32,494 nucleotides of DNA from a virus, in the IMG/VR virus record IMGVR_UViG_3300035670_000844, positions 1 to 32,494 of that record; one strand, 5' to 3'. The translations under genes and the position numbers were made by a program. Position 1 is the stretch's first letter. Every line of letters starts with the position of its first letter. Below are positions 1 to 32,494 of this stretch, piece after piece. The notes under the pieces were generated by a model that saw nothing but the letters and a program-made list of their open reading frames with translations, made no database searches and had not been told where the DNA came from.

Positions 1-53
1 GGTCGTCCAAACGCGCGTTTTTTCTCTAGCGTCAGCAACAAAACGCTCTAAAG

Positions 54-68
54 CCTTGCGGCGCAAGG
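54..68. repeat. Perfect 7-bp inverted repeat (CCTTGCG-G-CGCAAGG)
   Basis: The arms at 54-60 and 62-68 are exact reverse complements around one central base. Terminase nicking sites often have such two-fold symmetry. A short terminator-like hairpin is an alternative, but no T-run follows. Confidence 0.5.
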
Positions 69-106
69 GATCTCACCGAGACTTAAAACGGGATCCCCTT
101 AAAGCA

Positions 107-133
107 GTTTAGGGCGGTTTAGTATCTGTTTAG
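107..133 (+). repeat. Three GTTTAG direct repeats at helical spacing
   Basis: GTTTAG occurs at 107-112, 117-122 and 128-133, so the starts are 10 and 11 bp apart and all three copies lie on one DNA face. Such arrays usually bind a protein cooperatively. Terminase small-subunit (cosB R-site-like) binding or a regulator of the late operon are the two likely readings. Confidence 0.55.
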
Positions 134-155
134 AGAGATTAAACACGTTCAACTT

Positions 156-710
156 TTGCTGGTCACGTTCAGCGAGTTCGCGTACATCAAAGGCTGCAGC
201 AAGGGTGCGGTTACCCATGCGAGCAAGAGCCGCATCGCTGGTGCAGTGGTGGAGAAGGATGGCAAGAAATGGCTGGATCGTGATTTGGCGTTGGAGTTAT
301 GGCGGAAGAACACGCTGAAAAACAACAACGCGTTGGTGGATGAGCCGGATGATGTGGAGGCGCCACCACCAGCTGATGAGCGTGAGCTGAAGGCGCGCGT
401 CAACTCGCTGCCTGATGATGCGATTCCTGAGCTGAACGAAAGCCGAGCGCGGCGTGAGCATTACCAGGCGGAGCTAGCGAAGCTGCAGGTGGCGCAACAG
501 CGTGGTGAATTGGTGCCAGCTGATGAGGTGAAAAAGAGCGCGTTTCAGGTTGGGCGGAGTGTGCGTGAGGCGCTGAGTAATCTGGCCGACCGGCTCTCGC
601 ATCAGCTGGCGGGCGAGACCGATCCGGTGGTGATCCATCAGTTGCTCAGTGATGAGCACCGTGATGCGTTGCAGTCGCTCACACAGATGTCAGACTTGGC
701 TGATGATTGA
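156..710 (+). CDS. Terminase small subunit (Nu1-like)
   Basis: This gene probably encodes the DNA-recognition subunit of the packaging terminase. The first 50 residues resemble the winged-helix/HTH of Nu1-type proteins (FSEFAYIKGCSKGAVTHASK, followed by a KWLDRDLALELW segment). The middle (about residues 95-125, rich in E, R, A, L and Q) looks like a coiled coil used to bind the large subunit, and the C-terminal third is helical. The 184-residue length is very close to lambda Nu1 (181). The start is TTG at 156, with only a weak AGAGAG purine run well upstream, so the start is uncertain. It is the first gene after the putative cos region and leads into the methyltransferase and large terminase. 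Confidence 0.75.
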   Translation: MLVTFSEFAYIKGCSKGAVTHASKSRIAGAVVEKDGKKWLDRDLALELWRKNTLKNNNALVDEPDDVEAPPPADERELKARVNSLPDDAIPELNESRARREHYQAELAKLQVAQQRGELVPADEVKKSAFQVGRSVREALSNLADRLSHQLAGETDPVVIHQLLSDEHRDALQSLTQMSDLADD

Positions 711-1392
711 TCTTCGACTTGGCGATTGCTTAGAAGTGTTAGCCACGCTGGAGGCAGCGTCGGTCGATGCGGTGATTACTGACCCGCCTTATCTGAATAC
801 GGGCACTGGCAGCAGCAGGGTGAGCCGTGTGGCGGCCATTCCGGATGAACGGCAGTTCTTTGATCTGTGGATGCGTCAGATCTGGGGAGAGTTGGCACGG
901 GTGCTAAAGCCCACAGGCGCAGCGTTCCTGACAATCGACTGGCGCGGTGCCATGGCGTGCGAGCGTGCAGCCTGCGGCTCGCCGCTGTCGTTTGGCGGCG
1001 TTGGCATTTGGGATAAGGAACAGCTAGGCATGGGCTACATGCTGCGCCATTCCTACGAGTGCTTCGTGGCGGCGAGGATGCCGGAGTGGAAGCCAGTGAA
1101 CCGCTCGGTCTATGACGTGTGGCGCGTGAAGTGGGGGCCGACACAACGCAAGACCGGGCACCAAGCAGAGAAGCCGGTTGAACTGATCCAGCGCGCGCTG
1201 GATTTCTTAGCACCGCCTGAGGGCGGCGTGGTGCTCGACCCGTTCATGGGTAGCGGCACCACTGGCGTAGTCGCGGCGCAGAACGGCTACCGCTTTGTCG
1301 GCATCGAGCGCGAACCTGAATTCTTGGAGCTATCGCAGCGGCGCATTGCGGATGCTCAAGGGTTCGGCGCTCAGGCCGATCTGTTCGCATGA
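703..1392 (+). CDS. DNA methyltransferase, N6-adenine/N4-cytosine type
   Basis: This is an amino-methyltransferase for phage or host DNA. The catalytic DPPY motif is at residues 27-30 and the AdoMet-binding motif DPFMGSGTTG at 179-188. This order (motif IV before motif I) is that of the permuted beta class (N6_N4_Mtase family). HQAEKP at 153-158 is the usual segment before motif I. I chose the ATG at 703, which overlaps the end of the small terminase by 8 bases; the reading frame also runs further upstream, but the protein before this point is unconvincing. It ends in an ATGA overlap with the large terminase. No restriction partner is nearby, so it is a solitary enzyme, perhaps protecting phage DNA or marking it for packaging. 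The target sequence is unknown. Confidence 0.9.
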   Translation: MIDLRLGDCLEVLATLEAASVDAVITDPPYLNTGTGSSRVSRVAAIPDERQFFDLWMRQIWGELARVLKPTGAAFLTIDWRGAMACERAACGSPLSFGGVGIWDKEQLGMGYMLRHSYECFVAARMPEWKPVNRSVYDVWRVKWGPTQRKTGHQAEKPVELIQRALDFLAPPEGGVVLDPFMGSGTTGVVAAQNGYRFVGIEREPEFLELSQRRIADAQGFGAQADLFA

Positions 1393-3245
1393 GCGTCTGG
1401 CAGACCGCGTTCATGGACGGCCTGCGGCCGGAGCCTCCGTTGACGGTGAGTGAGTGGGCGGACAAACACCGGCGGCTGAGCAGCAAGGCATCGGCGGAGC
1501 CTGGGCCGTGGCGGACGGGAAGAACGCCTTACTTGAAGGAGCCGATGGATGAGCTGAGCACCACTAGCAACGTGCAGCGGGTGGTGATGATGTTCGCGGC
1601 GCAGACGGGCAAGACGGAGAGCGGCAGCAACTGGTTGGGCTATGTGATCGCCCATGCACCGGGGCCGATGTTGCTGGTGCAGCCGACCGTTGAAATGGCA
1701 AAGCGGTTATCAAAGCAACGGCTTGAAAGTTTGATTACTGAAACGCCTTGCCTGTCTGAGCGGATCGCGCCGGCCAGGGCGCGCGACTCGGGCAACACGA
1801 TGTTCGCCAAGGAGTTTCCGGGCGGGATGATGCTGCTGACCGGGGCGAATAGTGCGACGGGTTTGCGGTCTACGCCGTGCCGCTACATCTTCATGGATGA
1901 GGTGGATGCCTTCCCGGCTGATGTGGATGGCGAGGGCGACCCGGTGAGTTTGGCGGAGAAGCGGGCGACGACGTTTGCGCGGCGGAAGATTTTGCTGACT
2001 AGTACGCCAACGGTGAAGGACTTTAGCCGGATCGAGGCGGAGTATCAGCGGAGTGATCAACGGCGGTTCTATGTACCGTGCCCGAGTTGCGGGGAGATGC
2101 AGTGGCTGAAGTGGCCGCAGCTGAAGTGGGACAACAACGATCCGGCGACAGCGGTGTATGAGTGCGAAGCGTGCCGCGAGCGATTCGCGGAGATCCACAA
2201 GCCGGCGATGCTGCGGAAGGGTGAATGGCGGGCGACAGCACCGAGCGATGGCAAGACGGCTGGCTTTCAGCTGAGCGGGCTGTATTCACCGCTGGGCTGG
2301 CTGAGTTGGGCGGACATGGTGGACGACTTCCTACGGGCGAAGGCTGATGCACCGATGCTGAAGTCGTTTGTGAACACCCGTTTGGCGGAGACCTGGGAGG
2401 AGGACTATGCCAGCAAGGTGAGCGCCGATGGCTTGATGGCCAAGCGGTTGGAGTATGAGGCGGGAGTGTGCCCGGATGGGGTGTTGCTACTCACGGCTGG
2501 AGTGGACGTGCAGGACAACCGACTGGCGGTGAGCGTGTGGGGATGGGGCGAGGGCGAGACCGGCTGGCTGGTGTGGCATCAGGAGCTGATGGGTGACCCG
2601 ACGCAGACTGAGGTATGGGCGCAGCTGGATCAGGTGATTGCTACGGAGTGGTCGGCTGAAGGCGGGAAGGCATTGAAGCTGAGCCAGATCGCGGTTGACT
2701 CTGGCGGTCATTGCACCCATGAGGTCTACAACTATGTGCGTGATCGTGTGCGCCAAGGCGTTGTGGCGATCAAGGGCAGCAGCAAGCGCGGCAGTGCGGC
2801 TGTGAGCAAGGGCAACAAGGTGGACGTGAATTGGAAGGGGCGGATCGTGAAGCGTGGTGTGACGCTGTATAGCGTCGGCAGCGACACGATCAAGACAACG
2901 CTGTTCGGAAGGCTGAAACACAACGAGGATGGGCCAGGCGGATTGCGATTTGGGATGGCTGCCGATGCGGAGTATTTCAAGCAACTGACGGCTGAGAAGC
3001 AGACGCTGCGGTATCTCAAGGGATTCCCTGTGCGCGAGTGGGTAAAGAAATCAGGCGACCGGAATGAGGCGCTGGATTGTGCGGTTTATGCCTATGCGGC
3101 ATTGCAGCTGAGCTATCGAAAGTTCAACCGCGCGACGATGTGGCAGCAGTTGCGTGATCGCTTGGAGACTGGCGAGAAAGCACCGCTAAGATCAAGGAAG
3201 CAGCCCACCTCCGGGGCTGCTAGTGGCTTTGTGAGCAACTGGTAG
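1389..3245 (+). CDS. Terminase large subunit (GpA family)
   Basis: This is the packaging ATPase and nuclease. Walker A is AAQTGKT at residues 70-76 and Walker B is YIFMDE at 166-171, followed by the LLTSTP coupling segment (202-207). A zinc-finger-like CPSC...CEAC group (C231, C234, C259, C262) is typical of GpA proteins. The C-terminal nuclease half shows likely metal ligands at D373 (GVDVQ), D437 (AVDSGG) and D563 (ALDCAVYAY). The 618-residue length fits the family (lambda gpA 641). The start overlaps the methyltransferase stop as ATGA, so translation is coupled. The gene ends just past a perfect 8-bp hairpin. This class usually goes with cos packaging. Confidence 0.95.
   Translation: MSVWQTAFMDGLRPEPPLTVSEWADKHRRLSSKASAEPGPWRTGRTPYLKEPMDELSTTSNVQRVVMMFAAQTGKTESGSNWLGYVIAHAPGPMLLVQPTVEMAKRLSKQRLESLITETPCLSERIAPARARDSGNTMFAKEFPGGMMLLTGANSATGLRSTPCRYIFMDEVDAFPADVDGEGDPVSLAEKRATTFARRKILLTSTPTVKDFSRIEAEYQRSDQRRFYVPCPSCGEMQWLKWPQLKWDNNDPATAVYECEACRERFAEIHKPAMLRKGEWRATAPSDGKTAGFQLSGLYSPLGWLSWADMVDDFLRAKADAPMLKSFVNTRLAETWEEDYASKVSADGLMAKRLEYEAGVCPDGVLLLTAGVDVQDNRLAVSVWGWGEGETGWLVWHQELMGDPTQTEVWAQLDQVIATEWSAEGGKALKLSQIAVDSGGHCTHEVYNYVRDRVRQGVVAIKGSSKRGSAAVSKGNKVDVNWKGRIVKRGVTLYSVGSDTIKTTLFGRLKHNEDGPGGLRFGMAADAEYFKQLTAEKQTLRYLKGFPVREWVKKSGDRNEALDCAVYAYAALQLSYRKFNRATMWQQLRDRLETGEKAPLRSRKQPTSGAASGFVSNW
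3199..3221 (+). other. Stem-loop at the end of the large terminase gene
   Basis: The arms AGCAGCCC (3199-3206) and GGGCTGCT (3214-3221) are perfect reverse complements around a 7-base loop. The hairpin lies 21 bases before the terminase stop and 27 before the next start codon. No U-run follows, so it is more likely an mRNA processing or stability element than a terminator. Function is inferred only. Confidence 0.5.
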
Positions 3246-3248
3246 GCC

Positions 3249-3818
3249 GTGAACATCCCGAGCGAGATCAGGGCAGGCGACACGATCCAGTGGCGGGACG
3301 TTGAGGGTGCCGACAATCTGGGCAATGTGGTGGGCAGTGCTGATTACACGCTGACCTACTACTTGCGGACGAATACGGCTAGCGAGGGCGCGACGGTAGT
3401 CGGCACTGCGTATGGCACCGGCTGGCAGTTCAGCATCGCCGCGGCCACCAGTGCTGGTTTTGATGCTGGCACTTGGTACTGGCAAGCAGTTGCCACCAAG
3501 ACGGGTAGCACGATCACGCTGGGCAGCGGCCAGCTGACGGTGGTTGCGGCGCTGAGCTATGCGGGCACGCCTGCTGCATTGGATGGCCGGAGCCAAGCGC
3601 AGAAGGATCTCGATGCAGTGCAGGCTGCGATCCGCGCGATCGTCTCGGGCGGTGTTGTCAAGCAATACACGATCGGCAACCGGAGCCTGAGCAAGTACGA
3701 TCTGAAGGATCTGCTTGAGCTTGAAAGCAAGCTGAAGGCTGAGGTGAAGCGTGAGCAGATGGCTGATCTGATTGCTAATGGCCTGGGCAATCCCCACAAT
3801 CTGTTCGTGAGGTTCTGA
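3249..3818 (+). CDS. Putative head-tail connector protein (gpW position)
   Basis: The gene lies between the large terminase and portal, where lambda has gpW. The N-terminal ~110 residues are Gly/Thr-rich and beta-like (TLTYYLRTNT, GTWYWQAVAT). The C-terminal ~75 residues are helical, ending in a segment with IRAIVSGGVVKQYTIG and LLELESKLKAEVKREQ, a pattern seen in small connector proteins of this position. The function is inferred from this segment and from location. The start is GTG at 3249, three bases after the terminase stop, with no strong ribosome-binding site. The stop overlaps the portal ATG as TGATG. It may be a fusion of a beta-sandwich domain with a gpW-like segment. Confidence 0.6.
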   Translation: MNIPSEIRAGDTIQWRDVEGADNLGNVVGSADYTLTYYLRTNTASEGATVVGTAYGTGWQFSIAAATSAGFDAGTWYWQAVATKTGSTITLGSGQLTVVAALSYAGTPAALDGRSQAQKDLDAVQAAIRAIVSGGVVKQYTIGNRSLSKYDLKDLLELESKLKAEVKREQMADLIANGLGNPHNLFVRF

Positions 3819-5398
3819 TGGGACTGCGCACGCGGCTGTTCAAGGCAATGGGCTTCGAGCCAATGCGGCCGCGGCAGCGGGCATATCAGGGTGCGCGCGT
3901 TAGCAGGCTGACGGCTGACTGGGTGACAAGCGGCACCAGCGCCGACAGCGAGATCAAGTCGAGCTTCAAGAGTCTGCGCAACCGTGCGCGGCAGCTGTGC
4001 CGTGATAACGACTATGCGCGGCAGGCGGTCAGGGCGATCCAGAACAATGTGATCGGGCATGGCATCAGGCACCAAGGACAGGTGCGGATGCTGCGTGGCG
4101 GCCGGTTGGATGAGGCTATTAATGGCCGCATCCATGAGGAATGGGAGCGGTGGATGCACAAGAGCCGCTGTGATGTGAGCGGGATCCTGGGCTTCCACGA
4201 CATCGAGCGGCTGCTGGTGCGCAGCTTGGCGGAGTCGGGCGAGGTGTTCGTGCGGATGATCAAGCGGCCGTTCGGTGATAGCCGTGTGCCGTTTGCGCTG
4301 CAGATCCTTGAGGCGGATTATCTGATTGATGATGATGTGCCGCAGGCGAAGGATGGCAACACGGTGCGGATGGGCATCGAGGTTGATAGCTATCTGCGGC
4401 CGCAGGCTTATCACTTCTACGCGAACCATCCCGGTGATACCTATGCCGGGAACACGCGCACCAATGGCAAGCGTGTGCGGGTGCCTGCTGATGAGGTGAT
4501 CCATCTGTTCCTGCCTGAGCGGCCGGGGCAGACCAGGGGCGTGACGTGGTTTGCGTCGGCGCTGATGCGGCTGCACATGCTGCAGGGCTATGAGGAAGCC
4601 GAGGTGGTGCGTGCTCGGGCGAGCAGCGCACTGATGGGCTTCATCACCAGCCCTGAGGGCGAGCTGGTGGGAGATGAGGTGTATGAGGGCGAGCGGGTCA
4701 GTGAGTTTCAGCCTGGTGTGTTCAAGTATCTGCAGCCCGGCGAAAGCGTGACGGTGCCGGATCTTAACAGCCCGGACGGTCAGCTTGAGCCGTTCACCCG
4801 TTCGATGTTGCGTGCAGTGGCGGCTGGTGTGGGCGTGTCGTTCGAGAGCATCAGCAAGAACTTCTCAGAGAGCAACTACAGCAGCAGCCGGCTGAGTTTG
4901 CTTGAGGAGCGCGACACCTATCGTGTGCTGCAGCGTTACATGATCGAGAACTTCCACCAGCAGGTGTTTGAGAAGTGGCTTGATATGGCGGTGCTGAGCG
5001 GTGCGTTGAGCCTGCCTGGTTATGAGACCAACCCTGATCGCTATCGTGCTAGCAGGTGGGTGCCTCGCAGCTGGGAGTGGGTAGATCCGCAGCGTGAGGT
5101 AGATGCTTATAAGACTGCGGTGCGGTGCGGCTTCAAGACGCTGGGCCAGGTGATTGCTGAGCAGGGCGGTGATCTTGAGGATGTGCTGGTGGCCCGTCAG
5201 GCGGAGCTGGCGATGCTCGATGAGATGGACATCGTGACCGATACCGACCCGAGTGAGGTGACGGAAGGCGGCGCGGTGCAGGCACCATTGGGCATGGGTG
5301 CGGTGCCGGCATTTGAGGAGACAGAGCGGCCCGTTGAGGAGGAGGAGTACGAGGAGCTGTCGGTGCTTGAGGATCCAACCGAGGCGCCTGAGGATTGA
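3818..5398 (+). CDS. Portal protein (lambda gpB family)
   Basis: This protein forms the dodecameric ring at the capsid vertex through which DNA passes. The N-terminal part shows the typical SLRNRARQLCRDNDYARQAV segment followed by NNVIGHGIRHQGQV, as in Phage_portal_2 proteins. The middle contains RSLAESGEVFVRM and the PGQTRGVTWFASAL segment. The SFESISKNFSESNYSSSR motif near the beginning of the last third is characteristic of the family. The 526-residue length matches lambda gpB (533). The C-terminal ~50 residues are acidic. The start ATG overlaps the previous stop (TGATG), and the stop overlaps the start of the capsid polyprotein in the same way. Confidence 0.95.
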   Translation: MGLRTRLFKAMGFEPMRPRQRAYQGARVSRLTADWVTSGTSADSEIKSSFKSLRNRARQLCRDNDYARQAVRAIQNNVIGHGIRHQGQVRMLRGGRLDEAINGRIHEEWERWMHKSRCDVSGILGFHDIERLLVRSLAESGEVFVRMIKRPFGDSRVPFALQILEADYLIDDDVPQAKDGNTVRMGIEVDSYLRPQAYHFYANHPGDTYAGNTRTNGKRVRVPADEVIHLFLPERPGQTRGVTWFASALMRLHMLQGYEEAEVVRARASSALMGFITSPEGELVGDEVYEGERVSEFQPGVFKYLQPGESVTVPDLNSPDGQLEPFTRSMLRAVAAGVGVSFESISKNFSESNYSSSRLSLLEERDTYRVLQRYMIENFHQQVFEKWLDMAVLSGALSLPGYETNPDRYRASRWVPRSWEWVDPQREVDAYKTAVRCGFKTLGQVIAEQGGDLEDVLVARQAELAMLDEMDIVTDTDPSEVTEGGAVQAPLGMGAVPAFEETERPVEEEEYEELSVLEDPTEAPED

Positions 5399-8025
5399 TG
5401 GCAACCGTTGAGGGCCAAGAGATCGACCTGATGCCTACTGATGGCATGAAGGAAGAGGCGCAACGGTATCGGGAATGGAAGGATGAGGGGCGAGCTGGTG
5501 GAACTGAGGTGGCGGCCCGCCGCGCTGGGCAGATCCTGAGCGGTGATGAGCTGAGTGCCGACACAGTGATCACGATGGCGGCATGGTTCGCGCGCCATGA
5601 GGTGGACAAGCAGGGCGAAGGATTCAGCCCTGGCGAGGATGGCTATCCATCAGCTGGGCGTGTGGCATGGGCTGCATGGGGCGGCGATGCTGGTCAGATA
5701 TGGGCTAGCAGCAAAGCGGATAGAATCAAAGCATTACAAGAAAGAAGCGCCGTGGAATTAGAGCGCCCCTATCCGAACGAACATGCTGCGCGGTTGACTG
5801 ATCCTGGGCAGTATGACTCGTTGCGTCGAGAGAACGATGCGGGCGGCTCAGGTATTGACTTCATCTACGGAATCAAGGAAGGCGTGAGCGAGATCCAAGC
5901 GATCCGTTTCAACAGCGCCCGATATTCCGCAGCTGAAGCACGGGCGTGGTTGGCTGAGCATGACTTCAGCCCGATTGAGTTCGAGGAGGCCACCGGCGAT
6001 GGCGAGGCTGCACGCGCTGCAGCTAATGAGCTGAGCGAGGGTGACTTCGTGCAGTGGGATTCAAGTGGCGGCACTGCTCGCGGGCGGATTGAGCATGTGA
6101 TGCGTGAGGGCACGCTGGGTGTGCCCGACACTGAGTTCAGCATTGAAGCTACGGCTGAAGATCCTGCTGCGTTGATCCGCATCTACCGCGAAGGTGAAGA
6201 TGGCTGGGAGGCGACCGAAACACTGGTCGGCCATAAGTTCTCAACGCTCAGGAAGATCGCAGCACTACGCAGCCTGACGGGCAAGTATCAGCGCAGCGAG
6301 ATGACTGCGTTCGATGAGGTGGAGGAACGCATTTATGAGTTTCCCTTCAGCTCGGAGTATCCAGTGGCTCGGTACTTCGGCAACGAAATCCTGAGCCATG
6401 AGGGCGATGCAGCTGATTTGAGTCGCTTGAATGATGGCGCTCCGCTGTTGTTCAACCACAACCCTGATCGAGTGATTGGCGTTGTGGAGCGGGCATATAT
6501 CAACGGCAAACGCCGGCGTGGTTATGCCCGTGTGCGGTTCAGCCGCAACCCATTCGCTCAGGAAATCTTGAGCGATGTACGAGACGGAGTTTTGCGCAAC
6601 GTCTCGTTCGGCTACTCCATTGACAAAATGGAGGAGCGTGGCAGTGGTGACTATGTTGCAACTGCCTGGTCTCCCTATGAGATCAGCGTTGTCTCGGTGC
6701 CGGCTGACCCCGGCGTCGGGATTGGCCGATCTCTGACGGAAGACACTGCTGCTTCGGCAGCACCAACACCCGATCCCATTCCTTCAATGGAAAACACCAC
6801 CCCCGATCTGGCCGTGGTGCGTGCCGAAGCCGCCGAGGCTGAGCGCGCCCGCATCTCGGACATCACTGCCCTGTGCGATAAGCACAGCATGGCAGACCTT
6901 GGCCGCCAGCTGATCGACTCTGGTCGTTCTATCGACGAGGCTCGCGCTGCTGTGCTCGACAAACTCGACATTCAACAGGAGCCCGTGAACATGAGCGCCG
7001 CTGACATCGGCCTGACTGAGAAGGAGAGCCGCAGCTTCTCCTTCCTGCGTGCCATCAACTACCTGGCCAATCCGGCCGACCGCGCTGCCCGTGAGGCTGC
7101 TGCGTTTGAGATCGAAGCGTCTGATGCTGCTGCTGCCAAGCTCGGCCGTCAGTCCCGTGGCATCACCATCCCCCAAGATGTGCTGCGTCGCGACCTGAAC
7201 GTCGGTGCTGCTACCGCCGGCGGCAACCTGGTTGCTACCGAGCTGGATGCTGGTTCGTTCATCGACCTGCTCCGCAATGCCTCTGCTCTGGATCAGGCTG
7301 GCGCCACCGTGCTGACCGGCCTGACCGGCAACGTTGCGATCCCCCGCCAGTCCGGTGCTGGTACTGCTTACTGGGTGGCTGAGTCTGGCTCGCCCACCGA
7401 AAGCCAGCAGACCGTGGATCAGGTGAGCCTGACCCCTCGGACTGTGGCTGCGTTCACCGATTACAGCCGTCGTCTGATGATCCAGTCCTCCATCGACGTG
7501 GAGAACATGGTGCGTAGCGATCTGGCTCGTGTGATCGCTCTGAAGATCGACGCTGCTGGTCTTTATGGCACCGGCTCCTCCAGCGAGCCCCTGGGTCTGA
7601 AGAACACCACCGGCATCGGCACCGAAGACTTCGCTGCTGCTGCTCCTACCTTCGCTGAGGTGGTGGCACTGGAGAGCGATGTGGCTACTGCCAACGCTCT
7701 GCTGGGTAGCCCTGTCTACCTGATGAACGCTGCTATGCGCGGCAACCTCAAGACCACGAAGAAAGACGCCGGTTCCGGCATCTTCATCATGGAAAACGGT
7801 GAGGTGAACGGCTACCGCGGTGTGCTGTCCAACCAAGTCGCCTCTGGCGATCTGTGGTTCGGCAACTTCGCTGACCTGATCATCGGCTACTTCTCCGGTC
7901 TGGACATCATGGTGGACCCCTACACCAACAGCACCTCCGGGACTGTGCGTGTGGTTGCCATGCAGGACTGCGACATCGCGTGTCGTCATCCAGAGTCCTT
8001 CAGCCGCGGCAACGACACCCTCTGA
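5398..8025 (+). CDS. Prohead protease - major capsid polyprotein (HK97 type) with extra N-terminal domains
   Basis: One frame of 875 residues holds the capsid maturation functions. Numbering is from the ATG at 5398, which overlaps the portal stop. Residues 1-115 carry a phage domain (MPTDGMKEEAQR ... RHEVDKQGEGFSPGEDGYP ... AWAAWGGDAG). Residues ~150-200 resemble an XkdF-like domain and ~213-255 a DUF2945/Tudor-like segment. Residues ~305-445 are an HK97-family prohead protease with likely catalytic His354 (FNHNPDRVIG) and Ser403 (LRNVSFGYS). A charged helical delta/scaffold-like linker (~470-530) leads to the HK97-fold capsid domain (~535-875). The capsid part changes to a narrow high-expression codon set, and an in-frame ATG with a strong ribosome-binding site lies at 6991. 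The processing sites are not known. Confidence 0.92.
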   Translation: MATVEGQEIDLMPTDGMKEEAQRYREWKDEGRAGGTEVAARRAGQILSGDELSADTVITMAAWFARHEVDKQGEGFSPGEDGYPSAGRVAWAAWGGDAGQIWASSKADRIKALQERSAVELERPYPNEHAARLTDPGQYDSLRRENDAGGSGIDFIYGIKEGVSEIQAIRFNSARYSAAEARAWLAEHDFSPIEFEEATGDGEAARAAANELSEGDFVQWDSSGGTARGRIEHVMREGTLGVPDTEFSIEATAEDPAALIRIYREGEDGWEATETLVGHKFSTLRKIAALRSLTGKYQRSEMTAFDEVEERIYEFPFSSEYPVARYFGNEILSHEGDAADLSRLNDGAPLLFNHNPDRVIGVVERAYINGKRRRGYARVRFSRNPFAQEILSDVRDGVLRNVSFGYSIDKMEERGSGDYVATAWSPYEISVVSVPADPGVGIGRSLTEDTAASAAPTPDPIPSMENTTPDLAVVRAEAAEAERARISDITALCDKHSMADLGRQLIDSGRSIDEARAAVLDKLDIQQEPVNMSAADIGLTEKESRSFSFLRAINYLANPADRAAREAAAFEIEASDAAAAKLGRQSRGITIPQDVLRRDLNVGAATAGGNLVATELDAGSFIDLLRNASALDQAGATVLTGLTGNVAIPRQSGAGTAYWVAESGSPTESQQTVDQVSLTPRTVAAFTDYSRRLMIQSSIDVENMVRSDLARVIALKIDAAGLYGTGSSSEPLGLKNTTGIGTEDFAAAAPTFAEVVALESDVATANALLGSPVYLMNAAMRGNLKTTKKDAGSGIFIMENGEVNGYRGVLSNQVASGDLWFGNFADLIIGYFSGLDIMVDPYTNSTSGTVRVVAMQDCDIACRHPESFSRGNDTL
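6977..6993 (+). promoter_or_regulatory. Internal ribosome-binding site and ATG for free capsid protein
   Basis: AGGAG at 6977-6981 is followed after 9 bases by an ATG at 6991, in frame with the polyprotein (codon 532). Initiation here would give a 344-residue protein starting MSAADIGLTEKESR, about the size of a complete HK97-type capsid subunit. The polyprotein itself starts without a site of similar strength, so the internal site would help make capsid in excess over protease. Use of the site is an inference. Confidence 0.6.
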
Positions 8026-8027
8026 TC

Positions 8028-8234
8028 ATGTTGATCAAGGTCCTACGGCAAACAATGCTGGCAGGCCAAGTGATCCGTCTCGGGGAAGTCCATGAGGCTT
8101 CCCCCTCGGACGCCAAGCTTCTGATCGGTATTGGCAAAGCTGTTGAGGTCGCCGACAAGGTGGCCGATTTGGTTGAGGTTATTGCTCAGCCAGCACCTAA
8201 ACCATCTACCCCTCGACGGAGGGCTAAATCATGA
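8028..8234 (+). CDS. Small head-module protein, function unknown
   Basis: This 68-residue protein directly follows the capsid gene. The pattern LAGQVIRLGEVHEASPSDAKLLIGIGKAVE (residues ~12-40) resembles small proteins often found downstream of capsid genes, with a hydrophobic strand followed by a DAK-LIxIGKA helix. The C-terminal tail is Pro- and Arg-rich. The start is the ATG at 8028, two bases after the capsid stop, rather than an upstream codon inside the capsid gene. The stop overlaps the next start as ATGA. Confidence 0.75.
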   Translation: MLIKVLRQTMLAGQVIRLGEVHEASPSDAKLLIGIGKAVEVADKVADLVEVIAQPAPKPSTPRRRAKS

Positions 8235-8611
8235 CCATCCACAACCTTGGCTCCAAGACCACGATCCTGGGTCTGCTCCGCAACGACGTTGTGGCTGCTA
8301 CCGGGACTGGCTCTGCTATTGATCTGCAGGGCTATGAAGGCGACATGGCTGTGCTGCTGGACGCCGAAGCCGGCGGTGCTGGCATCACTTACGCCGTGAA
8401 GCTGACCGAATCCGACACCTCCGGCGGTACTTACACCGACGTGACTGGTGGTGGCTTCACTACCACTGCCGCCAACACTGCTTCGCTGCAGAAGATCTAT
8501 GTGAACGTCACCAATCTGAAGCGCTACGTCAAGGTCTCCGTGACCGTGGCTGGTGGTTCTGGTGCTGGTGCTGTTGCTGTGATCGGTTTGGCCTCGGCTA
8601 AGTACGGCTGA
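8231..8611 (+). CDS. Putative capsid decoration/stabilisation protein
   Basis: This 126-residue, beta-rich protein (AVLLDAEAGGAGITYAVKLTES ... VNVTNLKRYVKVSVTVAGG) is preceded by a strong ribosome-binding site (GGAGGG at about 8218-8223). Like the capsid domain it uses a narrow set of preferred codons (GCT, CTG, ACC, GGT, AAG), which points to a very abundant structural protein. Its place two genes after the capsid fits a head decoration protein. No family motif was recognised, so the role is inferred from position and codon use. Confidence 0.7.
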   Translation: MTIHNLGSKTTILGLLRNDVVAATGTGSAIDLQGYEGDMAVLLDAEAGGAGITYAVKLTESDTSGGTYTDVTGGGFTTTAANTASLQKIYVNVTNLKRYVKVSVTVAGGSGAGAVAVIGLASAKYG

Positions 8612-8613
8612 TC

Positions 8614-8892
8614 ATGGCGATCACGGAGGATCTGGATATCTTCTTGGCGGACTTTGGCGTTAGCTGTACGGCTGGCGCCACTACCGCCAATGGGATCCTG
8701 GACATGCCTAGCCAGGTGATCAGCGATGGGATGGTGCTCACCACCGACTACACGCTGACCGCCAGAACCTCTGCATTTGGCAGTCTCATCCGCGGCGACT
8801 CGATCACCGTGGATGGGACTGCTTACACCGTCCGCGAGACGATGCTCATCGACGATGGCAAGTTCGTCCAGCTCGGGATTCAGAAGACATGA
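8614..8892 (+). CDS. Head-tail joining protein (gpFII-like)
   Basis: This 92-residue protein begins ITEDLDIFLADFGVSCTAG and ends with a strand pattern ITVDGTAYTVRETMLIDDG followed by VQLGIQ. That is the layout of small FII-type attachment proteins that sit below the portal connector and accept the tail. Position, two genes after the capsid and just before the terminator-like gene region, supports this. The start follows the previous stop by two bases; the stop overlaps the next ATG (ATGA). Confidence 0.7.
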   Translation: MAITEDLDIFLADFGVSCTAGATTANGILDMPSQVISDGMVLTTDYTLTARTSAFGSLIRGDSITVDGTAYTVRETMLIDDGKFVQLGIQKT

Positions 8893-9527
8893 GCGGTCCT
8901 TTTAAGGTCAATACACGCAGTCAGTGGTCAGCGCAGAATCCTGTGCTGATGGCAGGAGAGCCTGGCCTTGAAAGTCAGACCAGCAACCTAAAGATTGGTG
9001 ATGGCAGAACGGCATGGAACACGCTGCCGTATTTCAGCGGTCCTGGTTATTGGGGATCGTTTTGGGATACAACGTCGCAGACGGCAACAGCTAATACGCC
9101 AACCACGATCTTGCTCCGCAAGAACGATCTGGATAACCGTGGCGTGAAGGTGATCTCAGATAGCCGGATCACGGTTGACCATCCGGGTGTGTATAGCTTC
9201 ACCTTCTCGATCCAGTTCACCAATACCGACACGCAGATCCATGATGTGAACGTCTGGCTGCGGAAGAACGACAGCGGCAGCAGTGGGGATGTAGCTGATA
9301 GCGATAGCAGGTTCAGCATCACAGCAAGCCATGGCGGTATTGCTGGCAATGTGATCGGTACTGTGAACTTCGTGCTGAAGCTGGCTGCTACGGACTACAT
9401 CGAGCTGATGTGGACGACCAGCAATGCGTTGGCCTATATCCATGCCGAGGCTGCGCAGACCAGTCCGTTCACGCATCCAGGGATTCCGGGCATCATTTGC
9501 ACAGTGGTGCAGGTGGCATCGGCATGA
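8889..9527 (+). CDS. Fibre-like structural protein with C-terminal jelly-roll-like domain
   Basis: Residues ~7-50 (NTRSQWSAQNPVLMAGEPGL, then LKIGDGRTAWNTLPY) match the short N-terminal attachment domain seen in phage fibres and hyaluronidases, and the same segment opens the tail fibre at 17178. Residues ~55-212 form a C1q/TNF-like beta domain (SQTATANTPTTILL, ITVDHPGVYSFTFSIQF, VNVWLRKND, ELMWTTSNAL, HAEAAQTSP), a pattern common in aquatic phages. The unusual point is its place between head-tail joining and tail-terminator genes, which suggests a head or neck decoration (whisker) rather than a tail-tip fibre. It overlaps its neighbours by 4 bases on each side. Confidence 0.7.
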   Translation: MSGPFKVNTRSQWSAQNPVLMAGEPGLESQTSNLKIGDGRTAWNTLPYFSGPGYWGSFWDTTSQTATANTPTTILLRKNDLDNRGVKVISDSRITVDHPGVYSFTFSIQFTNTDTQIHDVNVWLRKNDSGSSGDVADSDSRFSITASHGGIAGNVIGTVNFVLKLAATDYIELMWTTSNALAYIHAEAAQTSPFTHPGIPGIICTVVQVASA

Positions 9528-9952
9528 CAACACGCCGCGAGTCGATTCTTGCTCGGATTGAAACGGTGCTTGCTGGCACCACGGGCGTTAGCACGCGGAT
9601 CTATCGCAGCCGGGTAGAGCCGCTCAGTAGGGGCGAAAGCCCGGCCATTGTGATTGAGCCGGTACAAGATCAGGCCGAGCAGAACACCAGCCTGCCGACG
9701 CTGGACTGGAGCCTGACGGTACGGATCGCGGTGATCGTGCGTGGCAACGTGCCAGATCAGGTGGCTGATCCGACCATCGAAAGCCTGCACAGCAAGCTGA
9801 TGGCGGATCTGACGCTGAACGGCTATGCCATTGATGTGCAACCGCAGTCGGTTAATTTTGAGATGGTCGAAGCTGACCAGCCGGCTGGTGTGATCAGCTG
9901 CGATTACTTGATCCGGTATCGCACCAGTGTTACTAATCTGGCCAGTGCATAG
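9524..9952 (+). CDS. Putative tail terminator/completion protein (gpU/Z-like)
   Basis: This 142-residue protein has the mixed pattern of tail terminators: an N-terminal helix (RRESILARIETVLAG), a strand with TRIYRSRVEPL, a central LDWSLTVRIAVIVRG segment and a C-terminal SCDYLIRYRT strand. It precedes the tail tube gene, as expected for gpU/Z-type proteins that close the tail tube. The start ATG at 9524 overlaps the previous stop (ATGA). The assignment rests on order and secondary-structure pattern rather than on a diagnostic motif. Confidence 0.6.
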   Translation: MTTRRESILARIETVLAGTTGVSTRIYRSRVEPLSRGESPAIVIEPVQDQAEQNTSLPTLDWSLTVRIAVIVRGNVPDQVADPTIESLHSKLMADLTLNGYAIDVQPQSVNFEMVEADQPAGVISCDYLIRYRTSVTNLASA

Positions 9953-9960
9953 TGGCTACT

Positions 9961-10122
9961 ATGGTGGATGAATACCAAGGGCAAGGCGGCTCGTATCTGC
10001 TGAACCCGAAAACCGGCAAGCGCAAGCTCATTGAGCGAACCGAGCCGGCGCAACCACTCAACGCTCAAGTCGAGGAACTAAGCGATGGCTCTGCTGACCC
10101 GGAAGCGCCTGCTGCTCGCTAA
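9961..10122 (+). CDS. Small conserved-type tail-module protein (53 aa)
   Basis: A short frame starts at the ATG at 9961, eight bases after the terminator stop, and overlaps the tail tube gene by 38 bases. The protein begins MVDEYQGQGGSYLLNPKTGK and continues RKLIERTEPAQP. The YxGQGGSY-x-NPKTGKR pattern recurs in tiny genes next to tail tube genes of siphoviruses, which makes this a likely real gene. The function is unknown. Confidence 0.65.
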   Translation: MVDEYQGQGGSYLLNPKTGKRKLIERTEPAQPLNAQVEELSDGSADPEAPAAR

Positions 10123-11020
10123 GGCAGAAGCGACATATGGCACCGACAGCACTCCCGCTGGCACCGATGCGGTGCTGGTGCGTGAGATGGAAATCACCCC
10201 GCTGCAAAGCGACACGGTAGAGCGTGAGCTGATCCGCCCCTACCTTGGCGCTTCGCAAACGCTGCTGGCCAATACTCGGGTTGAGATCACTTTCCAAGTT
10301 GAGCTTGCCGGCTCTGGTACTGCAGGCACCGCGCCTCAATTTGGCTCGATCCTGAAGGCTTGCGGTTTCAGCGAAACCGTTGTGAGCAGCACCAGCGTCA
10401 CCTATGCGCCGGTGAGCAGCAGCTTCAGCTCGGTCACCCTCTACTACAACGTGGATGGTGTTCGCCACAGACTGACCGGCTGCCGGGGCAATTTCACGCT
10501 CAACGGAACCGTGGGCGAGATTCCGTACATCGAGTTCACGATGACGGGCATCTACAACGCACCGACCGACACGGCGCTGCCTGCCGCCACCTACACCAAC
10601 CAGGCTGTTCCGCTGGTGTTCAAGGATGGCAACACCAGCAGCTTCCAACTGCTGAGCTATGCCGGCTGTCTGCAATCCATTGAAATGGACATGGGCAATG
10701 AGGTTGCCTACCGCGAGCTGGTCGGCTGCACCAAGGAAGTGCTGATCACCAACCGCAACGTGACCGGCAACGTGATGATGGAGGCGGTGGCGCTGGCCAG
10801 CAAGAACTACTTCACGGCCGCCCTGTCGGACAGCACGCTTGGCAACCTGCAGTTCACGCACGGCACCACCGCCGGCAACATCGTCACGGTGAGCAGCAGC
10901 ACCATCGACATTGGCGATGTGAGCTACGACGATCAGGATGGCATCACGATGCTTTCGATCCCGGTGGTTGCAGTTCCGACTACTGCAGGCAATGATGAGG
11001 TGAGCATCGTCTTCACCTGA
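10085..11020 (+). CDS. Major tail tube protein
   Basis: This 311-residue protein would polymerise into the tail tube. It begins MALLTRKRLLLAKAEATYGT followed by STPAGTDAVLV, a common opening of tail tube proteins, and then shows beta-rich segments (RVEITFQVELAGSG, GNFTLNGTVGEIPYIEFTMTG). It lies just before the chaperone frameshift pair and tape measure, which is the usual position. A GAGGA site precedes the start ATG at 10085. The length is larger than lambda gpV (246), leaving room for an added C-terminal domain. Confidence 0.85.
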   Translation: MALLTRKRLLLAKAEATYGTDSTPAGTDAVLVREMEITPLQSDTVERELIRPYLGASQTLLANTRVEITFQVELAGSGTAGTAPQFGSILKACGFSETVVSSTSVTYAPVSSSFSSVTLYYNVDGVRHRLTGCRGNFTLNGTVGEIPYIEFTMTGIYNAPTDTALPAATYTNQAVPLVFKDGNTSSFQLLSYAGCLQSIEMDMGNEVAYRELVGCTKEVLITNRNVTGNVMMEAVALASKNYFTAALSDSTLGNLQFTHGTTAGNIVTVSSSTIDIGDVSYDDQDGITMLSIPVVAVPTTAGNDEVSIVFT

Positions 11021-11026
11021 TCCTGC

Positions 11027-11407
11027 ATGGCATTTGTTCTTAAGCAATCTCCGACCTACAAATGGCCGGTAAGCTTCCGTGTGCCGACCGATGGCGGCAA
11101 ATACGAGAAGCAATCGTTCGACGCTGAGTTCAAGCGCCTGCCGCAGTCCCGGATCAACGAAATCCAGTCCGAGGTTCAGGCACGCCTGAAGGCTGCGGAG
11201 AAGGGTGAGTCGAGCGAGGGCGAGATCAGCGACATCTCGATTGCTGATGAGGTGCTCGCCGGTTGGGAGGGGATCGTAGATGATGAGGGCGATGAGATCC
11301 CCTACAGCGCCACCAGCAAAGCGCAGCTACTGAATGTGCCGATGATGGCTGGTGCAATCATCGAGTCCTACTTCGACAGCGTGGTGGGTAAGAAGACAAA
11401 AAACTGA
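11027..11407 (+). CDS. Tail assembly chaperone, short form (gpG-like)
   Basis: This 126-residue protein is the zero-frame product between tail tube and tape measure. It begins MAFVLKQSPTYKWPVSFRVP, has an acidic middle (EKGESSEGEISDIS) and ends KKTKN at a slippery heptamer. Lambda gpG occupies the same position and binds the tape measure before tube assembly. The role here follows from position, acidic character and the frameshift signal. Confidence 0.85.
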   Translation: MAFVLKQSPTYKWPVSFRVPTDGGKYEKQSFDAEFKRLPQSRINEIQSEVQARLKAAEKGESSEGEISDISIADEVLAGWEGIVDDEGDEIPYSATSKAQLLNVPMMAGAIIESYFDSVVGKKTKN

Positions 11408-11727
11408 TCGAGGCTGCGCGTTACTGGCTGAAAGGCGGCGTAATTGACCAGACCGCTGAAGACGCTGCAGCCTTTGGCATTGAAATTGATCTGCCGAAGC
11501 AGCCGGACTATTTCGAGGTGGATCCTGATGCGTGGCCTGCAGTGCAGCTATTCCTGCGCTGTCAGACGCAATGGCGTAGCGGTCCGGCTGGATTGATCGG
11601 GCTGGACTATTTAGCGGTTGAACTGGCCTCTAGACTGTATGGAGCAACAGATCTAGCGGCCATGCTGGAAGACATCCAGGTGATCGAGGGCGAGATCCTG
11701 CTAGCAGTGCACGAGAAGGCGAAATAA
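11027..11727 (+). CDS. Tail assembly chaperone, -1 frameshift fusion (gpGT-like)
   Basis: At the heptamer A_AAA_AAC (11398-11404) a -1 slip would carry ribosomes past the short-form stop into the overlapping frame, which stays open to the TAA at 11725-11727. The fusion has about 233 residues, 107 of them after the shift. The added part starts LIEAARYWLKGGV and contains DPDAWPAVQLFLRCQTQWR and GLIGLDYLAVELASRL, matching the DUF1799-type tail proteins found in the T position. No separate start with a good ribosome-binding site exists for this segment; the only nearby one is a GTG at 11518 that would cut off the front of the domain. The tape measure starts two bases later. Confidence 0.88.
11398..11404 (+). 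promoter_or_regulatory. Programmed -1 ribosomal frameshift site A_AAA_AAC
   Basis: The seven bases are phased as A|AAA|AAC in the chaperone frame, the canonical X XXY YYZ slip signal, and the zero-frame stop TGA follows immediately (11405-11407). After slipping, reading resumes at CTG 11404-11406. I could not identify a convincing downstream pseudoknot by eye. Confidence 0.9.
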
Positions 11728-11729
11728 CG

Positions 11730-13481
11730 ATGGCACTGAACATGGATGCTGCCGTCAAGATTCGGGCCACGGTTGATGGCCTGACGGAGATTCTTGGCTT
11801 GAACAAGGCGCTTGGTGGCACTGAGAAGCAGGCAAAGGAAACCAGCGGTGCATTAGGCAGGCTGCGTACAGCTACCAGCGGACTGAGCGGTGCATTGGGC
11901 GGCCTGGTGCCTGCTGTTGGCATTGCGGGCTTGGCGGCACTGGGCAAGCGCAGCATCGATGCAGCTGACAACCTAAATGACCTGAGCCAGCGCACTGGCG
12001 TTGGCGTTGAGAATCTGAGCAAGTTTGGAGCAGCTGCGGCTGACAGTGGCAGCAGCATCGAAGAGGTATCGAAGGCAATGGGCCGCCTGTCAAAAGGCAT
12101 TGCGGATCCGGCATCGAAGACCAATGAGGCGTTGAAGTCGATCGGCGTCAGCTCGACGGATGCACAGGGCAAGATCCGCGGCGTTGATCAGATCATGCTG
12201 GATTTGGCTGATCGGTTCTCAAAGATGCCTGATGGCGCGCAGAAGACGGCGTTGGCGATGGAGCTATTTGGCAAATCAGGCATGAACCTGATCCCGATGC
12301 TTAACCAAGGCCGTGATGCGCTGGGGCAGTATTCCGCGACCATCGACACGCAGATGGCGCAAGCTGCAGACAAGTTCAACGATGCGTTGAACGCTATCGC
12401 TCGCTCCGTGGCTGGCCCGTTTAACCAAGCCATCACGGCGCTGCTGCCGTTCATCACTCAGCTGGCGCAGGGGATTGCCGGATTGGCGCAGTGGTTCTCG
12501 GGCCTGCCCGCTCCGCTGCAGAACATCGTGGCAATTATGGGTGGCCTGACTGCAGCGTTCATTGTGCTGGCGCCTGCGATTACGGCATTGGTTTCAGTGC
12601 TGACGCTGGTGGGCCCATTGTTCACGGGCATCGCTGCTGCACTGGTCAGTATCCCCGCCTTGATCGCCGGCTGGGCTGGTGCGATCGCACCGTTGATGGC
12701 GGCATTGGCTCCGCTCGGCCAGCTGCTGCTGGCGATCTTTAGCGGCCCCGTGGGTTGGGTGGCGTTGCTGGTGGCTGCTGGCGTGGCGCTGTACGCCTTC
12801 CGTGATCAGATCGCACAGGCGTTTGCTGCTATCGGCCAAGTGCTGCAGCAGGCTGCGGCTGGCTTCAAGATCGTGTTCATCGATCCGGTCGCCAATGCAC
12901 TCAAGGCAATGGTGGATGGCATCAAATCGCTGTTCTCTAGCCTGGCTCAGGCACTGGCGGCACCCTTCACCGCCGCGGCCAACATGATCAAGGGCGTGGT
13001 CAACGGCATCATCGGCGGCATTGAGCGTGGCATCAACGGGGCCATTTCGGCGCTCAACCGCATGATCGCTGGTGCCAATGCTGCGCTATCGCGGCTTCGG
13101 TTGCCAAGCATCCCGACTATCCCCACCGTTACGTTGCCTCGTTTCGCTGAGGGTGGTGTAGTTAGCGGCCCGACCGTGGCAATGGTCGGTGAGGGCGGCG
13201 AGCCGGAATACATCGTGCCGCAGTCCAAGGCTGCAGGATTTGCCGCCAACTGGATGGCCGGCCGCCGTGGCGCTGCCGCGATTCCGCGCTTCGCTGAGGG
13301 TGGTGTGGTGATGCCTAGCACTGCCCAGGTGAGCATCCAGACCGGGCCTGTCACGCAGATGAATGGCACCAACTATGTCACCACGCAGGATCTTGGCCGC
13401 GCCGTGCAGTTCGGCGTGCAGCAAACGCTGGATCTGATCCGCAATGACATCGGCGTGCGCGGCTCGCTGGGGATGGGCTGA
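11730..13481 (+). CDS. Tape measure protein
   Basis: This protein sets the tail length and is ejected with DNA. The N-terminal ~170 residues are a coiled, Ala/Gly/Ser-rich region (ALGGTEKQAKETSGALGRLR ... IDAADNLNDLSQRTGVGVE ... AMELFGKSGMNLIPMLNQ), the common opening of TMP domains. Residues ~225-365 contain long hydrophobic stretches that could span membranes. The end has the typical FAEGGVVSGPTVAMVGEGGE-PEYIVP segment, and PRFAEGGVV occurs twice (about residues 469 and 520). At 583 residues it predicts a short tail of about 87 nm, using the usual 0.15 nm per residue. It follows the chaperone pair. Confidence 0.93.
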   Translation: MALNMDAAVKIRATVDGLTEILGLNKALGGTEKQAKETSGALGRLRTATSGLSGALGGLVPAVGIAGLAALGKRSIDAADNLNDLSQRTGVGVENLSKFGAAAADSGSSIEEVSKAMGRLSKGIADPASKTNEALKSIGVSSTDAQGKIRGVDQIMLDLADRFSKMPDGAQKTALAMELFGKSGMNLIPMLNQGRDALGQYSATIDTQMAQAADKFNDALNAIARSVAGPFNQAITALLPFITQLAQGIAGLAQWFSGLPAPLQNIVAIMGGLTAAFIVLAPAITALVSVLTLVGPLFTGIAAALVSIPALIAGWAGAIAPLMAALAPLGQLLLAIFSGPVGWVALLVAAGVALYAFRDQIAQAFAAIGQVLQQAAAGFKIVFIDPVANALKAMVDGIKSLFSSLAQALAAPFTAAANMIKGVVNGIIGGIERGINGAISALNRMIAGANAALSRLRLPSIPTIPTVTLPRFAEGGVVSGPTVAMVGEGGEPEYIVPQSKAAGFAANWMAGRRGAAAIPRFAEGGVVMPSTAQVSIQTGPVTQMNGTNYVTTQDLGRAVQFGVQQTLDLIRNDIGVRGSLGMG

Positions 13482-13981
13482 TGGCTGCTTACGACATCAT
13501 GTGCTTTTTGGAGTATTACTCCGACCGCACCAACGTTGAATCGGGCGGCCTGCGTACACCAACAAGGCAGTGGCAGAACTTTTACCAAGAGGCGCAGACG
13601 TTAAGCGTTGATGCCAATGTGGCAGGTACTTATGCTTATTTGGCGTTTGATGTGAATGGCTTTGGCTCGACAGCCGCGGCCAGCATCAACGATCTGAGCA
13701 TCAATGCTGCTGCGACCGCTGACTTGGTGGACATCACCGATGCAGCCATTGCAGCCGACAACCTCGTGATCGCGTCGCTCTACATCCAAGATGCAGGCGA
13801 GGATTCCTTCGATGGCGCCAGCGCGCAGCTGATCAGCCGCTACATCGGCAGCATTGAAGGTGCCAGCTTGAGTGATCAGGAAATCAACTGGAAAGTCAAC
13901 CCTGCGATTAACAAGCTGAAATCTCAAGTGCCGACTCGTAAAATCACGGCAGACATGGTGACCAGGCAGCAAGGGCAATGA
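13481..13981 (+). CDS. Minor tail protein, tail-tip module
   Basis: This 166-residue protein follows the tape measure with a one-base TGATG overlap. It starts MAAYDIMCFLEYYSDRTN, has an Ala/Asp-rich centre and ends with a block containing SRYIGSIEGASLSDQEI and KVNPAINKLKSQVPTRKI. Proteins with this ending are found between tape measure and tip protein in related siphoviruses. It may be a distal tail or hub component; the exact role is not recognised. Confidence 0.65.
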   Translation: MAAYDIMCFLEYYSDRTNVESGGLRTPTRQWQNFYQEAQTLSVDANVAGTYAYLAFDVNGFGSTAAASINDLSINAAATADLVDITDAAIAADNLVIASLYIQDAGEDSFDGASAQLISRYIGSIEGASLSDQEINWKVNPAINKLKSQVPTRKITADMVTRQQGQ

Positions 13982-14208
13982 CAGAAGCCATCCTTGCCAC
14001 TGGGATCACTGCCACCTGCGCCGATGGTTCGGTGCATGACGATGTGATCATGCGCCTAGTAGATGGGCGGGTCGTTTATCAAACGCCAGATAGCGAACAT
14101 CTTTGCGGTGACTGCTGTGTAAAGCTGCTTGATAATGCTCGTTTTGTTGCACCGCCTGGCTTGATTGCTCAGGCGATTGAGCAATATCGCAAACAGGAGG
14201 CTGGGTGA
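13978..14208 (+). CDS. Small tail-module protein with Cys cluster
   Basis: This 76-residue protein is translationally coupled on both sides: ATGA with the previous stop and TGATG with the next start. It has a strand-rich start (ILATGITATCADGSVHDDVI) and a LCGDCC cluster near residue 43 that could bind metal or form disulfides. The function is unknown. Its position suggests a tip-assembly role. Confidence 0.65.
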   Translation: MTEAILATGITATCADGSVHDDVIMRLVDGRVVYQTPDSEHLCGDCCVKLLDNARFVAPPGLIAQAIEQYRKQEAG

Positions 14209-16313
14209 TGGCAAAGCCACCATTGACACCAGAAGAAGCACGATTCCAGCTGCGGGCTGAAAGCCCTGGCCAAGGCGAACCACGAATGGATGGCACCCGC
14301 CCTGGCGAAACAAGAGTTTTGTTTGCAAATGTTGGTGGATTTATCTACAACAGATCAGAGATCCTAGAAGCTGCATCTCGTTCAACACCAGAACCAGCTG
14401 CTCAAGTCGGCAATAGCTCATCCCGCAGTGATGCTGCAATCGAGAAAAGCAAGAAGCCGCAGACCGAGATTGCAAAGCAGCAGGTAGTTTCACAGGCTGG
14501 CGATACGGTGCCGATTGTGTTCTGCAAGCGCAGCGGTGGCATCGGCGGAACATGGGTACAGCCGCCGTTGGTGAAGACTGGCTCGATTGATTTTGTCGGG
14601 CAGTTTTTGTATGCCATCAGCCAAGGGCAAATGGTGAGCAGCCCAGTGAAGCACTACGCCTGGGTGGGCTCGAACAACATCAAGTTCCTAGCCAATAGCG
14701 CATCCATCACGCTCACGCACTACTACTCCTCCGCTGCAGCGATGGAGGCGACACCCAATGCCTGCCCGATCACAAGCGGCAAAATCTTTTGTGATCTGAA
14801 CTCGTACTCCTATCTGCAACCACTTTGGGGTACTGGTGGCTATACCGAGCGCGAGGCTGATTACAGCCAGTTTTACGGCGCAGTTAGCGTCATTACCCGT
14901 GGCAGTGGCGATACAACGAACTCGGTCATCAGTATTCCAAACGCAAGCCTTGGCGTTTATGACAACAAAACCGGCAGTGACGTCACTTCAACTTATTGGT
15001 CTTATTTAGGCATCAATCCGGCATCAACTACCACGGTCCTTAATGCAGTCCTTGGTGGTGGTGGCGCTATCATCGGCGGCAACGCAGTCGGAACTATTGA
15101 GCGTTTTCCAACCACAGGTTGGACTGCCCCTGATCCAAACTATTTCACGAATTTCGGCGCGACGGGTCCGGTCACTTACGTCTACGGCAGCGGCACGCTA
15201 AACAATCAAATCAACCCCGCCAATCCAGCAAGCACTGGCACCCTGACTGGTATTCAATACGAGATCCAACTCAGCCCATACGCAGATCCGGCCGCTCCGC
15301 CAAGCACTGCTGATTACACAACTTTTGCCGACATCACGTTCCTGCAGATCACAGGCAACATCTACGATCCGCCCGATTCCGGTTCTTACCCAACGACCAC
15401 GCGGCAAATCTCGCTGTTCTACGAAAACGGCACCACCGTTGATCTTTACAGCGGCGGGTTAGTCAGCGGCGTTTATGCCACAGGTGCTAGCAATCAGTTT
15501 GTTGACCTGGCGATGTACCTGTTCACGCTGATGAAGCGTGCCAGCGGTGCTAGTACCAATGCGTTGGCTGCGCCGATTGACGTGAGCAACCTGCAGACAC
15601 TGGCGACGTTCTGCACTAACACCGGCCTGTTCTTCAACGGCATCATCGAGCAGTCGGTCAATACGATCGACTACATCAGCAAGACTGCGCCATATTTCCT
15701 ACTGTCATTTGTCTCAAGCAATGGCCGCTACAGCCTGCAGCCGCTGCTGCCGCTGAACGCCAGCAATGGAATCAAGGTAACGGCACTTACGCCTGCGTTC
15801 ACCTTCACCGAAGACGACATCCTGCCTGGAAGCTTTCAGAAGGAATACATCGACGCTGATCAGCGCCGTGCTGTGAACATCTCCTTGGTATGGCGTGAGG
15901 CTGATCCGTTGACCATCGGCATCCAGCGGACAACCACTGTGCGGTATCCAGGCACTGATGCCAACGCACCGACGCAGCAGTACGACATGACGGACTTCTG
16001 CACCTCAGCTGCTCATGCCACCATCTATGGCAAGTATGAGCTGGCACGGCGGAAGTATTCAGTTCACACGATCAGCTTCTCGACGGCTCTGCTGACCACC
16101 AGCTTGATCCCCACGCAGATCATCAAAGTGCAGCGTCAGCGGATTGATAGCCGCGGCGATAACCGCACCGAAATTGAGTGGTATCAAGTGACCAGCGTGA
16201 AGCACAGCAGCGCAGGCATCACCAGCATCAGCGCCAGCCAGTTTCCAGTCGATGGCAGCGACATTGCCAGAATCAGCAATGAAGTGGTGAACGGTACGTT
16301 TGAGGTGATCTGA
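14208..16313 (+). CDS. Tail tip/host-specificity protein (gpJ position)
   Basis: This 701-residue protein is in the place of the central tip or hub protein. The start is the ATG at 14208, seven bases after a perfect AGGAGG (14195-14200). Residues ~85-150 contain a recognisable block (AGDTVPIVFCKRSGGIGGTW, VQPPLVKTG, LYAISQG) typical of J-like tip proteins in aquatic siphoviruses. A variable Thr/Ser/Gly-rich middle follows, then a hub-like domain near the end (DILPGSFQKEYIDADQRRAV, FCTSAAHATIYGKYELARRK). It is shorter than lambda gpJ (1132), and receptor binding may be done by the separate fibres downstream. A hub without receptor contact is an alternative. Confidence 0.75.
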   Translation: MAKPPLTPEEARFQLRAESPGQGEPRMDGTRPGETRVLFANVGGFIYNRSEILEAASRSTPEPAAQVGNSSSRSDAAIEKSKKPQTEIAKQQVVSQAGDTVPIVFCKRSGGIGGTWVQPPLVKTGSIDFVGQFLYAISQGQMVSSPVKHYAWVGSNNIKFLANSASITLTHYYSSAAAMEATPNACPITSGKIFCDLNSYSYLQPLWGTGGYTEREADYSQFYGAVSVITRGSGDTTNSVISIPNASLGVYDNKTGSDVTSTYWSYLGINPASTTTVLNAVLGGGGAIIGGNAVGTIERFPTTGWTAPDPNYFTNFGATGPVTYVYGSGTLNNQINPANPASTGTLTGIQYEIQLSPYADPAAPPSTADYTTFADITFLQITGNIYDPPDSGSYPTTTRQISLFYENGTTVDLYSGGLVSGVYATGASNQFVDLAMYLFTLMKRASGASTNALAAPIDVSNLQTLATFCTNTGLFFNGIIEQSVNTIDYISKTAPYFLLSFVSSNGRYSLQPLLPLNASNGIKVTALTPAFTFTEDDILPGSFQKEYIDADQRRAVNISLVWREADPLTIGIQRTTTVRYPGTDANAPTQQYDMTDFCTSAAHATIYGKYELARRKYSVHTISFSTALLTTSLIPTQIIKVQRQRIDSRGDNRTEIEWYQVTSVKHSSAGITSISASQFPVDGSDIARISNEVVNGTFEVI

Positions 16314-16684
16314 TGGCAACCTTTCCAAGCCTTGAACCTGCCAGCCGTCAGATCAGCTTCGGTGATTACCCGCAGTTGGTCTACACCGGCACCAGCGGCG
16401 TCACGGTCAGATTCCTGCAAGGCACGGATCGAGTGAATCAGCTGCTCAAGCTGGGCTTCACCTATTTGAGCGAGACGCAGATGTACCTGATCCTTGATCA
16501 CTACAACGGCCAGGAGGGGACGCTGTTGCCATTCGATCTGCCCGCTCAAGTCTGGGCAGGCTTCACCACTGCGCCGATTGGCGTTGAATATGAGTGGCGC
16601 TATGCCAGCGAGATCAGCATTGATCAGGCGGCGCCGCTCACCTACAACGTGGATGTGGAGCTGATCTCGGTGATTGCGCCATGA
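16313..16684 (+). CDS. Minor tail protein, tandem paralogue A
   Basis: This 123-residue protein contains a beta pattern with RVNQLLKLGFTYLSETQMYL, ILDHYNGQEGTLLPF and a closing TYNVDVELISV. The next gene encodes a protein of the same plan, so the pair is probably an old duplication. Proteins like this sit beside tip proteins and may be adaptor or tip-ring components (gpM/gpL region). The start overlaps the previous stop (TGATG). Exact function unknown. Confidence 0.65.
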   Translation: MATFPSLEPASRQISFGDYPQLVYTGTSGVTVRFLQGTDRVNQLLKLGFTYLSETQMYLILDHYNGQEGTLLPFDLPAQVWAGFTTAPIGVEYEWRYASEISIDQAAPLTYNVDVELISVIAP

Positions 16685-17181
16685 CATATCCGGCACTGAT
16701 CCCATCAACGCGGGTCTTCAGCCCCGGCAACACGCCACAAACGCGGCAGACCTCGCTCAGTGGCATGAGCGATGGGTTCAGGCGCGGCAATCGGCGCATC
16801 GGCCAAATGCTGCAGCTGAACTACCTGAACCTGGTCGAGGCTGATTTCCTGCTGCTCAAAGCGCATTACATCGACCGACAGGGCACCTACGACATCTTTT
16901 TCCTGTCGACCGAGACATGGAACGGCATGGCAACACCGCCGGTGCCGCTGCTGTCGGATTACGCCTGGAAATACAGCGCACCGCTGGTGGTCAGTCACGC
17001 ATCCTGCGGCCGGTACAACGTCGAGGTGCAGCTTGAAACGCAACCGATTGATCTGAGTGATCTGATCATTGATGGCGGACTGGCTGGCGCAACACCAGTC
17101 AGGGACTATATTGTCGATGGTGGCCTTGCCGCAGCTACGCCAGTTCGCACCTATGTGATCAGCCCTGGAGGCGCCGCATGA
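16681..17181 (+). CDS. Minor tail protein, tandem paralogue B with C-terminal repeat
   Basis: The first ~120 residues parallel the previous protein: PS...FSPGNTPQTRQTSLSG, IGQMLQLNYLNLVEADFLLL, AHYIDRQGTYDIFF and YNVEVQLE align with its matching strands. The extra C-terminus has a repeat, LIIDGGLAGATPVRDYIV then DGGLAAATPVRTYVI, about 17 residues per copy, that could form strands linking to a fibre. The start overlaps upstream as ATGA and the stop overlaps the fibre start as ATGA; the fibre has a GGAGG site inside this gene. Confidence 0.65.
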   Translation: MTYPALIPSTRVFSPGNTPQTRQTSLSGMSDGFRRGNRRIGQMLQLNYLNLVEADFLLLKAHYIDRQGTYDIFFLSTETWNGMATPPVPLLSDYAWKYSAPLVVSHASCGRYNVEVQLETQPIDLSDLIIDGGLAGATPVRDYIVDGGLAAATPVRTYVISPGGAA

Positions 17182-18752
17182 GCATCACCCTCTCAGCACT
17201 GCAGAAGCAGCGGCGTGATACGGCTGCTAACTGGACGACGCAGAACCCTACGCTGCTGGCGGGTGAACTTGGTTACGAGTCTGATACTGGCTACTGGAAA
17301 GTCGGTGATGGCACCACCGCATGGACTTCCCTTGCATATATCCCCGGCTCCAAGCTCAGCGCCTATCCGCTGGTCAACGTTGATATCGCCAGCAATGCAG
17401 AGATCGCTGTTAGCAAGCTAGCTGATGGCACCGCACGGCAACTGCTGCAGACCGATGCTGCCGGCACTGGCGTTGAGTGGGCCAGCAACATTGATGTGCC
17501 CGGCACGCTGGATGTAACCGGCGCCGCGACGTTTGATGCTGCTGTCACGATTCAAGGCGATCTGACGGTCAACGGCACGACCACCACGATCGACACGCAG
17601 CACCTGATCGTTGAAGACAAGAATGTCGTTATTGGTCAAGTCACCACCCCAACTGATGTAACGGCTGACGGCGGCGGCATCACGCTCAAGGGCACCACCG
17701 ATAAGACCATCAACTGGGTGGATGCGACCGATGCGTGGACGTTCAGCGAGCACGTCAACCTCGCAAGCGGCAAGGCGTATTACATCAACGGCACGCAGGT
17801 GCTCAGCGGCAGCGCCTTGGGTAGTGGCGTCACGGGTAGCAGCCTGACCAGTGTTGGCACCATCGGCACCGGCGTGTGGCAGGGCACCACGGTTGCAACG
17901 GGTTACGGTGGCACTGGCATTGCAGGCAGCTACACAGACGGCCAGCTCCTGATCGGTAAGACCGATGGCACACTGGCCAAAGCAACGCTCACAGCTGGCA
18001 GCAACGTCAGCATCACTAACGGCGATGGCAGCATCAGCATTGCCAGCACAGATACGACTTACACCGCAGGCGATGGCCTGGATCTGGTCGGCACCACGTT
18101 CTCCGCTGACCTGAAGGCCAATGGCGGCCTGGTGATCGAATCAACGGAGCTGGCAGTCGATCTGGGCGCTAGCAGCATCACCGGCACGCTTGGCGTCGCA
18201 GATGGCGGCACGGGCCAAACCACCTACACCGATGGTCAGCTGCTGATCGGCAACAGCACCGGCAACACGCTTGCCAAATCGACGCTGACAGCTGGTAGTG
18301 GCATCAGCATCACCAACGGATCAGGCAGCATCACGATTGCGTCCACGGTGAGCGGTGGCCTGCCGACTACAGGTGGCACGCTGACTGGCGACCTGCTGAT
18401 GGATAACCAGACCGATGTGCGGTTTGGCGAAGCCACGGCGAATGGCACCAACTGGGTGGCCTTCCAAGGCCCGGCAAGCATCGCGGCGAATGTCACTTGG
18501 ACCCTGCCTAACGCTGATGCCACGGTTTCAGGCCATGCACTTAAGAGTGACGGCGCCGGCAACTTGAGCTGGGGCACTGCAGGTGGGGCCACTGGCGGAG
18601 GCACGGATGATGTGTTCTACGAGAACGCTCAAACTGTCACCACCAATTACACTTTGACTACCAACAAAAACGCCATGAGCGCAGGACCGATCACGATTAA
18701 CTCGGGGGTGACGGTGACTGTTCCGTCAGGCGCCTCTTGGGTGGTGGTGTAA
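17178..18752 (+). CDS. Tail fibre protein with repeated GGTG...DGQLLIG units
   Basis: This 524-residue Gly/Thr/Ser-rich fibre opens with a short virion-attachment domain (RRDTAANWTTQNPTLLAGEL, then WKVGDGTTAWTSLAY) shared with the protein at 8889. Residues ~124-200 match a fibre element with IQGDLTVNGTTTTID and LIVEDKNVVIG. Two similar blocks at ~244-290 and ~343-389 (GGTG, DGQLLIG, LAKxTLTAGS, SITNGxGSI) follow. The C-terminus INSGVTVTVPSGASWVVV is a common end of such fibres. It is one of four consecutive fibre-like genes and probably mediates host contact. GGAGG (17167-17171) is six bases before the start. Confidence 0.85.
   Translation: MSITLSALQKQRRDTAANWTTQNPTLLAGELGYESDTGYWKVGDGTTAWTSLAYIPGSKLSAYPLVNVDIASNAEIAVSKLADGTARQLLQTDAAGTGVEWASNIDVPGTLDVTGAATFDAAVTIQGDLTVNGTTTTIDTQHLIVEDKNVVIGQVTTPTDVTADGGGITLKGTTDKTINWVDATDAWTFSEHVNLASGKAYYINGTQVLSGSALGSGVTGSSLTSVGTIGTGVWQGTTVATGYGGTGIAGSYTDGQLLIGKTDGTLAKATLTAGSNVSITNGDGSISIASTDTTYTAGDGLDLVGTTFSADLKANGGLVIESTELAVDLGASSITGTLGVADGGTGQTTYTDGQLLIGNSTGNTLAKSTLTAGSGISITNGSGSITIASTVSGGLPTTGGTLTGDLLMDNQTDVRFGEATANGTNWVAFQGPASIAANVTWTLPNADATVSGHALKSDGAGNLSWGTAGGATGGGTDDVFYENAQTVTTNYTLTTNKNAMSAGPITINSGVTVTVPSGASWVVV
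17907..18344 (+). repeat. Two diverged fibre repeat units within one coding region
   Basis: Two protein blocks of about 47 residues (encoded at 17907-18047 and 18204-18344) share GGTG, YTDGQLLIG, LAKxTLTAGS and SITNGxGSIxIAS. They are separated by about 50 other residues. This looks like an old internal duplication of a fibre shaft element. Confidence 0.75.
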
Positions 18753-18755
18753 GTC

Positions 18756-19355
18756 ATGGCAATCACGATTAACGGCACTGGTTCAATCACCGGCATCAGC
18801 GCAGGCGGATTGCCCGATGGCGTGATCACCACGGATGACATTGCGGCCTCTGCCATCACACGCGCCAAGATGGGTTATGCAGGGGCGATTTTGCAGGTGG
18901 TGCAGACGGTTAAAACTGACACGTTTAGTAGGACGAGTAGCAGTTCAGACTTTGGTGACATTACTGGGCTAAGCGTTTCTATTACGCCTACATCTACCGC
19001 CAATAAAATTTTAATTTTTGCTTCCGTCAGTTGCTCAAACGGAACTGCAGGCAACCGACTTGGAATCAGATTGGCCGTGAATAGCAGTGCAATTACGGCT
19101 ATTACTGGTGACGCTTCCGGTACAAGAACGCGAGCCACCTCCGCAATGTGGGCAAACACCGCGGTGAATGATCTTTCTCACTTAACACTCCAATATCTTC
19201 ACTCTCCAAGTTCGACCTCCGCGCAATCTTATTCAGTACAAGGAAGCGCTGAGGGCAGCAGTGTTTTCTGGTGCAATCGGTCAGGAGGTAATGCTGACAG
19301 CAACGGCGTTTATGTTGGGGCTTCATCTATAACTGTCATGGAGGTAGCAGGATGA
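18756..19355 (+). CDS. Fibre-like structural protein
   Basis: This 199-residue protein begins MAITINGTGSITGISAGGLP and continues with GVITTDDIAASAITRAKMGYAG, the usual trimerising head of cyanophage-type short fibres. The rest is beta-rich (TPTSTANKILIFASVS, RLGIRLAVNSS, SSITVMEVAG) and resembles a C-terminal lectin-like or jelly-roll domain. The start comes three bases after the fibre stop. It may be an accessory fibre or a receptor-binding tip. Base composition from about 18900 to 19330 is more AT-rich than the surroundings, which suggests exchange of the tip domain. Confidence 0.75.
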   Translation: MAITINGTGSITGISAGGLPDGVITTDDIAASAITRAKMGYAGAILQVVQTVKTDTFSRTSSSSDFGDITGLSVSITPTSTANKILIFASVSCSNGTAGNRLGIRLAVNSSAITAITGDASGTRTRATSAMWANTAVNDLSHLTLQYLHSPSSTSAQSYSVQGSAEGSSVFWCNRSGGNADSNGVYVGASSITVMEVAG

Positions 19356-19663
19356 CCCTCAACCACGAAGCTATCTACAAGGCTTATCCGCAGGTCGTCA
19401 CCATTGACGACGGCACTGGAGCCTTCGACGCAGACGGTAACCCCGTCACCCTTGACCAGGCTTTGGTTGACGCAGCTGCAGTTGTTGTCGCCCAAGAGCA
19501 GGCACTGGCCACCGCTCAACGCAACCGTTCTGCCGCCTACGCCGCCGAGTCTGACCCGTTGTTCTTCAAGGCACAGGCGGGCGAAGTTGACCAGGCCGAG
19601 TGGCTTGCCAAGCGCGAAGAAATCCGTGCTCGTTTTCCCTATCCCACGGAGGTGACCCCATGA
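19352..19663 (+). CDS. Putative tail fibre assembly protein/chaperone
   Basis: This 103-residue soluble, helical protein follows a fibre gene with an ATGA overlap and a GGAGG site upstream. The beginning (IYKAYPQVVTIDDGTGAFDA) is followed by an Ala-rich helix with ALATAQRNRSAAYAAESDPL and a segment FKAQAGEVDQAEWLAKREEI that resembles small fibre-associated assembly proteins of many phages. It ends RFPYPTEVTP in a start cassette that is repeated 1.2 kb downstream. The chaperone role is inferred from family resemblance and position. Confidence 0.7.
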   Translation: MTLNHEAIYKAYPQVVTIDDGTGAFDADGNPVTLDQALVDAAAVVVAQEQALATAQRNRSAAYAAESDPLFFKAQAGEVDQAEWLAKREEIRARFPYPTEVTP

Positions 19664-19666
19664 GCA
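19648..19666 (+). repeat. Start cassette repeat, copy 1 (GGAGGTGACCCCATGAGCA)
   Basis: This 19-bp sequence holds the ribosome-binding site, the EVTP codons and stop of the upstream gene, and the ATG of the downstream one. An identical copy is at 20819-20837. Confidence 0.9.
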
Positions 19667-20763
19667 TCAGACTAAACGGCAGCACATCGGGCTACACCGA
19701 GATCGACGCTCCGGCGGTGGCTGGGTCGAACACCATCGTCCTGCCCAGTGGCAACGGCAGCGCCAACCAACTCCTAAAAAACGGCTCCACCGCTGGCAGC
19801 CTTGAGTTCAGCAGCAGCGTCTACATCGACAGCTCACAGCGCCTGTTAGTTGGCACGTCTTCTAGCCGTAGCGGATGGTATAACAATTCATCGTGGGGTA
19901 ACCCAACTCTGCAAATTGAAGGTACGAGTGTTTTTAGCACTGGCATTTCAGCCGTTCTTAACAGCAACGACGATAACTACCCATCTTTAATTTTAGGCAA
20001 ATCTCGCTCGACAAGCGTAGGTGGCGTTACTGCAGTCAGCAGCGGTGATGAACTTGGAAGAATCAGTTTCCAAGGCGCTGATGGCACTGAACTTGTTGCT
20101 GGTGCATATATTTCTGCTTTTGTCGATGGCACCAGCGGAGCGAATGATCTTCCGACAAGATTAGTGTTCTCCACTACCGCCGATGGAGCGAGCAGTCCGA
20201 CGGAGCGGATGAGGGTCAACAATAAAGGAACTTCTGCATTTGCTACAACAGATACAGGTTTAGGTGGCAACGCCACTGCAATCTTTGCTCATATCCCGGC
20301 GGCATCCGGTTCGGCAAATCAGCAACCCATTGTTGTCTGGAACAGCGGCACAGCAGGCACGCGCTACATGATGTCATTTGGCGATGGTGCCACTTATACA
20401 GAGCGTGGTTACATAACTTGGAATGGCACTACAATGGCGCTTTCCAATGCATCAGATGAGAGGCTTAAAAAGAACATTGTTGCCGCTCCATCTGCCTCTA
20501 TCCAGCTACAGCAAATACAGGTTCGCAGCTTCGACTTTATTGAAGATGATGCGCATGTTAAGTATGGTTTTGTTGCACAGGAGCTAAACGAAATTGCGCC
20601 AGAAGCCGTAGTTGTAGGAGAAGACAACGAAGATGGCACTGTCAATAAATACTGGGGCGTTAGCAACGCCAATCTTGTCCCCATGTTGACAAAGGCGCTT
20701 CAGGAAGCATTGACTGAAATCGAGACGCTTAAAGCCAAAGTTGCAGCCCTTGAGGTCAACTAG
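19660..20763 (+). CDS. Tail fibre with C-terminal S74 intramolecular chaperone
   Basis: This 367-residue fibre ends with a self-cleaving chaperone domain. The start of the S74 domain, SNASDERLKKNI, is at about residue 262, with the expected cleavage Ser near 265 and Lys270/271 nearby. FDFIEDDAHVKYGFVAQELN (291-310) and EIAPEAVVV (311-319) complete the signature. A C-terminal coiled coil (ALTEIETLKAKVAALEV) assists trimerisation. Residues 1-50 form a fibre head and 51-260 the receptor or shaft part. I chose the ATG at 19660 (ATGA overlap, GGAGG site) and not an earlier codon inside the upstream gene. Confidence 0.9.
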   Translation: MSIRLNGSTSGYTEIDAPAVAGSNTIVLPSGNGSANQLLKNGSTAGSLEFSSSVYIDSSQRLLVGTSSSRSGWYNNSSWGNPTLQIEGTSVFSTGISAVLNSNDDNYPSLILGKSRSTSVGGVTAVSSGDELGRISFQGADGTELVAGAYISAFVDGTSGANDLPTRLVFSTTADGASSPTERMRVNNKGTSAFATTDTGLGGNATAIFAHIPAASGSANQQPIVVWNSGTAGTRYMMSFGDGATYTERGYITWNGTTMALSNASDERLKKNIVAAPSASIQLQQIQVRSFDFIEDDAHVKYGFVAQELNEIAPEAVVVGEDNEDGTVNKYWGVSNANLVPMLTKALQEALTEIETLKAKVAALEVN

Positions 20764-20780
20764 TCCTACTCACTAATGCC

Positions 20781-20834
20781 ATGAACTACACAATTCCCGA
20801 CGACTACCCCGCCGCCCTGGAGGTGACCCCATGA
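20781..20834 (+). pseudogene. 17-residue orphan leader/remnant ORF before the next fibre
   Basis: The frame ATG 20781 to TGA 20832-20834 gives [17 protein letters not shown]. Its last codons (EVTP-stop) and the overlapping start cassette are identical to the end of the 103-residue gene at 19352. It therefore looks like the truncated 3' end of a lost assembly-protein copy, kept as a coupling leader for the fibre at 20831. Confidence 0.5.
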
Positions 20835-20837
20835 GCA
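20819..20837 (+). repeat. Start cassette repeat, copy 2
   Basis: This is the exact second copy of the 19-bp cassette at 19648-19666, again spanning ribosome-binding site, upstream stop and downstream ATG. Confidence 0.9.
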
Positions 20838-21967
20838 CGCTCAAGACCACCAACCTTCAACACGCCTCAGCGGCCTCGCCCGCCATCGTGCTGGCATCAG
20901 ACGGCACCGCCACCGCGCAGCTCAGCAGCCTTAACGGTGGACCGCTTGCTGGATCGCGTAACCGCATCATCAACGGCGAAATGAGGATCGACCAGCGCAA
21001 TGCTGGGGCGAGTGTGACTACTAATAGCGCCAACCGCACTTATGGCGTTGATCGCTGGTACGGCTTTGGACAAGCATCAGATGGCGTTTTTACTATTGCT
21101 CAATCCACTACTGCGCCTGCAGGGTTTGTTAATTCAACTTTAATTACTGTTACCACCGCAGATACTTCGATTGGCGCAACGCAGGAATACCTGTTTGGGC
21201 AGATGGTCGAAGGGTTCAATGTTTCCGATCTGGGATTTGGATCAGCAAGTGCCAAGGCGATTACGCTTTCTTTCTGGATCCGCTCTAGCGTCACAGGTAC
21301 ATTCGGTGGAGTACTTGCCAACAGTGGAAGGGATAGATCTTATCCGTTCACTTTTGCAATTAATTCGGCAAATACTTGGGAGCAAAAAACTGTAACTGTT
21401 GCTGGAGACACAACGGGAACGTGGGCAACGGATAACGGCACTGGCTTCAGAGTTGATTTTTCACTCGGCGCTGGATCTTCTTATCTTGCTTCGGCAGGGG
21501 CTTGGACAACTACAGCGGCTCGCGGTGCAACCGGGCAGACCAACCTCATCGGCACCAACGGCGCCACCTTCTACATCACCGGCGTGCAACTTGAAGCCGG
21601 CAGCGTCGCCACCCCGTTTGAGCGCAGGAGCTACGGGCAAGAGCTGGCGTTGTGTCAGAGGTATTACGAGAAGTCGTATGACATGGGGACAACACCCGGA
21701 ACTGGCACAGCTACTGGAGGCTGGATAGTTACTTCCGCATCAAGTAGTAGCTACGAAATGATTCAGTATTCACAAAAGCGAGCAACACCCTCGGTCACTG
21801 TGTATAGCTCCTTTGACGGCGCGAGTGGTAATGTTGTTGAATTTGCTACAAATACAAACAAAGCCGCCACGGTTGATTCTATTGGCGAAACAGCCTCGCG
21901 TGTGCGTTGGACTGGGAATGATGGCAACCGAACTGGCTGTCATTGGGTATCCTCTGCGGAGCTTTGA
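20831..21967 (+). CDS. Tail fibre/receptor-binding protein with carbohydrate-binding-like domain
   Basis: This 378-residue protein begins [20 protein letters not shown] followed by the [20 protein letters not shown] block widely seen in aquatic phage fibres. Residues ~75-255 form a jelly-roll resembling a carbohydrate-binding module ([38 protein letters not shown]). The marker [20 protein letters not shown] and [12 protein letters not shown] follow at ~250-285. The last ~90 residues are variable. It shares a start cassette with the S74 fibre, so the two may be recombining alternatives. Several stretches are AT-rich compared with the flanks. Confidence 0.8.
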
Positions 21968-21969
21968 CG

Positions 21970-22221
21970 ATGACTTATCAACTTGTTCGCAACATAGACA
22001 ATGGTGAAGTTGGGGCAATTTGCCGCCTCGCGGACAGCGCCTTCATCCCACCCGACCCCGCCAACACCGACTACCAGGCGTACCTTGCTTGGCTGGAAGC
22101 CGGCAACACCCCCGAGCCTGCACCCGAGCCCGAGCCCGTCCCCGAGCTGACGCCTGCTGAAAAGCTGGCCGCTAGTGGGCTGACGGTGGAGGAGCTGAAG
22201 GAGTTGCTGGGGCTGAGCTGA
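21970..22221 (+). CDS. Small tail-fibre-associated protein with Pro-Glu repeat
   Basis: The 83-residue protein starts [20 protein letters not shown] at the ATG two bases after the fibre stop. Residues ~30-45 carry [17 protein letters not shown], and a rigid APEPEPVPE linker leads to a C-terminal helix ([20 protein letters not shown]). Such proteins commonly follow fibre genes and may aid fibre attachment or assembly. The stop overlaps the next start (TGATG). Confidence 0.7.
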
Positions 22222-22358
22222 TGGCGGTCAAATCCAAGACCGGCACCGCTCGCATCGAGCACCAGCCCGGTCCACCGAAAACTACAAAGGCTGGCTTTGG
22301 CCAACATTCTCGGCCTCGCCGTCGCGGGAAAAAGCCTTTAAGGGGTCAAGGCAAATAG
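22221..22358 (+). CDS. Very basic 45-residue protein, partly overlapped by an antisense HNH gene
   Basis: The frame begins at ATG 22221 on the previous stop and gives [30 protein letters not shown] and a Lys/Arg-rich end with GKKPLRGQGK. Similar small basic proteins of the form SKTGT-RI-H-PG-PK ... RGQGK are known from cyanophage genomes. Its last 77 bases overlap the 3' end of the leftward endonuclease gene. The function is unknown; nucleic-acid binding is plausible from charge. Confidence 0.6.
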   Translation: MAVKSKTGTARIEHQPGPPKTTKAGFGQHSRPRRRGKKPLRGQGK

Positions 22359-22860
22359 GAGAGAAGCTGCCGTATAGCAAGCGTTCAGCGACATCCCTTG
22401 CCGCAATGGCTTCCTCTTTGGTTCCATAAGAGCCGAGATGAAGCGCCTTGCCAGAGAGAAAAACAGTCGCTTTCCAATATGGGATGCCCCCTACTATTAC
22501 GTAGTGGACGCCATGCCGGCCTGATTTGTTATTGGCTCGCAGCCGCCGGACATTGCGCATGTTTTCAGTCTGACTGGCGATGCGTAAGTTAGTCGGACTA
22601 TTGTTGGACGGATCGCCGTCTATATGATCAATAAAATGGTTGCCGGGATCTTCCCCATGCGCAAGCAGGTAGACCACTCGATGGGCAAGCATTTTGTGAT
22701 TGCCCTTTCGGACCTCAATGTAGCCGTCGGGACGTCGATATCCTGCTCGCTTCCCAATCAAGTCGGGGAAATAGCAATCTCTCCAAACAAGGTCGGACCC
22801 TTTAATGTCGAACCAAGCCTGCAGTTCAGCCAATGGCGGGAGCGGTTTGATTTGCTTCAT
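22282..22860 (-). CDS. HNH homing endonuclease with AP2 DNA-binding domain
   Basis: This is a free-standing mobile endonuclease. Residues ~45-100 contain the HNH core (MLAHRVVYLLAHGE, then FIDHIDGDPSNNSPTNLRIA) with probable His60, His79 and Asn91. Residues ~113-163 are an AP2-like domain (GRHGVHYVIVGGIPYWKATV, LHLGSYGTKEEAIAARDVAE). It is antisense to a long run of rightward late genes, as mobile endonucleases often are. The ~28-residue tail after the AP2 domain is encoded opposite the basic-protein gene, so it is probably read-through into the insertion site. The start is ATG at 22858-22860. Confidence 0.9.
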   Translation of the reverse strand: MKQIKPLPPLAELQAWFDIKGSDLVWRDCYFPDLIGKRAGYRRPDGYIEVRKGNHKMLAHRVVYLLAHGEDPGNHFIDHIDGDPSNNSPTNLRIASQTENMRNVRRLRANNKSGRHGVHYVIVGGIPYWKATVFLSGKALHLGSYGTKEEAIAARDVAERLLYGSFSPICLDPLKAFSRDGEAENVGQSQPL

Positions 22861-22931
22861 TTGTTGACCCTAGCACATGGCAGAGCGGCGGGCGGCGACG
22901 ACGTGGCTTTTTATGCAGAGCAGGGGCGGTA

Positions 22932-23099
22932 ATGGACCGGGACACGCTTGAAAACTGGCGCAAGATCCGCGACCACATGGAGCGCGTCGGGAAGACCGAC
23001 AACCACTACTACCGCCGAGCTGTAGTCATCCTGCAGGGGAGGCCGGACCCCTTCGATCGCTACGATGGATTTGACGCAGGTCGGCGCAGCGATGGCTGA
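22932..23099 (+). CDS. Small soluble late protein (55 aa), function unknown
   Basis: The frame from ATG 22932 gives MDRDTLENWRKIRDHMERVG, KTDNHYYRRAVVILQGRPDP and an Asp/Arg-rich tail. The pattern ENW-KI--HME--G-TDN-YY-RA is typical of a small cyanophage-type protein found near lysis genes. The purine-rich CAGGGGCGG lies just upstream. It overlaps the next gene if that gene starts at 23065. Confidence 0.65.
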   Translation: MDRDTLENWRKIRDHMERVGKTDNHYYRRAVVILQGRPDPFDRYDGFDAGRRSDG

Positions 23100-23325
23100 A
23101 GAACCTCAGAGCGTAGGTGGCGTCTTCTCCGCCTCGCTGCCTACCGTCTTGGCTACTGGCATGGTCGCTATTGGTGGCCTGCTGATCTCCATGCAGATCC
23201 AGTCCGCACGGATCGAGGCCACGGTGGTCCAGATGGCCAAATCAATCGAAGAACTGAAGAACGATGCCCGCACCGAACTGGCCGACTTAGACAAGCGTGT
23301 GCGCGCACTTGAGCTTCAGCAGTAA
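23065..23325 (+). CDS. Small membrane protein with coiled-coil tail, holin-like
   Basis: This 86-residue protein (77 if the second ATG at 23092 is used) has one hydrophobic segment, about TVLATGMVAIGGLLISM, followed by a charged coiled coil (ARIEATVVQMAKSIEELKND, then LADLDKRVRALEL). It lies between late fibre genes and the endolysin, where a holin or a spanin/XhlA-like partner is expected. Neither start has a strong ribosome-binding site. The lysis role is inferred. Confidence 0.6.
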   Translation: MDLTQVGAAMAEEPQSVGGVFSASLPTVLATGMVAIGGLLISMQIQSARIEATVVQMAKSIEELKNDARTELADLDKRVRALELQQ

Positions 23326-23349
23326 CTTAGGGATTCAGGCACTAACACC

Positions 23350-23490
23350 ATGACCCCTGAAACCATTGCGATCATCGCGATCATCATTGCCGCTGGCTCT
23401 GAGATCATCGCCATCACCCCGCTGAAGTCCAACAGCTGGATCCAGCTCCTCCTCCAAGCGCTGCGTCTGATGTTTCCTAAGCGTCGCTGA
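23350..23490 (+). CDS. Small hydrophobic protein next to the endolysin, holin candidate
   Basis: The 46-residue frame from ATG 23350 gives MTPETIAIIAIIIAAGSEII with a membrane segment at ~5-23, followed by AITPLKSNSWIQLLLQALRL and a basic FPKRR end. It ends two bases before the endolysin. Short proteins of this pattern (hydrophobic head, PLKSNSWIQL) are seen in cyanophages near lysis genes. A holin role is plausible but unproved. Confidence 0.65.
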   Translation: MTPETIAIIAIIIAAGSEIIAITPLKSNSWIQLLLQALRLMFPKRR

Positions 23491-23491
23491 C

Positions 23492-24574
23492 ATGGCCAAC
23501 ACGGCACCGATCACGCTGCAGGCTCTGTTTAGGTACTACAAGGCACTCCCCCATCAGGCCGCGGCAATCAGCCTGCTAGAGCAGGATCTGGCTGCCAATG
23601 GTTACCAGCAGGCAATGCGGCGTGATCGGCCGTGGTTCGAGGCATGGTCACAGGATGGTAAGCAGATCGACCTATCGGCTGGCATCAACCTGATCAAGCA
23701 GTTTGAGGGCGTTCACCTCTCCGCCTACCCTGATCCGCTCAGCGGTGGTGATCCATGGACAATCGGCTATGGCACCACCCGCTACAGCGGCGGCGTGCCT
23801 GTCAAGCGTGGCGACAAGATCAACATGATCGAAGCCGATATGATGCTCCGCCTTGAGGTGGATCGCATCGCCGACAAGCTGGCCAGCACCATCCCACACT
23901 GGAAGGTGATGGACGATAACCAGCGGTCGGCGCTGGTGAGCTTTGCCTACAACCTCGGTGCCAACTTCTACGGCACACCAGGCTTCGAGACGATCAGCAA
24001 GGTGCTGCGCGAGCAGGCATGGGACAAGGTGCCTGCCGCCATGGAGCTGTACCGCAATCCTGGCACCAACGTCGAGGCTGGTCTGTTGCGGCGCCGTAAG
24101 GCAGAAGGCGAGCTATGGGGTGATCATCGCCCGAAGGTGCAGCAGGAGCCAGCCAGGCTGACCCCAGACTCATCGTTCAGCGCGCGCGTCACGCCGCACA
24201 TCAGACTGGGTGAGTTCGCGCTCGACCAAGAGGCCAGGCGCTTCCGGCATCAATATCAGATCGACACTGCAGCGGAGCTGGCGGCGTTCCTTGAGCGGGT
24301 GCGGCAACGGTTCGGCGGTAAGAGCGTGATCATCACCTCGGGCTTCAGGCCAGCTGCAATCAACGCATCAGTCGGTGGTGCCACCAACAGCGAACACCTC
24401 TACTCAGCCCCTGGCGTCGGTGCGGTGGACTTCGTGGTCGATGGTGCCGACATGAAAGCTGTCGAGAAGTGGTGCGATGAAAATTGGCCATTCAGCCTCG
24501 GCTACGCTGCACCGGCCTTCATCCATCTCGGGCGGCGTGCTGATGGGCAGCGGCGCCGCTGGGATTACGCCTGA
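23492..24574 (+). CDS. Endolysin: GH24 lysozyme fused to M15 peptidase
   Basis: This 360-residue enzyme cuts both the sugar and peptide parts of peptidoglycan. Residues ~60-210 are a T4-like GH24 lysozyme: Glu72 (KQFEGVHLSAYPDPLSGG), Asp81 and Thr90 (WTIGYGTT) match the T4 catalytic trio Glu11, Asp20 and Thr26 in spacing. Residues ~233-355 are an M15 peptidase with ITSGFRPAAIN at 281-291 and probable zinc ligands His302 (NSEHLYS), Asp313 (AVDFVV) and His345 (FIHLG). There is no signal peptide, so access needs a holin. The N-terminal 60 residues (LQALFRYYKALPHQAAAISL) may bind the cell wall. The stop overlaps the next start (TGATG). Confidence 0.92.
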   Translation: MANTAPITLQALFRYYKALPHQAAAISLLEQDLAANGYQQAMRRDRPWFEAWSQDGKQIDLSAGINLIKQFEGVHLSAYPDPLSGGDPWTIGYGTTRYSGGVPVKRGDKINMIEADMMLRLEVDRIADKLASTIPHWKVMDDNQRSALVSFAYNLGANFYGTPGFETISKVLREQAWDKVPAAMELYRNPGTNVEAGLLRRRKAEGELWGDHRPKVQQEPARLTPDSSFSARVTPHIRLGEFALDQEARRFRHQYQIDTAAELAAFLERVRQRFGGKSVIITSGFRPAAINASVGGATNSEHLYSAPGVGAVDFVVDGADMKAVEKWCDENWPFSLGYAAPAFIHLGRRADGQRRRWDYA

Positions 24575-25086
24575 TGCTCTTACCTGATCACGAGATCCGC
24601 CGGCTATGCCAGCAGCACGGCATGGTATCGCCTTACCGCGAGGAGCTGCTAAACCCAGCCAGTCTCGACGTGCGTCTAGGTGATCGCATTATGATCGAGC
24701 AGGAGGATGGTCCCGACCTGCAGATCGTTGGACTCTGTGAATACAGCCGCGAGAATCCGTTTCTAATTCACCCCGGTGAGTGGTTCCTGGCTGAAACGCA
24801 GGAAATCTTCCACCTGCCCGATCATGTCGGTGCGCAGTTCGTACTCAAGTCGAGTCGCGCTCGGGAAGGATGGGACCATGCCGAAGCCGGGTGGTTCGAT
24901 CCGGGCTACTGCGGCCGCCCCACCCTAGAGTTGCGCAACAACAGGCAGCATTGTTCGTTGCCGATGTGGCCGGGCATGTTGATCGGCCAATGCAAGTTCC
25001 TGTTGGTCAGCGGCACACCGGAGCGTTCTTATGCGCTTACTGGCCGGTATCAGCACGATCTAGCTGTCACCAGCAGTAAGGGCTAG
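24574..25086 (+). CDS. dcd: dCTP deaminase-like protein
   Basis: This 170-residue protein resembles dCTP deaminase, which makes dUTP for thymidylate synthesis. The motifs SSRAREGWDHAEAGWFDPGY and TLELRN are present; Ser93, Arg97 and Glu119 sit where the E. coli enzyme has Ser111, Arg115 and Glu138. SPYREELLNPASLDVRLGDR at 19-38 is the usual front motif. Its place directly after the endolysin, coupled by a TGATG overlap, is odd for a nucleotide gene. Binding or regulation of dUTP without catalysis is an alternative. It converges with a leftward small gene over 27 bases. Confidence 0.88.
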   Translation: MLLPDHEIRRLCQQHGMVSPYREELLNPASLDVRLGDRIMIEQEDGPDLQIVGLCEYSRENPFLIHPGEWFLAETQEIFHLPDHVGAQFVLKSSRAREGWDHAEAGWFDPGYCGRPTLELRNNRQHCSLPMWPGMLIGQCKFLLVSGTPERSYALTGRYQHDLAVTSSKG

Positions 25087-25248
25087 CTCCGCCCGCAGAC
25101 GGTGAATCTTGGCCGGTGCTTCAGCTGGGTCATCCATCGGGATCATCGTGTAATCGTCGCAGCCATGCTGCTCCGCGAAGGTGGTGGCAGCGATGTGAGT
25201 GGTGAACGGTCCGATGTGCCACGGACCGATGCGGAGGGCGTAGTTCAT
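25060..25248 (-). CDS. Small leftward protein (62 aa), function unknown
   Basis: The protein begins MNYALRIGPWHIGPFTTHIA and continues ATTFAEQHGCDDYTMIPMDD, a short alpha/beta pattern with a GPF-x(6)-A-x-FAE-x-HG helix seen in small phage proteins. It overlaps the 3' end of the dCTP deaminase-like gene by 27 bases. The plus strand opposite has a frame of similar length, but with an unlikely Cys/Arg-rich product. Confidence 0.6.
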   Translation of the reverse strand: MNYALRIGPWHIGPFTTHIAATTFAEQHGCDDYTMIPMDDPAEAPAKIHRLRAELALTAGDS

Positions 25249-25313
25249 GGCACGAGCCTAACCTGCATCCGCTGTCACGCTCGCTACCGTTAAGCCAGCC
25301 GGGGCTGCTGCCC

Positions 25314-25499
25314 ATGCGGGCCTTCATCGTGGAGATCACCGCCAAGCTGGTGGTGCGCTCCGAAACCGATCCAGAGGAGCTGCCGGCTGATATTTACGCA
25401 CACATCGCTGAGTTCCTACCCAGCGATGAAGACATCCTCGACCTAGAGGTCAACGCCGTTCCCCTGCCGGTCGATCTCAGTGGATCAAACCCACATTGA
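25314..25499 (+). CDS. Small acidic protein (61 aa), function unknown
   Basis: The product MRAFIVEITAKLVVRSETDP, EELPADIYAHIAEFLPSDED and a final LDLEVNAVPL pattern suggest a beta-alpha-beta fold with many acidic residues. Its 3' end overlaps the HNH gene start by 20 bases. No family was recognised. Confidence 0.6.
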   Translation: MRAFIVEITAKLVVRSETDPEELPADIYAHIAEFLPSDEDILDLEVNAVPLPVDLSGSNPH

Positions 25500-25794
25500 T
25501 GAGACGCGCCTGGTCACCCGGCGCTCCGCCCGTGATCAGATCCACCTTGCTTGGAATTGGGAGTGCGCCTACTGCGGCGATCCGCTTGGCCGTAGCCCCA
25601 CCCTTGACCATGTGGTGCCGAAGGTCCACGGTGGCCTGACCGTCCGTGAAAACCTTGTGAGTTGTTGCCTGATGTGCAACAGCCAGAAAGGCCACAAGCC
25701 GGTCTTCGAGTGGTATCGCCAGCAGCCGTTCTGGTCCGCCAGCCGCGAATGGGCCATTGCTCAGTGGCTCAACCAGGCCGCAGCATCTGATTAA
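25480..25794 (+). CDS. HNH endonuclease with paired CxxC zinc motifs
   Basis: This 104-residue protein is an HNH nuclease: WECAYCGDPLGRSPTLDHVV with Cys29/Cys32 and the Asp43-His44 core, VPKVHGGLTVRENLVSCCLM with a second pair (Cys63, Cys66), and the terminal CNSQKGHKP. Small HNH proteins of this kind act in packaging when next to terminase genes, but here it lies at the junction of the late and early blocks, so a mobile endonuclease is as likely. The start is GTG at 25480. The end overlaps a leftward gene by 26 bases. Confidence 0.85.
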   Translation: MDQTHIDETRLVTRRSARDQIHLAWNWECAYCGDPLGRSPTLDHVVPKVHGGLTVRENLVSCCLMCNSQKGHKPVFEWYRQQPFWSASREWAIAQWLNQAAASD

Positions 25795-25945
25795 GGTATA
25801 TCTCCGCCTGAAACCAGTCACTTGAATATCGGCACACGCCACCGACGCAGCTGCGGTAATACACCTCGCCCTTCTCCGCTGGCAGCAGTGTCTCGATATA
25901 ACCGCCGTCGCGGTCATCTCGGCTGATCACTTCAGGTCCAAGCAT
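25769..25945 (-). CDS. Small leftward protein (58 aa), function unknown
   Basis: The product begins MLGPEVISRDDRDGGYIETL and continues LPAEKGEVYYRSCVGGVCRY, ending SSDWFQAEIYLNQMLRPG. A strong ribosome-binding site (GAGGAGG on the minus strand, plus-strand 25953-25959) sits seven bases before the ATG at 25943-25945. It is the last gene of the leftward operon and overlaps the previous gene by 19 bases. Two cysteines and several aromatics suggest a small beta-rich fold. Confidence 0.65.
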   Translation of the reverse strand: MLGPEVISRDDRDGGYIETLLPAEKGEVYYRSCVGGVCRYSSDWFQAEIYLNQMLRPG

Positions 25946-26139
25946 TGCCGTGCCTCCTCATGATGAATCCATGTTTTGAGGTCGCGCACATAATCGCGCA
26001 ACAATTCAGCCTGCCGCAGGTGAAATGGGTCGCGGCTGACAAACCACAGCGTGTTGTGGCGGTCAACAGCTTGCAGCGCCTGATGGATCAGCGGGCACCA
26101 GTCAGCCCGCACAGGCGTGTTCCATTCGCGCTTTGACAC
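25927..26139 (-). CDS. Small leftward protein (70 aa), function unknown
   Basis: I chose the GTG at 26137-26139, giving a protein that starts SKREWNTPVRADWCPLIHQA after the initiator and continues LQAVDRHNTLWFVSRDPFHL and RQAELLRDYVRDLKTWI. The frame is open further upstream to 26220 but would then overlap the preceding gene by 62 bases. The C-terminal half is a long amphipathic helix. No family was recognised. Confidence 0.55.
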   Translation of the reverse strand: MSKREWNTPVRADWCPLIHQALQAVDRHNTLWFVSRDPFHLRQAELLRDYVRDLKTWIHHEEARQCLDLK

Positions 26140-26158
26140 GGCACCAGATCGGCCTCTA

Positions 26159-26497
26159 TCAGTCTGGCGAATCCAATGCTCGATCAAACATCTCACATAC
26201 CACTGCGTAGCGTCCGCCACTACGTTTGGCTTCAGGGATCATCAGCTCACATCGCTGTGTTGTCATCTCCCACTGTTGGCAATCCCAACACATCACCGGC
26301 GCGGTTGGTGGCCTGATGCTTGCAATGGCAATGGCAAATATCTCATTGGCACATTGCAATGCCTCCTGCAGCTGGATGGTCTTGGTATCAATCTCGACCT
26401 GGTGCTCGGGCTTCGGTCCAAGGATTACCCGAGCGTGCCAAGTTCGATCAGCACGGTCGCAGACCAGCAACAAGCGGCCGCCGTGCAGTCTGATCAT
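26159..26497 (-). CDS. Small leftward protein with Cys motif (112 aa)
   Basis: The protein begins MIRLHGGRLLLVCDRADRTW and has a helix with QLQEALQCANEIFAIAIASI in the middle. Near residue 71 lies CWDCQQWEMTTQRC, then MIPEAKRSGGRYAVVCEMFD, a probable metal-binding knuckle (CxxC...C...C). The start overlaps the previous stop as ATGA. The function is unknown; nucleic-acid or protein binding is plausible. Confidence 0.65.
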   Translation of the reverse strand: MIRLHGGRLLLVCDRADRTWHARVILGPKPEHQVEIDTKTIQLQEALQCANEIFAIAIASIRPPTAPVMCWDCQQWEMTTQRCELMIPEAKRSGGRYAVVCEMFDRALDSPD

Positions 26498-26715
26498 TCA
26501 TCCTCGCCGTAACTCGGCTGGTGATACAGCCGTTCTAGCTGCATCGTCACTGGCTCATCGGCATCCGTAATGTCAATGGGATCAGTCTGATCTCGCACGA
26601 CAAACACCAGCCGCGAGCCATGGGGCTTGAGCACCAGTAGGCCAATGCGATCACTGCGGCACAGGATCCGCAGCGCCTGACGCTCAAGCCAATTCAGCCG
26701 GAGATGTTCGAGCAT
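26494..26715 (-). CDS. Small leftward protein (73 aa), function unknown
   Basis: I chose the ATG at 26713-26715, which overlaps the previous gene by 22 bases and gives MLEHLRLNWLERQALRILCR followed by SDRIGLLVLKPHGSRLVFVV. The fold is probably helix-strand-strand with an acidic C-terminus (DITDADEPVTMQLERLYHQP). A longer open frame upstream encodes an unlikely Cys/Arg-rich extension. Confidence 0.6.
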   Translation of the reverse strand: MLEHLRLNWLERQALRILCRSDRIGLLVLKPHGSRLVFVVRDQTDPIDITDADEPVTMQLERLYHQPSYGEDE

Positions 26716-26936
26716 GACTCCATCTTGGCAATTAGTCGTTGCAGATACCACTCCGCTTTGCGTGCATCTTCCAATGCGTCTCCTTTGAGCCACATGCGAA
26801 TCATGTATTTGAGCGCCTGGCCTTGCAAGTAAGCCGGAACCATGTGCGGCGCATCGCTGATTACAGCTTCAATGAAGTCGATCGCCTCGACGGTGCCCGC
26901 TTGGTAGTGCGGCGGGTGGTTGACCGGATCAGGCAC
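26694..26936 (-). CDS. DUF3310-type small phage protein
   Basis: This protein carries the DUF3310 pattern: PVNHPPHYQAGTVEAIDFIE near the N-terminus, ALKYMIRMWLKGDALEDARK and AEWYLQRLI near the end. DUF3310 occurs in many phages, sometimes in nucleotide-metabolism proteins, without an agreed activity. I chose the GTG at 26934-26936 because GAGGAG lies nine bases before it and it overlaps the previous stop by 8 bases. The open frame extends upstream to 27056 but runs through the preceding gene. Confidence 0.8.
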   Translation of the reverse strand: MPDPVNHPPHYQAGTVEAIDFIEAVISDAPHMVPAYLQGQALKYMIRMWLKGDALEDARKAEWYLQRLIAKMESCSNISG

Positions 26937-27168
26937 GGGGAGGCGCTCCTCGCTTGGGTAGACGTTCAAGGTCGGCCGCCATCTCTGCAGCAGCGCGCAG
27001 CATGGTGCTGAGCGGGATACCACTGATCGAGCGGTCTGCCATCCAACGGATAGCAAGGCGGTAGCCGTGGCTGGCGTTGCCGTTGCCGATACGCCGGGCT
27101 AATGCGATCTCCTCGTCCGTCACGCGGATGTTCAGCGTGCGGTTGCGGATCCTGGCGGCTATGACCAT
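26929..27168 (-). CDS. Putative RHH/HTH-like DNA-binding protein
   Basis: This 79-residue protein starts MVIAARIRNRTLNIRVTDEE and continues IALARRIGNGNASHGYRLAI, the strand-helix-helix opening typical of ribbon-helix-helix or Arc-like regulators. The remainder is helical with an Arg/Pro-rich tail. The ATG at 27166-27168 overlaps the previous stop by 10 bases. It is the only regulator-like gene inside the small-gene cluster. Confidence 0.6.
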   Translation of the reverse strand: MVIAARIRNRTLNIRVTDEEIALARRIGNGNASHGYRLAIRWMADRSISGIPLSTMLRAAAEMAADLERLPKRGAPPRA

Positions 27169-27425
27169 TTGGCCCCCAGCAAATGCTGCCGGCATACTTC
27201 GATCGCTTGCTGCGCCTGCTTCTCGGTCAGCACTGATTCGGTCAAATCCATGGCCTTGACCACCTTCGCGAACAGCTCCGGGTAATAGGTGTTGCGGAAG
27301 TTCGCGGCGATGTCGCGGGCGAACTCCTCCCATAGGCCGGTGTAGGTGCCGCATGTGCGACCGCTGGCCCGGTACAGCGCCTCGATCATTTCGTGGCGTT
27401 GATCGTCCAAGAAGGTGGCTTTCAT
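27159..27425 (-). CDS. Small helical leftward protein (88 aa), function unknown
   Basis: The product begins MKATFLDDQRHEMIEALYRA and continues SGRTCGTYTGLWEEFARDIA, with later helices (LTEKQAQQAIEVCRQHLLGA). The start is an ATG that overlaps the previous stop as ATGA. It is almost fully helical, with two Cys. No family recognised. Confidence 0.65.
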   Translation of the reverse strand: MKATFLDDQRHEMIEALYRASGRTCGTYTGLWEEFARDIAANFRNTYYPELFAKVVKAMDLTESVLTEKQAQQAIEVCRQHLLGAKWS

Positions 27426-27634
27426 TCGTTGAGGTACTGGCGGAGATGAAGCAGCTCAGCACAAAGCTGGTCGCGGTTCTTGATGCCGGTGATGCCCCGT
27501 AGCTGATCAATGCGGATGTCGATCAACAATCGGAGACGATCACGCTCTGACGCTTGGCCAGCCTTGAAGGTGTTGCTGCCCTCAAGCAGGCTATAGAGGC
27601 GGGCGCGTGCTGCGGCCGAATTAGGCATGGACAT
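27422..27634 (-). CDS. Small helical leftward protein (70 aa), function unknown
   Basis: The product reads MSMPNSAAARARLYSLLEGS, NTFKAGQASERDRLRLLIDI, RIDQLRGITG and a last helix ending LRQYLNE. The second ATG at 27626-27628 is an equally possible start. The end overlaps the next gene as ATGA. The helices would form a two-helix bundle or a coiled coil. Confidence 0.6.
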   Translation of the reverse strand: MSMPNSAAARARLYSLLEGSNTFKAGQASERDRLRLLIDIRIDQLRGITGIKNRDQLCAELLHLRQYLNE

Positions 27635-27797
27635 TGGGATCAGTAACGGATTCAGGGTTGAGCCATTCGATCTGATTCCACCAAGGGAGCCATGTGTCGG
27701 CGGCGATCAGCTTGGCCTCCGTCAGGCTGTGCGCCTGCACGCACTCGACCACGTTGGCGGCCTTGATCGTGAAGTAAAAGCGGCGGGGGAAAGTCAT
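27621..27797 (-). CDS. Small leftward protein (58 aa), function unknown
   Basis: The frame from the ATG at 27795-27797 encodes MTFPRRFYFTIKAANVVECV, QAHSLTEAKLIAADTWLPWW and NQIEWLNPES. The start overlaps the previous stop as ATGA. A strand-helix fold with a Trp-rich patch (WLPWWNQIEW) suggests a protein-interaction surface. No family was recognised. Confidence 0.65.
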   Translation of the reverse strand: MTFPRRFYFTIKAANVVECVQAHSLTEAKLIAADTWLPWWNQIEWLNPESVTDPNVHA

Positions 27798-27997
27798 AGA
27801 AACTGCTCCACTATCTTCCGAATTACTCCTTTTTGTCTAATCCAATCAGTGCCCACATTATCAAGCATTTCTTGCACAAACAATTCGTGCATTGCATCTT
27901 GAATTGCCTTTCTTTCTTTCAGGGTCAGCGAAACGCCAATCAAATCATGCAGTTCAAACAAGGCTTTTTGTAGATCCGAATATGTAGGCCGGCTCAC
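27794..27997 (-). CDS. Small leftward protein (67 aa), function unknown
   Basis: The start is GTG at 27995-27997, seven bases after GGAGG, and overlaps the previous stop as GTGA. The product after the initiator is SRPTYSDLQKALFELHDLIG, VSLTLKERKAIQDAMHELFV and a basic final helix (IRQKGVIRKIVEQFL). It is helical and charged. Upstream frame extension is possible but runs through the membrane-protein gene. Its AT-rich codons contrast with its neighbours, a sign of recent acquisition. Confidence 0.65.
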   Translation of the reverse strand: MSRPTYSDLQKALFELHDLIGVSLTLKERKAIQDAMHELFVQEMLDNVGTDWIRQKGVIRKIVEQFL

Positions 27998-28128
27998 TTG
28001 CGCACCTCCACATAGGCTTGGTTGCCACTGTGGGTGGCGCTGGACTGGCTGCCTGCCTCGATGCCGATCATGGCGAACACGGCGGCGACGACCAGAAGGC
28101 AGATGGCGTTGTTGATGCGGGTGATCAT
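27994..28128 (-). CDS. Very small membrane or secreted peptide (44 aa)
   Basis: The frame from ATG 28126-28128 gives MITRINNAICLLVVAAVFAM followed by IGIEAGSQSSATHSGNQAYV. The N-terminal 25 residues are a clear membrane or signal-like segment with a Cys at 10. The rest is polar. It may insert in the host inner membrane; the role is unknown. Confidence 0.6.
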   Translation of the reverse strand: MITRINNAICLLVVAAVFAMIGIEAGSQSSATHSGNQAYVEVRK

Positions 28129-28152
28129 GGCGGTGATGAGATAGGTGGATGG

Positions 28153-28168
28153 GAGCCCCGGAGGGCTC
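28153..28168 (-). other. Hairpin with UNCG-type tetraloop after a leftward gene
   Basis: Read on the minus strand, GAGCCC and GGGCTC pair perfectly around TCCG, a C(UNCG)G tetraloop known for extra stability. The stop codon of the upstream gene (28167-28169) is partly in the stem. No U-run follows, so an RNA-stability or coupling barrier is likelier than a terminator. Confidence 0.6.
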
Positions 28169-28391
28169 AGACGATTGCAACAAGGCGATCCTTGCCCATG
28201 CGCTTTTCCCAGATGCTGCCGTCCTTGTTGGCGAATTGAGCAATCACTTGTGCTTTGGTTTCTTTGGCAAAGCCCACGAAGGTGTGGGTGTAGCCGAAGT
28301 TCCAGATGGTCACGTCGCCGGCTTGCAGCTGGCCAGCGGGCTTGCCGTTGCAGCGGCCGACGGACTGGATTTGGACGGTAGCGGTGGTCAT
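28167..28391 (-). CDS. Small phage protein (74 aa), recurring type of unknown function
   Basis: I chose the ATG at 28389-28391. The product is beta-rich: MTTATVQIQSVGRCNGKPAG, QLQAGDVTIWNFGYTHTFVG, and an ending MGKDRLVAIV. The LQAGDVTIWNFGYT-x-T-V pattern followed by RMGKDRLV recurs in small phage proteins of unknown role. The frame is open further upstream to 28454 without a better start. Confidence 0.7.
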   Translation of the reverse strand: MTTATVQIQSVGRCNGKPAGQLQAGDVTIWNFGYTHTFVGFAKETKAQVIAQFANKDGSIWEKRMGKDRLVAIV

Positions 28392-28478
28392 GGCTTGGAG
28401 TGCGGTGGAGGCGTTTCCCTCCGATGCACTAATCATGCCCCACATCCGGGGCACATGCCAACCCCGTGTGACAGTTCT
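28392..28478 (-). other. Intergenic space with stem-loop in the leftward operon
   Basis: This 87-bp gap holds the greater part of the 8-bp hairpin described separately and the short arms GGCA/TGCC at about 28450-28459. No clear promoter was found by eye; a processing or attenuation site is plausible. Confidence 0.3.
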
Positions 28479-28486
28479 TCACACGG
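28464..28486 (-). other. Perfect 8-bp stem-loop overlapping a stop codon
   Basis: The arms CCGTGTGA (28464-28471) and TCACACGG (28479-28486) are exact reverse complements around a 7-base loop. The stop codon of the leftward zinc-ribbon gene (28479-28481) is part of the stem. No T-run is present. An operator or an mRNA hairpin are the two readings. Confidence 0.6.
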
Positions 28487-28712
28487 CCTCGGTGCCCACC
28501 GCGATCTCCACCGGCACCCGCAGCACTGGCTTGCTCTGGCCCTTGGCGCCAAACCGTTCCCAGCCGACCACTGCCGTATGGACCGGCAGCTCGATCGTGT
28601 ACCACACATGCTTGCAGCTATCGCATTTGCGTTTCCTGGTCACCCGGTCAACCTCGTGCCCGTTGGTCGCAATGGCCAAGATCCGGCCGCTGCCGCATTT
28701 GGGACAGTTCAC
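28479..28712 (-). CDS. Zinc-ribbon protein (77 aa), NrdR/Ogr-like
   Basis: Two Cys pairs, CPKC at residues 3-6 and CDSC at 30-33, frame a basic linker with the segment EVDRVTRKRKCDSCKHVWYT. That is the zinc-ribbon layout of NrdR N-termini and Ogr-type activators. After it come two strands and a VPVEIAVG end. It may regulate transcription. Alternatively it is a general nucleic-acid-binding protein, since no ATP-cone domain is present. Confidence 0.75.
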   Translation of the reverse strand: MNCPKCGSGRILAIATNGHEVDRVTRKRKCDSCKHVWYTIELPVHTAVVGWERFGAKGQSKPVLRVPVEIAVGTEAV

Positions 28713-28753
28713 AGTGCCGCTATCGTGCTGGTGTACCCCACTGGTCTAGCACA
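28713..28753. promoter_or_regulatory. Divergent intergenic region, possible promoters
   Basis: This is the 41-bp gap between a leftward and a rightward gene. Rightward, TTGGGA (28699-28704) and TATCGT (28721-28726) are 16 bp apart and match the sigma-70 boxes at four of six bases each. GTGCT (28725-28729) and AGCAC (28748-28752) are inverted arms flanking the start. Promoter activity is a guess. Confidence 0.25.
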
Positions 28754-28951
28754 ATGCAGTTCGGTGAGTGGATGCTGGTCGAGGTTTCACCAGAACAGCA
28801 ATTCGAGCTAGAAAAACAAGCCCGCACCCTGCTCTCAAGCCCGGATGCAGGCATCATGGCGGCTGCTCTCCTCAAGCAAGCTCACTACCAGCAGCAGCTC
28901 CTTCAGCAGGCGGTCAATGAGATCGCCCGCCTCGAGCTGGAGCTGATGTAG
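28754..28951 (+). CDS. Small coiled-coil protein (65 aa), rightward
   Basis: The product begins MQFGEWMLVEVSPEQQFELE and continues in a Gln/Leu-rich helix (LLKQAHYQQQLLQQAVNEIA). It converges tail-to-tail with the SSB-like gene, with only one base between them. It is the sole rightward gene within the leftward block, so it may be separately regulated. No family was recognised. Confidence 0.6.
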   Translation: MQFGEWMLVEVSPEQQFELEKQARTLLSSPDAGIMAAALLKQAHYQQQLLQQAVNEIARLELELM

Positions 28952-28952
28952 C

Positions 28953-29273
28953 TCAGAACATGTCGTCGCTGGTGTCGATGTTCAGCACCACGCCATCGGT
29001 GGCCGTAGCCAGCTTCTGCGCAGCACTGCCAGGATCCACCCAGTCCCGCGGCGGTTGCGCCACCGCGCTCACATAGGCCAGCCCCTTCTGGCTGGTCTTC
29101 TTCCAGCCGCTGATCGGCACCTGGACGCTGCCGTACTGATCCGGCGTCTGGCTCATCACAAAGCGGCAGAGCGCATCCAGCTCCTCAACTTTGATGTTCA
29201 TCATCCCCGTGAAGTCCACCTTGCTATCAGGCTTGGTCGACTTGAAGATGCTCAGATTCAACTTGAAGCTCAT
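28953..29273 (-). CDS. SSB-like protein of the recombination operon
   Basis: This 106-residue protein opens MSFKLNLSIFKSTKPDSKVD and is beta-rich with strands MMNIKVEELDALCRF and GSVQVPISGWKKTSQKG-LAYVSAV. The C-terminus VLNIDTSDDMF is acidic and ends in Phe, like the tail of bacterial SSB (DDDIPF). It is in the same operon as RecT- and RecE-like genes. Single-strand DNA binding is the likeliest role, inferred from fold pattern, tail and context. The start overlaps upstream as ATGA. Confidence 0.5.
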   Translation of the reverse strand: MSFKLNLSIFKSTKPDSKVDFTGMMNIKVEELDALCRFVMSQTPDQYGSVQVPISGWKKTSQKGLAYVSAVAQPPRDWVDPGSAAQKLATATDGVVLNIDTSDDMF

Positions 29274-29461
29274 GATTGTTCGTTGGTAGTGGTGTTGGCC
29301 TGTTCGTATTGCTCCACCCCGGCCAATGGGTAGAGCACGAAGCCCGGCGTGCGGAAATATGCCGGACCTTTGCCTGCCTTGCGCCAGCGCATCAGCGTGT
29401 CAGGGTGCAACCCCCAACGCTGCGCAAGCTGGGTGGCAGTCAGGTATTCAGAAGAGTTCAT
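29270..29461 (-). CDS. AlpA/excisionase-like helix-turn-helix protein
   Basis: The product from the ATG at 29459-29461 is MNSSEYLTATQLAQRWGLHP followed by DTLMRWRKAGKGPAYFRTPG, the winged-HTH of AlpA/Xis-type small DNA-binding proteins (TxxQLAxRWGxHPxTLxRWRxxGxGPxYFR). It is 63 residues long. Its gene starts inside the RecT-like gene end (14-base overlap) and its stop overlaps the SSB-like start. It could be an excisionase or an operon regulator. Confidence 0.8.
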   Translation of the reverse strand: MNSSEYLTATQLAQRWGLHPDTLMRWRKAGKGPAYFRTPGFVLYPLAGVEQYEQANTTTNEQS

Positions 29462-30101
29462 CGCTCTCAGGTTCAGGTTCAGGTGCCGGCTCGGGGATGG
29501 CAGCGTTGAGATCAGCAACCTGATCGCTTACGGTTACCGGCTCAATGTCGACCACCTCCTCCTGCGTCTGGATGCCAACCAGCAGCTCGGGGATGTAAAG
29601 CCGACCCCAGAAGGCCGCGGCCCGGTAGCGGATCATTAGCTCAGGCATCGTCGCCCACTTGGAGCCCGATTTCGTGGACCAGCCTTCTTTCCGGGCCATG
29701 GTCATGCTCACGGTCGGACCCTTGAGATCCTTCCCGCTGCTCAGCTCGGTAGCCACGCAGTAGCAGGCCAGGCTTTCGCCCGTGCCGCTCATCTCATACC
29801 GGAGCGGACTAAAGCGCCCGCAGCCGTTAATCAGGCCGATGATGAACTGGCTGGACCAGCTTGGACGGCCATGAATGATGTGCAGGTTCTGCATCACCTG
29901 AAACGGGCTCATCCGCATCCGATTTGCGATCTCAAGCGCGACCAAGCAGTTGGCGAACCCCTGCTGGCCTTGAAACTGCGGCGGGATCAGCGTGCTGCTG
30001 GCCAGTGCCTTGGCGATCCGTTGGGCGTCCTCGAAGGCCTGAATCCCCGAGAAGACGGAGCCCGCGGGCTGGGTAGTGGTGAGTGCTGTGCTGTCAGTCA
30101 T
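29448..30101 (-). CDS. RecT-like single-strand annealing protein
   Basis: This 217-residue protein resembles phage RecT annealases: FSGIQAFEDAQRIAKALASS, FANCLVALEIANRMRMSPFQ, VMQNLHIIHGRPSWSSQF and KWATMPELMIRYRAAAFWGR are typical. The last ~40 residues are an acidic, Pro-rich tail ([15 protein letters not shown]) ending in Phe like an SSB tail. I chose the ATG at 30099-30101, which overlaps the exonuclease stop (TGATG); a TTG one codon earlier is unlikely. With the RecE-like exonuclease it should carry out double-strand end recombination of phage DNA. Confidence 0.88.
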   Translation of the reverse strand: MTDSTALTTTQPAGSVFSGIQAFEDAQRIAKALASSTLIPPQFQGQQGFANCLVALEIANRMRMSPFQVMQNLHIIHGRPSWSSQFIIGLINGCGRFSPLRYEMSGTGESLACYCVATELSSGKDLKGPTVSMTMARKEGWSTKSGSKWATMPELMIRYRAAAFWGRLYIPELLVGIQTQEEVVDIEPVTVSDQVADLNAAIPEPAPEPEPESDELF

Positions 30102-30931
30102 CAATACATCTCGATTTCAGTGGTCTGTGTGGCGGCCTCGCCGGTCATCCATGCCGGCAGGCTGATCGGTTCGATCCGATCGCTGTAGGCAGGCCAGTGG
30201 CCTGATGCCTTGCACTCCGCCAGCGTCTGCAGGTCGCGCATGGCGATCTCGTAGCCGCGCTCGATCATCTGCTCATCAGCGGCATAGACACCAACCGCGA
30301 ACGGTGGTTTCTTCTCCACTGCGATAAAGATGAACGCTGCAGGCTTCATGCCAGTGGCAGCTTCCAAGCCCGCGGTGTACCACCCGGCCTGACAGTGGTA
30401 TCTCCATTTAGCGATGCTGCGCCGGAACTCCCGAGGGCTCGCATCCTCGGTGGTTTTAAGATCGACCATAATGCCGTGCTTGGTCAGCCAGTCCGGCCGG
30501 CACTTGCACTGCAGCCCGGTGGTCGGCTCCGTCCACATGTGCGTGGTCTCGGCCTCGCCATCCATGTTCAGCAGCATCGCTGCAGCCGGATGGCTCAGCA
30601 CGGCACGGCCCATGTGCATGACAAGATCGGCATCCTCACGGCTCAGCACGGTCTTGCCGTTGGCCTCAGCCTCAAACGCTGCCCATGCTTCCTTTCCTGC
30701 CTTGGTGCGGCGGTCAAGGCCATCAGGCGCGATGGCATACTCGGCATCCCATTTGTGCAGTTCGAGCACATGGGTGTGAACTGCGCTGCCGATGCGCATG
30801 GCTGGCGTCGGCTCGGGGATGACCCGCTTCGGGTCGATGTAGCGCGCCCAGTAGTGCAACGGGGATCGCGCGATGAGATCCAAATGCGACTTTGAGATCG
30901 CAGGGTGCGCGTGGTAGTCGGCGTTCTCCAT
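30101..30931 (-). CDS. RecE-like exonuclease (PD-(D/E)XK fold)
   Basis: This 276-residue protein begins MENADYHAHPAISKSHLDLI and contains the PD-(D/E)XK pattern: MRIGSAVHTHVLE with probable Glu57, CRPDWLT with Asp147, VDLKTT with Asp157 and Lys159, and YHCQAGWY with Gln181. This matches YqaJ/RecE-like exonucleases (DUF3799-like), which resect DNA ends to 3' strands for the annealase. The start ATG (30929-30931) lies within an inverted repeat. The frame stays open upstream, but no credible start or conserved segment lies there. First gene of the leftward operon. Confidence 0.88.
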   Translation of the reverse strand: MENADYHAHPAISKSHLDLIARSPLHYWARYIDPKRVIPEPTPAMRIGSAVHTHVLELHKWDAEYAIAPDGLDRRTKAGKEAWAAFEAEANGKTVLSREDADLVMHMGRAVLSHPAAAMLLNMDGEAETTHMWTEPTTGLQCKCRPDWLTKHGIMVDLKTTEDASPREFRRSIAKWRYHCQAGWYTAGLEAATGMKPAAFIFIAVEKKPPFAVGVYAADEQMIERGYEIAMRDLQTLAECKASGHWPAYSDRIEPISLPAWMTGEAATQTTEIEMY

Positions 30932-30958
30932 AGGGTGTGGCGACTTGCGGCACCCTAT
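30930..30958 (-). promoter_or_regulatory. Inverted repeat at the recE-like start: operator or start-occluding hairpin
   Basis: ATAGGGTG (30930-30937) and CACCCTAT (30951-30958) are perfect 8-bp inverted arms with centres 21 bp apart, two DNA turns. On the minus-strand mRNA the 3' arm overlaps the AUG of the recE-like gene. That fits a dimeric repressor site, or a hairpin that hides the start codon. Just upstream a TTGCAC ... TATAGG pair with 15-bp spacing is a weak promoter possibility. Confidence 0.5.
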
Positions 30959-31034
30959 AGCCTGTTGCCATCGAGTGCAACCCCATGCAATCTGGACGTA
31001 ATCGCCTACAGTGGCCGGAATCGCTAAGTTCCTC
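30959..31034. other. Divergent intergenic region between leftward and rightward early genes
   Basis: This 76-bp space must hold the control signals for both the recombination operon and the rightward HNH/helicase genes, unless transcription enters from outside. No sigma-70 boxes of good quality were recognised. Confidence 0.3.
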
Positions 31035-31433
31035 ATGGCTAAGCAATGCTGCATTGATGGCTGCCAGAACGACACCAGCAAAGGAGCCCGCGGCATGTGC
31101 GGATTGCACGCGCAAAGGATGCGCCGCTATGGAGATCCCAATTTTATTACCCCAGAAGCTCAACGTCGAGCAAACAATCGAGCAGCTCAACTCGCTCGGT
31201 TTGATGCAATTAAAGAAAACACCTATAGAAAATTTTATGGCCGCCATGAACATCGAATCATTGCAGAGCAGATGCTTGGAAGACCGCTAGAGCGAGGCGA
31301 GATTGTGCATCATATAGATGGAGATAAGCACAATAACAATCCAGCAAATCTTAAAGTAATGACTCAATCAGAGCACATGAAATTGCACAAAAGTGAAATG
31401 TTGGCGGCTAGAAAAGCTAAACATGGCTATTGA
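31035..31433 (+). CDS. HNH endonuclease with N-terminal Cys motif
   Basis: I chose the ATG at 31035 (MAKQCCIDGCQNDTSKGARG); a GTG at 31011 is less likely. The N-terminus has a CxxxC...MCGLHAQRMRRYGDP motif common in phage homing HNH proteins. The HNH core is EIVHHIDGDKHNNNPANLKV with His92/His93, Asp95 and Asn106, and His114/His118 in SEHMKLH. The gene is distinctly AT-richer than its neighbours, which suggests mobility. Its end overlaps the helicase start by 11 bases. This 132-residue gene sits at the early-gene control region. Confidence 0.88.
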   Translation: MAKQCCIDGCQNDTSKGARGMCGLHAQRMRRYGDPNFITPEAQRRANNRAAQLARFDAIKENTYRKFYGRHEHRIIAEQMLGRPLERGEIVHHIDGDKHNNNPANLKVMTQSEHMKLHKSEMLAARKAKHGY

Positions 31434-32494
31434 TCTTCGCCCTTACCAAATTCAAGCAATCCATGATCTACGACAGGCATTTCGATTTGGCGCTCATGCC
31501 CCATTACTAGTGGGTCCATGCGGGATGGGCAAAACAGTGGTTTTTAGTGCTATCACCGCCAGCGCAGTTGAACGTGGCCGCCGGGTGCTAATCTTGGTCC
31601 ACCGCCGTGAACTGCTCCGTCAAGCCAGCTCCAAGCTCACCGCTGCAGGGCTCAACCATGGCTTGATTGCTGCTGGGATTCCAACCAGTTGCCAACCAGT
31701 TCAGGTCGCCTCAGTGCAGACGATCGCGCGCCGCCTGTCCCGCATCGACTGGCAGCCGGATCTGATCATCATCGACGAAGCGCATCACGCCACCGCCGGC
31801 CAATGGGAGCGCACTCTGCAGCACTGGCCAACCGCCTACCGCCTCGGTGTCACCGCTACTCCATGCCGCCTCGATGGCCGCGGCCTCCGCAGTGCGTTCG
31901 ATCACTTGGTGCTTGGTCCATCCATGGCGGATCTCGTCTCCGCCGGCTACCTCACCTCGGCACGGATCTATGCACCACCCCAGGTTGCCGACCTATCCGG
32001 CATCCGCACCCGAGCTGGTGACTACGCCAACGATCAGGCCGCAGCAGCAATGGATCGCCCGACTGTCACTGGTGATGCCATCGCGCACTACCAGCGCCTC
32101 GCAGCAGGCCAGCAGGCGATCGCGTTCTGCTGCAATATTGCCCACGCCAAATCCGTTTGCGCTGCGTTTCTGGCCGCAGGCATCCGCGCGGTACTACTTC
32201 TTGGTACCACCACCGACCGTGATCAGGTCGTTGCAGACTTTGGTGCCGGCCTGCTGCAGATATTGGTGACCGTCGATGTGGTTAGTGAGGGTTTCGATGT
32301 GCCAGCCGCCAGTGTCGCAATCCTCCTGCGCCCCACCAAGTCACTCGGCCTCTACCTGCAGCAGGTCGGTCGCGTGCTACGCCCAGCACCTGGCAAGCAA
32401 GCTGCCCTGATCCTCGACCACGTTGGCAATGTCACCCGCCATGGCTTCCCGGATGATCACCGTGATTGGACACTCGACGATGGCATCAGGCGCA
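31423..32494 (+). CDS. Superfamily 2 DEAD/DEAH-box helicase, partial (runs off window)
   Basis: A frame open to the last base (357 codons) starts at ATG 31423, overlapping the HNH stop. Motif I is GPCGMGKT at 31-38, motif II DEAH (IIIDEAHH) at 118-121, motif III TATP at 144-147. Motif V (VSEGFDVP) and motif VI (QQVGRVLRP) are also present. Phage helicases of this class unwind DNA or remodel replication and recombination intermediates. The C-terminal end is outside the window. Confidence 0.93.
   Translation, partial: MAIDLRPYQIQAIHDLRQAFRFGAHAPLLVGPCGMGKTVVFSAITASAVERGRRVLILVHRRELLRQASSKLTAAGLNHGLIAAGIPTSCQPVQVASVQTIARRLSRIDWQPDLIIIDEAHHATAGQWERTLQHWPTAYRLGVTATPCRLDGRGLRSAFDHLVLGPSMADLVSAGYLTSARIYAPPQVADLSGIRTRAGDYANDQAAAAMDRPTVTGDAIAHYQRLAAGQQAIAFCCNIAHAKSVCAAFLAAGIRAVLLLGTTTDRDQVVADFGAGLLQILVTVDVVSEGFDVPAASVAILLRPTKSLGLYLQQVGRVLRPAPGKQAALILDHVGNVTRHGFPDDHRDWTLDDGIRR

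Follow-up and report, generated by a model that had tools for sequence, protein, structure and literature searches.

The window, as we call the whole stretch of DNA analysed here, is a 32,494-base IMG/VR virus record, both halves of which are related to the Synechococcus siphophages S-CBS1 and S-CBS3; judged by these similarities, its source is an S-CBS1/S-CBS3-like siphophage of picocyanobacteria. The structural genes (TerL, portal and capsid) are read rightward, and a leftward run carries exonuclease VIII and RecT at its start and a block of small genes at its end, where it meets a convergent HNH gene. Read directly from the frames, the block consists of 11 consecutive leftward frames, named g1 to g11 from upstream to downstream (positions 28128 to 25769, Table 1), which range from 44 to 112 aa. 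Of their 10 junctions, nine are overlaps, of 4 to 22 bases, and one is a gap of 19 bases: from g1 to g11, eight overlaps of 4, 4, 14, 4, 10, 8, 22 and 4 bases, then the gap of 19 and a last overlap of 19. An earlier note on this DNA had the coordinates, strand, sizes, overlap range and single gap right, but counted ten frames and eight overlaps. At its end, g11 shares 26 bases with the convergent HNH gene, and a dCTP deaminase gene is found near the block. The genes upstream of the block, from exonuclease VIII to a zinc-ribbon protein, precede it in relatives in identical order. Within this leftward early run, which is that of an S-CBS-type siphophage, the block makes up the distal half; we take the run to be transcribed early because of its gene content, and a promoter scan returned sites at chance level.

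Table 1. Genes of the block and of the upstream part of the leftward run (fractions refer to the 64 relatives that span the whole block)
Feature	Coordinates	Strand	Length	Description	Evidence
Upstream genes	28479..31096	-		Upstream part of the leftward run: exonuclease VIII, RecT, HTH/excisionase-like, conserved 106-aa protein, zinc-ribbon protein	PHROGs
g1	27994..28128	-	44 aa	Core; one N-terminal hydrophobic segment	64/64; dN/dS 0.26
g2	27794..27997	-	67 aa	GTG start; AT-rich insert in the g1/g3 slot, without family	
g3	27621..27797	-	58 aa	Trp-rich, PHROG 22131; most widely shared core gene	phrog_22131 E=4e-26; dN/dS 0.13
g4	27422..27634	-	70 aa	Core; helical by appearance	64/64; S-CBS3 gp28
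g5	27159..27425	-	88 aa	Core; two halves	64/64; S-CBS3 gp27 73%
g6	26929..27168	-	79 aa	RHH-like by pattern only; g5/g7 slot	23/64
g7	26694..26936	-	80 aa	Core; GTG start; stand-alone DUF3310, nucleotide-kinase-type	PF11753 E=2e-15
g8	26494..26715	-	73 aa	Core	64/64; fixed overlaps with g7 and g9
g9	26159..26497	-	112 aa	Core; N-terminal Gp2-like domain (1-64) and C-terminal four-Cys motif	
g10	25927..26139	-	70 aa	GTG start; frequent accessory gene, g9/g11 slot	50/64; dN/dS 0.20
g11	25769..25945	-	58 aa	Last core gene	64/64; S-CBS3 gp25 75%

A scan of viral contigs with g3 yielded 201 relatives, 80 of which were kept; 64 loci hold both flanking genes and thus span the whole block. Eight genes (g1, g3, g4, g5, g7, g8, g9 and g11) are present in every one of these 64 loci in an order that is never altered, g3 being found in all of them by construction as the scan query, and the loci being partly redundant assemblies with 27 to 44 distinct protein sequences per core gene. 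The overlaps recur as well, between g7 and g8 in 76/76 cases, between g8 and g9 (always -4) in 74/74 and between g10 and g11 in 55/55. Median dN/dS values lie between 0.09 and 0.30 across the ten testable genes, that is, all but g2, for which selection could not be estimated because its sole counterpart is one near-identical contig; by these ratios, the core genes are under purifying selection. Based on the constant core order, the recurrent overlaps and the low dN/dS, the frames of the block are real genes and not chance.

Four exchangeable slots interrupt this core: g1/g3 (holding g2 here), g3/g4 (empty here), g5/g7 (holding g6 here) and g9/g11 (holding g10 here). Elsewhere, the g3/g4 slot holds a small protein that forms a family by itself (74 loci) or, in S-CBS3, a sigma factor, and the g5/g7 slot is occupied by HTH proteins or, in several relatives, by ThyX. 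Since the constant set and the cargo can be separated in this way, we argue that the former belongs to the basic programme of the phage and is not a collection of defence counters. The block is a fixed, presumably early module of a widespread group of cyanosiphophages.

The earlier description of the block as mostly of unknown function applies to nine of the 11 genes, with only g7 and g9 being readable. Profile searches against the PDB with g3, g4, g5, g6, g8, g9 and g11 gave no meaningful match. The reading of g6 as RHH-like came from a pattern seen by eye and was not borne out, as no RHH family matched at E<=1 in Pfam or PHROGs. The gene g3 is also present in S-CBS1, S-CBS3, KBS-S-2A and S-H1, and g11 comes after g9 in the loci L174-L179 as well. 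The insert g2 has a GC content of 41% (GC3 40%) versus ∼58% GC for the window, and beyond the one near-identical contig no relatives of it were found, with none in phage isolates.

The DUF3310 assignment of g7, already made in the earlier note, is correct: the match to PF11753 reaches 56.9 bits against a curated cut-off of 24 and covers positions 1-60 of the 60 in the profile. This protein also falls into nucleotide kinase families in PHROGs (best E=5e-24). T7 gp1.7, which is annotated as a nucleotide kinase, bears DUF3310 at its C-terminus, and g7 aligns with this C-terminal part only (27% over 75 aa, E=1e-4 in a single comparison). A Tad4 match to g7 in Pfam, the sole anti-defence lead, was rejected at 14.8 bits versus a cut-off of 25 (E=0.035). 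In a distant sister clade found with g9 (L146, L148-L173 and L180), a P-loop dNMP kinase (PF21448 E=8e-15; phrog_139 E=3e-41) lies directly before g9, at the place held by g7 and g8 in the window, and such a kinase is found upstream of g9 in ∼28 sister loci, including the L146 and L155 clades, where it occupies the g7-g8 place. Four loci of another group (L175, L176, L178 and L179) have DUF3310 instead of the dNMP kinase. Altogether, either DUF3310 or a nucleotide kinase is located upstream of g9 in 178 of the 181 g9 loci with enough sequence. The phage dNMP kinases showed no sequence relation to DUF3310 in these searches; based on position, we infer that one replaces the other at a single place, which fits a nucleotide role. 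ThyX in the g5/g7 slot of several relatives and the dCTP deaminase gene near the block agree with such a role as well. Nucleotide supply is the likely role predicted for g7 by analogy, and the swap would provide independent support for a nucleotide role of DUF3310, a widespread and poorly explained domain.

The second readable protein, g9, seems to be composed of two parts. Among 34 diverse g9 proteins, C70, C73, C83 and C101 are invariant, together with W76, P88, E89, G94 and G95, and the C-terminus is thus probably zinc-binding. Residues 1-64 align with residues 1-60 of the 64-aa T7 Gp2 (hhalign 82%, P=1e-5), while 300 column shuffles reached 6.6% at most and most other families of the block gave ∼0%. 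When the two g9 clades were run apart against Gp2, the registers were compatible, with 17% for the window clade alone and 82% for the other. In Pfam, Gp2 (PF16857) was the only family matched by ten sister g9 proteins (six of ten, best E 8e-4), the one bit score shown being 13 bits and thus under the Pfam cut-off of 27; in PHROGs, phrog_1307 (Gp2) came out on top for 6/34 g9 proteins (best E 3.4e-4). Gp2 was the single best model for the sister proteins among both the 24,736 Pfam and the 38,880 PHROG models searched, and the g9 sequence of the window alone gave no Gp2 match in either collection. Conversely, a Gp2 profile searched over the 19,123 open frames of all loci placed the g9 family first and g3 second. 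We do not claim g3 as Gp2-like, as it rose barely above shuffles, nor the protein family of the g3/g4 slot (slot B), which stayed within them.

The predicted structure of g9 complicates this likeness. An earlier AlphaFold model built from 18 close sequences was poor (pLDDT 61), and the fold search performed with it was disregarded for this reason. The model built from 34 sequences (pLDDT 91.9, pTM 0.81) displays three strands followed by a long helix (beta-beta-beta-alpha). In Gp2, two strands are followed by a helix and then by a third strand, from which R56 and R58 reach the beta-prime jaw of RNA polymerase (PMC3778932, PMC3541766); this contact strand is absent from the g9 model, in which no strand follows the helix. 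At the positions of R56 and R58, the g9 of the window has S60 and R62. All members of the window clade keep R62, which the sister clade lacks, and the residue equivalent to R56 varies. In the model, the first strand of the g9 sheet could sit where Gp2 has its third. Since a confident model lacks the RNAP-contact strand of Gp2, we do not file g9 as a member of the Gp2 family. A Foldseek search with the g9 model did not list Gp2 and preferred weak integrase- and AP2-like matches: BFVD gave N-terminal domains of integrases (E 0.06; 60 columns aligned at 2.5 A), and the PDB entries listed include an AP2 domain. Every fold match lay above E 0.004.

These matches, together with the topology of the confident model, fit another reading of g9, as a DNA-binding regulator made of a beta-beta-beta-alpha domain of the integrase-Arm/AP2 kind and a zinc knuckle; the operon would then serve replication and the regulation of phage genes, and the host RNA polymerase would be left untouched. 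In the locus L176 (4381-4800), an HTH is combined with this same four-Cys motif, which also speaks for a DNA-binding function. Against it, no AP2, integrase or Arm model in Pfam or PHROGs matched g9 in sequence, AP2 as a sequence family was rejected because a profile comparison with five phage AP2 domains gave 1%, which is the level of shuffles, and none of the fold matches reached E 0.004. We regard this DNA-binding reading as rather unlikely, if a serious contender. That g9 works like Gp2 on the host RNA polymerase is itself a minority possibility, to which we give around a third of our belief.

The genes that accompany g9 in sister loci point to transcription. In ∼23 of them, the dNMP kinase and g9 stand in an unbroken row with a gene for a sigma70-type factor. 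In the L146 clade the two halves of g5 are separate genes, and in L146 itself the segment resembling the C-terminal half is fused to an RNAP alpha-CTD (PF03118 E=4e-9). The upstream zinc-ribbon gene has a counterpart in L146 that additionally encodes a sigma region-4 HTH. No sigma factor of the relatives' kind was detectable in the window phage; as the sigma factor and alpha-CTD proteins are absent from the window, they support a transcription theme there by association.

The closest parallels to this arrangement are found in three phages. In S-CBS3 (NC_015465), gp25, gp27, gp28 and gp30 correspond to g11, g5, g4 and g3, and the HNH and endolysin genes lie on the same side of the block as in the window; unlike in the window, g7, g8 and g9 are not detectable and a sigma factor stands between g3 and g4. 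S-CBS1 (NC_016164) shares g3 and exonuclease VIII, but is without most of the block. T7 has a series of genes, 1.7-1.8-2 (encoding a nucleotide kinase, a protein of unknown function and the RNAP inhibitor Gp2), that resembles g7-g8-g9 in combining, in this order, a DUF3310 protein, a small protein and a Gp2-like protein, with g7 matching gp1.7 and the g9 profile matching Gp2. The likeness has its limits: g8 is similar neither to gp1.8 nor to Gp2, g7 is without the N-terminal part of gp1.7, and g9 differs from Gp2 by its added four-Cys C-terminus and its third strand.

The reading that we favour, tentatively and at somewhat less than even confidence, is that the block forms an early module specific to this lineage, which serves nucleotide supply and possibly the takeover of host transcription. 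A single early transcript with translational coupling would lead to the co-production of the core proteins. Much like T7 gp1.7, g7 likely increases or alters the supply of nucleotides for phage DNA. The Gp2-like N-terminal domain of g9, which is linked to a four-Cys C-terminal domain presumed to hold zinc, may attach to the RNA polymerase of the host and dampen or redirect the transcription of host genes. Sister operons carry sigma factors and a protein with an RNAP alpha-CTD in the corresponding region, which would fit the same purpose, and g1, g3, g4, g5, g8 and g11 probably act as partners in this early programme.

The earlier note had supposed that such a cluster might hold host takeover or anti-defence factors. 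The former part of this idea is favoured by the Gp2-like profile of g9 and the nucleotide-kinase-type g7, and gains further support from the sister operons, which have a sigma factor, an RNAP alpha-CTD, a dNMP kinase and ThyX at related positions. The latter part found no support for the core. As an anti-defence or host-toxicity island, each small protein of the block would obstruct one host system, which would suit the small early genes, the exchangeable slots and the lineage-specific AT-rich insert g2. DUF3310 proteins of mycobacteriophages have moreover been reported in overexpression screens to inhibit growth (PMC10700055, PMC11373665, PMC9339283), so that a second effect of g7 on the host is possible, and the lactococcal protein SaV, which has the same domain, interacts with the abortive-infection protein AbiV according to a statement in PMC11373665. 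Yet, all members of the clade have the eight core genes, and in a fixed order, where typical anti-defence cargo is expected to be patchy, and no anti-defence family was matched in Pfam or PHROGs. We thus consider this explanation of the block as a whole improbable, while an anti-defence role is possible for the exchangeable slots, g2 above all. Alternatively, the core could consist mainly of small replication or recombination helpers that extend the exonuclease VIII/RecT module, with the resemblance to Gp2 being a convergence on a common beta-beta-alpha pattern. The block does lie in the same gene run as exonuclease VIII and RecT, and the weak Gp2-like match of g3 and the pattern seen by eye in the slot-B proteins suggest that this pattern may be general. 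However, g9 scored above all shuffles, Gp2 was the best model for its sister proteins in both collections, and the kinase-g9 neighbourhood recurs, which makes the helper explanation unlikely too.

Returning to the favoured module for nucleotide supply and possible transcription takeover, a more specific proposal, which we put forward as speculative and rather doubtful, is that cyanobacterial siphophages possess their own class of host-RNAP inhibitor, made of a Gp2-derived domain with a rearranged third strand and a fused four-Cys zinc domain. It would be co-inherited with a nucleotide kinase and, depending on the clade, either a sigma factor encoded by the phage or a protein with an RNAP alpha-CTD, and thus form a compact transcription-and-nucleotide takeover module. 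Among the papers that we searched, none describes a Gp2-type inhibitor for a cyanophage. Little is known of the way in which siphophages seize transcription and metabolism in picocyanobacteria, which are major primary producers; the block offers eight fixed, ordered genes from a group of hundreds of contigs, and for two of these genes the predictions can be tested biochemically. A scan of genomes with g5 found no copy in any cyanobacterial genome scanned; its single match was a contig binned as a Hyphomonadaceae MAG, which is a phage of the same architecture and which we read as a mis-binned relative.

The best candidate within the block for cargo of recent acquisition is g2, which occupies one of its exchangeable slots (see table). 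Between the core genes g3 and g4, the relatives carry a family of small proteins, found at 74 loci (e.g., L082:311-592) and absent from the window, that have a beta-beta-alpha-beta look when judged by eye.

The four-Cys motif that forms the C-terminal part of g9 (CxxCxxW...C...P...G..A..C) appears to be a mobile domain that has no name, since it is joined to a helix-turn-helix-like segment in a related viral locus (L176:4381-4800). Genes of a transcription type were also seen in sister loci. At L155:3612-5309, a Sigma70 factor, a dNMP kinase and g9 are contiguous, an arrangement shared by about 22 similar loci, and the dNMP kinase and g9 overlap by approximately 50 bases. Another phage gene (L146:7354-7755, present also in L148, L149, and L150) encodes an RNA polymerase alpha C-terminal domain (PF03118) fused to a segment related to the C-terminal half of the core protein g5.

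How far apart the two end genes lie in the relative L020 (264-4839) suggests that the contig is missing a few kilobases between its right end and its left. Its further genes include a DNA methylase, a fused protease and capsid protein, and a protein with a tropism determinant domain.

Features of the window and their coordinates
Feature	Coordinates	Description
g2	27794-27997	AT-rich orphan between two core genes; 4-base overlap on either side
Methylase	649-1392	N6/N4-type DNA methylase adjoining the terminase
Protease-capsid fusion	5395-8025	Single 876-residue frame: prohead protease (Peptidase_S78) and HK97-type capsid protein, including a TUDOR-like stretch
Mtd_N protein	17178-18752	Major tropism determinant N-terminal domain
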